Positions 1 through 64,000 of a DNA stretch of 64,000 nucleotides are shown piece by piece. The translations under genes and the position numbers were made by a program. Below the pieces are notes generated by a model that saw only the letters and a list, made by a program, of their open reading frames with translations, made no database searches and was not told where the DNA came from. Where the stretch lies: positions 1 through 64,000 of the forward strand of contig CACIKE010000003.1 in the NCBI GenBank assembly GCA_902587155.1, in the 5' to 3' direction. The DNA is from an uncultured Pelagibacteraceae bacterium. Its GTDB lineage: Bacteria > Pseudomonadota > Alphaproteobacteria > Pelagibacterales > Pelagibacteraceae. Positions within the stretch are counted from its first letter, which is position 1. Every line of letters begins with the position of its first letter.

Positions 1-305
1 GTAATGAAATGTCACTTGTCCCATGGCTAATATTAAAAAAAACTTCTAACTATTGTGTATCTGTTGCTGATAATAATGTTGCTAAAACAACCGCGATGTT
101 AAAAGATAGAAAATTAAGTAAAGTTTCAATTATAGGTGGTGAATGTGCAACTCCTGGAGTTATTGCTCTTATAGGTTTAGCAAACAATCCAAAAGCTAGA
201 AAATCATTAAATTTGAATGAAGATTCTAACATTCTTGTCATAGGATGCGAAGGAAATGCAGATGTTAAACTTTACAAACAGCTGTTATCTAAAGGTAGAA
301 AATAA
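1..305 (+). CDS. C-terminal fragment of a PLP-dependent lyase, diaminopropionate ammonia-lyase / threonine dehydratase-like (5' end outside window)
   Basis: Frame open from the window edge; C-terminal GGECATPGVIALIGL...LNLNEDSNILVIGCEGNAD resembles the DPAL family end. Confidence 0.55.
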   Translation, partial: NEMSLVPWLILKKTSNYCVSVADNNVAKTTAMLKDRKLSKVSIIGGECATPGVIALIGLANNPKARKSLNLNEDSNILVIGCEGNADVKLYKQLLSKGRK

Positions 306-312
306 TATTTAT

Positions 313-1734
313 ATGACCAAAAATGCAATAGCTTGGATAAGGGAAGACTTTAGAATAGAACATAATCCTGCTCTTTCATATGCTACGCAAAATCATGAAA
401 ATGTTATTGCTTTATTTATTTATAATAAAGCCGATTTTGATAGCAAAAGAGAAGCCCAAAAGTGGTGGTTGTTTAAATCTTTAGAAATATTTAAATCTGA
501 ATTATCTAAATACAGAATAAATCTCCAAATATTAGCAGGTGATGAACTAGATATATTTTCCAAAATTAAAAAAAAAGATGACGTTTCAATATATTGGAAT
601 AAAATTTACGAACCTGATGTAATTGCAAAAGGAAAAAAGATTAGAGATGTTTTCTTGAAAAATGAAGTTGAATTTAAATATTTTAAAGGAAATATTCTAA
701 ATGAATTTCAAGAAGTTACTAAAAATGATGGAACACCTTTTAAAGTATTCACTCCTTTCTGGAGAAATGCTGAACAAAAATATTTAGGTTTACCACCAAG
801 TAAAAATTATATTGTAAAGAAAAAAACGAAAGTAATATCTTTCTTCAAAAATTGTGTTGAACCAAAAAGTATTTTACCAAAAAAAAGTTGGTACAAAAAA
901 TTTGAGAATTATTGGAAAGTATCAGAAAATGATTCAAAAAAAGTTCTTAACAATTTGATTAATGATAAGATTAAAGAATATGGTTCGGCTAGAGATTTTC
1001 CTTCAATAGAGGGCACATCAAAGTTATCTCCTTATATCAAACACGGACAAATACATGTAAGCACGATTTGGAAAAAATGTAACGAGATTAAATCTAAAGG
1101 CATTGGTTATAGAAAATATATTAACGAACTTGGTTGGCGTGAGTTCTCTCATAGTTTGATTAATTATTTTCCCGAGTTTTTAAAAGGAAATTACAGAAAA
1201 GAATTTGATAAATTTCCTTGGGTAAAAAATGAAAAATTTTTAAAAGCATGGAAATCAGGGATGACTGGTTATCCAATTGTTGATGCTGGAATGAGAGAAT
1301 TATATGAAACTGGTTGGATGCATAATAGGATTAGAATGGTGGTTGGTTCTTTTTTAGTAAAACATTTGAGAATTAATTGGACCGAGGGTGAAAAGCATTT
1401 TAGAAATTGTTTGCTTGATTTTAATAAAGCTAATAATGTAGCTCAATGGCAATGGGTTGCAGGTTGTGGAGCGGATGCAGCTCCATACTTCAGGATTTTT
1501 AATCCTATTCTTCAAGGTGAAAAATTTGATAAAGAGGGAAAATATGTAAAAAAATGGATACCAGAATTAAGTAAAGTTCCTCAAAAATTTATTCACAAAC
1601 CTTGGGAAATGGAAATGAAATATCAACAAGCAATCAATACAATTATAGGAAAAGATTATCCAAAACCAATAGTGATACATGAAGAAGCGAGAGCTTCTGC
1701 ACTTAAAGCTTTTCAAAGTTTAAAAAAAAATTAG
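313..1734 (+). CDS. phrB: Deoxyribodipyrimidine photolyase / cryptochrome family
   Basis: N-terminal AIAWIREDFRIEHNPAL; FAD-domain motifs GMTGYPIVDAGMRELYETGWMHNRIRM and NNVAQWQWVAGCGADAAPYFRIFNP. Internal ATG at 313 fits the family start better than 256. Confidence 0.93.
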   Translation: MTKNAIAWIREDFRIEHNPALSYATQNHENVIALFIYNKADFDSKREAQKWWLFKSLEIFKSELSKYRINLQILAGDELDIFSKIKKKDDVSIYWNKIYEPDVIAKGKKIRDVFLKNEVEFKYFKGNILNEFQEVTKNDGTPFKVFTPFWRNAEQKYLGLPPSKNYIVKKKTKVISFFKNCVEPKSILPKKSWYKKFENYWKVSENDSKKVLNNLINDKIKEYGSARDFPSIEGTSKLSPYIKHGQIHVSTIWKKCNEIKSKGIGYRKYINELGWREFSHSLINYFPEFLKGNYRKEFDKFPWVKNEKFLKAWKSGMTGYPIVDAGMRELYETGWMHNRIRMVVGSFLVKHLRINWTEGEKHFRNCLLDFNKANNVAQWQWVAGCGADAAPYFRIFNPILQGEKFDKEGKYVKKWIPELSKVPQKFIHKPWEMEMKYQQAINTIIGKDYPKPIVIHEEARASALKAFQSLKKN

Positions 1735-2153
1735 ACCTCTCCTAAAAAATGATGAATGATGGTTCTTGTTTGTGGGTTTAATCGGTGCTCAAATAAATAA
1801 ATACCCTGCCAAGTTCCAAGTAATAATTCTCCATTTTCAACACTAAGAGAAATTTGATTATTGGTTAAACTTGATTTTATGTGTGCAGGCATATCGTCTT
1901 TGCCTTCAGTTGTATGAATATATAACTTATTATCCATTGGTGCGATTTTATTAAAATAATTGATTAAGTCAGTCTGGACATCAGGATCTGCATTTTCTTG
2001 AATTATTAAAGAGGCACTAGTGTGTTGAATACTTAAATTAAGTATACCATTTTTAAATTTATTTTTCTTGATCCAATTAATTGTTTCATCGGTGAATTCG
2101 TATAATTTTTGTCCATTGGTATTCACTTTAAAGTTATTAAATTTTTGTATCAT
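1731..2153 (-). CDS. YjbQ family protein (secondary thiamine-phosphate synthase-like)
   Basis: GILNLSIQHTSASLIIQENADPDVQTDL and GTWQGIYLFEHR motifs. Confidence 0.88.
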   Translation of the reverse strand: MIQKFNNFKVNTNGQKLYEFTDETINWIKKNKFKNGILNLSIQHTSASLIIQENADPDVQTDLINYFNKIAPMDNKLYIHTTEGKDDMPAHIKSSLTNNQISLSVENGELLLGTWQGIYLFEHRLNPQTRTIIHHFLGEV

Positions 2154-3211
2154 AAATTAAAGTTTGAGGATGTTAGCTCATAAAGACGGCTAATTGTACG
2201 ATTAAAAGGCTCTTTTAGTGATTCAGATGACGTTAATTCGTCTAGATTTTTTTCAGCAGTGACTGCAATTGGTATTTTCTTATCATAAACTATATCAACT
2301 AAAGTTATGAAACGGTGTTGTTGGTTAGAGTTTATGTCATCAAACTTTGGTATTTTATCAATAACTATAAATTTAGACACTTTAGCTATTTCAAGATAAT
2401 CTTCAGCTCCCAAATTTTTGTCACATAACTCATCAAATGTAAATCTGACAACTCCTTCATAGAATTCTTTAATTAGAAATTCTCTTCCTTTAATATCAAG
2501 ACTTTGAGTAGTTTTTTTTCTATCCTTTGAAATAATTCTAAAGAATTTATTCATTTTAAAATTACTTTCTTGGTTAAGTGGGGAGAAATATCTATCATTT
2601 TGATTTTCTTTTGATTTTCTATAATCATCCTCAATAACAAGTTCATGTTCGAGTGTCTTTTTTTTCATGATCTCAATAAAAGGTTTAAACTGATCTCGTT
2701 GGAGACCATCCTTATATAAATCAGAAATTTGAATATTAGAGGTGACAATTATTTTTATGTTCTCACTAAATATTTTATCAAATAATTTACCTAGTATCAT
2801 AGCATCTACTATATTGGTAACCTGAAACTCATCAAAATAAATTAACAAAGCTTTTGATTTTAAGTCTTTAACAAATAAATTAATAATATTTTCATCTTCC
2901 TTGTTTTTATTTTCATGAACAAAATCATGAAAATTTAACATAAACTCATTAAAATGAAGTCTTAGTTTTTTTGCAGAAATAAGATCATAAAAAAAATCTA
3001 AGATCATTGTTTTTCCTACACCAACTCCCCCATGAAGATAAAATCCTTTTTTATAATTTTCTTTTTTAAATAGATGAAAGATCGAAGAATAAAAATTTTT
3101 ATTATGAAAATCTTGAAGTAATTTAATTGTCTCTATTTGGTTTTGATTAATTTCTAAATTTTTTGAATTACAAAATGATATAAATTTTTCCTCAAGATTT
3201 TTGGACATCAA
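2150..3211 (-). CDS. zapE: AFG1/ZapE family ATPase
   Basis: Walker A GGVGVGKTMILDFFYD, FDEFQVTNIVDAMILGKLF, C-terminal NRTISRLYELTS. Confidence 0.88.
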   Translation of the reverse strand: MMSKNLEEKFISFCNSKNLEINQNQIETIKLLQDFHNKNFYSSIFHLFKKENYKKGFYLHGGVGVGKTMILDFFYDLISAKKLRLHFNEFMLNFHDFVHENKNKEDENIINLFVKDLKSKALLIYFDEFQVTNIVDAMILGKLFDKIFSENIKIIVTSNIQISDLYKDGLQRDQFKPFIEIMKKKTLEHELVIEDDYRKSKENQNDRYFSPLNQESNFKMNKFFRIISKDRKKTTQSLDIKGREFLIKEFYEGVVRFTFDELCDKNLGAEDYLEIAKVSKFIVIDKIPKFDDINSNQQHRFITLVDIVYDKKIPIAVTAEKNLDELTSSESLKEPFNRTISRLYELTSSNFNL

Positions 3212-3639
3212 TTTTTTTTTGATTTAAAATCAATACCATACTCTGATCTTGGACCTTTCCTCAAGCCAAATGGACCAGAGATAAATATAGTCATTGGTTT
3301 AGTTCCAGGCTCTAAATCAACTCTATGATATGCGTTGGCAGATCTAAATCCAATATAACCGGGTCTTCTCCAAAATTTTCCTTTCTTAGTTGTTTCCCAA
3401 TAACCACCTCTAATTACAATTGTGATATATGGAAAAAGATGATTATGTACTCCCTCACCGTGATCATCGGCTAACATTTCATGAATAAGTATATTAAACG
3501 GGAACCATTTTGGCCTATGTCTGAAAATTAAATAATATCTATTCATCCAAGGTTTTGCTAAGTCAAATCTTGGATGTGAAGGTCCTCTATCTAGAACAAC
3601 TTTTTTTCTACCCAACTTATCTAATAATTTCAAAAACAT
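3208..3639 (-). CDS. Cupin-like hypothetical protein
   Basis: HEMLADDHGEGVHNHLFPYITIVIRGGYWE...GYIGFRSANAYHRVDLEPG beta-barrel-like pattern; overlaps neighbours by a few nt. Confidence 0.6.
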   Translation of the reverse strand: MFLKLLDKLGRKKVVLDRGPSHPRFDLAKPWMNRYYLIFRHRPKWFPFNILIHEMLADDHGEGVHNHLFPYITIVIRGGYWETTKKGKFWRRPGYIGFRSANAYHRVDLEPGTKPMTIFISGPFGLRKGPRSEYGIDFKSKKN

Positions 3640-4940
3640 TAGTTCAGTTTAATTATAGCATTATCTTTTGCTAAATATAGATTTTGGTTAGAAATAAAAG
3701 GGCGTGAAATTTTATCTTTATCAATTTTCAAAGTTGAAATAGTCTTACCAGATTTTATATCAATCACTAATAATTTTCCTATGTTTGTAGATAAGTATAT
3801 ATTTTTTAAACCAACTATGAATCCTGTGGGTTTAATCTCTTTTCTTTTTTTAGGTTTAAAATTATTAAACACATCAGTAACTTTAATAATATTTCCTGTA
3901 ATTTTATCTATCACAATCAAATAACCCTCTAAGGAGACAGAGATAATAAAATTATCAATTACAGTTGGTCTTAAATTTGAATTTACACTATTTTCCCAAT
4001 TGAAACTGCCAGATTTGATATCAATTGAAAAAAATTGATTTTTATTGTTTGAGAAAAATAAGTCTTTGTTATCAGTTATAATGTCTGATGTTTCCAATGA
4101 AAAAGCAGATTCATATAAGACATCACTTTGGGTAGGAAGTTGCCAGAGTAGTTCGCCATCCATTATTCCCACCGCACTTATATCTCCTAAAGAATTATTG
4201 AAATAAATAACATCTTTCACAATCACCATTGATAATCTTTTTTGAGATCTTATTAATGCTGATTCTGTCTGAAAATTCCAAATTTCTTGTCCATTTTTCA
4301 AAGAATAACATCTAAGTGTATTAGTAAAATCAATTATAAAAAAACGATCCTTATAAATTTTTATTTCCGAATTAAATGGAGCTGAATTATTTTTAGACCA
4401 AACCAGATCTCCATTTTGTAGATTTAACATATAATATTTTGATAAATTATCAGCAATTATCAAAAATTTATCATCATTTGCAAACTGTAAGATCGGATTA
4501 GATTTTTTTTCTGATTTAGTATAATAATTTTTTTTCCATATCAATTTTGATCGCTCATCAAATTGTAAAACTGTTCCTTTATCATCAAAAAAAATTATAT
4601 TATCTTTATTAAATGAAATTTCAGGTTCAAATTGATAAAAATTCTCAATTTTAGAAAATTTATATTTCAAAGATTTCTTTAAAGACCCATCAAAATTTAC
4701 TCTTCCATCATTGTTGGTAAATTTTTTCGATAAATTGTTTTTTGAAAAACTTTTACTTAGGTTCAAATTAATATTAGTGTTTAATTCTTGACTCAACGCT
4801 ACTGGGTCATCGAAAATTTTTTCAAATTTTTGTTTCTCAATTTCTTTGATAGTTTCTACAGTCCAGAATTTTGAGTTTTTGTTTAACGAACAACCAGAAA
4901 AAAAAATGATTATTAATAATAGTTTGAAAATTTTATTCAC
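3639..4940 (-). CDS. bamB: Outer membrane assembly lipoprotein BamB-like, PQQ-type beta-propeller
   Basis: Lipobox-like N-terminus LLLIIIFFSGCS; repeated W-x-x and G-D-x-x-W blades (NGDLVWSKN, NGQEIWNFQ, DGELLWQLP); paired with a YfgM-like gene. Confidence 0.75.
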   Translation of the reverse strand: MNKIFKLLLIIIFFSGCSLNKNSKFWTVETIKEIEKQKFEKIFDDPVALSQELNTNINLNLSKSFSKNNLSKKFTNNDGRVNFDGSLKKSLKYKFSKIENFYQFEPEISFNKDNIIFFDDKGTVLQFDERSKLIWKKNYYTKSEKKSNPILQFANDDKFLIIADNLSKYYMLNLQNGDLVWSKNNSAPFNSEIKIYKDRFFIIDFTNTLRCYSLKNGQEIWNFQTESALIRSQKRLSMVIVKDVIYFNNSLGDISAVGIMDGELLWQLPTQSDVLYESAFSLETSDIITDNKDLFFSNNKNQFFSIDIKSGSFNWENSVNSNLRPTVIDNFIISVSLEGYLIVIDKITGNIIKVTDVFNNFKPKKRKEIKPTGFIVGLKNIYLSTNIGKLLVIDIKSGKTISTLKIDKDKISRPFISNQNLYLAKDNAIIKLN

Positions 4941-5577
4941 TTAAATCTCTATTAAGTCTTTTTCGAGCCTCTAATTGAATTTCTTGATTAGCGTTTTCTA
5001 AGTTTATGATTTGATTAAAAAATTCTTTTGATTTTTGCATTTCATTTTTTGAGTAAAAAAATTCTGCCATCAAATATAATGCATGAGATTTCCAAACACT
5101 TTCTGATTTTATTACTGGATTTAAAATATTCAATAAATCATTCTCATTGCTGTCGTCTGCATTATAAAGTGCTTTTTTATATATATTTAAATTTTTAATC
5201 TCATTATCCAATGAGGTTTCGTTGATAATAACATCAAATAATTCGTTGATTGTGTTTTTTTCATTAATCAAATTATTATCTATTATGAAATATAAAGATA
5301 AAGGTGAATAAGTTGAATTTTTTTCATTAACTATTTGTATTAAATCTTTAGCTGTTTTTTCCTTATTACTCTCAGAATAATTTATAGTTATTGAATTAAA
5401 AGAGTCTGAAATCTTAATTTTTTTTCTATCCTGATATTCTCCAAAAGCAAAATAACTAATTAAAAGTATAACGATAAAACTTAAGCCTGAAATTATTTTT
5501 TTTTTATTGTGGATAAAAAAATTTTTTATTTTTTCATTTCTCGTGTTTGTATTTATTATTGATATATCCTCGTCCAT
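4933..5577 (-). CDS. YfgM-like TPR/ancillary translocon-type membrane protein
   Basis: One N-terminal TM helix (KKKIISGLSFIVILLISYFAFGEYQDRKK) followed by a helical region; directly upstream of bamB. Confidence 0.55.
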   Translation of the reverse strand: MDEDISIINTNTRNEKIKNFFIHNKKKIISGLSFIVILLISYFAFGEYQDRKKIKISDSFNSITINYSESNKEKTAKDLIQIVNEKNSTYSPLSLYFIIDNNLINEKNTINELFDVIINETSLDNEIKNLNIYKKALYNADDSNENDLLNILNPVIKSESVWKSHALYLMAEFFYSKNEMQKSKEFFNQIINLENANQEIQLEARKRLNRDLSE

Positions 5578-5579
5578 AT

Positions 5580-8249
5580 CTAAATCATATTTCTTAAAAC
5601 ATATTGAAGTATTCCACCATTTTTATAATATTCCAATTCATTTTTGGTATCAATTCTGCAAAGGGTATCTATTATTTTTACGTCTCCTGATGCGTATTTA
5701 ATCTCAACTTTTACTTTGTCAGATGGATTAATTCCCTTTTCAATATCTACTACACTAATTAATTCAGAACCTAATAAATTCAGATTTTTTCTGTTCATAT
5801 TTTCTGTAAATTGTAATGGCAATATTCCCATCCCAATTAAATTAGATCTATGTATTCTTTCAAAACTCTCTGCAATTACTACCTTAACTCCTAGTAATTT
5901 TGTCCCTTTTGCAGCCCAATCACGAGAAGAGCCTGTGCCATATTCTTTACCACCTATGACAACTAAATCGGTTCCTCTTTTTTTATACTCCACTACTGCA
6001 TCATAAACTGACATAACTTTTTCCTCAGGGTATAATTTTGTAAAACCACCTTCAGTTCCAGGAGCCATTTCATTTTTGATTCTTATGTTTGCAAATGTAC
6101 CCCTCATCATTACCTCATGATTTCCACGTCTTGAGCCATATGAGTTATAGTCCTTTGGAAGAATTTGATAATTCATAAAGTATTCACCTGTTGGGCTATC
6201 TTTTTGAATGTTACCAGCTGGAGAAATATGATCTGTAGTAACCATGTCACCTAATATCAATAATGGTCTAGCATTTTTAATCTCTTTAAAACCTTCTGGG
6301 TCGTCACTAAGATTTTCAAAAAAAGGAGGTTTTTTTACGTAAGTAGAATTTTCATCCCAATTATAAATACTACTCTTCTCTGTTTTGATTTCTTGCCATT
6401 GTTTTGGTCCCTCGGAAACATTTGAATATCTTTTAACAAACATATCTGCATTAAGAGAAATCTTCAATGTATCCTCTATTTCTTTGTTTGAAGGCCAGAT
6501 ATCTTTTAAAAAAATATCTTTACCATTATTGCCTTTTCCAAATGAGTCTTTGATTAAATCAAATTCCATATGACCAGCAAGAGCATAAGCTACAACAAGA
6601 GGTGGGGAGGCTAGATAATTTGCTTTAATGTGAGGTGAAATTCTACCTTCAAAGTTTCTATTACCTGATAAAACAGAGACTGCATACAAATTTTCTTTTT
6701 GAATAGCATCAACTATATTTTCTGCTAAAGGTCCTGAATTACCGATACAAGTTGTACATCCATAACCAACCAAATTGAATCCTAATTGATCTAAATATGT
6801 ATTTAGACCTGCCTTTTCTAAATAATCAGTTACTACTTGAGATCCAGGAGCTAAAGATGTTTTAACCCATGGTTTAACATTCAATCCTAATTCAACAGCT
6901 TTTTTTGCAAGTAGTCCAGCTCCAATAAGAACATTTGGATTAGAAGTGTTCGTACATGATGTTATTGCTGCAATTAGTATTGAACCATCCTTAATTTCGT
7001 AATCTGTATCTTTTACCTTAGAAATTTTATAATCATTTTTATCTGTAGCTTCTTTAAAAACTTTTTTAAAATTGCTTGATGCGTCAGTTAAAAGAACTTT
7101 ATCTTGTGGTCTTTTAGGGCCTGAAATTGTTGGAACTACAGTGGACATATCTAAAGAGATTTTATCAGTGAATTCAATTTCATCACTTGCCCACAATCCT
7201 TGTTCCTTCGCATACTTTTCAACAATCGCGACTGTTTCTTTATCTCTTCCAGAAAATTCTAAATATTTTAAAGTTTCTTCATCTATTGGAAAGAATCCGC
7301 ATGTAGCTCCATACTCTGGTGCCATATTAGCAATTGTTGCTCTGTCTGCTAAAGTTAAATTTTTTAATCCCTCACCGTAGAATTCAACAAATTTCCCAAC
7401 TACTCCTTTGTCTCTAAGCATTTTAACAACTGTTAAGACTAAATCTGTGGCAGTTGTACCCTCTGGCATTTTTTTTGTAACTTCAAATCCAATGACTTCA
7501 GGGATTAACATTGAAATAGGCTGCCCCAACATACCTGCTTCAGCTTCAATTCCACCAACACCCCATCCTAAAACTGATAAGCCATTGACCATGGTTGTAT
7601 GACTATCTGTTCCAACAAGAGTATCAGGGAATAAATATTTTTCTCCTTTGTATTCTTCTAACCAAACTACTTTTGATAAATACTCTAAATTAACCTGATG
7701 ACAGATACCAGTTCCTGGAGGAACAATTCTAAAATTGTTAAAAGCGCTTTGACCCCATTTTAAAAAGGAATATCTTTCGCCATTTCTTTTAAATTCGATA
7801 TCTACATTCTTTTCAAATGAATCTTTTTTGGCTGATTGATCAACTTGAACAGAGTGATCAATAACTAAATCGACTGCAGATAGTGGGTTAATTGTATTTG
7901 GATCTTTATTTTTTTCTTTTACAGCTTCTCTCATAGCAGCTAAATCAGCCACTGCTGGTATCCCTGTATAATCTTGGAGTAAAACCCTAGCTGGTCTGTA
8001 AGCTATTTCAGTTTTTGATTTTTTTGTATCAAGCCAGTTTTTTACTGCTTCTATTTGTTTTTTATTAACTGATATTTCGTCCTCATACCTAAGTAAATTT
8101 TCTAATAAAACTTTTAATGACTTTGGTAATTTTGAAACACCTTCTAAACCGTTTAATTCAGCTTTTTTTAATGAATAATATTTATAATTTTTACCGTTAA
8201 CCTCTAGGTCAGATAATGATTTGTAAGAATTTTTATTTCCTGGTTTCAT
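5580..8249 (-). CDS. acnA: Aconitate hydratase A
   Basis: 889 aa; DSHTTMVNGLSVLGWGVGGIEAEAGMLGQP, SCTNTSNPNVLIGAGLLAKKA, YGCTTCIGNSGPL, GSSRDWAAKGTKLLGVKVVIAESFERIHRSNLIGMG. Confidence 0.98.
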   Translation of the reverse strand: MKPGNKNSYKSLSDLEVNGKNYKYYSLKKAELNGLEGVSKLPKSLKVLLENLLRYEDEISVNKKQIEAVKNWLDTKKSKTEIAYRPARVLLQDYTGIPAVADLAAMREAVKEKNKDPNTINPLSAVDLVIDHSVQVDQSAKKDSFEKNVDIEFKRNGERYSFLKWGQSAFNNFRIVPPGTGICHQVNLEYLSKVVWLEEYKGEKYLFPDTLVGTDSHTTMVNGLSVLGWGVGGIEAEAGMLGQPISMLIPEVIGFEVTKKMPEGTTATDLVLTVVKMLRDKGVVGKFVEFYGEGLKNLTLADRATIANMAPEYGATCGFFPIDEETLKYLEFSGRDKETVAIVEKYAKEQGLWASDEIEFTDKISLDMSTVVPTISGPKRPQDKVLLTDASSNFKKVFKEATDKNDYKISKVKDTDYEIKDGSILIAAITSCTNTSNPNVLIGAGLLAKKAVELGLNVKPWVKTSLAPGSQVVTDYLEKAGLNTYLDQLGFNLVGYGCTTCIGNSGPLAENIVDAIQKENLYAVSVLSGNRNFEGRISPHIKANYLASPPLVVAYALAGHMEFDLIKDSFGKGNNGKDIFLKDIWPSNKEIEDTLKISLNADMFVKRYSNVSEGPKQWQEIKTEKSSIYNWDENSTYVKKPPFFENLSDDPEGFKEIKNARPLLILGDMVTTDHISPAGNIQKDSPTGEYFMNYQILPKDYNSYGSRRGNHEVMMRGTFANIRIKNEMAPGTEGGFTKLYPEEKVMSVYDAVVEYKKRGTDLVVIGGKEYGTGSSRDWAAKGTKLLGVKVVIAESFERIHRSNLIGMGILPLQFTENMNRKNLNLLGSELISVVDIEKGINPSDKVKVEIKYASGDVKIIDTLCRIDTKNELEYYKNGGILQYVLRNMI

Positions 8250-8252
8250 CTC

Positions 8253-8843
8253 TTATATATAAAATGTAATTATGCTCAAAAGAAGAAGCACTGACATAAC
8301 ATAATTAAAGTATTTAATAAATTTCTCATTTGTCGCAAATTTTCTAAGATATTTACCAACAAATGTCCAAAAGGTAATGCTTGATAAAGATACTAAAAAG
8401 GCAAATAAAACAACTTGAGTCGCATAATTAAGATAATTTTCTCCATATTCAACATATGTTGAAACAATAATAATGCCAATCAAAACGCCTTTTGGATTCA
8501 AAAATTGAAAAATAAAAGTATCTAAAAAAGAAATTGGATTTTCATTTTTGTCCTCATTAGATGGTTTTGAGAAACTAATTTTATAGGCTAGGTAAATTAA
8601 AAATAAACTTCCCAGATATTTCAAAATAGTTTGAATAATCGGAAATAATTTAAAAACATTAACTAAACCAATTGTCAAAGCAAATACCACAGAGGTAAAT
8701 CCAAATGTAACTCCAAAAATGTGAGGGATTGTTTTTCTTATTCCAAAATTAAAACCAGAGTAAGATGCGACCACGTTATTTGGTCCTGGTGTATAAGCAG
8801 CTACAATCCAAAATAGTGCCATAGATAAAAATTCAGGATGCAT
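8253..8843 (-). CDS. LysE/RhtB family amino-acid exporter
   Basis: Multi-TM; N-terminal TPGPNN motif; FLNPKGVLIG. Confidence 0.85.
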   Translation of the reverse strand: MHPEFLSMALFWIVAAYTPGPNNVVASYSGFNFGIRKTIPHIFGVTFGFTSVVFALTIGLVNVFKLFPIIQTILKYLGSLFLIYLAYKISFSKPSNEDKNENPISFLDTFIFQFLNPKGVLIGIIIVSTYVEYGENYLNYATQVVLFAFLVSLSSITFWTFVGKYLRKFATNEKFIKYFNYVMSVLLLLSIITFYI

Positions 8844-8845
8844 AC

Positions 8846-9187
8846 TTATGCTATAGGTAAACCATTCTCTGCTTTTTGTGAGGGATGTACTAATGTTACC
8901 TTTCCTTCAGAGTCTATCGAGCCTAAAAGTAAAAATTGAGATTTTACACCTGCAATATTTTTTTCTGGAAAATTACAAACTCCGATCACTTGTTTACCAA
9001 CTAAATTTTCCTCATTATAAAAATGAGTAATTTGGGCGGAAGATGTTTTAACACCTATTTCTTTTCCAAAATCGACTTCAACAACTAAAGATGGTTTTCT
9101 AGCTTTTTCATTTTTTTTGACTGAAAGTACTGTCCCAAGTCTAATGTCTATTTTCTCAAATATGTCGTAAGTAATTTGTTCTTTCAT
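8846..9187 (-). CDS. csaA: CsaA-like tRNA-binding domain protein
   Basis: FEKIDIRLGTVLSV...QVIGVCNFPEKNIAGVKSQFLLLG OB-fold signature; start moved to internal MKEQITYD. Confidence 0.82.
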   Translation of the reverse strand: MKEQITYDIFEKIDIRLGTVLSVKKNEKARKPSLVVEVDFGKEIGVKTSSAQITHFYNEENLVGKQVIGVCNFPEKNIAGVKSQFLLLGSIDSEGKVTLVHPSQKAENGLPIA

Positions 9188-9216
9188 AAATGCGATATTT
9201 ATATTAATTATTACCA

Positions 9217-10407
9217 ATGAGTACAGAAGTAAATTTAGATAAATTATACGAAAATTCTATTAAGATTTTATCTGATTTAATTGGATTTAAAACTATTTCT
9301 GGAGAGGATAATAATGATTTAATTAATTATTGTGAAAAATATCTAAATGATTTAGGTGCAACTTCATTTAAAACATATGATGATGAAAAAAAAAGAGTAA
9401 ATCTTTTTGCAACAATAAAAGCAAAAAAATCAAATGGAGTTAAACCAATAATTTTATCTGGTCATACTGATACAGTCCCTGTTTCAAAGAGTTGGAGTAC
9501 AGACCCTTTCAAAGCAACAATTAAAGAGGATAAACTTTATGGAAGAGGTTCCTGTGATATGAAAGGATTTATTGCATGTACTTTAGCGTTTGCTCCAGTT
9601 TTTTCTAAAGTTGATTTAAATAGAGATATTCATTTTTCTTTTACGTTTGATGAGGAAACAGCATGCTTGGGTGCTCCAATATTAATTAAAGAACTTAAAA
9701 AAAGAAATATTCAAGATGGAATTTGTATTGTGGGTGAACCTACAAAAATGAAAATCATAGATGCGCATAAAGGTTGTTATGAATATACCACTTATTTTGA
9801 GGGATTAGCTGGACATAGCTCGATGCCCCACAAAGGTGTTAGTGCCGTTGAATTTGCATCAAAATACGCAAATAAGTTAATCGAGCTTAGGGAAGAGTTA
9901 AAAAAAAGAGCTCCAAAGGACTCAATTTTTGATCCTCCTTTTTCAACATTACAAGTTGGAGGAATATTTGGAGGTATAGCTCACAATGTAATAGCTGACA
10001 AATGTCGGGTTGAATGGGAGACAAGACCAGTCATCAAAGAAGATGGTGTCTTTCTAAATCAAAAAATAGATGAATATGCAAATGAAGTTTTATTACCAGA
10101 GATGAGAAAAGTTTTTCCTAATTCAAAGATAACTAAGGAAATAATAGGTGAAGTCACAGGTTTCGATCGTATAGATAATTCAGAAGCATGTGAGTTAGTC
10201 TCAAGTTTGACTGGTGATAATTCTAGAGAAGTTGTATCCTTTGGAACTGAAGCTGGATTGTTTCAAGAAATTGGTATCAGCACAGTTGTTTGCGGACCAG
10301 GTTCTATTGAACAAGCTCACAAAGTTGATGAGTTCATTGAACTTAATGAACTTAAAAAATGTTTAAAATTTCTTGAAGGAATTAAGAAAAAATCTTCTCT
10401 TAATTAA
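9217..10407 (+). CDS. argE: Acetylornithine deacetylase (M20 family)
   Basis: LSGHTDTVPV, YGRGSCDMKGFIA, FTFDEETACLGA, GFGTEAG-type C-terminal motif (SFGTEAGLFQ). Confidence 0.88.
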   Translation: MSTEVNLDKLYENSIKILSDLIGFKTISGEDNNDLINYCEKYLNDLGATSFKTYDDEKKRVNLFATIKAKKSNGVKPIILSGHTDTVPVSKSWSTDPFKATIKEDKLYGRGSCDMKGFIACTLAFAPVFSKVDLNRDIHFSFTFDEETACLGAPILIKELKKRNIQDGICIVGEPTKMKIIDAHKGCYEYTTYFEGLAGHSSMPHKGVSAVEFASKYANKLIELREELKKRAPKDSIFDPPFSTLQVGGIFGGIAHNVIADKCRVEWETRPVIKEDGVFLNQKIDEYANEVLLPEMRKVFPNSKITKEIIGEVTGFDRIDNSEACELVSSLTGDNSREVVSFGTEAGLFQEIGISTVVCGPGSIEQAHKVDEFIELNELKKCLKFLEGIKKKSSLN

Positions 10408-11837
10408 CTCCACCCACCTACAGATTTAACCTCTAGAAACTCTTCTAGACCATGTTCACCAGCTTCTCTACCGATCCCTGAATGTTTAAATCCTCCAAAA
10501 GGCGCATCAACAGCAATACCAGCACCATTAACATCAACCATCCCAGATCTAAGTTTTCTAGCAACTCTCTTTACTTTTTCTTTATCTTTGGTTTGAATAT
10601 AGTTTGTTAATCCGTAGGGAGTATCGTTTGCAATTTCAATAGCTTCTTCCTCCGTTTCAAAAGGCATTACAGATAAAACTGGACCAAATATTTCTGTTCT
10701 TGCTATTTCCATTTTATTATTAACATCAGCAAATACAGTAGGCTTTACAAAATAACCTTTTTCTAATCCATCTGGTTTGCCAGGGCCTCCAGCTACTAAT
10801 TTAGCCCCCTCATCAATACCCTTCTTGATTAAAGTTTGTATCTTGTTGTATTGAGTTTCAGAAATAACTGGGCCAATATGCTCTCCCTCTTTTTTTGGAT
10901 CACCAACCTCGAAATTTTCTGTATACTTCTTTAATCTTTCCACAGCTTCATTATACATTGATTTTTCAACTAGCATTCTTGTGGGTGCATTACATGACTG
11001 GCCTGAGTTTCTGAAACATCTCAAAGCACCTCTTTCTATTGCATCTGGATCAGCATCTTTAAATATTATATTTGCACCTTTACCACCAAGTTCTAAACTT
11101 ACTCTTTTAAAATCTTTCGCAGCATTTTGGGAAATTAATGCTCCTGCTCTAGTTGATCCGGTAAATGAAATCATATTAACGTCAGGATGACTTGTTAATG
11201 CATCGCCAGTTGTTGCTCCATCACCATTAACTAGATTAAACACACCTGCTGGAATTTTAGACTCATCAATAAGCTCAGCTAATATCATTGAAGATAACGG
11301 AGCTAGTTCAGATGGTTTTAAAACCATAGTGCAACCAGACGCTATTGCAGGCATTACTTTTAAACAAACCTGATTCATTGGCCAATTCCACGGTGTGATT
11401 AATGCACATACGCCTTTTGGTTCATAAATAAGTCTTTGGTTAGGCGCATGTTCTCCTAATGGTTTTTCAAATTCAAAATTTTTTAAATATCTTATAAATG
11501 ATTTTAAATGTGCAGCACCTGTGCCAGCTTGAAGTTTTGTTGCAAAATCTTTTGGTGCTCCCATCTCTATCGTAATTGCATTTGCGATGTCAGCCCATCT
11601 TTTCTTATAATTTTCGTAAAGTTTTTCTAATAATGTTATTCTCTCCTCTTTTGATGAAAACGCCCACGAATTGTAAGCTTTTTTGGCAGCATTCACGGCA
11701 TCGTTTACATCATCTTTGTTGCCTAGTGTTATAACTGCACAATTTTCTTCTGTTGCAGGATCAATTACCTTGATTTCTTCTTTACTTTTTGGTGTTACCC
11801 ATTTGCCGTTGATATAAAAATTTTTTTTATTTTCCAT
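10404..11837 (-). CDS. NAD(P)-dependent aldehyde dehydrogenase
   Basis: PWNWPMNQVCLKVMPAIASGCTMVLKPSE, FTGSTRAG, LELGGKGANIIF, NSGQSCNAPTR. Confidence 0.93.
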   Translation of the reverse strand: MENKKNFYINGKWVTPKSKEEIKVIDPATEENCAVITLGNKDDVNDAVNAAKKAYNSWAFSSKEERITLLEKLYENYKKRWADIANAITIEMGAPKDFATKLQAGTGAAHLKSFIRYLKNFEFEKPLGEHAPNQRLIYEPKGVCALITPWNWPMNQVCLKVMPAIASGCTMVLKPSELAPLSSMILAELIDESKIPAGVFNLVNGDGATTGDALTSHPDVNMISFTGSTRAGALISQNAAKDFKRVSLELGGKGANIIFKDADPDAIERGALRCFRNSGQSCNAPTRMLVEKSMYNEAVERLKKYTENFEVGDPKKEGEHIGPVISETQYNKIQTLIKKGIDEGAKLVAGGPGKPDGLEKGYFVKPTVFADVNNKMEIARTEIFGPVLSVMPFETEEEAIEIANDTPYGLTNYIQTKDKEKVKRVARKLRSGMVDVNGAGIAVDAPFGGFKHSGIGREAGEHGLEEFLEVKSVGGWS

Positions 11838-11857
11838 TGAAGATTCCTAACCTTTCT

Positions 11858-12817
11858 TTACTTTTTTGCAAATAGATTTGTTAACTCATAAACTATAGTA
11901 GCAGCTGCAAGTGATGTTACCTCAGCATGATCATAAGCAGGTGATACCTCAACAACATCTGCAGAGATTAAATTCATACCAGACAAGCCTCTAATAACAT
12001 TAACCATTTCTCTAGTGGTCATGCCAGCTATTTCTGGTGTACCAGTGCCAGGTGCAAAAGCAGGATCTAAAACATCAATATCAATTGATAAATAAAATGG
12101 ATTATCTCCTACTCTTTTTTTTATTCTTTCAGCAATTTTATCAGTGCCTTCAGTTTGAAACTCATCACAATGAATTATCTTAAATCCAAAACTTTCATCA
12201 TTTTTAAGATCTTCTCTGCTATACAATGGACCTCTAATACCAACATGCATTGAAGCATCATCCTTGAATAAATTTTCTTCACGTGCTCTTCTAAAAGGTG
12301 TTCCATGAGTATAAGGCGCACCAAAATAAGTATCCCAAGTATCAAGATGCGCATCAAAATGAACTAAAGCAACAGGACCATTATTAATTTTATTTACTGC
12401 TTTTAATAAAGGAAACGCAATTGTATGATCTCCACCTAAACTAATTATACCACCAGTTTTTTTAAGAAGGTCCAAGGCTCCTTCCTCAATTTGCTTAATT
12501 GCTTCATCTATATTAAATGGATTACAAGTAATATCACCTGCATCAGCAACTTGTTGAACTTTAAAAGGCTCAACATCATAATTTGGATGATAATTTGTTC
12601 TTAAATGTCTTGAAGCTTGTCTAATGCTTTGAGGACCAAATCTTGCTCCAGGTCTATAACTTGTGCCTGCATCGAATGGTATCCCGACTATTGCAACATC
12701 GCAGTACTCAACATCTCTTAATTCTGGTAGTCTAGCAAAAGTTGATGGGCCGGCAAATCTTGGAACCTTTGTACCACTTACTGGTTGAATGGGTTCTTTG
12801 GTTCTTTTTTTTTTCAT
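11858..12817 (-). CDS. speB: Agmatinase / ureohydrolase family
   Basis: GGDHTIAFPLLKA, HFDAHLDTWD, SIDIDVLDPAFAPGTGTPEIAGMT; start assigned to internal MKKKRTKEP. Confidence 0.88.
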   Translation of the reverse strand: MKKKRTKEPIQPVSGTKVPRFAGPSTFARLPELRDVEYCDVAIVGIPFDAGTSYRPGARFGPQSIRQASRHLRTNYHPNYDVEPFKVQQVADAGDITCNPFNIDEAIKQIEEGALDLLKKTGGIISLGGDHTIAFPLLKAVNKINNGPVALVHFDAHLDTWDTYFGAPYTHGTPFRRAREENLFKDDASMHVGIRGPLYSREDLKNDESFGFKIIHCDEFQTEGTDKIAERIKKRVGDNPFYLSIDIDVLDPAFAPGTGTPEIAGMTTREMVNVIRGLSGMNLISADVVEVSPAYDHAEVTSLAAATIVYELTNLFAKK

Positions 12818-12871
12818 CACAAAAACTCTATCACATTCTAACAAATTGGAATATCTTCAATAATACTAATT

Positions 12872-13594
12872 ATGAAATTATTAAACCTCATTTTATTGTA
12901 TTTATTTTTAATTTCTCCAACTCAAGCAGATACAATTTACGAATTAATAAAAATTCCAAACCTGGAGATTTATAATCTTAAAACTGAAAACAAATTAAGA
13001 TACTTGAATGCTAAACAAGCATTTACAATAGGTGTTGATAATAATATCAATTGTTTCAAATCATCAAAACAAGACCTAGATAAAAAATATAAGATTATTG
13101 AAAAAAATCTTAATAGATATTCTCAAAACTTTTTAAAAAAAATAAATTTAAAATACATTGTTATGTGTGAAGACTTATCAATCTCAGGTATCAATACTGC
13201 TGGGATTCCTGATAATGTAATGAAAACTTTAATTGTAGATATTAAATTTAATGATAGATATTTTGAAAGAGTGTTACATCACGAAGTGTTCCACATAATT
13301 AATGATAGTTACAAAGATATATTTAACCAACAAATTTGGTCTAGTTTTAATCCTAAAGAGTTCAATTATGCAGAATGTTCAACATGTACTAAAAAAATAG
13401 GATTAGAAACATATTCTAAAACATTTGGTTTTATTACTGAATACTCGCGATCCACCGCTTCTGAGGATATGGCTGAGGTATTTTCTCATTTAATGTATGG
13501 AAATTTACCTGAAACGGTTGATCCAATTCTTCAAAGAAAAATTGAATTCATCAAAAAAGGGCTCCTAAAAATTGATGAAAATTTTATTTTATGA
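12872..13594 (+). CDS. Predicted exported HExxH-type (zincin-like) protein of unknown function
   Basis: N-terminal signal peptide-like MKLLNLILLYLFLISPTQA; RVLHHEVFHIIND contains HEVFH; downstream SEDMAEVFSHLM. Confidence 0.6.
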   Translation: MKLLNLILLYLFLISPTQADTIYELIKIPNLEIYNLKTENKLRYLNAKQAFTIGVDNNINCFKSSKQDLDKKYKIIEKNLNRYSQNFLKKINLKYIVMCEDLSISGINTAGIPDNVMKTLIVDIKFNDRYFERVLHHEVFHIINDSYKDIFNQQIWSSFNPKEFNYAECSTCTKKIGLETYSKTFGFITEYSRSTASEDMAEVFSHLMYGNLPETVDPILQRKIEFIKKGLLKIDENFIL

Positions 13595-14235
13595 TTGAAA
13601 AGATAAAAGCATCAAAATCTGAAAAAATAATATTTATATTTGTTGTAATTTTAGGTTTATTTTCAATTACCTCTTTTGTTTTGCTAAAAGATAAATGTTT
13701 ATTTGTTAAGAATTATGACCCAAATAAAATTAATTTTGAAAATCCAAATAACATAGCAATTCTAAATGTTGAATGTGGAAATGTGATTATAGAATTATAT
13801 CCAGAAATATCTCCAAATGGAGTAGAAAGATTTAAAACATTAATTAAATCTAATGCCTACGATGATGTGGCATTTCATAGAGTCATTAAAGATAAGCTTG
13901 TACAAGCTGGTGATGTAGAATTTGGAAAAAAAGGAAACATTGATTATGGAAAAATTGGAACTGGAAAATCTGGTTTAGGTACAATCAAATCTGAAGTTGA
14001 TAAGGATTTTAACTACACCAAAGGAAGTGTAGGATTAGCTCGATCTTTAAAATATGATACTGAAGATAGTCAGTTTTTTATAATTCTTCAGGATGAACCT
14101 TTGTATGAAGGGGAATACACACCCATTGGAAAAGTAATATTTGGCTTAGAAGCTTTAGAAAAAATTAAATACTTAAATAAATCTGAATATGTTTTAAGGC
14201 CTGACTTTATAAATACTCTTAGATTATTTAATTAA
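13591..14235 (+). CDS. Membrane-anchored cyclophilin-type peptidyl-prolyl isomerase
   Basis: N-terminal TM (IIFIFVVILGLFSITSFVLL); FHRVIKDKLVQAGD, GSVGLARS...DSQFFIILQDEP; ATG overlaps upstream stop (ttatgat). Confidence 0.85.
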   Translation: MIEKIKASKSEKIIFIFVVILGLFSITSFVLLKDKCLFVKNYDPNKINFENPNNIAILNVECGNVIIELYPEISPNGVERFKTLIKSNAYDDVAFHRVIKDKLVQAGDVEFGKKGNIDYGKIGTGKSGLGTIKSEVDKDFNYTKGSVGLARSLKYDTEDSQFFIILQDEPLYEGEYTPIGKVIFGLEALEKIKYLNKSEYVLRPDFINTLRLFN

Positions 14236-16450
14236 CCAAAGGTTTACCAGTAGCAAGAGTGTGTTTAATTCTATCTTGAGTTTGTTTAGTTTCGATTAAT
14301 CTCATAAAAGCATCAAGTTCCAATTTAAACAAATCATCCTCTGTAAGAGTTTTATCTTTGGTAGTTTCACCACCGCTTAAAACGTGAGCTAATTCTTTTG
14401 CTACAGTCAAACCATGATCCAATATAACTTTATCATTGTAAAGTTTTTCTAAAATTTTGTTCATATCATCAATAACTGCTTTACCAGGTAAATTAAATGT
14501 AAGCTCATTTGGTGCTTTAAAGTCCATGTTTTCATTTAAGATTTTTTTTGATACCTCAAGCAAACTATTTCTATTCATAATTCTTTTATTTTCAGGCAAT
14601 AAGTATTTCAAAGGTTCTGCCTCAACTGGAGACGTAGCTGTTCTACCATAGCCAATTATATCAAATACTTTTAAGGGTGCATATTTTGGGTCTTTCTTAG
14701 CCTCTTCAGTATTTAACCATCTAGCCAGCATTTCTTTACATCCGCCTCCAGCAGGAATTAATCCAACAATAGTTTCTACCAATCCGATTACAATATTTGT
14801 ATGTGAGGCTACGAAATTACTTTGTACTAAAACTTCAAAACCTCCTCCCAAAGTTAATCCTGATGGTGCAGATATAACTGGGTATTTAGAGTACTTAAGA
14901 TGTTTGCAAGTTTCTTGAAAATATTTAATAAATTTTTCTATCGATTTAAAATCATTTTTATTAGCAAATTCCATAGTATAGGTCAGGTTAACGCCAGCAG
15001 AAAATTGCATACTCTCATTAATTATTATTAAAGGTTTATCAGTTGCTTTCTTAAGTGCATCCATTGAGTCATAATCGAGTGCATTAGCTTTAGTCGTAAA
15101 CTCAACAATATTAAAATCATTAAATCTATAAATTGCAGCTGAACTGTTACCATCAACACTTGAGGCAGTTTTCTTGATCTTGCCTAAAGTTTCAATTGAT
15201 GTGTACTTTTGCCTTTCACCATAAAAATTTTCATCTTTAGAATTAGATAAATTTTCTAAAAAATTATTACCTTTATATTCATCAACTTTATCAAAAAAAT
15301 TTTTTACACCAATTTCTTCTAACATCTCAAAAGGTCCTTTCGCCCAGTTAAATCCAAGTCTCATTGCCTCGTCTATGTCATTAAATTCTTTAGTAATCCC
15401 AGGAACTAGAGATGAAGCATATTTAATTATCTTAGATAATACTGACCAAGCATAGTCTCCATACTTATCATTTCTATTAATTAGAGCCTTTAAATCTACT
15501 TTATCAGACTTAATATCTATTTTTTGACTTGTTGAATACTCGCCAGTTTCAAGATTAATAGCTTCCATAATTTTTCCACTATCAGTCTTCTTCATTCTAT
15601 AGAATCCGCCTTTGCCTTTTCTCCCGGTATATCCAGTTTCGATTAATTTTTTAACTAAAGGAATTTCTTTAGCAACCTCATGGAACTCATCAGATTTTGG
15701 AAGTTCTTTGATAAAACTTTTTAAAACATCTGCCATTAAATCTATTCCAATCAAATCATATAATCCAAAAACTCCCGTTTTAGGTATACCCATAGGTCTT
15801 CCAAAGATTGCATCTGCTTCTTCCACAGAAAGTTTCATCTTAAATGCTTCAGTCATTGCAACTTGCATTGCGTACACACCTACCCTATTTCCAAGGAAAC
15901 CAGGGGTATCGTTACAAACGATTGCTCCTTTACCTAACTCAACTTCACAAAATTCTTTTAATTGATTGATTTTATTTAAATCATTGTCTTCATTCTTAAC
16001 TATTTCAAGAAGACCCATATATCTAACTGGATTAAAAAAATGGGTAATACAAAAATCTTTTTTTTGATCTTTATTTAAATTTTGAGATAAAACTTTGATT
16101 GGGATTGAGGAAGTGTTTGATGAAACTATTGCTCCATCTTTCCTACTTTCAAAAATTTTATCATAAATTTGATGTTTAATATCAATTCTCTCTACCACTG
16201 CCTCAACAATCCAGTCAGCATCTTTAACTACATTGAAATCATCAGATATATTTCCAACTTTAATATTATCAATTTTGGTTTTATCAATTAATAAAGGTGG
16301 TCTTGATTTATGTATTCGTTTTCTAGCATTTTGACTTATTTCAGTTTTTAAATCTAAAAGAGTGACAGGGATATTGGCATTACAGAGATGTGCAGCTATA
16401 CCACTACCCATTGTACCTGATCCAATAACTACTACATTCTTAATTTTCAT
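14228..16450 (-). CDS. Bifunctional 3-hydroxyacyl-CoA dehydrogenase / enoyl-CoA hydratase with dehydrogenase domain N-terminal (FadN-type order)
   Basis: GSGTMGSGIAAHLCNANIPVTLLDL (NAD-binding) first; C-terminal crotonase-like segment APSGLTLGGGFEVLVQSNFVASHTNIVIGLVETIVGLIPAGGG. Confidence 0.85.
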   Translation of the reverse strand: MKIKNVVVIGSGTMGSGIAAHLCNANIPVTLLDLKTEISQNARKRIHKSRPPLLIDKTKIDNIKVGNISDDFNVVKDADWIVEAVVERIDIKHQIYDKIFESRKDGAIVSSNTSSIPIKVLSQNLNKDQKKDFCITHFFNPVRYMGLLEIVKNEDNDLNKINQLKEFCEVELGKGAIVCNDTPGFLGNRVGVYAMQVAMTEAFKMKLSVEEADAIFGRPMGIPKTGVFGLYDLIGIDLMADVLKSFIKELPKSDEFHEVAKEIPLVKKLIETGYTGRKGKGGFYRMKKTDSGKIMEAINLETGEYSTSQKIDIKSDKVDLKALINRNDKYGDYAWSVLSKIIKYASSLVPGITKEFNDIDEAMRLGFNWAKGPFEMLEEIGVKNFFDKVDEYKGNNFLENLSNSKDENFYGERQKYTSIETLGKIKKTASSVDGNSSAAIYRFNDFNIVEFTTKANALDYDSMDALKKATDKPLIIINESMQFSAGVNLTYTMEFANKNDFKSIEKFIKYFQETCKHLKYSKYPVISAPSGLTLGGGFEVLVQSNFVASHTNIVIGLVETIVGLIPAGGGCKEMLARWLNTEEAKKDPKYAPLKVFDIIGYGRTATSPVEAEPLKYLLPENKRIMNRNSLLEVSKKILNENMDFKAPNELTFNLPGKAVIDDMNKILEKLYNDKVILDHGLTVAKELAHVLSGGETTKDKTLTEDDLFKLELDAFMRLIETKQTQDRIKHTLATGKPLVN

Positions 16451-16462
16451 TTGATTATTTTA

Positions 16463-17317
16463 CTATCGATTAATTCCTCTAAGCCTCTCTGATCGTCTTC
16501 TCAAAAGCTCAGCGGTTACTAATATTAATGTTGATAGTATAATTAAACAAGTCGCAACAGCTAGAATTGTTGGACTTAACTGTTCTCTTAAACCTGTCCA
16601 CATTTGAATAGGAATAGTTGTATTTTCTAATCCTGCTAAAAATAAAACAACAACAACTTCATCAAATGAAGTCACAAAAGCAAATAATCCACCTGAAATA
16701 ACTCCTGGTAATATTAGTGGCAACGTAATTTTCATAAAAGTATTTACTGGATCACTACCTAAACTTGCAGCAGCTCTAGTTACACTGTGATCAAATCCTG
16801 AGAGTGTAGCAGTAACCGTGATAACAACAAAAGGCGTTCCTAAAATTATATGGGCAAGAACAATACCTGTATGGGTTGCTGCCAAACCAGCTTTTGCCAT
16901 AAAGAAAAATATTGCAACACCTGAAATAATTAAAGGTACAATCATAGGAGAAATTAAAACAGCCATTATCAAACCTTTGTAAGGCATGTGCCTACTACTC
17001 AAACCTAAGGCAGCAACTGTTCCTAGTATTACTGAACCTATTGTTGCAAAAATTGCGATAATAAAACTATTCTTAGCAGCTAATCCCCAAGGATTTTTAG
17101 TTCCGTAAATCATATCTTTATACCATCTCAAAGAAAAAGCATCTGGATCAAGCCTTTTCATCCCATCAGAGAAACTTAAAAATTCTTCTGCGTTGAAAGA
17201 TAATGGAAAGATTACAAATAAAGGGGCAATAAGAAAAAAGAAAACTGCACCACAAATTGTTAGATAAATATAATGCCAAATTCTATAATGTGGTTCTGTA
17301 TATTTTGGTAAAGCCAT
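16463..17317 (-). CDS. potI: ABC transporter permease, spermidine/putrescine type (PotC/PotI)
   Basis: Multi-TM; EAA-like loop AAASLGSDPVNTFMKITLPLILPGVISGGLFAFVTSFDE. Confidence 0.82.
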   Translation of the reverse strand: MALPKYTEPHYRIWHYIYLTICGAVFFFLIAPLFVIFPLSFNAEEFLSFSDGMKRLDPDAFSLRWYKDMIYGTKNPWGLAAKNSFIIAIFATIGSVILGTVAALGLSSRHMPYKGLIMAVLISPMIVPLIISGVAIFFFMAKAGLAATHTGIVLAHIILGTPFVVITVTATLSGFDHSVTRAAASLGSDPVNTFMKITLPLILPGVISGGLFAFVTSFDEVVVVLFLAGLENTTIPIQMWTGLREQLSPTILAVATCLIILSTLILVTAELLRRRSERLRGINR

Positions 17318-17322
17318 ATTAA

Positions 17323-18576
17323 TTATCCTAATTTGATATTATCTATTCCTACTATTTTGTTATAAAGCCAATAAATCACCAACACTCCACTTAACAACAT
17401 TAATCCCATTGCAGATGCGAAACTCCAGTCTAGGGTACTTTTCATATGAAAGGCGATCTGGTTACTGATTAAAGTCCCAGATGCACCGCCAACTAAGGCT
17501 GGTGTAATGTAATAACCAATCGCTAAAATGAACACTAATAAGCAACCTGCACCAATTCCAGGAATTGTAAGTGGGAAATAAACTTTCCAAAATGCTACAA
17601 ACGGTGTACCGCCTAGCGATTTTCCAGCTCTCATTAAGCTTGGTGAGATAGTTTTCATTACACTGTATAATGGGAGTACCATGAAGGGTAGCAAGATTTG
17701 TGTCATTGCTACGTAACTTCCTGTTTTGTTGTACATCATCTCAGGCCTATTATCATCTGCTACCAATCCTATTCCTACAAAGAAATCATTAACTATACCT
17801 TGTTGTTGCAACAGAATCATCCAGCTGGCAGTTCTCACAAGTAATGAAGTCCAGAACGGCAACAGTACGCAGATCATTAATAAGTTACTATACTTCATGG
17901 GTAAAGTAGCTAATAAATGAGCTATTGGATAAGCCATTAAAAAACAAAAGACAGTTACAAAGAATGCTATTTCCAAAGTTCGTAACCACAACACTCTGTG
18001 AATTCTTCTATCCTCCTCAACACTTACTATCTTTCCCTCTTCGTTTACATACATATCCATTCCTTTTAGATATTTTTGACCTGTAAATTCAGGGGCTCTT
18101 CTTTGGATTGCTCTCCAGTACTCAACATCGGCCCATCTTTTATGGACTGACATTATTTGCTCTTTATAATTTCCCTCTTCAAATTTTTTAGATGCTCTTC
18201 TTAATTTTTTAATAATACTTTTAAATCCGTTTTTAGTGTAATTTAATTGAGTAGATAGTTTACCTTCTCGTTTATCTTCAACAAGTTTTACAAAGTCCTC
18301 ATGAAAAGCTGCGAAAACTTCCTCATCTGGCAACTCTTGTCCGTCCCAATTTTCCATTGCTTTAAAAGTTTTTGGAAGCATTTGTGTTACCATTTTATCA
18401 TCGACACTTCTGAACAACATGTCACCTATTGGAAAAACGTAGGTAATAATTAAGAACAATAATAAAGGGGCAACAAGCAAGAAAGCTTTGATCTTATTTT
18501 TTCTCTCAGCTTTTTTAAGACTTACCTCTAAAGGTATCCCATCTGTAGTTAGAATCTGATTTGTTTCTGAGCTCAT
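17323..18576 (-). CDS. potH: ABC transporter permease, spermidine/putrescine type (PotB/PotH) with a large insert after TM1
   Basis: EAA-like AGKSLGGTPFVAFWKVYFPLTIPGIGAG; about 140 aa hydrophilic insert between first and second TM segments. Confidence 0.8.
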   Translation of the reverse strand: MSSETNQILTTDGIPLEVSLKKAERKNKIKAFLLVAPLLLFLIITYVFPIGDMLFRSVDDKMVTQMLPKTFKAMENWDGQELPDEEVFAAFHEDFVKLVEDKREGKLSTQLNYTKNGFKSIIKKLRRASKKFEEGNYKEQIMSVHKRWADVEYWRAIQRRAPEFTGQKYLKGMDMYVNEEGKIVSVEEDRRIHRVLWLRTLEIAFFVTVFCFLMAYPIAHLLATLPMKYSNLLMICVLLPFWTSLLVRTASWMILLQQQGIVNDFFVGIGLVADDNRPEMMYNKTGSYVAMTQILLPFMVLPLYSVMKTISPSLMRAGKSLGGTPFVAFWKVYFPLTIPGIGAGCLLVFILAIGYYITPALVGGASGTLISNQIAFHMKSTLDWSFASAMGLMLLSGVLVIYWLYNKIVGIDNIKLG

Positions 18577-18583
18577 AAATAAA

Positions 18584-18609
18584 AAGGGCGGTTATAAATA
18601 ACCGCCCTT
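18584..18609 (-). terminator. Intercistronic hairpin (attenuator/terminator) between the binding-protein gene and potH-like permease
   Basis: AAGGGCGGTTAT..ATAACCGCCCTT perfect 12-nt arms, followed on the minus strand by TTTATTTAT. Confidence 0.75.
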
Positions 18610-18646
18610 AAATTATAATATATAATTTAGTTCTTTAAAACTTAAA

Positions 18647-19774
18647 TTATAGACCAGCTTTCATAGCTTCCCATTTTTCACCAAGCTCTGTTCCGTTATC
18701 AGCCCAGAAAATTGGATCTACTAGGAAGTAGTTTTTAGTGTTAGCTGGTGCAGTTGGCATTTGTGGTACCATGTTAGTCTTACCATCTTTATACCAAGGC
18801 TCACCTTTTTCCATAATACTAATTGAAGATTTTCTCCAAGGAGCATATGCAATGTATTTAGCACTTCCTGCTAACATTTCAGAACTAGTCATCATAGCTA
18901 AAGCTTTTTTAGCCATACCATTAGCATCGTTTGGTCCACCTTTAACTTGCACGAAATATTCGTAGTCAAGACCTTGGCCATCCCAAACTTGTTTGATTGG
19001 TGCACCTTCTCCAATTTCAGCATTGAAGAATCTACCATTCCAACCAGTAGCCATTACTACTTCACCTGATACTAACAGTTCTGGTGGTTGAGCACCTGCA
19101 GACCAAAATACACATCCACCTTTTGGATCTGTACATAATTCTTTGATCTTGTTCATTGCTCTTTCAACACCTTTTTCTGTTTCTAAAGCTTTGTAGATTT
19201 TTGCTCCACCTTTTCCTGGCTTGATACCATCTGCAGCTAAAGCAATCTCTAAATTAGTTAAAGCGCTTTTGTAGATAGCTCTTTTTCCAGGGAATTTCTT
19301 TGTGTTAAAGAAATCTTTGATAGTCTTTGGAGTACCTTTAACGTTTTCAGTGTTATAAGCGTAGTTCCAAGAATATAAAATATTTCCTACAGCACATTTA
19401 CTTGGCATTGCAGTAAAGAAATCTTTACTTGCTGGAGTTCCATCTGGAGCTGGCGGGAAGTCTTTGTCAAAATCAAATTCAACAAATAATCCTTCATCAC
19501 ATCCAGTGATAGTATCCATTGCAAACACGTCGATTATATCCCACGTGATTTTTCCAGCTTCTTTTTGTGCTTTGATTTCTGATAAACCACCTGAATAATC
19601 AACCCAAGCAATGTTAATGCCTAGTTTTTTAGCAGTAGGATCACCATAACCTAACTTTTGAGACTCTGTATAAGCCCCACCCCAAGACACTGCAGTAACT
19701 GTTGTTGCAAATGCTGAAGTAGTTAGTGAAAGTACAAAAGAAATAGCTAGTAATATTTTACTTAGTTTTTTCAT
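18647..19774 (-). CDS. potF: Extracellular solute-binding protein, spermidine/putrescine family
   Basis: Signal peptide MKKLSKILLAISFVLSLTTSAFA; TAVSWGGAYTESQ; encoded with matching permeases and ATPase. Confidence 0.82.
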   Translation of the reverse strand: MKKLSKILLAISFVLSLTTSAFATTVTAVSWGGAYTESQKLGYGDPTAKKLGINIAWVDYSGGLSEIKAQKEAGKITWDIIDVFAMDTITGCDEGLFVEFDFDKDFPPAPDGTPASKDFFTAMPSKCAVGNILYSWNYAYNTENVKGTPKTIKDFFNTKKFPGKRAIYKSALTNLEIALAADGIKPGKGGAKIYKALETEKGVERAMNKIKELCTDPKGGCVFWSAGAQPPELLVSGEVVMATGWNGRFFNAEIGEGAPIKQVWDGQGLDYEYFVQVKGGPNDANGMAKKALAMMTSSEMLAGSAKYIAYAPWRKSSISIMEKGEPWYKDGKTNMVPQMPTAPANTKNYFLVDPIFWADNGTELGEKWEAMKAGL

Positions 19775-19872
19775 TTTTCCTCCGTTTAAACGTTTAAAAA
19801 ACTAATTAAAACAACTTCAGGGAAGAGAGTCAACAACCCTTTTTATCTACTTATTCAATAATTGTGGAATGT

Positions 19873-20958
19873 CTATTTTGGGTCAAGTGCCCGAGCGTCA
19901 TCGCTGTTCCATCCGATATTAATCTCGTTACCAAGTTTGATATCTAAGTTAGATGAACTATTCGGAACTTTTAAAATAAACTCTGGGTTGCCTAAAAGAT
20001 TTATTCTTACTCTTGTATGGTCCCCATGATAAATTACTTCCTCTATTTTTCCTTTATGAAGATTATCCATTTTTGTACTTGGATTAATCAAAGCTCGTTC
20101 TGGTCTTAAAGAAACAGTAGTCCGCTCTCCTTTACCTTTGACTGAAATTGGATTAGCTAGTATTTCTGCATTTGCTAATTTTACTTTACACTTTCCCCCA
20201 GAGATATCTGAAACTTCACCACCAAAAGTATTATTCTCTCCAATAAACTCGGCGACAAATGAATTTACAGGTTTCTCGTATAATTCGTCGGGACTTGAGA
20301 GTTGTTGAACTTTACCATCATTGAACACTGCAATACGATTAGACATCGTTAAAGCTTCACTTTGATCATGTGTAACGTAAACAACTGTCACACCAATGCT
20401 TTCATGAATATGTTTAATCTCATATTGCATACTTTCTCTTAAATTTTTATCCAGAGCACCCAAAGGTTCATCCATTAAAACTAGTTGTGGATCAAACACC
20501 AATGATCTTGCAACAGCTACCCTTTGTTGTTGTCCACCTGACAATTGACCTGGCATCCTTGCAGCGAAACCTTGTAGGGATACCATTGATAACGCTTTAT
20601 CAATTTTTTTATCGGCTTCATCTTTTGGAATTTTCCTCACTCTTAATGGGAAAGCTAAGTTTTCATACACAGTCATGTGTGGGAATAATGCATAATTTTG
20701 AAATACCATTCCAATACCTCTTTTATGAGGAGGTATACTGGATATTGCTTTACCATCTAAATAAATTTCACCGTTAGTTGGAGTTTCAAAACCTGCTAAC
20801 ATCATTAAGCAAGTTGTTTTACCAGAACCAGAGGGTCCCAACATTGTAATGAATTCTCCCTCAGCTATATCTAATTGAAGGTCTTTGACGACTAAGACTT
20901 TACCGTCATAGCTTTTATCGACTTTATCAAATTTAACGAAATCTTTTTTTGATGCCAT
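19873..20958 (-). CDS. potA: ABC transporter ATP-binding protein, spermidine/putrescine type
   Basis: Walker A GPSGSGKTT, signature LSGGQQQRVAVARSL, Walker B LVLMDEPLGALD, C-terminal TOBE-like region. Confidence 0.92.
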   Translation of the reverse strand: MASKKDFVKFDKVDKSYDGKVLVVKDLQLDIAEGEFITMLGPSGSGKTTCLMMLAGFETPTNGEIYLDGKAISSIPPHKRGIGMVFQNYALFPHMTVYENLAFPLRVRKIPKDEADKKIDKALSMVSLQGFAARMPGQLSGGQQQRVAVARSLVFDPQLVLMDEPLGALDKNLRESMQYEIKHIHESIGVTVVYVTHDQSEALTMSNRIAVFNDGKVQQLSSPDELYEKPVNSFVAEFIGENNTFGGEVSDISGGKCKVKLANAEILANPISVKGKGERTTVSLRPERALINPSTKMDNLHKGKIEEVIYHGDHTRVRINLLGNPEFILKVPNSSSNLDIKLGNEINIGWNSDDARALDPK

Positions 20959-21009
20959 AATTTAAGGAACTTTAAAACATTTGTGAGAATAAATATCAAC
21001 CTCTAATAA

Positions 21010-22182
21010 TTAGCTTTTAACGTGAAGTTCTCTTGAGAAATTACAAAATAATTCTGAACCTTTATCAGTTACTCTAATAGCTTCTGATGCCTCAACTCCC
21101 CAATTTCCAAATTGCATTACTGCAATCATATGAAAGGTAACGTTGGGCTGTAATAATGTTTTGTCACCTTTTGAAATATTTAAAGTATGTTCGCCCCAAT
21201 CAGGTGGATAACCTATCCCGATTGAATAGCCAGTTCTTGAAGTTTTCTCAATTTTATATTTATCTAATATTTTCCAAAAAGCTTGCGCAACATCATCAGC
21301 CGTATTTCCTGTTTTAACTTTATCTATACCCGCTTGAAGTGCCTCGTTAGTTTTTTTCATTGTATCAATTTTTTTTTGGTCGGGTTTTCCAAGTAAAACT
21401 GTTCTGGCCATTGGACAATGATACTTTTTATTTACGCCAGATAATTCTATAATTGTGGCTTCTCCTTCAACAAACTTATCCTCAGACCAAGTTAAATGGG
21501 ATGCAGAGGTTCCTTTTCCAGTTGGAAGCATTGGCACTATTGAAGCATAATCCCCTCCAAATTCTGAGGTTCCTTTAACTAAAGTTGACCATATTTCTGA
21601 AACAGCATCACATTGTCTTACACCTGGATTAATAGCCTCAAATGCTTTTTTCATACCAAGTTGAGTGATCTGCGCAGCTGCTTTCATATATTTGATTTCA
21701 GCGTCTGACTTAACAAGCCTAACCCAATTTACTAATCGTTTGCTATCTAACAATTTTGCATTGGGTAATCCTTGTTTTATTTTTTCATAACAATAAGCGG
21801 TGAAATAATGACTATCCATTTCAACGCCTATAGATAATTTATCCCATTTTTTTTCCTTTATTAAATCTACTAAAGCATCGTAAGGATGTAGCGGCCAAGT
21901 GTGGATATATTTTTCATGATACTTAATAATATTTTCATCTTTCAAATAAGTTTTTATATAAGCGCCACCAGCATCTTGATCTCTAACAAAACAAATCGGT
22001 TCATCAGCATTTGCATGAACAATCACACATTGTGCATAATAAAAAGACCATGCATCATAGCCAGTTAGATAATTCATATTTGAAGGGTCTTGTGAAATCA
22101 AAATTTCAATACCTTTATCTTGCATTGAATTTTGAACTTTTTTTAATCTAGATTTGTACTCTTCAATTGAAAAATTCATCAA
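21010..22182 (-). CDS. M24-family aminopeptidase-fold hydrolase, ectoine hydrolase (DoeA/EutD)-like
   Basis: DPSNMNYLTGYDAWSFYYAQCV, SIGVEMDSHYFTA, EFGGDYASIVPMLPTG, GYPPDWGEHT match my recollection of DoeA/EutD. Confidence 0.78.
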   Translation of the reverse strand: MMNFSIEEYKSRLKKVQNSMQDKGIEILISQDPSNMNYLTGYDAWSFYYAQCVIVHANADEPICFVRDQDAGGAYIKTYLKDENIIKYHEKYIHTWPLHPYDALVDLIKEKKWDKLSIGVEMDSHYFTAYCYEKIKQGLPNAKLLDSKRLVNWVRLVKSDAEIKYMKAAAQITQLGMKKAFEAINPGVRQCDAVSEIWSTLVKGTSEFGGDYASIVPMLPTGKGTSASHLTWSEDKFVEGEATIIELSGVNKKYHCPMARTVLLGKPDQKKIDTMKKTNEALQAGIDKVKTGNTADDVAQAFWKILDKYKIEKTSRTGYSIGIGYPPDWGEHTLNISKGDKTLLQPNVTFHMIAVMQFGNWGVEASEAIRVTDKGSELFCNFSRELHVKS

Positions 22183-22926
22183 CTAATTATTAAACAACAC
22201 CCCATAACCATCAACCTTATTTTGATTATTAATTTGTTTAAGCGTATCCCAAATTAAGGTTTGATTACTTGATAAAATTACCTTACCTAGTTTTTTTTCG
22301 ATGTCATTTATAATTGATAATACTGGGAGCGCTGTGCAAGATATAAATAAAGCATCGCTATTTGACAAATCTTGTTTAACTAACACATCAAATAAATGTT
22401 GTGGATCAACTTTGCCTATATCTAAATCAGAAGCTATATCAAAATAAGATAGTTCAGAAATTTCTATTTTTTCATTTTTGAAATAATTAATAACAGATTG
22501 ATTAATCTCATCAGTATATGGAGTAAATATTGAAACTTTATTTATCTTTAGTGTTTTAAGAGCATTAATTGCTGACGTAATAGGTGTCGTGACTTTTGTA
22601 TTGGGTTTAGCTAAATTTACTTTTTCATAAATTGATTGATAACCTGCAGCAATAGTTCCTGACGTACATCCGTACGCAACACAATCTAATTTTTGATCTG
22701 GTAAAATATTTTTGGTCACTTCGGGAATGTCATCTGCCATCTTTTTCAAAGTTTCATTAGTAAGAGGATTATAGCAATTTATTCTATTTGAATATAAATC
22801 TATATCTTTCCCATAAATTATATCGTTAAAATCTTTTTCAATTCTAAAATCACTAGCTAAAGTTATTAAACCGATTCTTGGATTATTTTTTTTAATGAAT
22901 TTTGGCTCTATTTTATTCAGTTTCAT
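22183..22926 (-). CDS. Asp/Glu racemase superfamily, EutA/maleate isomerase-like
   Basis: PRIGLITLASDFRIEKDF, DCVAYGCTSGTIAAG, SDALFISCTALPVLSII (two conserved Cys motifs). Confidence 0.7.
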   Translation of the reverse strand: MKLNKIEPKFIKKNNPRIGLITLASDFRIEKDFNDIIYGKDIDLYSNRINCYNPLTNETLKKMADDIPEVTKNILPDQKLDCVAYGCTSGTIAAGYQSIYEKVNLAKPNTKVTTPITSAINALKTLKINKVSIFTPYTDEINQSVINYFKNEKIEISELSYFDIASDLDIGKVDPQHLFDVLVKQDLSNSDALFISCTALPVLSIINDIEKKLGKVILSSNQTLIWDTLKQINNQNKVDGYGVLFNN

Positions 22927-23702
22927 TTTGAAAAAGAATGTTTAGCTTTAGGAAATTGTTTTTTTAATACTTCAGATTTAAATTTTTTCACACCAGTTTC
23001 AATTAACTTTGTTATATCAACAAATTTTTTAACAAATTTTAATTTACTTTGACTTAATCCTGTTAAGTCATCAATTACTAAAACTTGACCATCACAATTG
23101 ACTGAAGAGCCGATTCCTATTGTTGGAATCTTTACATGGTTAGAAATTTTCTTTGATAACTTTGTCTCTACACATTCTAATACAATCGAAAAAACTCCAG
23201 CATTTTCTAAAAGTTTAGTGTCTTTAAGTAATCTCTCACTTTCCTTTAGTTTTTTCCCCTTGAAGGTAAATTTTTTATCTGTCTGAGGTAATATTCCAAC
23301 ATGTCCCATAACTGGTATTTTATTTTTAATTAATCTTTTAACGATAGGAATTATCTTTTTTCCCCCTTCTAACTTAACAGCATCACATTTGGTTTCTTTC
23401 ATAACTAATCTTGAATTTTTCAAAGCTTCGCTTGGATTTCGATATGTATTATAAGGCATATCAACAACCATTAATGATTTCTTAATACCAAGTCTGACAC
23501 TTTTAGAATGATTAATCATGGTTTCTAAAGTCACTTGCTTAGTGGACTTAAAGTTATACAAAACTGACCCTAATGAGTCCCCAACCAATACTAAATCACA
23601 ATGTTTATCAAGGATTGTGGCAACATTTTTGGAGTATGCCGTAAGACAAATAATTTTTGATTTATTCTTTTTATTAAGAATTTTTTTAATCTTTTTATTC
23701 AT
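22923..23702 (-). CDS. panB: 3-methyl-2-oxobutanoate hydroxymethyltransferase
   Basis: LTAYSKNVATILDKHCDLVLVGDSLG, VVDMPYNTYRN, KLEGGKK, VMGHVGILPQ, IGIGSSVNCDGQVLVIDDL. Confidence 0.93.
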   Translation of the reverse strand: MNKKIKKILNKKNKSKIICLTAYSKNVATILDKHCDLVLVGDSLGSVLYNFKSTKQVTLETMINHSKSVRLGIKKSLMVVDMPYNTYRNPSEALKNSRLVMKETKCDAVKLEGGKKIIPIVKRLIKNKIPVMGHVGILPQTDKKFTFKGKKLKESERLLKDTKLLENAGVFSIVLECVETKLSKKISNHVKIPTIGIGSSVNCDGQVLVIDDLTGLSQSKLKFVKKFVDITKLIETGVKKFKSEVLKKQFPKAKHSFSK

Positions 23703-25265
23703 TTACTCTAATTCGATTGTACTCGGTGGTTTCGAAGTTATATCGTAAACTACTCTATTAATCCCTCTAATACTATTCACTATTTTATTTGAAATTTCTT
23801 GTATAAATGATTTTTTAAATTCATAAAAATCTGCTGTCATACCATCTTCAGATGTTATTGCTCTAAGCAAACACAAATACTCGTAAGTTCTATTATCACC
23901 CATTACGCCAACTGTTTTAACTGGAAGTAAAGCTGCATAAGCTTGCCAAATATTATGATATAGGTTGTGATCTCTCAAAGCTTGAATAAAATAATGATCA
24001 GCTTCTTTTAAAATATTAATTTTTTCTTTGGTTATTATTCCTGGCATTCGTATTGCTAGTCCAGGTCCTGGAAAAGGATGACGAGAAATAATTTCTCTGC
24101 TTAAATTGAGTTCTAATCCAAGTTTCCTAACCTCGTCCTTGAATAAAAATTTTAATGGCTCTACTAGTTTAAGTCTCATTTTTTTGGGTAGACCTCCAAC
24201 ATTATGGTGAGATTTAATTTTCGATGTTTGACTACCAGTAACTGATTTACTTTCTATTAAGTCAGGGTAAAGAGTTCCTTGAGCCAAAAATTTTACATTT
24301 TTAATTTTTTTGGCATAACGCTCAAATATTTTTATAAATAAGTTTCCTATTATCTTTCTTTTCTTTTCAGGATCTGAAATATTTGATAATTTTTTTAAAA
24401 ACTCTTTCTCAGCATTCACGTATGTAAGATTAATCTTTAATTTTTTTTTAAATGTTGCAACAACTTGTTTTTCCTCATTCTTTCTTAAGAGCCCGGTGTT
24501 AACAAAAATACAGTGTAAATTTTTACCAATGGCTTTATTTAATAATTGTGCAACTACACTACTATCTACTCCACCGGATAAAGCACAAATGACTTTATTA
24601 TTTCCTACCATTTGTCTTGTATCTTTTATCAATTTTATTTTTTGATCTTTAGAAGACCAATTTTTTCTCATTTTACATATTAAGAATATAAAATTACTTA
24701 TTAGTTTTTTTCCATTTTCTGTGTGGGTCACCTCTGGATGGAATTGGACTCCATAATAATTTTTAAATTTATTTTCAACTACTGCAAATTTAGAATTCTG
24801 GCTTGAGGCAATTACCTTAAAATTTTTAGGTAATTTTGAAACTTGATCGGCGTGACTCATCCAAACTTTAATTGACTTTTTTTTCTTAAATAAATTTTTA
24901 ATTAAAAGACTATTATTTTTTTTTGTAATATTAGCTAAACCAAACTCTCTATGTTTAGATTGTTTCACTTTTCCACCATTTAATTTAGATATTATTTGAT
25001 GCCCAAAACAAATACCTAAAACTGGAACGCCTTTTTGAATTATCTTTTTATCAAAGGAATATTTATTAATTTGATAAACATTTAAAGGACCACCAGATAG
25101 GATAATGCCTTTGATCGTGTGATTGATATTTTTACTTTTAATTTTTTTGTGACTTACTATCTCAGAAAAAATTCCTAATTCTCTAACTCGTCTTGCTATT
25201 AACTGTGTAAATTGCGAACCAAAATCAACAATTAAAATCTTATTCAAATTTTGATCAAGACTCAT
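23703..25265 (-). CDS. guaA: GMP synthase (glutamine-hydrolysing)
   Basis: [52 protein letters not shown]-terminal KPPSTIELE. Confidence 0.98.
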
Positions 25266-25692
25266 TTTTGGGTTCTAAGTTTGCTAAAGAATCTAAGATA
25301 CTTTTATTTTCATCACATAAATTTTTGCAAACTTTGACAAAGTCTTCTGAAAGACTCTTTACTTTAGAGTAATTTGATTTTTCTAATGCTATTTTCATCA
25401 ACATTAACAATGCTTCTTCATTATTTGGTTCAATCAATAAAGTTGCCTCTAAATTTTTTTCCTCTTTCTTTTGATTTTTTTCCTGATTGTAAATTTTAGC
25501 TAAATATAAATATGAATTAGAGTGTTTTGGATTAAATACAATACTTCTCTCAAACATGAATCGAGCATCTTCAAATTTTTTTTTATTATAAAGTTCTAAA
25601 CCTTTATTAAAAAAATTTTCACTACCTAAAGAAAAATTAAAAACATTAATCAAGAAATAAAAAAGAACTGTTATTTTTAAGAGTTTTCTCAT
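25255..25692 (-). CDS. Exported TPR-like hypothetical protein
   Basis: Signal-like N-terminus; [62 protein letters not shown]. Confidence 0.6.
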
Positions 25693-26774
25693 TAGTATTT
25701 ATTATCACTTTTGACTATATCAACATTATGGACCATACTTTCGTAAAAACCAGCTTTTGTTATTTTAACAAATTGTGGTTTATCTCTTAGATATTTAATT
25801 TGTCTTGATCCTAAGTATCCCATAGAAGATCTTAATCCACCAATTAATTTAAAGATTATATTATCAACTTTACCTTTATATTTTGCAAATCCTTCTACTC
25901 CTTCTGGTACATATTTAGACGAATCTTTTTGCTTTGATTGAAAATATCGATCTGCGGATCCTTTATTCATTGCACCAACTGAGCCCATACCTCTAAAATT
26001 TTTAAATAGTTTTCCATTTCTCTTTATCAGTTTTCCTGGTGCTTCGTCTGTTCCAGCAAACAATGAGCCAATCATAACTGCATCTGCTCCAGCAGCGAAT
26101 GCTTTTGCTAAATCACCTGAATATTTTATTCCACCATCAGAAATAATTTTTACATTTTTATTTTTTATTCCATTCCTTACTTCTAGTATTGCACTAAGTT
26201 GTGGGACACCAATACCTGCAACTAATCTTGTTGTGCATATTGATCCAGGTCCAATCCCAACTTTAATAACATCAACACCAAGCTTTAACAAAAATTTTGC
26301 TGCAGCAGGTGTTGCAATATTTCCAGCACAAAGAGCAGTTTTTTTATCTTTTGTTTTTTTGATAAACTTAATTATTTCTGAAACCTTTTTTGTATGTCCA
26401 TGAGCAGTATCAACAACAATCATATCAATTTTTTCTTTAAGTATTGCCTCTACTCTTTTAAATTCGCTTGGCCCAGCCCCAACAGCTGCGCCTACTAAAA
26501 GTTTTTGTTTTTTTACTTTTTTAATTTCAAGAATTTGTTTTTTTATATCTAAATTTCTATGAATAATTCCTATCCCACCTGCTTTCGCTATCGCGATAGC
26601 CATTTTACTTTCAGTAACAGTATCCATAGCTGAAGATAATAGAGGAATCTTTAATTTTAGATAGTTTGTGAGTTTAATACTAGTATCAACTTCTGAGGGT
26701 AAGATCTCAGAATACTTGGGCATCAGAGTTACATCATCAAAGGTAAGTGCTTCTTTTATAGGAACCATAATCAT
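25692..26774 (-). CDS. guaB: IMP dehydrogenase lacking the CBS/Bateman module
   Basis: EALTFDDVTLMPKYSEILPSEVDTS, GIGPGSICTTRLVAGIGVPQ, GGLRSSMGYLG; only 360 aa, likely start 26768. Confidence 0.93.
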   Translation of the reverse strand: MIMVPIKEALTFDDVTLMPKYSEILPSEVDTSIKLTNYLKLKIPLLSSAMDTVTESKMAIAIAKAGGIGIIHRNLDIKKQILEIKKVKKQKLLVGAAVGAGPSEFKRVEAILKEKIDMIVVDTAHGHTKKVSEIIKFIKKTKDKKTALCAGNIATPAAAKFLLKLGVDVIKVGIGPGSICTTRLVAGIGVPQLSAILEVRNGIKNKNVKIISDGGIKYSGDLAKAFAAGADAVMIGSLFAGTDEAPGKLIKRNGKLFKNFRGMGSVGAMNKGSADRYFQSKQKDSSKYVPEGVEGFAKYKGKVDNIIFKLIGGLRSSMGYLGSRQIKYLRDKPQFVKITKAGFYESMVHNVDIVKSDNKY

Positions 26775-26805
26775 TTATATACGATTCCTTTAAAATTTAA
26801 AGAAA

Positions 26806-27417
26806 CTATCTAAGATTTTTACAAATTATAAAACTTTCTTTAGAATCTTTTCTACTAGATTTGGGTTTAAAAACCTTTACTTCCTTAAAAATTTTTTTTC
26901 CCAGTGCGACAATTTCATTGAAGGTACTACCCATAAATATTTTTGAAATAAAAAAACCCTTTTCTGAAATCACATCCTTTGAAAAAACCATCGCCTCTTT
27001 ACACAATTCACCAGTTTGAATTGAATCGATATTTTTTATCCCAGTGGTGTTTACGGCCATATCAGACATGACCACATCAGGTTTTTTTTTAAGATATTCT
27101 TTAATTTGGTCTTGAGTATCAACTAAAGTAAAGTCACCCTGAATTTGTAAAGTATTTTCAATATTTTCCATCTCTTTTAGATCTATAGAGATTATCTTTC
27201 CGCTCTTAACTACTTTTGCAACATACTGTGACCAGCTGCCAGGAGCAGCTCCAATGTCTACGACTGACATTCCACCTTTAAATATTTTAAATTTTTCATC
27301 TATTTCTTTTAGTTTATATGCAGACCTAGCTCGATAACCGTCAATTTTTGATTGACGCACATAAGTATCCCGTCTTTGTTTATTAACCCAATTTTTTGAA
27401 ATCTTATTTTTTTTCAA
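26806..27417 (-). CDS. rlmE: 23S rRNA (uridine-2'-O-)-methyltransferase RlmE/FtsJ
   Basis: RSAYKLKEIDEKFKIFKGGMSVVDIGAAPGSWSQ, DVVMSDMAVNTTG. Confidence 0.93.
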   Translation of the reverse strand: MKKNKISKNWVNKQRRDTYVRQSKIDGYRARSAYKLKEIDEKFKIFKGGMSVVDIGAAPGSWSQYVAKVVKSGKIISIDLKEMENIENTLQIQGDFTLVDTQDQIKEYLKKKPDVVMSDMAVNTTGIKNIDSIQTGELCKEAMVFSKDVISEKGFFISKIFMGSTFNEIVALGKKIFKEVKVFKPKSSRKDSKESFIICKNLR

Positions 27418-28329
27418 TTAAGTATTATATCTTAAACTTTTTAGTATCTTATTTTTATCTAAAGTATCTAATTCAATTTTAATAGTTTTATCCACTCGCA
27501 TATCTTTACCATCTTTCCAAATACCTGCTGCAAGATGCATTATGCCAATTTTATAATTTGGTAAATATGGTTCAACAAATGTACTTTGTTTCTGATCATA
27601 TTTTGGAAGTAAATTACTTGTGATCCAATTACAATTTAAAGGAAGAAACTCTGTTTCTAAATTATCAATATAAACGGACATGTTAATTGCTAAACCTTCA
27701 GATCCAAAAATATTGCCTGCTTTTAGAGTTTTCTCTAAATTATTTTGCCAAGTACTCCATCCCTTAGATTCTTTTTCTAAGGAAAAAACTCCAATATTAA
27801 TATGTGGAGCAAAAGCTAATTTTCTAGCATCTGCATAACTAATTTTTGATTTTACAGCGTGTTTAAAATTTTGAGATTTGATTAACGCCAACTTTCCAAA
27901 AAGCCAGTTTACTTTTGATGTAATCTTATATCCTGGGCCAATTGTTTGAGTAATTCCAAGTTTTCCATCATCACATGCTTTAAAATATAAATCTATACAA
28001 TTCCAATCATTTACCCATGCATCACAATCAATCCACAGATATTTTTCGTAGTTAGGAAAGTATTTAGGTAAAAAGGCTCTTGAGACCTGACTTTTCAACC
28101 ACTCTTTACCTTTAACCTTATAACCAGGCACTTCAATATCCCATTCGGCATTTTTAATTTCATCAACTTTTTTAGATAAACTATCTCTCTGATCTTGTTT
28201 TAACCCTGCATCTAAAATACAAATAGCAACATCTTCACTCTGTTTAAATCTTTTAATTGAATCTACTAGTTCATCTAGTAAAGGAAAATAATTAGCATCG
28301 GCTAAAGAAACGATTACATTTTTTTTCAT
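27418..28329 (-). CDS. Glycosyltransferase, GT8-like fold
   Basis: ILDAGLKQDQRDSL, YLWIDCDAWVNDW (DxD), HINIGVFSLEKES. Confidence 0.6.
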   Translation of the reverse strand: MKKNVIVSLADANYFPLLDELVDSIKRFKQSEDVAICILDAGLKQDQRDSLSKKVDEIKNAEWDIEVPGYKVKGKEWLKSQVSRAFLPKYFPNYEKYLWIDCDAWVNDWNCIDLYFKACDDGKLGITQTIGPGYKITSKVNWLFGKLALIKSQNFKHAVKSKISYADARKLAFAPHINIGVFSLEKESKGWSTWQNNLEKTLKAGNIFGSEGLAINMSVYIDNLETEFLPLNCNWITSNLLPKYDQKQSTFVEPYLPNYKIGIMHLAAGIWKDGKDMRVDKTIKIELDTLDKNKILKSLRYNT

Positions 28330-29132
28330 TAAAGTACGTCTTCAAGGTCATCTTCGTCTTGAATTTTGTCATTTTCATGTTGTTTCTTAATTTTTTGAAA
28401 ATGGAAAAAACTTATTGGTAATAAAAGTACATAAATTGCAGTACTTATCGCAATCACATTAAAAGTATAAATCAATAAAAGACCAAAAAATAAAACTATT
28501 CCAAATAAAAGAAATATTGTTGTTTTTCTTGGGATCACTATCTTTTTAAAAGAATAACTAGGGAATTTACTAATTAGTAAAAAAGAGGTCGCAATAAAAA
28601 AAATGGGTACCATTATATCATAATTCAATTGAACAAAGTTAAAACCACTTAAACTAATGATCAAAGGTGTTAAAACTAAAATTCCTCCAGCTGGTGATGG
28701 AACTCCCTCAAAAAAATTATCTCTCCATGAAGGTTCCTGGTTTGAGTTGATGTTAAACCGTGCTAAACGTAATGCAACGCAAATTACATAAACTAAACAA
28801 AGCAACCAACCAAATCTTCCTAGAGTATTGAGCTTCCAGAAATACATTATAAATGCTGGTGCTACCCCAAAACTGATCATATCAGTAAGCGAGTCTAATT
28901 CTTTTCCAACTTTAGAAGTCCCTCTAATTAATCTAGCTATTCTTCCATCAAGACCATCAATTAAAGCAGCAAAGAGAATTGCTATAATTGCAAGTTCAAA
29001 CCTACCATCAAGAGCAAATCGTATTGAGGATAAACCAATACAAACCCCTATTAATGTAAGCATATTTGGCAAGATCATTCTTGCTCTTTTTTTATCTGCT
29101 ACAATTTTCAAATTATTTTTTGGTTGTTCCAT
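28329..29132 (-). CDS. pssA: CDP-diacylglycerol–serine O-phosphatidyltransferase
   Basis: DGLDGRIARLIRGTSKVGKELDSLTDMISFGVAPAF CDP-alcohol transferase motif. Confidence 0.95.
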   Translation of the reverse strand: MEQPKNNLKIVADKKRARMILPNMLTLIGVCIGLSSIRFALDGRFELAIIAILFAALIDGLDGRIARLIRGTSKVGKELDSLTDMISFGVAPAFIMYFWKLNTLGRFGWLLCLVYVICVALRLARFNINSNQEPSWRDNFFEGVPSPAGGILVLTPLIISLSGFNFVQLNYDIMVPIFFIATSFLLISKFPSYSFKKIVIPRKTTIFLLFGIVLFFGLLLIYTFNVIAISTAIYVLLLPISFFHFQKIKKQHENDKIQDEDDLEDVL

Positions 29133-29133
29133 T

Positions 29134-29781
29134 TTATTTTTTAGCTAGTAGTGTTTCACCCGAAATAGCTTTTTGGCCTACTTTTACTAAAGGTTGATAA
29201 TTCTCATAATAAACATCTGCTCTGCTTCCAAATCTTATCATTCCAATTCTATCACCTTGTTTTAAATCTTGACCTTTATTAGACTCACAAACTATTCTTC
29301 TAGCTATAAGACCTGCTATTTGAACTACAACAATATCGTTATTGTCTGTGTCTTTAATTTTAAAATAATTTCTCTCGTTATCTTCACTTGCTTTATCAAG
29401 AGAAGCATTAACAAATATTCCAGGCTTATATAAAATTTCCTCAATCTTTCCAGCGCATGGAGTTCTATTAACATGGCAATCAAATACGTTCATAAAAACA
29501 CTAATTTTATTAAATTTTTTATTTTCTAAACCTAGCTCTTTTGGACCATCAACTTCTTCAACTTTTATGATTTCTCCATCAGCAGGGCTAACTAGATAAT
29601 TTTTATCATCAATGATTACTCTATCAGGATCTCTAAAAAAATAATAAACCCAGATTGTTAATACCAAACCAATTAAACCTAAAAAATTACTGAAACTATA
29701 AAATACGATTGTAATAATTCCAGAGATAACTAGGAACTTGTATCCCTCAGCGTGAATTTTTGGAAATATCTTACTAAACAT
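29134..29781 (-). CDS. psd: Phosphatidylserine decarboxylase, short form
   Basis: YFFRDPDR, VSPADGEI, FMNVFDCHVNRTPCAG, MIRFGSRADVY (GS processing site). Confidence 0.93.
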   Translation of the reverse strand: MFSKIFPKIHAEGYKFLVISGIITIVFYSFSNFLGLIGLVLTIWVYYFFRDPDRVIIDDKNYLVSPADGEIIKVEEVDGPKELGLENKKFNKISVFMNVFDCHVNRTPCAGKIEEILYKPGIFVNASLDKASEDNERNYFKIKDTDNNDIVVVQIAGLIARRIVCESNKGQDLKQGDRIGMIRFGSRADVYYENYQPLVKVGQKAISGETLLAKK

Positions 29782-29854
29782 GTTCTTCTATTTGATAATT
29801 TTTCATTAATATGTATATAAAATTACGAAATTCAATTATTAAGATATAAATAAA

Positions 29855-31069
29855 GTGAGCAAAATTACTGTAAAAAACCCCATTGTAGAGTTAGATGGTG
29901 ATGAAATGACCAGAATAATCTGGGAATTTATTAAAAAAAAATTAATCCTTCCTTATCTTGATATCAGTATTGAGTACTATGATTTAGGTATGAAAAGCAG
30001 GGATGATACTGATGACCAGATTACAATAGACTCTGCTAATGCGATTAAGAAAATTGGTGTAGGTATAAAGTGCGCTACAATCACTCCTGATGAAGCTCGA
30101 GTTGAGGAATTTAATTTAAAAAAAATGTGGAGATCGCCAAATGGAACAATAAGAAATATCATTGGTGGAACTGTTTTTAGAGAGCCCATAATTTGTTCTA
30201 ACATTCCAAAATTAGTACCTTCATGGTCAGATCCTGTAGTAATTGGCAGACATGCCTTTGGCGATCAATACAGAGCAACCGATTTTAAAGTTCCAGGTAA
30301 AGGAAAGATGGAAGTTAAGTGGACATCAGAAGACGGTAAAGATGAAATTAAATACGAGGTATTTAATTTTACTGGACCAGGAGTAGCCCTTTCTATGTAT
30401 AACTTAGATAAATCTATCGAAGACTTTGCTAGATCTTGCTTTAGCTACGGTCTTATCAAAAAGTGGCCCGTCTATCTTTCAACAAAAAATACGATCCTAA
30501 AGAAATACGACGGACGTTTTAAAGATATATTTGAAGAAGTGTTTAATAAAGAATTTAAAGAAAAATTTGATAAGGAAAAAATTACTTATGAACATAGATT
30601 AATTGACGACATGGTGGCTTGTGCAATGAAATGGAGTGGAAAATATATTTGGGCTTGTAAAAATTACGATGGTGATGTTCAGTCTGATACGATGGCTCAG
30701 GGTTACGGGTCTTTAGGTCTAATGACAAGTACGCTATTAACTCCTGATGGAAAAATTATGGAAGCCGAGGCAGCTCATGGAACGGTTACAAGGCATTATA
30801 GAATGCATCAACAAGGAAAGGAAACATCAACCAATCCTATCGCCTCAATTTTTGCCTGGACGAGAGGTTTAGCTCACCGGGGTAAATTGGATGGAAATGA
30901 TGATCTTATAAAGTTTGCTAACACTATTGAGCAAGTTTGTATTGATTGTGTCGAAAGTGGATCTATGACCAAAGATTTAGCTATATTAGTTGGGCCATCA
31001 AGTAAGTACTTAACTACAAATCAATTTCTAGACGAAATTGATAATAATTTAAAAAAGAAATTAAATTAA
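29855..31069 (+). CDS. icd: NADP-dependent isocitrate dehydrogenase
   Basis: GTG start; [71 protein letters not shown]. Confidence 0.97.
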
Positions 31070-33727
31070 GGACTTAATTTTTTCAAAAGCTTCATCAATT
31101 TTACTCTTATCTTGACCCCCTGCTTGAGCAAAATCTTTTCTACCACCACCACCTTTTCCACCAATTGTCTCTGATCCTAATTTTGCAAATTTTACTGCAT
31201 CATATTTATCAACTAATTTTTCAGTAATACCAACTGCTAAGCCAACCTTATCTTCACTGTTTGCAAAAACAATTACAATACCATCGCCTAATTCTTTTTT
31301 ACCATTGTCAACTAATTTTCTTAAATCTTTAGGAGGTAAATCTTGCACTTTTTGAAATCTAACTTTTATATTGTTTATCTTATCATCTTTAATAATGTTT
31401 TTAGTTTTGTCTTTAAGGACTGAACTAACATTTAATTGTTCAAGTTGTCGTGAAAGATTTTTTATAATTTCTTTTAAATCTTTATTATCAACATTTGGTT
31501 TGCCTCCAAGTTTAATAATTTGCGATGACAAATCTTTAATCGTTTCTTCATCTTTTTGAGTGGATAAAGTTGATAATTTTTCTTTATTCTTAATAAAATC
31601 CTCAAGTTGTTTATCTCTTAAAGCCTCAACTCTTCTAACGCCCGCAGCAATAGACGATTGGCTTACGGTTTTAAATTTTCCAATATCACCGGTATTTTTG
31701 ACATGTGTACCTCCACATAATTCTGTTGAAAAGTATGCTTCTTTTTCCTTTCCCATAGATACAACACGGACTTCTTCTCCATATTTTTCACCAAAAAAAG
31801 CTAGTGCTCCTTTTTCAATTGCAGCTTTTGGTGTCATAATTCTTGTGGTTACTTCAGAACTATTTGAAACATATTCATTAACTAATTGATCGATAGTTTC
31901 TAACTCTTCATTGGTAATCGGTTTCATATGACTAAAGTCAAATCTTAATCTGTCTGGAGCAACTAATGATCCTTTTTGCATAACATGTTTACCTAAGGTT
32001 CTTCTTAATGACTCGTGGAGTAAGTGTGTAGCAGAATGATAAGCTTTTAGATTATCTCTTCTCTCTACATCTATTTTCATTTCAACTACATCATTAATTT
32101 TCATTTCTCCAGTTTTCACAGATCCGTAATGAACAAATAAGTCTCCAAGTTTTTTTTGTGTATCTTCTACTTCAAAAACAGAGTTACCAGAGACAATTCT
32201 GCCTTTGTCTCCAAGTTGTCCTCCTGACTCTCCATAAAACGGGGTTTGATTGGTAATGATCATTCCTTCTTCACCAGAAGATAAAGATTTTGTTTCTTTG
32301 TTATCTTTAATTAAGTTTAAGACAACACCCTCAGACTGATTAGACTCGTAACCTAAAAATTCTGTTGGACCAGTTTTATCTTTTATTGAAAACCAAATTG
32401 CTTCCTCAGAACTATCCCCAGAACCTTTCCAATTCTTTTTTGCAAGTTCTTTACTTTTTTTCATTAATTCATCAAATTTCTGATGATCAACTTTTAAAAA
32501 TTTATTCTTTAAAATGTCTTCAGTAAGATCTAATGGAAAACCATAGGTGTCATATAATTTGAATGCGACATTCCCAGGTAAAACTTTGTCTATTTTTGTA
32601 ATTTCATCATTCAAAATTTTGATACCTCTATCTAGCAAAACTAAAAATTTTTCCTCCTCCATTCTTAAAGTTTCTTTGATTAAAGATTGAGACCTTTCAA
32701 GCTCTGGATAATTTCCTGACATCTCGTTTTTTAATGAGTCAAAAATTTTAAAAAAAATTGGTTCTTTTGATCCTAACAAATGAGAATGTCTCATTCCTCT
32801 TCTCATAATTCTTCTTAGAACATATCCTCGACCTTCATTTGATGGTAAAACTCCTTCGGCTAGAAGAAATGAGCTTGCTCTTAAGTGATCAGCAATTACT
32901 CTAAAACTTGATATATTTTTATCTTCTTGTTTGACTTTTGTTGCATCAGATATTGAGCTAATTAATTTCTTAAAATGATCAGTTTGATAGTTATCATGTG
33001 TGCCTTGTAAAAGAGCTGCAATTCTCTCTAATCCCATCCCTGTATCAACAGATGGTTTTGGCAAATCTATTCTTTTTTCTTTTGAGACTTGCTCATACTG
33101 CATAAAGACCAAATTCCAAATTTCAATAAAACGATCTCCATCTTGATCTTTGGTTCCTGGCAGTCCACCTTTTAAGTGATCACCATGATCATAAAATATT
33201 TCTGAGCAAGGGCCACAAGGGCCAGTTTCACCCATAGACCAGAAGTTATCTGATGTTGCAATTCTAATTATTCTGTCATCACTAAAACCCGCTATTTTTT
33301 TCCAGAAATTAAAAGCCTCATCATCTTCATGAAAAACAGTTACATAAAGCCTATTTTTATCTAAACCAAAATCTTTGGTAATTAAATTCCATGCAAGTTC
33401 AATTCCTCTTTCTTTGAAATAATCCCCAAAAGAAAAATTTCCCAACATTTCAAAGAAGGTATGATGTCTTGGAGTGTAACCAACATTTTCTAAATCATTA
33501 TGTTTCCCGCCTGCTCTAACACACTTTTGTGAAGTAGTAGCTCTTTGGTAATCTCTTTTTTCTAGACCTGTAAATACATTTTTAAACTGAACCATTCCTG
33601 AATTAGCAAACATTAAAGTTGGATCGTTATTTGGAACTAAATTGCTAGACTCAACAATTTTATGATCGTTTTTCTCGAAGTATTTAAGAAACGTACTCCT
33701 TATTTCATTTAATGATTTGTCCGTCAT
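31061..33727 (-). CDS. alaS: Alanyl-tRNA synthetase
   Basis: [78 protein letters not shown]. Confidence 0.98.
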
Positions 33728-33792
33728 ATTTTTAAAATACAGCTTTTTTAAACTATGTCTAGTTAGCTTATTCGATCAACTGGACACTTAAC

Positions 33793-36015
33793 ATGAGTTT
33801 TAGTAGTTTCGTGACCATGAAAAAAATTCATGATAATTTTTTTGAACCATCTGAGAAACAATTGAAAAGCCTCCTAGAACATTATAAAGCTAGACGATAT
33901 ATTGATGCAGAAAAATTATCACTATCTATCACTCGAGAATTCCCTAAACATAAGCTTGCCTGGAAAGTCTTTGCTGCTGTACTTAAACAAAATGGAAAGT
34001 TAAATGAGTCATTAATTGCCTGTCAAAAATCTATACAGTTGGATCCAAAGGATGCAGAAGCCCACAAAAATTTAGGTATCATACTACAAGAAAAAGGTAG
34101 ATTAAAAGATTCTGAAATTAGCTTTAAAAAAGCAATAGCGTTAGAGCCTAGATATTTCGAAGCTCACAGTAATTTAGGTAGGAACCTTAAAGAGCAAGGT
34201 AAGTTAAAAGATGCTGAGATAAGCTTTAGACAAGTGATAGAATTAAAACCTGATTTTGCTGAAGCGCATAGTAACTTGGGAGTTCTTCTACAAATCCAGG
34301 GTAGATTTAAAGAGGCTGAATTGAGTTATAAAAAGGCGATAGAGTTAAAATCAAACTATGCAAGAGCTCACAATAATCTGGGTGTCTTACTAGAAAAACA
34401 AGGCAGGTTACATGAAGCATGCTTCGCTTTTTTTCAAGCAATAAATTTAAATTCACATTTCGCTGATGCTTTTACAAATCTTGGTATAACTTTAAAAAAT
34501 GTAAGGTTCAATTCATCAAACACAAAGCTCTACCCAATTTTAATTCGACTTATAAATGCTGATAATTTTGTTCGGCCTTCAAATATAGCCCCAAGTATTT
34601 TAAGTCTCTTAGAACATGATCCCATAATCAAGAACTTACTGATTAAAAAAAATTTCGTAACTAGCCTCGAAGAGGTAAATATCATAATCAAAAATCTTGA
34701 TAAACTTACTATTCTTCATCATCTAATGCGAGTGTGCCCACTTCCTGATCTCAGGTTTGAAAGGCTTTTTGTAAATATGCGAAGTTTAATTCTTAATAAT
34801 TTAGATAATATAGATGCATCATCTGAATTAATCTATTTTTTATCAACACTTTCTCTTCACTGTTTTACTAATGAATACGTTTATTTAGAAAAAAATAAAG
34901 AGACTGAAATCATTAAGAACCTAGAGACTGAAATTTCACATAACATCGAAAAATCAAATCAACCTCAGGCAAAAACCGTTTTGTGTTTAGCATCTTATCG
35001 ACCTTTACATCAATACGATTGGTGCAAAAAATTAAAAACTCTTGATAATCTGAAGGAGGTAAAGTCTCGACTAATTGATGAGCCTTATGCTGAAAGGGCA
35101 ATAATGGCTAAAATTCCTTTATTAGGAGAAATATCGGACAATGTATCACGCAAAGTAAGAGCGCAGTATGAACAAAACCCTTATCCAAGATGGATAAAAA
35201 CTAGATTAGACAAAAAGGCAAAATCAATTTCTGAGGCTTGTGCTGATGTAAATATATATCTCCATTCCGAGAGTATTAAAGAGGTAATTGCTCCGTCTAT
35301 ACTTGTTGCTGGTTGTGGTACAGGGCAACATTCTATAGGAATGTCCACTCAATTTTCTAACTGCCAAGTTACTGCAGTAGATTTAAGTCTGGCAAGTCTC
35401 TCTTACGCTAAAAGGAAGACTGCTGATCTTGGGATTACTAACTTAAAATATTTGCAAGCAGACATCCTAAAGCTAGATCAACTAAAAGAAAAATTTGATA
35501 TAGTTGACAGTGTAGGTGTTCTTCATCATATGGATGAACCCATGACTGGGTGGAAAGTTCTTACAAATCTCCTTAAGCCTAGTGGCTTAATGAGGATAGG
35601 TTTATATAGTGAATTAGCTAGACAAGAAATTGTGAACATTAGAAAAGAAATAGCATTGAAGAAAGTTGGTGCGTCTGAGTCTGAAATTAGAGAGTACAGG
35701 CAAAAACTTGCAGAATCGAATGAAAAGGATCATCAGCAATTAACTAAGTCTAGTGATTTTTATAGTCTCAGCACATTAAGAGACTTAATATTTCATGTAC
35801 AAGAGCATCGTTTTACTATTCCACAGATTAAAAATTGTCTGGAAGAATTAGGACTAAAGTTCTGTGGATTTACAAATAAAGAGGCTATCTCAAATTTTAG
35901 AAAGCTTCATGGGGAAAGCGCTGATATCTACGATCTGAAACAGTGGAATCAATTCGAGCAAAATAATCCTCAAATTTTTGCTGGGATGTACCAATTTTGG
36001 TGTCAAAAGATATAA
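33793..36015 (+). CDS. TPR-repeat + class I SAM-dependent methyltransferase fusion protein
   Basis: Consecutive 34-aa TPR units (EAHSNLGVLLQIQGRFKEAELSYKKAIELKSNYA...) then YEQNPYPRW and VAGCGTGQHSIGMSTQFSNCQVTAVDLSLASLSYAK; start could be 33817. Confidence 0.85.
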   Translation: MSFSSFVTMKKIHDNFFEPSEKQLKSLLEHYKARRYIDAEKLSLSITREFPKHKLAWKVFAAVLKQNGKLNESLIACQKSIQLDPKDAEAHKNLGIILQEKGRLKDSEISFKKAIALEPRYFEAHSNLGRNLKEQGKLKDAEISFRQVIELKPDFAEAHSNLGVLLQIQGRFKEAELSYKKAIELKSNYARAHNNLGVLLEKQGRLHEACFAFFQAINLNSHFADAFTNLGITLKNVRFNSSNTKLYPILIRLINADNFVRPSNIAPSILSLLEHDPIIKNLLIKKNFVTSLEEVNIIIKNLDKLTILHHLMRVCPLPDLRFERLFVNMRSLILNNLDNIDASSELIYFLSTLSLHCFTNEYVYLEKNKETEIIKNLETEISHNIEKSNQPQAKTVLCLASYRPLHQYDWCKKLKTLDNLKEVKSRLIDEPYAERAIMAKIPLLGEISDNVSRKVRAQYEQNPYPRWIKTRLDKKAKSISEACADVNIYLHSESIKEVIAPSILVAGCGTGQHSIGMSTQFSNCQVTAVDLSLASLSYAKRKTADLGITNLKYLQADILKLDQLKEKFDIVDSVGVLHHMDEPMTGWKVLTNLLKPSGLMRIGLYSELARQEIVNIRKEIALKKVGASESEIREYRQKLAESNEKDHQQLTKSSDFYSLSTLRDLIFHVQEHRFTIPQIKNCLEELGLKFCGFTNKEAISNFRKLHGESADIYDLKQWNQFEQNNPQIFAGMYQFWCQKI
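34048..34500 (+). repeat. Degenerate tandem repeat encoding about five 34-aa TPR units
   Basis: Periodic (E/R/D)AHxNLGxxLxxxGRxxEAExSxKKAIxLxPxYA at 34-residue spacing. Confidence 0.8.
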
Positions 36016-36024
36016 GTTTGGGAA

Positions 36025-36050
36025 AAAGGCGCTTAACTAAAAGCGCCTTT
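36025..36050 (-). terminator. Hairpin terminator between convergent TPR-methyltransferase and recA
   Basis: AAAGGCGCTT-aactaa-AAGCGCCTTT perfect 10-bp stem; on minus strand followed by T-tract. Confidence 0.78.
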
Positions 36051-36073
36051 GTTAGTAAAGATGACCTTTAATT

Positions 36074-37222
36074 CTAGTTCTTTTTAGTAGGAGTAGTCTC
36101 TTTTGTAGCCTCTTCTTTTTCAGCTACTTTTTTCTCCTTTTCAATTTTTTCAGGACTTAATGGATTTCCTTCAATTTTCTTTGAAATCACACCAGCTTTT
36201 TCTCTAATTGCCATTTCTATTTCTGCAGCAACTTTAGGGTTTTGTGCAAGATAAGTTTTTGCATTTTCTCTACCTTGTCCAATTTTCTCACCTTTATAAG
36301 CATACCAAGCTCCTGATTTTTCAATGATATCAGCTTTAGCACCTAGGTCGACTAACTCACCCATTTTGCTAATACCTCTTCCATACATCAAATCAAACTC
36401 GACAACTTTAAATGGTGGTGCAACTTTGTTTTTAACTACTTTAACTCTTGTAGTATTTCCAATAATTTCATCTTTGTCTTTGATAGCACCAATTCTTCTA
36501 ATGTCCATTCTTACAGATGAATAAAACTTAAGTGCGTTACCACCTGATGTTGTTTCTGGACTTCCAAACATAACACCAATTTTCATTCTGATTTGATTAA
36601 TGAAAATCATCATTGTGTTTGTATTTGAAATTGAACCAGTTAATTTTCTTAAAGCCTGACTCATTAATCTTGACTGAAGACCAACGTGATGATCTCCCAT
36701 TTCACCTTCAATTTCAGCTTTTGGAGTTAAAGCTGCAACTGAGTCAATTACGATAACTGAAATAGAGCCTGATTTTACTAATGTATCTGCTATTTCTAAA
36801 GCTTGTTCACCAGCATCTGGTTGCGAAATTAAAAGCTCCTCAGTATTTACACCTAATTTTTTTGCGTAAACTGGATCTAAAGCATGCTCTGCATCAACGA
36901 ATGCACAAATTCCACCTGCTTTTTGAGCTTCAGCAACAACTTGTAATGCTAATGTAGTTTTTCCAGAAGACTCTGGCCCGTAAACTTCAATAATTCTTCC
37001 TTTAGGTAAACCGCCTATTCCTAAAGCTAAATCTAAACTTAAAGAACCTGTTGATATCGACTCGATATCCATTGCTCTTTTTTCACCAAGCTTCATCACA
37101 GAACCTTTTCCAAAATTATCTGTGATTTGGCTGATTGCTGCGTCTAAAGCTTTATTTTTCTCTTTATTATCCAATTCTTGATCTTTAGTAGATTTAACTA
37201 CTTTTAAGTTATTTTTAGTCAT
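36074..37222 (-). CDS. recA: Recombinase A
   Basis: [87 protein letters not shown]. Confidence 0.99.
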
Positions 37223-37270
37223 TTTTTGCCTCTTTTTTTAATATTTTTGTCACTCGAATCATGCTTATAA

Positions 37271-37287
37271 ATGTACACATTTTGTTC
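37271..37287. promoter_or_regulatory. Candidate SOS-like operator upstream of recA
   Basis: ATGTACACATTTTGTTC contains GTAC-N7-GTTC, one mismatch from GTTC-N7-GTTC; 12/14 match with the umuD upstream site. Confidence 0.45.
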
Positions 37288-37329
37288 TCATTGGCAAGAT
37301 TTATTTATTTAAGCCTAAAAAAACTAATT

Positions 37330-38625
37330 TTATCTCAATTTAAGATATTCACTATTAAGCAATCCAATAGACTTTAAAAGATTAAACTGCGAAAGAATAT
37401 AGTTTCTCTCTGAATCTGCCAACGAAATTTGAGCATTCAATAATAAAGAGTTAGACTGAATAACCTCTAAAGTAGTTCTATCTGATCCACTATTATATTC
37501 AGCTACAATTCCCTCATTTGCGATTTCTGCAGCGTTCACCTGAGCTTTTACTGAATTAAGTAAACTTTTGTTTGATTGATAATTTGACCAGGCACTCGCA
37601 ACATCTGTTTGATTTTTTTTAATCATATTATTTAAAAGAAGATTTTTTTGTGTCTCCAAACTTTTATTTTTATTCAAATTTGCATAATTCTTTCCACCTG
37701 AAAAAAATGGCCACGTGACCGTTGCTTTTAAGGTATCTTGTTCTTTTTCGTCATAGGTAGAACTGAGATCATCTGTTTTTGATCTATCAAAAGATAAGGT
37801 TGCTGTTGGAGCTAAATCAGATCTTGCACTAGTTGTATCTTTTTTTGATTGTTCATATTCAAGTTGAGCTATAATTAAATCTGGATTGCCTTTTTTTGAT
37901 ATCTCTATTGCAGAATTTAATTCATTGGGTAGATTAACTATTACTATAGATGATTTATCTAGTGCCTCTGCATCATTAATAGTGCCAATCACATTTTCAT
38001 AATTTAGCTTACTGGTTAAAAAATCGTTTTCAGCTTGGATTAACTTTGCTTGTGCTCCAGCTAAAGAGGACTCTGATTGAGCAACATCTGATAAAGATAT
38101 ATTACCTCGCTCAAGCCTAATTCTATCTGTTTCGACCTGTCGATCTAACAGGTTAACATTGGATTTATTAATCTTAAGTTTTTCGTTTGCTGAAATTAAC
38201 CCCGTATAAGCTTCAATTGATTTATATAGAATTTCTTGCTCTTTTTTTAAAAGCTTTGCTTTAGCTAATTCAATGCCAATTTTACTTTTACTTAATTCAG
38301 CACCTCTTCCAAAATCTATTAATGTTTGGGTAATTGTCAATGATTGCACAGTTGGGTCTACATCTGAAATCGTTGCATCTGTTCCGTTCTGATTGGTTAA
38401 TTTATTGGTGTCCTCTGAGCTTTTACTTCCACTTAAAGTTACAGAAGGAAGGTATGAGCTCATCGAAATTTTAAGCTCTTGTTCAGAAATGTTTAGGCTT
38501 TCTCTTTCAGCATTTAATTCATTGTTATCATTATAAGCTTTTTTTAACGCTGCAGAAAAAGTTTCAGCATTTGCATTATTTAACAAAAATATTAAACTTG
38601 TAATTATAAATAAAATCCTAATCAT
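37330..38625 (-). CDS. tolC: TolC-family outer membrane efflux protein
   Basis: Signal peptide; paired OEP repeats (TITQTLIDFGRGAELSKSKIGIELAKA, TVTWPFFSGGKNYANLNKNKSLETQK). Confidence 0.9.
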   Translation of the reverse strand: MIRILFIITSLIFLLNNANAETFSAALKKAYNDNNELNAERESLNISEQELKISMSSYLPSVTLSGSKSSEDTNKLTNQNGTDATISDVDPTVQSLTITQTLIDFGRGAELSKSKIGIELAKAKLLKKEQEILYKSIEAYTGLISANEKLKINKSNVNLLDRQVETDRIRLERGNISLSDVAQSESSLAGAQAKLIQAENDFLTSKLNYENVIGTINDAEALDKSSIVIVNLPNELNSAIEISKKGNPDLIIAQLEYEQSKKDTTSARSDLAPTATLSFDRSKTDDLSSTYDEKEQDTLKATVTWPFFSGGKNYANLNKNKSLETQKNLLLNNMIKKNQTDVASAWSNYQSNKSLLNSVKAQVNAAEIANEGIVAEYNSGSDRTTLEVIQSNSLLLNAQISLADSERNYILSQFNLLKSIGLLNSEYLKLR

Positions 38626-39545
38626 TTCTTTTTATATACAGCAGATTTAATTTGATGGTTACTATTTAAATTGAATATAACAGATGCATATTTCGGCATA
38701 TTTCTAAACATGTTTTGAGTAATTCTTTGATAAGTTTGCATAAAATTTAATACATCTCCTCTACTCATTATTTTTGATTTCACTTTGCTTTGAACCCAAA
38801 GTTTTCTCTCTTGTTTTAATCTCCATTTTTGTAACAAGCTAAAATTTTTTGCTTTTAGATAAACCAAACAATTTAATTGTGAATATAAGTTTTTATATTT
38901 TGATTTTAATTGGTTGTTAACATATTTTCTCCAAATCTGTTTTTGATCTTTTGCTTTCTCCAATGAATTAATTGTTTTCTTTAATGTATTATTTTTTTCT
39001 GATTTTGCTCCAACACACCATCCTTCAAAAATGATAACATCTGGTCTCTTTTTTAAATCGTACCATTTCTTTTTATTATACCTGTCATCGATAGCTTTAT
39101 TAAATGTTGGTAATTTTAATCTGTTGAATTTCTTACTTTTTGACTTTTTAAAAAAATTTAACATCATATTAATGTCATGTGTTCCGGGCACGCCTCTAGT
39201 TAAAAGCATAGGATGAACTCTTTTTGATAAATTTATTCGCTCTTTTCTTGTTTTATAGAAGTCATCTATTGAAATTCTAAAAACATTTAATTTAAAGTAT
39301 TTTGTTAATATAATTCTGATTAAAGAACTAATTGTGGTTTTGCCAGTTCCTTGTCCTCCTGCTAATCCTACAAAATACGGTTTTTTTTTATCAGCTTTTT
39401 CACTGATCCAAAAACATAGAGGAATTAAGAAAGATTTAATCATCCTTTCTTTATTTTTGAATTTATCAGCTTTTGTCTCTTGAGATTTAATGAACTTTAA
39501 ACAGTCTTTTTTTACCCTACCAAAGCATAAACTAAATTGTTGCAT
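38622..39545 (-). CDS. P-loop kinase, D-glycerate 3-kinase-like
   Basis: FVGLAGGQGTGKTTISSLIR, RISIDDFYKTRKER, HPMLLTRGVPGTHD, DVIIFEGWCVGAK. Confidence 0.78.
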   Translation of the reverse strand: MQQFSLCFGRVKKDCLKFIKSQETKADKFKNKERMIKSFLIPLCFWISEKADKKKPYFVGLAGGQGTGKTTISSLIRIILTKYFKLNVFRISIDDFYKTRKERINLSKRVHPMLLTRGVPGTHDINMMLNFFKKSKSKKFNRLKLPTFNKAIDDRYNKKKWYDLKKRPDVIIFEGWCVGAKSEKNNTLKKTINSLEKAKDQKQIWRKYVNNQLKSKYKNLYSQLNCLVYLKAKNFSLLQKWRLKQERKLWVQSKVKSKIMSRGDVLNFMQTYQRITQNMFRNMPKYASVIFNLNSNHQIKSAVYKKK

Positions 39546-39550
39546 GAAAA

Positions 39551-39925
39551 TTATTTTTTATCTAAAGGATGATTTTGACCATCGTTTACTGGAACATCTT
39601 TGATATCAAAAGTATTTATTTCATCAATACACCCAACATTAAATCCTGTCATCGCTGGATTTATTCTTGGGTTGTGATGGGTATAAATTCCACAATCTGA
39701 GCAAAAGTAATGTTTGGCAACTTTTGAATGAAATTGATAAAGTTTTAATTTTTCTTCACCTTTAACAATTTTAAAATCTTCATTTTTTACCATAGACATA
39801 ATTGCTCCTTTTCTTTTACAAATAGAACAATTGCATTTTATTACTTTGGCTAAGTCTCCCTCTAAATTTATTTCAGCTTCTATAGCACCACAATGACATG
39901 ATAGTTTTTTCACTATTCTCCCCAT
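39551..39925 (-). CDS. GFA-family (Mss4-like zinc) protein
   Basis: LSCHCGAIEAE, CNCSICKRKGAI, YFCSDCGIYTHHNPR. Confidence 0.87.
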   Translation of the reverse strand: MGRIVKKLSCHCGAIEAEINLEGDLAKVIKCNCSICKRKGAIMSMVKNEDFKIVKGEEKLKLYQFHSKVAKHYFCSDCGIYTHHNPRINPAMTGFNVGCIDEINTFDIKDVPVNDGQNHPLDKK

Positions 39926-40263
39926 TTTCCATGAAACTCATAAACTACTGCAGGTTTATCACCTACTACCCAACCATCATGACCTGGTTCTATTGAATAT
40001 GCATCACCAGCCTTATAAGTTAATTCAGTTCCATCATCATGTTTTGCGCAAACTGCTCCTGAAACAATTACACCTAGATGTTTTGCTTTACAGCTATCTG
40101 TGCCAACTGTTGGCTTAATGTCTTGTGACCATTTCCAACCTGGTTGTAAAACTAATCTCATAACTCTTTGATCTCCTACTTTCACAATATCTATTTTAGC
40201 ATTTTTAAAATTCGTGTTACTTTCGTCTGGATTGTCAAAAGTTTTGACTTCAATTGAACTCAT
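39913..40263 (-). CDS. Cupin-domain protein
   Basis: LQPGWKWSQDIKPTVGTDSCKAKHLGVIVSGAV...GDAYSIEPGHDGWVVGDKPAV. Confidence 0.75.
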   Translation of the reverse strand: MSSIEVKTFDNPDESNTNFKNAKIDIVKVGDQRVMRLVLQPGWKWSQDIKPTVGTDSCKAKHLGVIVSGAVCAKHDDGTELTYKAGDAYSIEPGHDGWVVGDKPAVVYEFHGKWGE

Positions 40264-40348
40264 TATTTTTCTCCTTTTATAATTAAATTAGAATTTAAAA
40301 CTATCCTTGGTTGGAGTTATCCACAAGCATACAAAATATAGTTTTGAT

Positions 40349-40377
40349 GTTCACGTTTTGATTCACTTTTGATTCAA
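40349..40377. promoter_or_regulatory. Candidate SOS-like operator with tandem TTTTGATTCA repeats upstream of umuD
   Basis: GTTCACGTTTTGATTCACTTTTGATTCAA: half-site GTTC plus repeats spaced by 11–12 nt; overlaps a possible -35 (TTGATT 40369–40374) with a TACAAC -10 at 17 nt. Confidence 0.45.
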
Positions 40378-40417
40378 TTACGGACTCAAAATACAACCTC
40401 TTGCGTGCATTGTATAA

Positions 40418-40843
40418 ATGGGCTATAAATTAGAACAAAACAAGAACATGAAACTAACTATTCCCTATTATCTACATAAAGCTGGTGCTGGTTTCCCATC
40501 ACCTGCCACTGATTATATCGAAGAAGATATCGATCTGAACATGCATTTAATCAAAAATGTTCCAGCTACTTTTATTATCAGAGTTCAAGGTAAATCCATG
40601 GTCGATGTTGGGATTAATGATGGAGACTTATTAGTTGTCGATAAAAGTTTAAAACCAAAAAATTTTTCAACAGTTATTGCAAATGTTCACGATGAACTTG
40701 TGGTTAAAACTTTAGTTCAAGAAAGAGATAAAAAATTTCTATCGTCAGGGTCTAAAGATTTTTCTAATAGAATTCTAATTAATGAAGAAGAAGATGTTTT
40801 TATTTGGGGGGTTGTGACTTATGTCATCCATTCTACGTACTAA
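40418..40843 (+). CDS. umuD: UmuD/LexA-like S24 peptidase, error-prone polymerase V accessory subunit
   Basis: AGAGFPSPATDYIEEDIDLN (cleavage-site context), RVQGKSMVDVGINDGDLLVVD (Ser), ELVVKTLV (Lys); start may be 40448. Confidence 0.92.
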   Translation: MGYKLEQNKNMKLTIPYYLHKAGAGFPSPATDYIEEDIDLNMHLIKNVPATFIIRVQGKSMVDVGINDGDLLVVDKSLKPKNFSTVIANVHDELVVKTLVQERDKKFLSSGSKDFSNRILINEEEDVFIWGVVTYVIHSTY

Positions 40844-42098
40844 AAAAATAGGCTTAGTTGATTGTAATTCTTTCTATGTTTCATGTGAAAGATTATTTAA
40901 TCCAAAAATAAGAAAAAAACCTGTGGTTGTTTTATCCAATAATGATGGTTGTATCATTTCTAGATCTAATGAAGCTAAAGCTTTAGGAATTAAAATGGGT
41001 GAGCCTTATTTTAAGGCAAAAGATATTATTGTAAAAAATAAAGTTGAAGTTTTTTCATCAAATTACTCTTTATATGGAGATTTATCTAGAAGAGTAATGA
41101 GAACTCTCAAAAGATTTAATACTGAAATAGAAGTGTATTCAATTGATGAAGCATTTATAGATTTATCTAATTTTCCAGACTTTGAAGTTGAAAAAGTTGG
41201 AAGAGAAATTAGAGAGACAGTTTTACAATGGACTGGGATTCCGACTAGCATTGGTATCGCTAAAACTAAAACTTTAAGTAAAGTTGCAAATCATATCGCA
41301 AAGAAAAAACAATCAGGAGTAACAAGTTTAATTGGCATTGAGAATTTAGATCCTATCTTAGAAAAAGTTGAAATTAATGATGTGTGGGGTGTTGGTAGGC
41401 AACTTACGAAGTTTTATCAAAAAAATGGAATTTATAATGCAAAACAACTTAAGAATAAATCTAATACATGGATCAAAAAATGTTCCAATGTTTTAAGTTC
41501 TAGAACTGCAATGGAACTTAGAGGAGTACCATGTATTGGTTTAGAGACAACACAAACAAAAAGGAAAAGCTGTGTAGTTTCAAGATCATTTGGAAAAAGA
41601 ATCGAAAAATTTCAAGAATTAAGAGAAGCGGTTGCAAATTATTGTTTAAATGCATCTGAAAAAATTAGATCAGAGTCTTTGGTTGCAAAAGCAATTACAG
41701 TTTTTGTCAGAACTAGTCCTTTTCAAAGAGACTATGGTTATTATTCAAATGCAAAGACAATTGATTTTCCAATTGCAACAAACAATAGTATTGAAACTGT
41801 TAAAACTGCAGTTTCGATTTTAGAGAGCATTTTCAAAAATGGATATCGATATCAGAAAGCAGGTGTTATGCTTACAGGACTACGTAACGACGATGGTAGA
41901 AAAAATTTATTTTCATCGGAAAAAGATGAAAAGATAAAAAGTTTAATGCGATCAATTGATAATACTAATTACAGATATGGCAGATCTACATTAAGTCTTG
42001 CAAGTGCTGGGGTTCATAAAAAATGGAACATGAGAAGACAATACTCTTCTAAAATAGATACAGCTGATTTTTATTGTCTACCGACAATTAGAGCTTAA
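40821..42098 (+). CDS. umuC: Y-family DNA polymerase V catalytic subunit
   Basis: GLVDCNSFYVSCERLFNPKIRKKPVVVLSNNDGCIISRSNEAKALGIKMG, YSIDEAFIDLS; overlaps umuD. Confidence 0.95.
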   Translation: MSSILRTKKIGLVDCNSFYVSCERLFNPKIRKKPVVVLSNNDGCIISRSNEAKALGIKMGEPYFKAKDIIVKNKVEVFSSNYSLYGDLSRRVMRTLKRFNTEIEVYSIDEAFIDLSNFPDFEVEKVGREIRETVLQWTGIPTSIGIAKTKTLSKVANHIAKKKQSGVTSLIGIENLDPILEKVEINDVWGVGRQLTKFYQKNGIYNAKQLKNKSNTWIKKCSNVLSSRTAMELRGVPCIGLETTQTKRKSCVVSRSFGKRIEKFQELREAVANYCLNASEKIRSESLVAKAITVFVRTSPFQRDYGYYSNAKTIDFPIATNNSIETVKTAVSILESIFKNGYRYQKAGVMLTGLRNDDGRKNLFSSEKDEKIKSLMRSIDNTNYRYGRSTLSLASAGVHKKWNMRRQYSSKIDTADFYCLPTIRA

Positions 42099-42107
42099 TC
42101 AATTTTA

Positions 42108-44795
42108 TTATCCAGTATTTTTCATGGCAGCGGAAATACCTGCGATAGAGGTCAACAAAGCGTCCTCTAAATCTTTTCTATTTTTTTTATCTTTTTTCTT
42201 CTTTAATTTAAAAATAACTATTGGCTGAATAATATTTAGAACCTCAGAGTAGATATTTCTTGCTAATACCTTAGATCTAAATTCTTTTCTTATCTTCAAA
42301 ATTTCCTTAGGGGTAATTTTTTTATTTAATTCCTTAATTGTATCAAATTGAAATCTTAGTTTCTGTCCAACTCTTTGAAGTTTTTTATCAGCGAGAAACT
42401 CCTCATAAATTTTTGAAATTTCTGGATCGGCCTTAGAAATTACCATATCAAGCATATCAAGCATTGAATTAAAAAAAGGCCAATTTTTTTCCATATCATA
42501 TAAGGTTTTTCTAAACTGTTTGATATAAGAGTATCTTAATGCTTCTGCACTTCCTAACCAGGCTGGAAGCATTAATCTGATCTGTGTCCATGCAAAAACC
42601 CAAGGTATTGCTCTTAAGCTTTTTATATTATCAACATTTTTTCTTTTTGATGGTCTTGAACCAATGGATAATTTACCAAGTGCTTTATGAGGAGTGACAG
42701 TCCTAAAATACTCAATAAAATCTGAACTTTGATTTATATTTTTTCTATATGAGTTTTTAGAAATTTCAGACATTTTTTCAATTAGATCTCTCCAATTTTT
42801 TTTAGGAATTGGTGGGGGATTTAATGTAGCCTCTGTAACAGCACCAATGTAACTACATAAATTATAATTAGCTAAAGGTTCATAGCCATACTTTTGTTGA
42901 ATTACTTCACCTTGATCAGTAATCCTTATATTACCATTAACTGAATTAGGAGGTTGTGATCTTAAAGTAGCCTGTATTGGACCTCCTCCTCTACCGGCAG
43001 ATCCACCTCTGCCGTGAAAAAAAGTTACTTTAATCTTAAATTTTTTTGCTAATTTTATTATTTCTTCTTGTGCTTTATATTGATGCCAACTAGCACATAT
43101 TTTTCCAGCATCTTTACTTGAGTCGGAATATCCAATCATAACCTCCTGTTCATGATTGATCAGTTTTCTATACCAATTTTGTGAGAACAAGGTTTCCATA
43201 ATAGATTTTGCATTAATAAGATCATCTAAAGTTTCAAATAAAGGAACTACTCTTAATTTGTTTTTTATATTTGCCTCTTTTTGTAAGAAAGATACTGATA
43301 AAATATCTGAAGCAGAGGTAGTCATTGATATTACATATGCACCTAAACACTCTGGTGGCTCTTTAGATAAAGTACTAAAAGTTTTCCATACTTCCTTATT
43401 TTCTTTATTCTTAAATTGGAAATTTCCAATTTTATTAGATTTAGAAGTTGTAAATTTCTTTAAAAATTTTATTTTTTCTTTCTCAGTAAAATTTGAGTAA
43501 TTTTTTTTATACTTCGTCTTAACAAACTCAGATATCAACTGTTTATGTCTTGCAGACTCTTGTCTGATATCTAATCTAGCTAAATTAATCCCAAAACATT
43601 TTGCTCGTCTCATTAAGTCTAACAATTCACCGCTAGCAATATTCTCATTTTGATTTTGCTCTAAAGACTCTCTTACAACTCTTAAAGGTTTAAGAATTTC
43701 CTCTCGAGAACTTAATAATTTTTTTTGATCTAATGGCTTGTTGTGCACTAGATGTTGCTCAATATATCTATGGGTAATTCTCATTTTATCTCTCAAAGGT
43801 CTTAAAAAGACTCTATAAGGTTCGAATGATTGACCAACTTTACTTAAGATTTTTTTTGAAGCCTTTTCCATAGAATAGGATCTTATTATTTTAGTGAGAG
43901 CTTTTTCATATAATTTAGCTGCTTCCCATCTAGAGAGTAAAATTACTTTTCTTGTGACTTCAGAAGTAACATTGGGATTGCCATCTCGATCACCACCCAT
44001 CCATGAACCAAATACAATAGGATTAAAATTTTTTGGTAAATTTTTACTCATATTTTTTACAAATATAGAATTTAATTTTCTGTAAACTTTTGGAACAGTA
44101 TCCCACAAACTATCTTCAATAATGGCCAATCCCCATCTAGCTTCATCAAATGGTGATGGTTTAAATCTTTTAAGATCATCTGTATTCCAAATAATAGTTA
44201 GCTCATCGTAAAGATTTTTATCGAGAACTTTCAATTTTGAAGGAGAATTTTTAAACAATTCTCGCTCCTCAAGTATCTCTATAATTCTGTGATATTTTTG
44301 AATTAAAGTTCTTCTTTTTACTTCTGTCGGATGAGCTGTTAAAACAATACCTATATTAAGATTTTTTGCTAAATCATAAATCTTATTGTCTGAAATATTT
44401 TTTTTTCTAAATAAGTCCTCAAAAATTTCCTCAATAAATAAATTTTTTTTATTTAATTTTTTCTTATTATTTTCATTTTCATTTATACTTCTAGAAGCAT
44501 CAACTAGCTCAGCTAGATTCATAAAGTTCATAAAATGTGAAAATGCTCGGGTTAATTTAAAAGTATTTTTAGGATCAAGTTTTTTGATTGCGTTAATTAC
44601 ATCATTATTTAATTTTTTTGAATTAGGATTGGATTTATTAGCTTTTGATAATTTTCTAACTTTTTCAACTAAATTAAAAAACTTTTGTCCCTCTTGTGCC
44701 CTTATTACATGCCCTAATATGTTTCCTAAATACCTAACATCCTCTCTTAAAAGTTTTGTAGGAATTCGTTCATAGTAAAGATCTTTTTTTTTCAT
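42108..44795 (-). CDS. ppc: Phosphoenolpyruvate carboxylase
   Basis: LTAHPTEVKRRT, GSWMGGDRDGNPNVT, GYSDSSKDAG, FHGRGGSAGRGGGP; C-terminal MKNTG. Confidence 0.98.
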   Translation of the reverse strand: MKKKDLYYERIPTKLLREDVRYLGNILGHVIRAQEGQKFFNLVEKVRKLSKANKSNPNSKKLNNDVINAIKKLDPKNTFKLTRAFSHFMNFMNLAELVDASRSINENENNKKKLNKKNLFIEEIFEDLFRKKNISDNKIYDLAKNLNIGIVLTAHPTEVKRRTLIQKYHRIIEILEERELFKNSPSKLKVLDKNLYDELTIIWNTDDLKRFKPSPFDEARWGLAIIEDSLWDTVPKVYRKLNSIFVKNMSKNLPKNFNPIVFGSWMGGDRDGNPNVTSEVTRKVILLSRWEAAKLYEKALTKIIRSYSMEKASKKILSKVGQSFEPYRVFLRPLRDKMRITHRYIEQHLVHNKPLDQKKLLSSREEILKPLRVVRESLEQNQNENIASGELLDLMRRAKCFGINLARLDIRQESARHKQLISEFVKTKYKKNYSNFTEKEKIKFLKKFTTSKSNKIGNFQFKNKENKEVWKTFSTLSKEPPECLGAYVISMTTSASDILSVSFLQKEANIKNKLRVVPLFETLDDLINAKSIMETLFSQNWYRKLINHEQEVMIGYSDSSKDAGKICASWHQYKAQEEIIKLAKKFKIKVTFFHGRGGSAGRGGGPIQATLRSQPPNSVNGNIRITDQGEVIQQKYGYEPLANYNLCSYIGAVTEATLNPPPIPKKNWRDLIEKMSEISKNSYRKNINQSSDFIEYFRTVTPHKALGKLSIGSRPSKRKNVDNIKSLRAIPWVFAWTQIRLMLPAWLGSAEALRYSYIKQFRKTLYDMEKNWPFFNSMLDMLDMVISKADPEISKIYEEFLADKKLQRVGQKLRFQFDTIKELNKKITPKEILKIRKEFRSKVLARNIYSEVLNIIQPIVIFKLKKKKDKKNRKDLEDALLTSIAGISAAMKNTG

Positions 44796-45661
44796 TTAAT
44801 ATTCTCAATATCATTTATTTGACTTAGACAATTTTTAAATTCTCCCATATTTTCTCTTAATGCTAAATTCGAGATTGAATAAACAGCTACTAATAAGAAA
44901 ATAATAGGTATTGCAGTGATTATCGATGCATTACTTTTAATCATTAAAATATAAATTATTATAAATAATGCCGAACGAATTAAAAAAGTTTTTCTAAACA
45001 CACTAATAATTGAAAGTGAGTGTTTAATTAAATTGATAAAGCTCATTTTTGATGGTCCAAAATATCTATTACCTCTAATAGATGGAATTGAAATTAAATC
45101 ATTTTCGATTTTTTTTAATGATCCTGAAAAACTATTCCATGTGGCTTTTTCATTAATCATTTTTTCAACAATTGATCTTGGAAGACAGCTAAAGTTTCCA
45201 AACTTAATTGACTTACTTGTAAATACTAATGTAATAAATTTATGTAATTGATAACAAATTTTAAACATCATTTTTTCTGATCTTTTCACTCTTTCACCTA
45301 CAATAGGCTTATCGTGTGATTTTTTTATTTGATCTAAAAAAAATTCAATTTCCTCAGGTCTATCTTCACCATCGCCGTCCATAGGAATAACATAATCAAA
45401 ATTGTCTTTTTCAAAAATATATCTCAAACCAGTAGCGATACATCTTGCATGTCCCTGATTTTTTTTCATATTAAATATCTTTATAGAATTTATATTCTCT
45501 AAATTTTTTTCAAAATCAGGACGATCATGATTTGAATAATCATTAAGTATGTAAACTGAAATTTCAAATTCTTGTTTTAACGATAAGTTATTAATTTCAT
45601 CGACTAGCTTATAGACCGATTGCCAATCATTATACACCGGGGTCAAAATTATTACTTTCAT
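44792..45661 (-). CDS. GT2-family glycosyltransferase (DPM-like)
   Basis: MKVIILTPVYNDWQSVYKLVDEI, VIPMDGDGEDRPEEI; C-terminal TM segments; start at internal Met. Confidence 0.85.
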   Translation of the reverse strand: MKVIILTPVYNDWQSVYKLVDEINNLSLKQEFEISVYILNDYSNHDRPDFEKNLENINSIKIFNMKKNQGHARCIATGLRYIFEKDNFDYVIPMDGDGEDRPEEIEFFLDQIKKSHDKPIVGERVKRSEKMMFKICYQLHKFITLVFTSKSIKFGNFSCLPRSIVEKMINEKATWNSFSGSLKKIENDLISIPSIRGNRYFGPSKMSFINLIKHSLSIISVFRKTFLIRSALFIIIYILMIKSNASIITAIPIIFLLVAVYSISNLALRENMGEFKNCLSQINDIENIK

Positions 45662-45675
45662 AATATAATCTAATT

Positions 45676-46995
45676 TTAGTATCTTCCCAAACAAACATCT
45701 TCAACACAAATAAATTGTGATGCATTTTTCAATATCTCACTATTGTTAGATCCCTCCCAAACAGGTCGTGATTTTAAGTGATACGATAAGTTTCCAGCTT
45801 TCCATTCATCTCCAGTGACGAATTGAATTTCTCCATTAAAATCTTTACTCCAAATTAATTGAACTTTGGATGCAATCTCTTTTCCAGGATAGTCGGTTCT
45901 TTTATCTGTTTGAGAAATTGAAACGTAAGAATAAATAATTGGTGACAAAAAAAATAGAAACAAAAATCCTGATAAAAAAGAATTTGTTTTTTTAATATTT
46001 ATCTGTGATTTCAAAATATAGATAAATAAAACCCCAAAATATAAATAAAAAGGTGTCATCCACATCGTTCTGATTTTAGAGCCCATTATCACTGAAGTAA
46101 TAAAAATAAGAAAGATTGGTAATAAGTTTATGACTAATAAAAATAGTAATTTTTTATCTTTAACATTAAACTTAAAATTAATCTTTTTTACCAATAACCA
46201 AATTAAAAAGAAAAACGGAAAAAGTGTTCCTACTTGTTTAAGTAAAAATAATATTGGCTGCTCAAAATGATTTATTAAACTTGGTTCTAAGCCTGTTCTT
46301 TTTAAGCCATAAAAAATTGTGATAAAATCATTTCCATATAACCATATCAAATGAGGAATTAATAAAATTATAAAAACCTCTAAAGTAATAAAGTATTTAA
46401 AATCGAATTTTCTATCTTTTTTAATTAATATTAAATACATAAAAAGTAAAAAGATTGATGCTAATAGATATACAAATAAGTACTTTGACAGAAATCCTAT
46501 TGCACTAAATAAACCAATTAAAAAACAATCTGATAATTTTATCTCTTTTGAAGAGTAAATTTTCCATGAAAAATAAACAACTAAAGACCAAAATGGGAGC
46601 TGGCATACATTTACATTAAACTCGGGTGTCGTAAAATTATAGAAATAAATTGCCTCTAAAATTAAAACAGAAAAAAGACTTAATAATTTGCTTGATAAAA
46701 TCTCATCAGCGACTTTAAAAACAAAATAGAAAGAAATCACTACAAATAATGAGCTTAAGAAATAATATGCCCAATCCTGCGCACCAAATATCTGAAAGAA
46801 AATTTCTGTAAAAAGTGCGCTTCCAGGTGGATGTTTATTGAAACCCCAGTCTAAATTGCTGCCCCACGCTAAAGCTTCGATAACATCTAGTGGTAGATTT
46901 TTATTATTTATTGTAGGAACAACCGTCCAAATTAACAAATGTGATAAAACAAAAATAAAAAATATATTATTTATATTTCTATTTAAACTGATCAT
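45676..46995 (-). CDS. GT39/ArnT-like integral membrane glycosyltransferase
   Basis: Many TM helices; EALAWGSNLDWGFNKHPPGSALFTEIFFQIFG early-loop motif. Confidence 0.82.
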   Translation of the reverse strand: MISLNRNINNIFFIFVLSHLLIWTVVPTINNKNLPLDVIEALAWGSNLDWGFNKHPPGSALFTEIFFQIFGAQDWAYYFLSSLFVVISFYFVFKVADEILSSKLLSLFSVLILEAIYFYNFTTPEFNVNVCQLPFWSLVVYFSWKIYSSKEIKLSDCFLIGLFSAIGFLSKYLFVYLLASIFLLFMYLILIKKDRKFDFKYFITLEVFIILLIPHLIWLYGNDFITIFYGLKRTGLEPSLINHFEQPILFLLKQVGTLFPFFFLIWLLVKKINFKFNVKDKKLLFLLVINLLPIFLIFITSVIMGSKIRTMWMTPFYLYFGVLFIYILKSQINIKKTNSFLSGFLFLFFLSPIIYSYVSISQTDKRTDYPGKEIASKVQLIWSKDFNGEIQFVTGDEWKAGNLSYHLKSRPVWEGSNNSEILKNASQFICVEDVCLGRY

Positions 46996-47024
46996 TATTT
47001 AATAATTACAATAATTAACCTTAC

Positions 47025-47052
47025 TTGACACCCATATTTTGCTGAATATACT
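47025..47052 (+). promoter_or_regulatory. Sigma-70-type promoter for the dksA-like gene
   Basis: TTGACA (47025–47030), 16-nt spacer, TATACT (47047–47052). Confidence 0.65.
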
Positions 47053-47074
47053 CCCTCGAACTCAATTAGAAAAT

Positions 47075-47614
47075 ATGGCGAAAACCAGCAAAGTTAAAAA
47101 AAAAGTTGTAAAAGCAAAGAATAAAACTGTCAGTAAAACTAAAGCTAAGAAAACAGCTAAAACTACAGTAGCTAAAACTAAAGAGACAATTAAAGGTCCA
47201 ATTAAAATTTCTAAAACTTATATTCCAAAGGATACTGAAAAATATATGTGCGAGAAACACAAAGTATTTTTTAGAATGAAGCTTCAAGAGTGGAGGAAAG
47301 ATTTGGTAAGAGCAAATAATGAAGCTCTTTATAATGGAAGTTTAGATGATAATAGCATTTCGGCAGATATTGTAGATCAGGCGAGCTCCTACACTGATAA
47401 AAATGTTGAGATGAAAGCTATTAATAGACAAATTAAACTCATTTCAGAAATAGATAAAGCGCTAGCAAGAATTAGAGAAGATACTTATGGGTACTGCCTT
47501 GATACAGCAGAACCAATAGGGCTAAAAAGACTCATGGCGAGACCTGTCGCTAAGTATACTATTGCTGCTCAGGAAAAACATGAAAAGGATGAAAAAGTTC
47601 ACGCCGATGACTAA
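47075..47614 (+). CDS. dksA: DksA/TraR-family regulator with basic N-terminal tail and degenerate zinc finger
   Basis: MAKTSKVKKKVVKAKNKTVSKTKAKK...; coiled-coil core DNSISADIVDQASSYTDKNVEMKAINRQIKLISEIDKALARIREDTYGYC; EPIGLKRLMARPVA. Track start at 47039 lies upstream of the -10 box, so 47075 is preferred. Confidence 0.88.
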   Translation: MAKTSKVKKKVVKAKNKTVSKTKAKKTAKTTVAKTKETIKGPIKISKTYIPKDTEKYMCEKHKVFFRMKLQEWRKDLVRANNEALYNGSLDDNSISADIVDQASSYTDKNVEMKAINRQIKLISEIDKALARIREDTYGYCLDTAEPIGLKRLMARPVAKYTIAAQEKHEKDEKVHADD

Positions 47615-47732
47615 AAAAAAGAAAAAAACTAAAAAAGTTCATAATCCCGTAACTTATTATTTTACTAAAAAGTATATATATTATTATTATGGTTTGTTTT
47701 GGATAATTTTGTTATTTATTGTATTTAGTTAA
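47607..47732 (+). CDS. Small putative membrane protein, 41 aa (not in supplied track)
   Basis: ATG overlaps the dksA 3' end; translates MTKKKKKTKKVHNPVTYYFTKKYIYYYYGLFWIILLFIVFS. Confidence 0.5.
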   Translation: MTKKKKKTKKVHNPVTYYFTKKYIYYYYGLFWIILLFIVFS

Positions 47733-47836
47733 TGGATACAAAAATACTTTTGATAATTATCATTGTCCTCGCTATAGAGGTTTCAGGTCATGGAATTTTT
47801 GCTTCTTTGTTTAGATTGCTTAGCTCAATGAACTAA
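47732..47836 (+). CDS. Small putative membrane protein, 34 aa (not in supplied track)
   Basis: TAATG overlap with previous ORF; translates MDTKILLIIIIVLAIEVSGHGIFASLFRLLSSMN. Confidence 0.45.
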   Translation: MDTKILLIIIIVLAIEVSGHGIFASLFRLLSSMN

Positions 47837-48462
47837 TATGGTTTGGGTGGAAACTCATTTTTATCCATAAAAGCAAATCCTTTTTTTACACCATCTCTTT
47901 TTGAAATTTCCTCATACCATCTTGTAAGATTTTTAAAACTTTTAAGGCCAATATCATGCCATTCATGTCTTGCTATCCAAGGGAATGTCCCAATATCTGC
48001 AATTGTGTAATTATTACCTGATAAATATTTTGATTTAGATAATCTCTCGTCCAATTCCTTGTATATTCGTTTAGAAATTTTAAAATATCTTTCCTCACCA
48101 AATTTACTTTTTCCAGGATTATAATGATGGAATTGATGGTGTTGACCTAACATTGGACCAACATAACCCATTTGAGCCATCAACCACTGATTAATTTCTA
48201 ATCTTTCTTCAGAATTATAAAATTTTCCACTTAGCTCAGCCAAATAAATCAGGATTGCTCCAGACTCAAAGATCGTTTTTTTATTTTTATGATCAATAAT
48301 TACCGGAATTTTGCTTAAAGGACTTATTTTTTTGAACTCATCCTTAAATTGTTCACCATTATTTATATCAACTTTGATTACTTTGTAATCAAATCCAATT
48401 TCCTCAAGCATAATACTAATTTTTTTGCCATTTGGTGTATTAGCTGAGTAAAGATCTATCAC
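47833..48462 (-). CDS. Glutathione S-transferase family protein
   Basis: TPNGKKISIMLEEIGFDYKVIKVDI, SKIPVIIDH, FESGAILIYLAE, YTIADIGTFPW. Confidence 0.9.
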   Translation of the reverse strand: MIDLYSANTPNGKKISIMLEEIGFDYKVIKVDINNGEQFKDEFKKISPLSKIPVIIDHKNKKTIFESGAILIYLAELSGKFYNSEERLEINQWLMAQMGYVGPMLGQHHQFHHYNPGKSKFGEERYFKISKRIYKELDERLSKSKYLSGNNYTIADIGTFPWIARHEWHDIGLKSFKNLTRWYEEISKRDGVKKGFAFMDKNEFPPKPY

Positions 48463-49475
48463 TCTTTTTTTCCAAGTCTTTTCAATAAGTTTGTTGAAGT
48501 TGTTGTGAATTCAAATCTATATTTTTCATCAGGTCTTGCTAATTTAAAACATGCTCTTGCTGCTAAAGCTCCTTCATGGAAACCTGACAAAATTAGTTTT
48601 AATTTACCAGGATAATTACAGATATCACCCACTGCATAAATACCTTTTTGATTAGTCTCAAATTTTTCAGTATCTACCTCAATAGTTTTTTTATTCAGAT
48701 TAAGGCCCCAATTAGCAATTGGTCCAAGTTGCATAATAAGACCAAAAAAACCTAAAACATATTCAGTCTTTAAGTTTTTTATTCCACCATTGTCATGTTT
48801 AATATCAATGCTTTCTAGTGTTTGTTCCCCATGAACATTTGCCATTTGATATTTATTGAAAAGATTTATTTTACCGTCTTTTACTAATGCGTGCATTTTA
48901 TCAACAGTAGCTTGTGCACCTCTAAATTCATCTCTTCTATGTATCAAGTTTACATTAGACTCTTTTGATAACTCAATAGCCCAATCTAATGCGCTATCTC
49001 CACCTCCAAAAATTGAAACTGTTTTTCCTTTGAAGATGTTTTTATCTTTTACCGAATAAAATAACGATTTGTTTTCAAATTTTTCACATTCTTTTGGTGG
49101 AAATTTTCGAGGTTCAAATGAACCAACACCACCTGCAATAATTACATTTGGAGTTAAAAAAAAATTTCCTCCACTAGTTTTTACTAACCAATTGTTATCC
49201 TCTTTTTTTACCTCTTCAACTCTTTCACTTAAATGAAATTTAATATTAAAGGGTTTTAATTGATCTAATAAATTATTGGTAAGTTCTTCTCCTGTGCATT
49301 CTGGCACCGCGGGTATATCGTAAATTGGCTTATCAGGATAAAGTTCGATACATTGACCTCCAATTTTATCTAAATTATCAACTATCTCACAATCTAATCC
49401 GATTAATTTTAATTGATGAGCAGTAAAAAGTCCTGTTGGACCTGCTCCAATAATTAATGCATCAGTTTTTTTCAT
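48459..49475 (-). CDS. Ferredoxin–NADP+ reductase, thioredoxin-reductase-like type
   Basis: IIGAGPTGLFTAHQLKLIGLDCEIVDNLDKIGGQCIELYPDKPIYDIPA; GGGDSALDWAIEL; GIYAVGDICNYPGKLKLILSGFHEGALAA. Confidence 0.92.
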   Translation of the reverse strand: MKKTDALIIGAGPTGLFTAHQLKLIGLDCEIVDNLDKIGGQCIELYPDKPIYDIPAVPECTGEELTNNLLDQLKPFNIKFHLSERVEEVKKEDNNWLVKTSGGNFFLTPNVIIAGGVGSFEPRKFPPKECEKFENKSLFYSVKDKNIFKGKTVSIFGGGDSALDWAIELSKESNVNLIHRRDEFRGAQATVDKMHALVKDGKINLFNKYQMANVHGEQTLESIDIKHDNGGIKNLKTEYVLGFFGLIMQLGPIANWGLNLNKKTIEVDTEKFETNQKGIYAVGDICNYPGKLKLILSGFHEGALAARACFKLARPDEKYRFEFTTTSTNLLKRLGKKE

Positions 49476-49796
49476 TTAAGCTTGTTTGGATGGTATGTTT
49501 ACTTCAAGTCCATCTAATTCATCTGAAACAATTATTTGACAACTAAGCCTACTATTTGTTTTTGGTTCAAATGCCATATCTAACATATCATCCTCTCCAT
49601 CTTCTTTTTTTGGAATTTTATTAAACCAATCATCTTTGACATAAACATGGCAGGTTGCGCACGCCATCCCTCCACCACAATCTGCATCGATACCAGGAAT
49701 ATCATTTTGAACAGCTCCCTCCATAACAGTAAGACCATTTTGCACCTCAACTGTATGAGTTTGATTATCAGAAGTTATGTATGTTATTTTTGCCAT
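49476..49796 (-). CDS. [2Fe-2S] adrenodoxin-type ferredoxin
   Basis: [17 protein letters not shown] and LSCQI cysteine ligands. Confidence 0.93.
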
Positions 49797-49824
49797 TTAA
49801 TTGAATATAGGGATCAAAAAAAAT

Positions 49825-49854
49825 AGGGCAAGTATGTAAAAACATACTCGCCCT
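49825..49854 (-). terminator. Hairpin terminator/attenuator after proteorhodopsin, before ferredoxin
   Basis: AGGGCAAGTATGT-AAAA-ACATACTCGCCCT (one mismatch); minus strand downstream ATTTTTTTT. Confidence 0.82.
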
Positions 49855-49878
49855 AAAATTATTTTAATTACTTAGTAA

Positions 49879-50655
49879 TTATCTTGCTCTTGAGCCAGCT
49901 CCTGAACTCATTGCAGCAGCCCAGATTACTAGACCGAATGCAATTTTGTTAATGAAGTCAGCTAAGTTGTAAACAACGTTTAGTGAGTTAGCATCTACAC
50001 CACCTGTTAGGTAACCAAATACATAACCTAATGGATAAATAGCCCAACCTACAGTTACAATCATTCTCATTGCACCGAACGCAGTTACAAGAGCTTTGTT
50101 ACCGCTTTTAGCAGCAGCTCTTCCAGCTTCACCAGAGAATATTTCATATAGAATGTAAATCCATCCAGCCATACCGATTACAAAACCAAGTGTAGCATTG
50201 ATGTATCCAGCTTCTCCTAAGTATCCTCCGATTAACATTACTAATGAACCGATTAACAATCTCCAGAACATTCCAGAATTTGCTTTTCTTACTGCTACTA
50301 GAATTAAGTAGAATTCTACCATCTGTAATGGCACAGTAATTAACCAGTCAATATATCTGTATACTGTTGGTGAGTCACCTGTAGCAACCCATACTTCTCT
50401 CATGTACATGTAGTGAATGAAAGCGATACCAGTTACAAGACCTGCAACAGTTACTGATGTTTTCCACGCAGGGTTAACAGTACCTCTCTCCATGAAGAAG
50501 AAAGCTGTAGCCGCTAACATACCCATTGAAATTATCCAAAAAGATATTCCAACAAAGTCATCCTGTGCTAACATCGTTGCGTCTGCTGCATTAGCAACAC
50601 CTGCATAACCCACTAGGGCTAACGCTGCTAGAGCAAACAGTTTAAGTTTTTTCAT
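49879..50655 (-). CDS. Proteorhodopsin (Q-type, predicted blue-absorbing proton pump)
   Basis: RYIDWLITVPLQMVEFYLIL (Asp acceptor, Glu donor, Gln tuning residue); HYMYMREVW; Schiff-base Lys in DFINKIAFG; N-terminal signal peptide. Confidence 0.97.
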   Translation of the reverse strand: MKKLKLFALAALALVGYAGVANAADATMLAQDDFVGISFWIISMGMLAATAFFFMERGTVNPAWKTSVTVAGLVTGIAFIHYMYMREVWVATGDSPTVYRYIDWLITVPLQMVEFYLILVAVRKANSGMFWRLLIGSLVMLIGGYLGEAGYINATLGFVIGMAGWIYILYEIFSGEAGRAAAKSGNKALVTAFGAMRMIVTVGWAIYPLGYVFGYLTGGVDANSLNVVYNLADFINKIAFGLVIWAAAMSSGAGSRAR

Positions 50656-50685
50656 AAAAAACTCCCTCTTTAGTTAGTTTTTACT

Positions 50686-50703
50686 TTAGTTTATATAAAC
50701 TAA
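50686..50703. promoter_or_regulatory. 18-bp perfect palindrome in the proteorhodopsin leader
   Basis: TTAGTTTATATAAACTAA equals its reverse complement; 31 nt upstream of the rhodopsin ATG. Confidence 0.5.
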
Positions 50704-50866
50704 GCTCGGGCTTCCCCAAGCAAAAGTTGTGGTTAAATACCAAATAAAAACACTTAATAGAAGACCTAATTGTCATTAATTTACATTGATTTTACTTGTT
50801 TTTTAAAATTAAATACAATTTGTGATTTAAAAACCACAATAAATTAACTAACGAATCAAAAGAATT

Positions 50867-52768
50867 ATGTCAGATAAATTTAAAGAAATTTATAGAAAAT
50901 CAATCGAAGACCCTGAGAATTTCTGGAGAAAAGCAGCTGACGATATTTTTTGGTTTAAGAAACCATCAAAAATTTTAAACAAATCTAACCCTCCTTTTTA
51001 TAAATGGTTTGAAGATGGGGTAACAAATACTTGCTACAATGCATTAGATATTCATATAGATAACGGACAAGGTCAAAAAACTGCACTAATCTACGATAGT
51101 CCCATCACAGGTAACAAAAGTAAACTTACATATGAAGAATTAAGATCAAAAGTTTCTAAATTTGCCGGTGCTTTGAAAAATCAAGGCGTTGGAAAGGGTG
51201 ATAGAGTAATAATTTATATGCCAATGATACCTGAAGCAGTCATTGCAATGCTTGCTTGTGGAAGAATTGGAGCGATTCACTCCGTTGTTTTTGGTGGATT
51301 TGCATCAAATGAACTTGCAAGCAGAATAGATGACAGCAAAGCTAAAATTCTAGTCACAGCATCATGTGGTTTTGAGCCAGGTAGAACAGTTGAGTACAAG
51401 CCATTAGTAGATGAAGCAGTCAAACTAGCAAATCATAAGATAAGTAAGATGATTTTATTTCAAAGAAAAGGTCATGAGGCTAAATTAAATGCGCCTAATG
51501 AAATTAGTTGGGATGAGGCACTATCTGATACAAAAGATACTGACTGTGTGGAGATGAATTCAAATGAGTTTGCTTACATACTCTATACCTCGGGTACAAC
51601 AGGAACACCCAAAGGTATTGTAAGAGATATTGGAGGTCATATTGTAGCTTTGAAATGGACAATGAAAAATATCTACAACATTGATAAAGGAGATATTTGG
51701 TGGTCAGCTAGTGATATTGGTTGGATTGTAGGTCACTCTTACATTGTTTACGCTCCTTTATTTAAAGGGTGCACAACAGTTTTGTTTGAGGGTAAACCTG
51801 TGGGTACACCTGATGCAGGGGCTTTCTGGAAAATCATATCTGATTATAAAGTAAAATCTTTATTTACAGCTCCAACAGCATTTAGAGCAATTAAAAAAGA
51901 AGATCCTGATGGAAAATTCTTCTCTAAATACGATTTGAGTAGTTTTGAAAGTTTATTTCTTGCTGGAGAAAGAGCAGATCCAGATACAATCAAATGGGCA
52001 GAAAATTTATTAAAAGTTCCAGTGATAGACCATTGGTGGCAAACTGAAACAAGTTGGGCAATAAGCTCAAATTGCACAGGAATTGAAATGATGAAAACAA
52101 AATATGGTTCAGCCTGTAAGGCAGTGCCAGGTTATGATGTAAAAATTATTAAATCAGATCAAACTTTAGCTAAACCAAATGAGATGGGAGATATTGTAGT
52201 TAAATTACCTTTACCCCCTGGTACATTTCCAACTCTTTGGAATGCAGATCAAAGATACAAGGAAAATTATATGTCAAACTATGATGGTTACTATCAAACT
52301 TATGATGCAGGTCATATTGACGAAGATGGTTATATCTGGATTATGTCTAGAACTGACGACATTATAAATGTTGCTGGCCATAGATTGTCAACTGGTGCCA
52401 TTGAAGAAGTTTTATCTGAACATCAATCAGTGGCTGAGTGTGCAGTTCTTGGTATTGCAGATAAATTAAAAGGACAATTACCAATAGGATTAATAGTTTT
52501 AAAAGCTGGAGTTGATAAAGATAACGAAACAATTTCAAAGGAATGTATTCAAATGGTTAGAGATAAAATTGGTCCTGTGGCTGCATTTAAAGTTGCAATT
52601 GTTATCAAAAGACTTCCAAAAACAAGATCTGGAAAAATTTTAAGAGGAACAATTAGAAAAATTGCTGATAATGTTGAATATAAAATGCCTCCAACAATTG
52701 ATGATCCTGCAATTCTTGATGAGATCAAACAAGACTTGATTGACAATAAAATACTAAATAATGGTTAA
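50867..52768 (+). CDS. prpE: Acyl-CoA synthetase, propionate–CoA ligase type
   Basis: YTSGTTGTPKGIVRDIGGH, SDIGWIVGHSYIVYAPL, TRSGKILRGTIRKIAD. Confidence 0.88.
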   Translation: MSDKFKEIYRKSIEDPENFWRKAADDIFWFKKPSKILNKSNPPFYKWFEDGVTNTCYNALDIHIDNGQGQKTALIYDSPITGNKSKLTYEELRSKVSKFAGALKNQGVGKGDRVIIYMPMIPEAVIAMLACGRIGAIHSVVFGGFASNELASRIDDSKAKILVTASCGFEPGRTVEYKPLVDEAVKLANHKISKMILFQRKGHEAKLNAPNEISWDEALSDTKDTDCVEMNSNEFAYILYTSGTTGTPKGIVRDIGGHIVALKWTMKNIYNIDKGDIWWSASDIGWIVGHSYIVYAPLFKGCTTVLFEGKPVGTPDAGAFWKIISDYKVKSLFTAPTAFRAIKKEDPDGKFFSKYDLSSFESLFLAGERADPDTIKWAENLLKVPVIDHWWQTETSWAISSNCTGIEMMKTKYGSACKAVPGYDVKIIKSDQTLAKPNEMGDIVVKLPLPPGTFPTLWNADQRYKENYMSNYDGYYQTYDAGHIDEDGYIWIMSRTDDIINVAGHRLSTGAIEEVLSEHQSVAECAVLGIADKLKGQLPIGLIVLKAGVDKDNETISKECIQMVRDKIGPVAAFKVAIVIKRLPKTRSGKILRGTIRKIADNVEYKMPPTIDDPAILDEIKQDLIDNKILNNG

Positions 52769-53093
52769 AACATATTCTTTTTTACTTATCGCTATATTTT
52801 GTGAGGTAGCTGGAACAATGTTATTGCCAGTTTCACAAAATTTTACCAAGATTATTCCAACGGTTTGTCTAACAATATTCTATTTGGTATCTTTCTATTT
52901 GATGACTTTTGTTATGGATAAACTACCAATAGCAATTGTTTATGCCACGTGGAGTGGACTTGGAGTATTTACAATAGCTTTGCTAGGATATTTCTTTTTT
53001 AAACAAACTTTAGCTTGGCAAGCTATTGCTGGATTATTCCTTATAGTTATTGGTGTTATATTGGTTAATAGTTTTAGTGTAAAAATTAACTAA
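52761..53093 (+). CDS. SMR-family (EmrE-like) small multidrug transporter
   Basis: Four TM helices; FCEVAGTMLLPVSQNFTK; YATWSGLGVFTIALLGYFFFKQTL. Confidence 0.88.
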   Translation: MVKTYSFLLIAIFCEVAGTMLLPVSQNFTKIIPTVCLTIFYLVSFYLMTFVMDKLPIAIVYATWSGLGVFTIALLGYFFFKQTLAWQAIAGLFLIVIGVILVNSFSVKIN

Positions 53094-54393
53094 ATTTTAA
53101 AGGTGTGCCCTCAGGCTCACCTAAAATCTTTCCATCCTTCATCTTTATTTTACCAGAAATTATTGTTGCAACAGGTGTTCCTTTAAACTCAACATCATTG
53201 AAAGGTGACCATCTACATTTACTTTCTATATTTTCATTTTTAATTATTATTTTCTTGTTCATATCAACAATGGTAAAGTCAGCATCAAATCCCTCTTTAA
53301 TGTATCCTTTGTTCTGAATTCCAAATATTTTTATTGGATTTTCGCATACCAGATTTACTAATTGATTAAGTGATAATTTTCCATGATTAACATGATCTAA
53401 CATTACAGGCATAAGTGTTTGGACACCAGGCATGCCTGACGGAGAATTAGGATACTCTTTATCTTTATTTACTTTTAGATGTGGTGCATGATCTGAGCCA
53501 ATTGTATCATTTAAATTATTTCTTACAGCATACCACAATCGATCATAGTGAGATTTATCTCTTATTGGCGGATTCATTTGAGCGTAAGTTCCAAGTTTAT
53601 CATAACAATCAGGTGCATAAATTGTTAAATGTTGTGGTGTAATTTCAAAAGTAATATTACCTTTATGTTGAGATAAAAAATCTACTTCTTGTTTAGTAGT
53701 AATATGAAGTACATGCGCTTTCTTGTTATATTTTTTTGCAAGTCTAACTATTCTTCTAGTCGAGGAAATTGCACATTCCTCACTTCTCCAAATAGGATGA
53801 GAGTGTACATCGCCATTTTTAATTAATTTTTTATTCTTGTTTAAGATTTCTTCATCCTCTGAGTGGACTGCTACTACCTTTGAACTATTTTGAAAAACTT
53901 TGTCAATATCCTCTTCTAGTGCTACTAAAAGATTACCTGTTGAAGAACCTACAAACAATTTGATCCCACAACACCCTTCTAAATTTTTTAACTCAGCTAG
54001 TTGACTAACATTACCTGCCGTTGCACCAAAATAGAAAGCGTAATTGCAATACATTCTATTTTTTGCAAGATCTAATTTTCGCTGAAATTCTTTTAGGTTT
54101 GAGGTTGGAGGGTTAGTGTTTGGCATCTCAAATACTGCTGTAATCCCTCCTACTACTGCTGCCCTACTCCCAGAATTAAGGTCTTCTGTATCTGTTGAAC
54201 CTGGTTCTCTGAAATGGGTCTGAGTATCTATACAGCCAGGTAAGGTAATTTTATTTTTGGCATCATAGACTTTTTTTGCCTCTTCTGATATTTTGCCAAT
54301 TCTTAATATTTTACCATCTTTAACGGCAATATCCTTATCCTCTAGTTTTCCATTGATATAACATTGCCCATTTTTGATTATTAGATCTAACAT
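53086..54393 (-). CDS. pyrC: Dihydroorotase family amidohydrolase
   Basis: LPGCIDTQTHFREPGSTDTEDLNSGSRAAVVGGITAVFEMPNTNPPT, GSDHAPH. Confidence 0.85.
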   Translation of the reverse strand: MLDLIIKNGQCYINGKLEDKDIAVKDGKILRIGKISEEAKKVYDAKNKITLPGCIDTQTHFREPGSTDTEDLNSGSRAAVVGGITAVFEMPNTNPPTSNLKEFQRKLDLAKNRMYCNYAFYFGATAGNVSQLAELKNLEGCCGIKLFVGSSTGNLLVALEEDIDKVFQNSSKVVAVHSEDEEILNKNKKLIKNGDVHSHPIWRSEECAISSTRRIVRLAKKYNKKAHVLHITTKQEVDFLSQHKGNITFEITPQHLTIYAPDCYDKLGTYAQMNPPIRDKSHYDRLWYAVRNNLNDTIGSDHAPHLKVNKDKEYPNSPSGMPGVQTLMPVMLDHVNHGKLSLNQLVNLVCENPIKIFGIQNKGYIKEGFDADFTIVDMNKKIIIKNENIESKCRWSPFNDVEFKGTPVATIISGKIKMKDGKILGEPEGTPLKFS

Positions 54394-54436
54394 TTGTAAA
54401 AAAAGTTATTATATTAAATTTAACGATCAATCAAAT

Positions 54437-55324
54437 ATGAATAATAGTGTTTATATATTAAAAGATAGAGCCATACTTTATGTACATGGTCAGGATGCTA
54501 GAGACTTCTTGCAAAATTTAATTAGCAATGACATTAATAAAGTTACAGATAGCTCAAGTTGTTTTGCCTCATTATTAACTCCTCAAGGCAAGTTTCTTTA
54601 TGAATTTATTGTTGTAAAGCATAAGTCAGGTTTTTTTATTGATTGTGAAAAGTCTCAATCTGAAGAAATATTGAAACAATTAAATTTATATAAAATAAGA
54701 TCAAATGTGGAAATCCTTAATCTTAGCAATGAATTTGTTGTTGCAAGTTTTGGTTATGAAAAATATTTATCATTAGATAGCACAGAAGACATTCTCGGCT
54801 TTACTATGAGATATAGAGAAGATCCTATAGTTCTAGATCCTAGAAATAAAAATTTGGGTGCAAGATTAATAATTAATTTAGAAAAACTTTATTTGTCTCT
54901 AAAAAAACTTGAATTAAAAGACAATAAAATTGAGGATTATTATAAAAAAAGTCATAAACTTGGGATTGTTCCAAAGAATTTAAATAAACTAAAAAATAAA
55001 TTATTCGGTATTGAATGCAATTTTGAAGAACTAAATGGTATTGATTTTAAAAAAGGATGTTACGTAGGACAAGAAAATACCGCTAGAATTAAACTTAAAA
55101 ATAAACTTTCTAAGAGGTTATTGCCAGTTGAGATAATTGATGGAAAGCTTGATGAAGATGAAACGGTATATTGTAATCGGATTGAAATTGGAAAAATTTT
55201 GATAAACGAAGAGTATCCGTTTGCTTTAATAAAATTTTCTAATGAAAATTTTAATAAAGACCTTACTTTAAAAAGTAAAAAAGGATCATTTAAGATATTT
55301 ATACCTGAATGGCTAAAGATTTAA
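54437..55324 (+). CDS. ygfZ: YgfZ/GcvT-like folate-binding protein
   Basis: KDRAILYVHGQDARDFLQNLISNDI; KKGCYVGQENTARIK motif; start at internal MNNSVYIL. Confidence 0.88.
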   Translation: MNNSVYILKDRAILYVHGQDARDFLQNLISNDINKVTDSSSCFASLLTPQGKFLYEFIVVKHKSGFFIDCEKSQSEEILKQLNLYKIRSNVEILNLSNEFVVASFGYEKYLSLDSTEDILGFTMRYREDPIVLDPRNKNLGARLIINLEKLYLSLKKLELKDNKIEDYYKKSHKLGIVPKNLNKLKNKLFGIECNFEELNGIDFKKGCYVGQENTARIKLKNKLSKRLLPVEIIDGKLDEDETVYCNRIEIGKILINEEYPFALIKFSNENFNKDLTLKSKKGSFKIFIPEWLKI

Positions 55325-55329
55325 TTTTC

Positions 55330-55415
55330 TGGTGCGGCCAGAGAGACTCGAACTCTCATGGACTAGGTCCACACGGCCCTCAACCGTGCCTGTCTACCAA
55401 TTTCAGCATGGCCGC
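55330..55415 (-). tRNA. tRNA-Leu(GAG)
   Basis: Acceptor GCGGCCA/TGGCCGC, encoded CCA, anticodon arm CACGG-TTGAGGG-CCGTG, long variable arm, T-arm GAGAGTTCGAGTCTCTC. Confidence 0.96.
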
Positions 55416-55472
55416 AAATATGACCCACATTAAATCAATGACAAGTAGCTTTCAAATTGATAAATTTTGTTT

Positions 55473-56462
55473 ATGGAATTTAATCAAGAAGTAAAATTAG
55501 CAACTGATCCAATTTATAAGAAAATTTCAAAGGTTATGCCTGAGATTGAATGGGCAATACATGCTCCTTATATTCATAAAATTAATAAATTAAAAAAAGA
55601 GAAAAATGCAGTGATACTTGCTCATAATTATCAAACTCCAGAAATTTATCACGGCATTGCAGATTTTTCTGCAGATTCTTTAGCCCTTGCTGTTGAAGCA
55701 TCAAAAACCTCAGCAGATATAATTGTTATGGCTGGAGTTCACTTTATGGCTGAGACTGCAAAATTAATGAGTCCAAATAAAAAGGTTTTATTACCAGACA
55801 TGAAAGCAGGTTGTTCATTATCCTCTTCAATTACGGGTAAAGATGTCAGATTGTTAAAAGAAAAATATCCAGGAGTTCCTGTTGTCTCGTATGTAAATAC
55901 ATCTGCTGATGTAAAAGCTGAAACAGATGTGTGTTGTACATCTGCTAATGCAGTAAAAATTGTAAAATCCTTAGGTGTGAAAAAAGTTATTTTTTTACCT
56001 GACGACTATTTAGCCAAATATGTTGCTTCACAAACTGATGTTGAAATTATCTCATGGAAAGGAATTTGTATTGTTCATGATCAATTTAACGAAAATGAAA
56101 TTAAGAATATAAGGAAAAATAATCCTGGAATTAAAATAATTGCACATCCAGAGTGTCCACCAGAAGTTATTAAAGCAAGTGATTTTGCAGGATCAACATC
56201 AGGAATGATTAATTATGTTAAAAATAATCAACCTAAAAAAGTAATGATGGTAACTGAATGTTCAATGAGTGATAATATTCAGGTTGAAAATCCAAACGTT
56301 GAATTTATAAGACCATGCAATATGTGTCCACATATGAAAAAAATCACTTTGCCAAAAATTTTAGACTGTTTAGAGAATGAAACTGGTGAAATTATCATGG
56401 ACCAAGAAACAATTGATAAAGCTAGATTATCAGTGGAAAAAATGGTTGCTATCGGTAGATAA
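55473..56462 (+). CDS. nadA: Quinolinate synthase
   Basis: AVILAHNYQTPEIY, DMKAGCSLSSSI, CCTSANAVKIV, HPECPPEV, CNMCPHMKKITL. Confidence 0.96.
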   Translation: MEFNQEVKLATDPIYKKISKVMPEIEWAIHAPYIHKINKLKKEKNAVILAHNYQTPEIYHGIADFSADSLALAVEASKTSADIIVMAGVHFMAETAKLMSPNKKVLLPDMKAGCSLSSSITGKDVRLLKEKYPGVPVVSYVNTSADVKAETDVCCTSANAVKIVKSLGVKKVIFLPDDYLAKYVASQTDVEIISWKGICIVHDQFNENEIKNIRKNNPGIKIIAHPECPPEVIKASDFAGSTSGMINYVKNNQPKKVMMVTECSMSDNIQVENPNVEFIRPCNMCPHMKKITLPKILDCLENETGEIIMDQETIDKARLSVEKMVAIGR

Positions 56463-56468
56463 CACTTT

Positions 56469-57302
56469 GTGTCAAAAATTAAATTAAGTGAAACTTTTAT
56501 TAAAGATAGAGTAAAACTTGCTCTAGCTGAAGATTTGTATCCTTATGGAGACATAACATCTAACCTCCTAAATAATAACAAAGTTATTGAGGCAAAAATA
56601 ATTTCTAATCAAAAAGCAGTAGTTGCAGGTTTACTATTTGTAAAACAATCTTTTAAGCAAGTTGATAAAAAAATTAAGTTTATATTAAAAAAAAAAGATG
56701 GGTCCACAGTCAAAAAAAATTCTGTAATAGCAGTAATTAGAGGTAAAGCTAGTTCTATAATGATTGCAGAAAGGGTTGCATTAAATTTTTTATCTCATAT
56801 TTCTGGAATAGCTACAAAAACAAATCAATTTGTAAAACTAGCTGGAAAAAAGTGCAAAATTTGCTGTACAAGAAAAACTTTGCCAAATTATAGGGTTATT
56901 CAAAAATATGCAGTTAAATTAGGAGGCGGTACAAATCATAGATTTAATTTAGGTGATGAATTTTTGATTAAAGATAATCATATCGCTAGTTATGATTTAA
57001 AAGAATTAGTTTCATTGGCAATAAAAAATAAAAAAGGAAAAAAAATTACCGTTGAGGTGGATAATTTAAAGCAACTGAAAAAGATTATTGGTCTTAAATT
57101 TGATACTGTTTTGTTTGATAATATGAGTATTAAAAATCTTAAAGCAGGTGTAAAACTTGTTAAAAAATATTATGAGACAGAAGCTTCGGGGAATATAAAT
57201 CTTAAATCTGTAAAATCTGTTGCAATGACCGGGGTAGATAGAATTTCAATCGGGAGCATTACTCATAGTGCCCCAGCTATAGATTTCAAACTAGAAATCT
57301 AG
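56469..57302 (+). CDS. nadC: Nicotinate-nucleotide pyrophosphorylase
   Basis: GTG start; LAEDLYPYGDITSNLL, ERVALNFLSHISGIAT, CTRKTLPNYRVIQKYAVKLGGGTNHRFNLGDEFLIKDNH. Confidence 0.96.
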   Translation: MSKIKLSETFIKDRVKLALAEDLYPYGDITSNLLNNNKVIEAKIISNQKAVVAGLLFVKQSFKQVDKKIKFILKKKDGSTVKKNSVIAVIRGKASSIMIAERVALNFLSHISGIATKTNQFVKLAGKKCKICCTRKTLPNYRVIQKYAVKLGGGTNHRFNLGDEFLIKDNHIASYDLKELVSLAIKNKKGKKITVEVDNLKQLKKIIGLKFDTVLFDNMSIKNLKAGVKLVKKYYETEASGNINLKSVKSVAMTGVDRISIGSITHSAPAIDFKLEI

Positions 57303-57316
57303 ATTATTTGATTTTT

Positions 57317-59992
57317 TTAATTTTTATTTTTCATAAGCTCAGCCTGTGCCGCTGCTAATCTAGCTATAGGAACTCTGTAAGGTGAGCAGGAAACATAATT
57401 AAGCCCAGCTTTCGAGCAAAATTTAATACTCTTTGGATCACCGCCATGTTCACCACATATACCTAGTTTAATTTTTTTATTTTGTTTTTTTCCTTTAGAG
57501 ACCGCTATTTCAACTAAATCTTTCACTCCGTCATCAATGGATACAAACGGATCAATAGTAAAAATCTTATTATCTATATAATCATTTAAAAATTTACCGC
57601 TATCGTCTCTACTTATTCCAAAAGTTGTTTGTGTTAAATCATTTGTGCCAAAACTAAAGAATTCAGCATGTTTCGCAATATCATCAGCCTTAATTGCTGC
57701 TCTAGGTAACTCAATCATTGTACCCACAAGAAATTCAATTTTTGTTTTATTTTCTTTTTGAACTTTTCTTGCAGTATTGATTACTAAATCTTTCATTATT
57801 TTAATCTCAGCTTCGGTTGAAACTAAAGGAATCATTATCTCGGGAAAAGCAAATTTTTGTTTGTTTTTTTTTAAGTCTGCAAGAGCCTCGAATATCGCTC
57901 TACATTGCATCTCATATATTTCAGGAAATGAAATGCCAAGTCTACAACCTCTATGTCCTAACATTGGATTTTGTTCATGAAGTTCTTCAATTCTGCTTTC
58001 AATATCTTTTTTATCTGATCCAACAACATTAGCTACTTCAGAAATTTCTTTATCAGATTTCGGTAAAAATTCATGTAATGGTGGATCTAATAATCTTACT
58101 GTAACTGGAAGACCATGCATAATCTTAAATATCTCCATAAAATCTTTTTTTTGATGCGGTAGAATCTTTTTTAAAGCGTTAGATCTATCATCTAGCGTTT
58201 TTGATAAAATCATTTCTCGTACTGATAAAATTCTTTCCTCATCAAAAAACATATGTTCGGTCCTACAAAGTCCAATTCCCTCTGCACCAAAATCTCTGGC
58301 TGTTTTAGTATCTAGAGGAGTCTCAGAGTTAGTTCGTACTTTAAGTTTTCTAATTTTATCAGCCCAGCTCATCAATTTTGAAAAATCTCCTGATATCTCA
58401 GGTTTTATGGTTGGAACTGTACCTAAAATTATTCTTCCCGTAGAACCGTCAATTGTAATTGTTTCACCTTCTTTGATCTCAGCCGAGGATGTTTTAAAGA
58501 CTTTTTTATCGTAATTAATTTCAATTTCACTTGAACCAGAAACACAAGGTCTTCCCATTCCCCTAGCTACAACTGCAGCATGACTAGTCATACCTCCTCT
58601 TGAAGTTAAAATTCCCTTCGCAGCATGCATTCCTTGAATATCCTCTGGAGAAGTTTCAACTCTAACTAAAATTGTATCTTGCATCATATCATTTAATCTT
58701 TCAGCTTCCTCTGAGCTGAAAACTACTTTTCCACTTACTGCACCAGGAGATGCTGGAAGACCGTTTGCTATAACTTTGATTGAACTTTTCTCATCTAAAG
58801 TAGGGTGCAAAAGCGTGTCTAAAGAGTTGGGATCAACTCTTAAAACAGCATCATTTTTATTGATTAACTTTTCTCTAACCATATCAACAGCAATTTTTAC
58901 TGCTGATTTTGATGTTCTTTTTCCAGATCGAGTTTGTAATATCCAAAGTTTATTACTTTCAACAGTGAATTCCACATCTTGCATATCCTTATAATGTTTC
59001 TCTAGTTTTTTTAAAATTTTATACAATTCGTGATATACTTCTGGCATCGACTCTTCCATAGATGCATCATCAACTTTTGCTTCTTTTCTCGCCTTCTTTG
59101 TAATGTACTGTGGAGTTCTTGTTCCAGCTACAACATCTTCTCCCTGAGCATTAATCAAATATTCTCCATAAATATCATTTGATCCATCTGAAGGGTTTCT
59201 AGTGAAGACAACTCCTGTTGCACAATCATTACCCATATTTCCAAAAACCATAGATTGAACATTAACAGCTGTTCCCCATTCAGAAGGAATTTGATTCAAC
59301 TTTCTGTAAACTCTCGCTCTTTTGCTCTCCCAAGATAAAAATACAGCACTTATTGCCCCGAATAATTGATTATAAACATCTTGAGGAAAATCTTTACTAG
59401 TCTTTTCTTTAACTACATTCTTAAAATCATTTATCAAACCATCCCAATCCTCTTCATCGAGATCCGTATCAAGCAATACACCTTTTGTTAACTTATAATT
59501 TTCTATCAATTCCTCAAAATTGTAACTTTCAACACCCATAACTACATTTCCGTACATCTGGATGAATCTTCTGTAACTATCTTTCGCAAATCTTCCGTTA
59601 GATGTTTTGTTAGCCAAAGCAACAACTGTTTTATCATTTAGTCCTAAATTCAAAATTGTATCCATCATACCTGGCATTGAAACTCTTGCCCCAGATCGAA
59701 CTGATAAAAGAAGAGGATTTTTTAAATCTCCAAATTTTTTTGATACATCTTTTTCTATTGTTTTAATTTCTTTTTTTATTTGGCTAATTAATTTGGAATT
59801 TAATTTTTTTTTATCCTTATAAAAAATTTCACACACTTTTGTTGAGATAGTAAAACCAGGAGGTACTGGTAAACCCATTCTTCCCATTTCAGATAAATTC
59901 GCTCCCTTACCACCTAAAAAATTTTTTGGATCTTTTATTTTTTTTGAGTCTTTAGACTTAAAATTAAGAATTAACTTATTCATTATGAGCAT
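57317..59992 (-). CDS. ppdK: Pyruvate, phosphate dikinase
   Basis: LGGKGANLSEMGRMGLPVPPGFTIST, LTSRGGMTSHAAVVARGMGRPCV, GAEGIGLCRTEHMF, GICGEHGGDP. Confidence 0.98.
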   Translation of the reverse strand: MLIMNKLILNFKSKDSKKIKDPKNFLGGKGANLSEMGRMGLPVPPGFTISTKVCEIFYKDKKKLNSKLISQIKKEIKTIEKDVSKKFGDLKNPLLLSVRSGARVSMPGMMDTILNLGLNDKTVVALANKTSNGRFAKDSYRRFIQMYGNVVMGVESYNFEELIENYKLTKGVLLDTDLDEEDWDGLINDFKNVVKEKTSKDFPQDVYNQLFGAISAVFLSWESKRARVYRKLNQIPSEWGTAVNVQSMVFGNMGNDCATGVVFTRNPSDGSNDIYGEYLINAQGEDVVAGTRTPQYITKKARKEAKVDDASMEESMPEVYHELYKILKKLEKHYKDMQDVEFTVESNKLWILQTRSGKRTSKSAVKIAVDMVREKLINKNDAVLRVDPNSLDTLLHPTLDEKSSIKVIANGLPASPGAVSGKVVFSSEEAERLNDMMQDTILVRVETSPEDIQGMHAAKGILTSRGGMTSHAAVVARGMGRPCVSGSSEIEINYDKKVFKTSSAEIKEGETITIDGSTGRIILGTVPTIKPEISGDFSKLMSWADKIRKLKVRTNSETPLDTKTARDFGAEGIGLCRTEHMFFDEERILSVREMILSKTLDDRSNALKKILPHQKKDFMEIFKIMHGLPVTVRLLDPPLHEFLPKSDKEISEVANVVGSDKKDIESRIEELHEQNPMLGHRGCRLGISFPEIYEMQCRAIFEALADLKKNKQKFAFPEIMIPLVSTEAEIKIMKDLVINTARKVQKENKTKIEFLVGTMIELPRAAIKADDIAKHAEFFSFGTNDLTQTTFGISRDDSGKFLNDYIDNKIFTIDPFVSIDDGVKDLVEIAVSKGKKQNKKIKLGICGEHGGDPKSIKFCSKAGLNYVSCSPYRVPIARLAAAQAELMKNKN

Positions 59993-62048
59993 TTAAAAAT
60001 CGAAAATTTATATAATTTTGAAACGTTTTACATAACATATTTATAAGTTCCAAACGATTTTTTCTTAAAGTTTCATTATCTTCATTAACTTTTACATTAT
60101 CAAAAAATTCGAAAACTTCTTTTTTAGTTTCAGCTAAAATTGATAATGATTTTTCACAATTTTCATCACTGTTTATGGTAGAATAATATTTTTTAATATC
60201 ATTAATTTTTTTATATAAGTTTTTTTCAAAGTCACTTTTAAAAATACCAGGATCAGTTGTATCATTTATTTCAATCTCGTTATTTTTCATCTCATGATCT
60301 AAAATGTTTGATGCTCTTTTATAACTTGAATTGATGTCTATACCAATTTGGGTGTTAATTACCTTATTAAGACATTTTGCTTTTTCAAAAGACGAAGATA
60401 AATTATTTAATGAAAATGATGATAGAGTGGCCTCAATTATATCGTAACGTATTTCTTTGTCTTTAAGATAGTATCTAAACCTATCTTTTAAAAAATCTTG
60501 TAATTCTTTTTGTAAATCTTTGTTTTCAAGATTGTATCCCTGGTCATCGTAAAGACGTGAGGAATAATTCAAAAGATCATTTATTTTCAAATTCTTTCTA
60601 TTTTCTATAATGGTTCTTATTATACCTAGAGCAACTCTCCTCAATCCTAATGGATCCTTTGAACTTGTAGGTTTCTCATTAATACCAAAAAAACCCACTA
60701 AGGTATCAATCTTATCTGTAATTGATAACGTGACACTGAATGGTTTTTTTGGAACTATTGAATTGAGTCCAATTGGTAAATATTGCTCAGAAATAGCTAA
60801 AGATATATCTTTATCAAATCCTTGATATTCAGAAAAGTACCCTCCCATAAGTCCCTGAAGTTCAGGAAATTCACCAACAAGATCAGAAGTAAGATCAGTC
60901 TTACTAATTGATGCTAACAATTCTACTTTATCTTTACTAATTAACAATTCATCTGAAATCATTCCACCGATTTTTCTCATTCGTTGAACTTTGTCGAAAT
61001 AAGATCCAAGCCCTTTAAAAAAATTCATTGATTTTAATTCTGACACTTTTTTTACTAAATTTTGAGTTTTATCTTTATTCCAAAAAAATTCTGCATCACT
61101 TAATCTTGCATCAACTACTCTTTCATTACCTATTTTAATGAGACCTTTTTTATCTTTTTTATTTGTTACAATTAAAAATTCATTTGTAATTTCATTTTTG
61201 TCATTAAATGTTGGAAAATATTTCTGGTGGGACTCCATTGTTAGGGTCAAAATCTCTTTGGGAACCGATAAAAATTTTTTATCAAATTTGCACAATAAAA
61301 CATTTGGGCTATCTACTAAATTTACAACCTCATCCATCAACTTAGGATTTTCATTAATTTTTAACCCTTTTTTCCCTAATATCTTTAAAAAAGATTTATT
61401 GATTATTTTTAATCTTTTATTTTGATTAATGATCACTCCGTTATCTTCAAAAAATTTTTCATATTTCTTAAAATTTTCAAAAGATCTTTTTTTTTCTTCA
61501 AAATCTTTATCTAAAAAAGTCAAATTAGAGGAAGTTAAATGATGAAATTTAAAACTTACAATTTTTTTATCAAATATTGATAAAATTGATTTTAATGGTC
61601 TTCCCCAATTTAAATCAAATTCACCCCATTTCATTGATTTTTTCCATTGATAGTTACTCAAAATTTTTGGAATGAATTCAGTGAGTAAATCATGTGTTTT
61701 TAATGAGGTTGCTACAGTTTTGTAAAAATAAAATTCATCTTTTTCGGTTTTTTTTTTAAATAAATCCTTTTTGTTAATTTTGTTTGATCTCAAAAAACCC
61801 TCCAATGCTTGTTCAGGAGCGCTAGTTTTAGGGCCTCTAATCTCTTTAGATTTAATCTTAATTTGTTTATCTAGGCCTTCAAAAACTAGAACTAATCTAT
61901 TTGGAGTTGAAAAAGAAAAATTTTTTTTTGATCTAATTGATTTTTCCTCAAATAAATTTTTAAAATCTTCAAAAATTTTATCTCTTAAATTTTTTTGAAG
62001 CCCGGCAGGAATTTCTTCACTAAATAGCTCTAAAAAAAATTCTGACAT
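59976..62048 (-). CDS. glyS: Glycyl-tRNA synthetase beta subunit
   Basis: EFFLELFSEEIPAGLQ, RWGEF-like MKWGEFDLNWGRPL, GEFPELQGLMGGYF, DPLGLRRVALGI. Confidence 0.95.
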   Translation of the reverse strand: MSEFFLELFSEEIPAGLQKNLRDKIFEDFKNLFEEKSIRSKKNFSFSTPNRLVLVFEGLDKQIKIKSKEIRGPKTSAPEQALEGFLRSNKINKKDLFKKKTEKDEFYFYKTVATSLKTHDLLTEFIPKILSNYQWKKSMKWGEFDLNWGRPLKSILSIFDKKIVSFKFHHLTSSNLTFLDKDFEEKKRSFENFKKYEKFFEDNGVIINQNKRLKIINKSFLKILGKKGLKINENPKLMDEVVNLVDSPNVLLCKFDKKFLSVPKEILTLTMESHQKYFPTFNDKNEITNEFLIVTNKKDKKGLIKIGNERVVDARLSDAEFFWNKDKTQNLVKKVSELKSMNFFKGLGSYFDKVQRMRKIGGMISDELLISKDKVELLASISKTDLTSDLVGEFPELQGLMGGYFSEYQGFDKDISLAISEQYLPIGLNSIVPKKPFSVTLSITDKIDTLVGFFGINEKPTSSKDPLGLRRVALGIIRTIIENRKNLKINDLLNYSSRLYDDQGYNLENKDLQKELQDFLKDRFRYYLKDKEIRYDIIEATLSSFSLNNLSSSFEKAKCLNKVINTQIGIDINSSYKRASNILDHEMKNNEIEINDTTDPGIFKSDFEKNLYKKINDIKKYYSTINSDENCEKSLSILAETKKEVFEFFDNVKVNEDNETLRKNRLELINMLCKTFQNYINFRFLNAHNE

Positions 62049-62049
62049 T

Positions 62050-62931
62050 CTATGTTTGCGACTGTACCCAAATTGTAGCAACTTGTTTTGTAATTTCTCT
62101 TATTCGACCAATATATTCTGCTCTTTGCGCAACACTAATTGCTCCGCGAGCATCTAATACGTTAAATATATGACTTGCTTTCAAACATTGATCGTATGCA
62201 GGTAAAGATATATTTTTTTCAACTAATGATTTTGCTTCACTCTCATGCATATCAAATATTTTAAATAAGTTTTCTGTATTAGCATGCTCAAAGTTATAAG
62301 CTGAAAATTCTTTTTCTGATTGATGAAAAACTTCCCTATAATCAATACCTTCATCATTCCAAACTAAATCATAAACGTTTTTTTTCTGCTGGGTAAACAT
62401 ACAAATTCTTTCAAGGCCATATGTTATCTCTACTGACACTGGTTTACATTCAAAACCTGCCATTTGTTGAAAATATGTAAATTGAGATATTTCCATGCCA
62501 TCACACCAAACTTCCCATCCAAGACCTGCAGCACCTAGAGTTGGGCTTTCCCAATCATCTTCAACAAATCTAATATCGTGCTCTTTATGATTAATTCCTA
62601 TTACCGACAAACTATTTAAATAAAGTTTTTTAATATTAACTGGAGAGGGTTTTATTATAACTTGAAATTGATAATAATGCTGAAGTCTATTTGGATTATC
62701 TCCATATCTTCCATCTGTAGGTCTTCGTGAAGGTTGAACATACGCTGCTTTCCATGGCTTAGGTCCAAGAGATCTTAGAGTAGTAGCTGGATGAAATGTT
62801 CCAGCTCCAACTTCCATATCATAAGGTTGTAAAATTACACATCCATTTTTACTCCAAAATTTTTGAAGATTTATAATTGTATCTTGGAAAGTTTGAAATT
62901 TTGGTTTTTTTTTAATTTTTTTAGAGGCCAT
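62050..62931 (-). CDS. glyQ: Glycyl-tRNA synthetase alpha subunit
   Basis: [78 protein letters not shown]. Confidence 0.98.
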
Positions 62932-63727
62932 ATTTTTGCCAAACTGATTTTTCCTCTAATATGTTTGCTAATTGATCGACATGATCATTTGAGGACGACA
63001 ATTTTTTACTAAGCCAGCTTTTTGATTTTTCAAATTTTTTAATAACAACATCTTCTCCAAATTTTTCTCTTAATATCTGATTTGCATTTCCTATATCATC
63101 TATCAAACCAAGATCTTTGGCTTTTCTACCTGACCAAAATTCACCTGAAAATAATTCTACTTCAGATTTTTTAAGTTTTGATGACCTGCTTTTTTCGACC
63201 ACCTCTATGAAATCTTTATGTAGATCTAATTGTATATTTTTTAATCTTTCGATGTCTTCCTTTTTTTCATCTAGAAATGGGTCTAATGTACTTTTATTTT
63301 TCCCAGCAGTATGCACTCTTCTCTCAACACCTATCTTTTTTATCAATTCTGTAAAACCAAAAGAAGAGTAAATTACTCCTATTGAGCCTATTATTGAACT
63401 TGAGTTCGCATAAATTTCATCTCCAGCACAAGCTATTAGATATCCACCTGAAGCTGCTACATCTTCGGCAAAAACTATAACTTTTTTTTTATTTTTTTTT
63501 GCCTGTTGTCTAATTAAGCTGTAAATTAAATGTGATTGAACAGGAGAACCTCCAGGAGAGTTTATTGTTATAGCAACACATGGTGCTTTTTTTAGAGAAA
63601 ATGCTTTTGTAATAATGTCTTCTTGGCCAGAAAAATCTATACCCTGTTTAAATTTCCCTACATTACCAATAACTCCACTTAGCTTAATATGTGGAATAAT
63701 TTTTTTCTTTTTAAAAAAAGAGAGCAT
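62921..63727 (-). CDS. S49-family signal peptide peptidase-like protein (SppA/SohB type)
   Basis: [55 protein letters not shown]. Confidence 0.9.
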
Positions 63728-63795
63728 TTTTAATATTTATAGAATTTTTATATGAATATAAAGACACCTTATAATTGAAGATTCGGGTGCGTCAA

Positions 63796-63823
63796 TTGAT
63801 AAGTATAAAAAGCAACCTATTAT
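63796..63823 (+). promoter_or_regulatory. Possible sigma-70 promoter for the downstream polyprenyl synthase gene
   Basis: TTGATA, 16-nt spacer, TATTAT. Confidence 0.4.
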
Positions 63824-63840
63824 ACTAATTTGCTCAATTA

Positions 63841-64000
63841 ATGGGAAGTGTCATACAATTAAAAAACAAAATTAATAATTCATATTTTCAACTAAAAAAT
63901 TCAGTTGAAGATAGATTGATGTTAGTTGAGGAAAAAATAAAGTCTAAATTAGAGAGCAAAGTAGACTTAGTTCATAAAATGACAAACTATCACCTCGATA
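63841..64000 (+). CDS. N-terminal fragment of a polyprenyl (octaprenyl) diphosphate synthase-like protein, truncated by the window
   Basis: MGSVIQLKNKINNSYFQLKNSVEDRLMLVEEKIKSKLESKVDLVHKMTNYHL resembles IspB N-termini. Confidence 0.55.
   Translation, partial: MGSVIQLKNKINNSYFQLKNSVEDRLMLVEEKIKSKLESKVDLVHKMTNYHLD

Follow-up and report, generated by a model that had tools for sequence, protein, structure and literature searches.

The motif upstream of recA in this Pelagibacteraceae contig is very probably a LexA operator belonging to a small LexA/SOS regulon, in which the operator of umuDC lies at 40433-40447 and from which the similar element at 40347 is excluded. The window (the whole stretch of 64,000 nucleotides that was analysed) comes from an assembly of 985 kb in 24 contigs that is 78% complete, and its placement in the SAR11 family is indicated by gene content and by a match to RF01827. 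The distance between recA and umuDC is approximately 2-5 kb in the genus loci examined (36074-42098 in the window). The following features were assigned:

36074-37222, minus strand: recA (TIGR02012, 564.8 bits)
37256-37260, unstranded: conserved CcrM-type GANTC site shortly downstream of the recA -10, in 47/50 genus loci
37270-37297, minus strand: putative sigma-70-like recA promoter, TTGCCA-N16-TACATT (a consensus match only)
37273-37287, minus strand: recA LexA operator GAACAAAATGTGTAC (GAAC-N7-GTAC), in 50/50 genus loci (a few genomes counted twice) and 21/21 loci of other genera
40309-40398, minus strand: RF01827 (SAR11_0636 sRNA), not a LexA operator (114.7 bits, E 2.7e-23)
40317-40325, plus strand: DnaA box TTATCCACA, a conserved part of the RF01827 element
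40347-40364, plus strand: the "SOS box" of umuD in the preliminary description, made up of a GANTC site and a GTTC half-site within RF01827
40401-40429, plus strand: putative umuD promoter TTGCGT-N17-TATAAA, read from the sequence and not flagged by the consensus scan
40433-40447, plus strand: umuDC LexA operator GAACAAAACAAGAAC (perfect GAAC-N7-GAAC), in 50/50 genus loci
40448-40843, plus strand: umuD, start corrected to the ATG at 40448 (NF007621, 142.5 bits with the ORF that starts at 40418)
40821-42098, plus strand: umuC (best match NF002955, 406.2 bits, under its cut-off of 431)

The recA operator occupies the spacer of the putative promoter, between the TTGCCA -35 and the TACATT -10, and overlaps the latter; in several other genera this promoter takes the form TTGATA-N16-TACATT. 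In the genus, each of the 50 recA loci has GAACAAAA-NNN-GTAC at -61 to -66, with the box much less variable than its flanks, and GAACAAAAT[GA]TGTAC was identified upstream of recA in all 21 loci from 12 other genera. The second half-site is GTAC, not GAAC, in every case, a one-base deviation that is fixed across the family. The T of this half-site would be held for promoter function, because the half-site overlaps the -10 hexamer, and GTAC is a form that recurs and is tolerated, since most lexA promoters have a GTAC half-site too. The GANTC site at 37256-37260 reads GATTC or GAGTC in other genera, its middle base being variable; the conservation of such a site downstream of the -10 suggests a CcrM/GcrA input at recA.

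The umuDC operator consists of GAAC-AAAACAA-GAAC, its last base directly preceding the ATG of umuD at 40448. It shares 13/17 bases with the recA box, GAACAAAATAAGAAC is a common variant of its spacer among the genus loci, and a perfect box was found in 17/18 umuD-linked loci of other genera. The start at 40418 given by the longest ORF is probably wrong, as the ATG at 40448 is common to all 50 umuD homologues, many of which show stops or lose homology upstream of it. If umuD does begin at 40448, the putative promoter at 40401-40429 would give an almost leaderless transcript, the start of which the box would overlap. When all 127,972 positions of the window were ranked with a matrix built from the family operators, the recA site came 2nd and the umuDC box ranked 1-2, as it also did with matrices excluding the recA and umuD instances; with a matrix from the lexA and nrdA operators alone it was 1st. 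The recA box ranked 106th or 10th with the matrices excluding recA and umuD instances, the fall to 106th occurring when the matrix lacked GTAC half-sites.

The preliminary description proposed that the strings at 37271-37287 and 40347-40364 are one retained but diverged SOS operator. Both strings are present where described, they agree at 12/14 positions over ATGTwCACrTTTTG, and their readings as GTAC-N7-GTTC (recA) and GTTC-N7-GATT (umuD) are literally correct. The resemblance is unusual, because only three 12/14 matches to the recA 14-mer occur on the plus strand of the 64 kb (including the site itself) and none on the minus strand; the 40347 element is also well conserved in its own right. 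That the two are the same operator is nevertheless most unlikely, given that the 40347 element lies within RF01827, that its half-sites do not fit GAAC-N7-GWAC and that a perfect box is located 85 bp away. An operator here comprises two GAAC/GWAC half-sites 11 bp apart and linked to umuD, an arrangement that 40347-40364 does not have, and this stretch ranked 41st with the family-operator matrix and 512th-581st with the matrices excluding recA and umuD instances. The RF01827 motif was identified in 154/197 family genomes. In genera g2 and g4 the element is retained but lies apart from umuD and has no LexA box; in the copies inspected it is found just past a stop codon, and several g4 genomes have two copies; one copy still lies within about 3 kb of recA, and no umuD was found beside this recA-proximal copy in either genus. 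A LexA box adjoins RF01827 only in loci that have umuDC alongside. On the strength of the g2 and g4 copies, the idea that RF01827 is an SOS-regulated sRNA under the same operator as umuD was rejected as a general rule. The proposal of an SOS operator before both recA and umuDC therefore stands, with the umuD element moved 85 bp downstream; comparison of relatives bore out the recA box, and found the 40347 element conserved but not tied to umuD. The word "diverged" was too strong, as the umuDC, lexA and nrdA boxes are exact and the recA box alone departs from the consensus, at a single base of its second half-site.

A search of the source assembly with the PF01726 profile gave no match to LexA, whereas the same profile identified lexA in 163/197 family genomes and in 74/77 of the high-quality ones, so that the check for a lexA gene suggested earlier fails in this assembly and succeeds in the family. 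The absence might mean that lexA was lost in this lineage and that another repressor uses the boxes, for example a UmuD-like protein as in Acinetobacter. This is very improbable: the assembly is incomplete, the boxes match the LexA consensus as well as the operator of lexA itself, and the 8-kb lexA neighbourhood of relative G003 has no real match in the source assembly either. A gap in the assembly best explains the missing gene, being the simplest account because the whole block is absent. The LexA of a relative is a full member of TIGR00498, and the relatives' proteins retain the AAG cleavage site, the GDSM serine and the LKR lysine, that is, the self-cleavage site and Ser-Lys dyad of an alphaproteobacterial LexA. 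Relatives thus possess both lexA and a box in its own promoter: an exact GAAC-N7-GAAC is located 37-39 bp before the MLT start in 49/49 readable lexA promoters, most of which carry a four-half-site array, GAAC-N7-GAAC-N6/7-GTAC-N7-GTTC, reaching the start codon. It could also be argued that the recA box is a promoter element only (spacer plus -10) and resembles a LexA site by chance, since it overlaps the predicted -10 and the pattern is not enriched genome-wide, GAAC-N7-GWAC having 19 matches in the source genome against 27 for a reversed-pattern control. A promoter spacer needs no such constancy as that of GAACAAAA, which does not vary within the genus and was found in each of the 12 other genera; this sequence is also seen ahead of umuD, as are the half-sites ahead of lexA, leaving chance resemblance hardly credible. 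The significance of the LexA sites rests on position and conservation, because the raw count does not exceed the reversed control.

Of the 19 matches in the genome scan, no more than 3 are located at promoters, namely those of recA, umuD and the divergent nrdA/phosphohexomutase pair. The last is an exact LexA box between nrdA (ribonucleotide reductase alpha) and the phosphohexomutase gene (G000 contig C1:59923-59937), and it is exact in 30/30 genomes. Among the matches located in complete relatives, the intergenic exact boxes are those of umuD, lexA and nrdA only. GAAC-N7-GAAC also occurs in coding sequence, where an aspartyl-tRNA synthetase-like ORF begins, but this match was set aside because genome G017 lacks it at the corresponding place. 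The preliminary description had also pointed to other repair genes as possible targets; this was borne out for lexA and not for uvrA, which in 8 genomes had no perfect LexA box in the nearest 250 bp or so and was rejected as a further target. The uvrA gene is a common SOS gene rather than a strictly defining member of the regulon.

During infection by pelagiphage HTVC027P, recA, lexA, umuD and umuC are up-regulated, with nrdAB up-regulated separately (PMC12753301), and lexA, recA and mucA cluster together in late iron stress (PMC2864753). The target list derived from the boxes agrees with both the co-induction and the cluster. Excinuclease is also induced in HTVC027P infection (PMC12753301), for which the LexA box search gives no explanation. 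The identity and conservation of the operators are direct observations of the present analysis; LexA binding, repression and damage induction are predicted from the protein family and the published co-induction data. Without DNA damage, GAAC-N7-GWAC would be occupied by a LexA dimer, which would block RNA polymerase at four places: in the recA promoter between its -35 and -10, at the umuDC start, at the lexA promoter and at the divergent nrdA/phosphohexomutase promoter. Upon DNA damage, RecA filaments would promote self-cleavage of LexA at its Ala-Gly bond, allowing induction of this small set of genes.

The LexA box of Caulobacter is GTTC-N7-GTTC (PMC12700426). The same direct-repeat operator (GAAC-N7-GAAC on the other strand) was identified in promoters of umuD (50/50), lexA (49/49) and nrdA (30/30), and as GAAC-N7-GTAC in that of recA. 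The SAR11 system further resembles a Caulobacter-type LexA regulon in its core of lexA, recA and a translesion polymerase and in the intact protease features of LexA. It differs in that the regulon is apparently very small, with nrdA/phosphohexomutase added and uvrA without a box, in the second recA half-site fixed as GTAC on the -10, and in the longer four-half-site array of the lexA promoter. No published description of a SAR11 LexA operator was found, a statement that holds for the literature searched and not for all literature. Judged from its operators, the SOS regulon appears small, canonical and well kept, a member of an already known kind.

RF01827, whose strong match encloses the umuD motif of the preliminary description, is a candidate RNA of Meyer et al. 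2009, who noted that its main stem lacks covariation (PMC2704228). Across genera, 71-74% of cells are paired in Rfam helices 1 and 5, base pairs with both partners changed number 7 against 4.9 in shuffles (56/500), and the covariation score was reached by 5/500 shuffles; the Rfam structure thus appears weakly supported. Whereas RF01827 was published as a candidate sRNA of weakly supported structure, three invariant, helically phased GANTC sites and a DnaA box were identified in it here. GAGTC, GANTC, GAATC and GAACA are invariant in 64 distinct copies at spacings of 12, 11 and 12, only the N of the second GANTC varying (A 57, G 4, T 3), and TGTGGATA (a DnaA box) follows the array in 57/64. GANTC is scarce in the window (97 observed against 179 expected). 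It has been described that GANTC is methylated in Pelagibacter and tied to its cell cycle (PMC9516812), and that ctrA is missing from Pelagibacter (PMC2877005).

From the phased GANTC sites and the DnaA box, the weak structural support and these published facts, it follows that RF01827 should be taken seriously as a DNA element near recA: an array of CcrM methylation sites on one face of the helix, GAGTC-N7-GANTC-N6-GAATC-N7-GAACA, followed by a DnaA box, with a role in replication or the cell cycle in bacteria without CtrA. This reading is tentative, plausible though short of probable, and the element may instead be a conserved unstructured RNA. A replication origin at RF01827 was rejected: skew sampling in three complete genomes places the origin elsewhere, roughly 0.18-0.22 Mb from RF01827 in two genomes of the same genus and poorly fixed in the third.

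The LexA regulon is ordinary and well conserved, and RF01827 is the more unusual lead among these results. The conserved stretch neighbouring the umuDC operator belongs to something other than the SOS system, and its Rfam family is possibly mis-typed. For a bacterium that ranks among the most abundant in the ocean, the analysis provides a concrete operator and a minimal set of putative SOS targets (lexA, recA, umuDC and nrdA/phosphohexomutase), a list that fits published transcriptomes from phage-infected cells.
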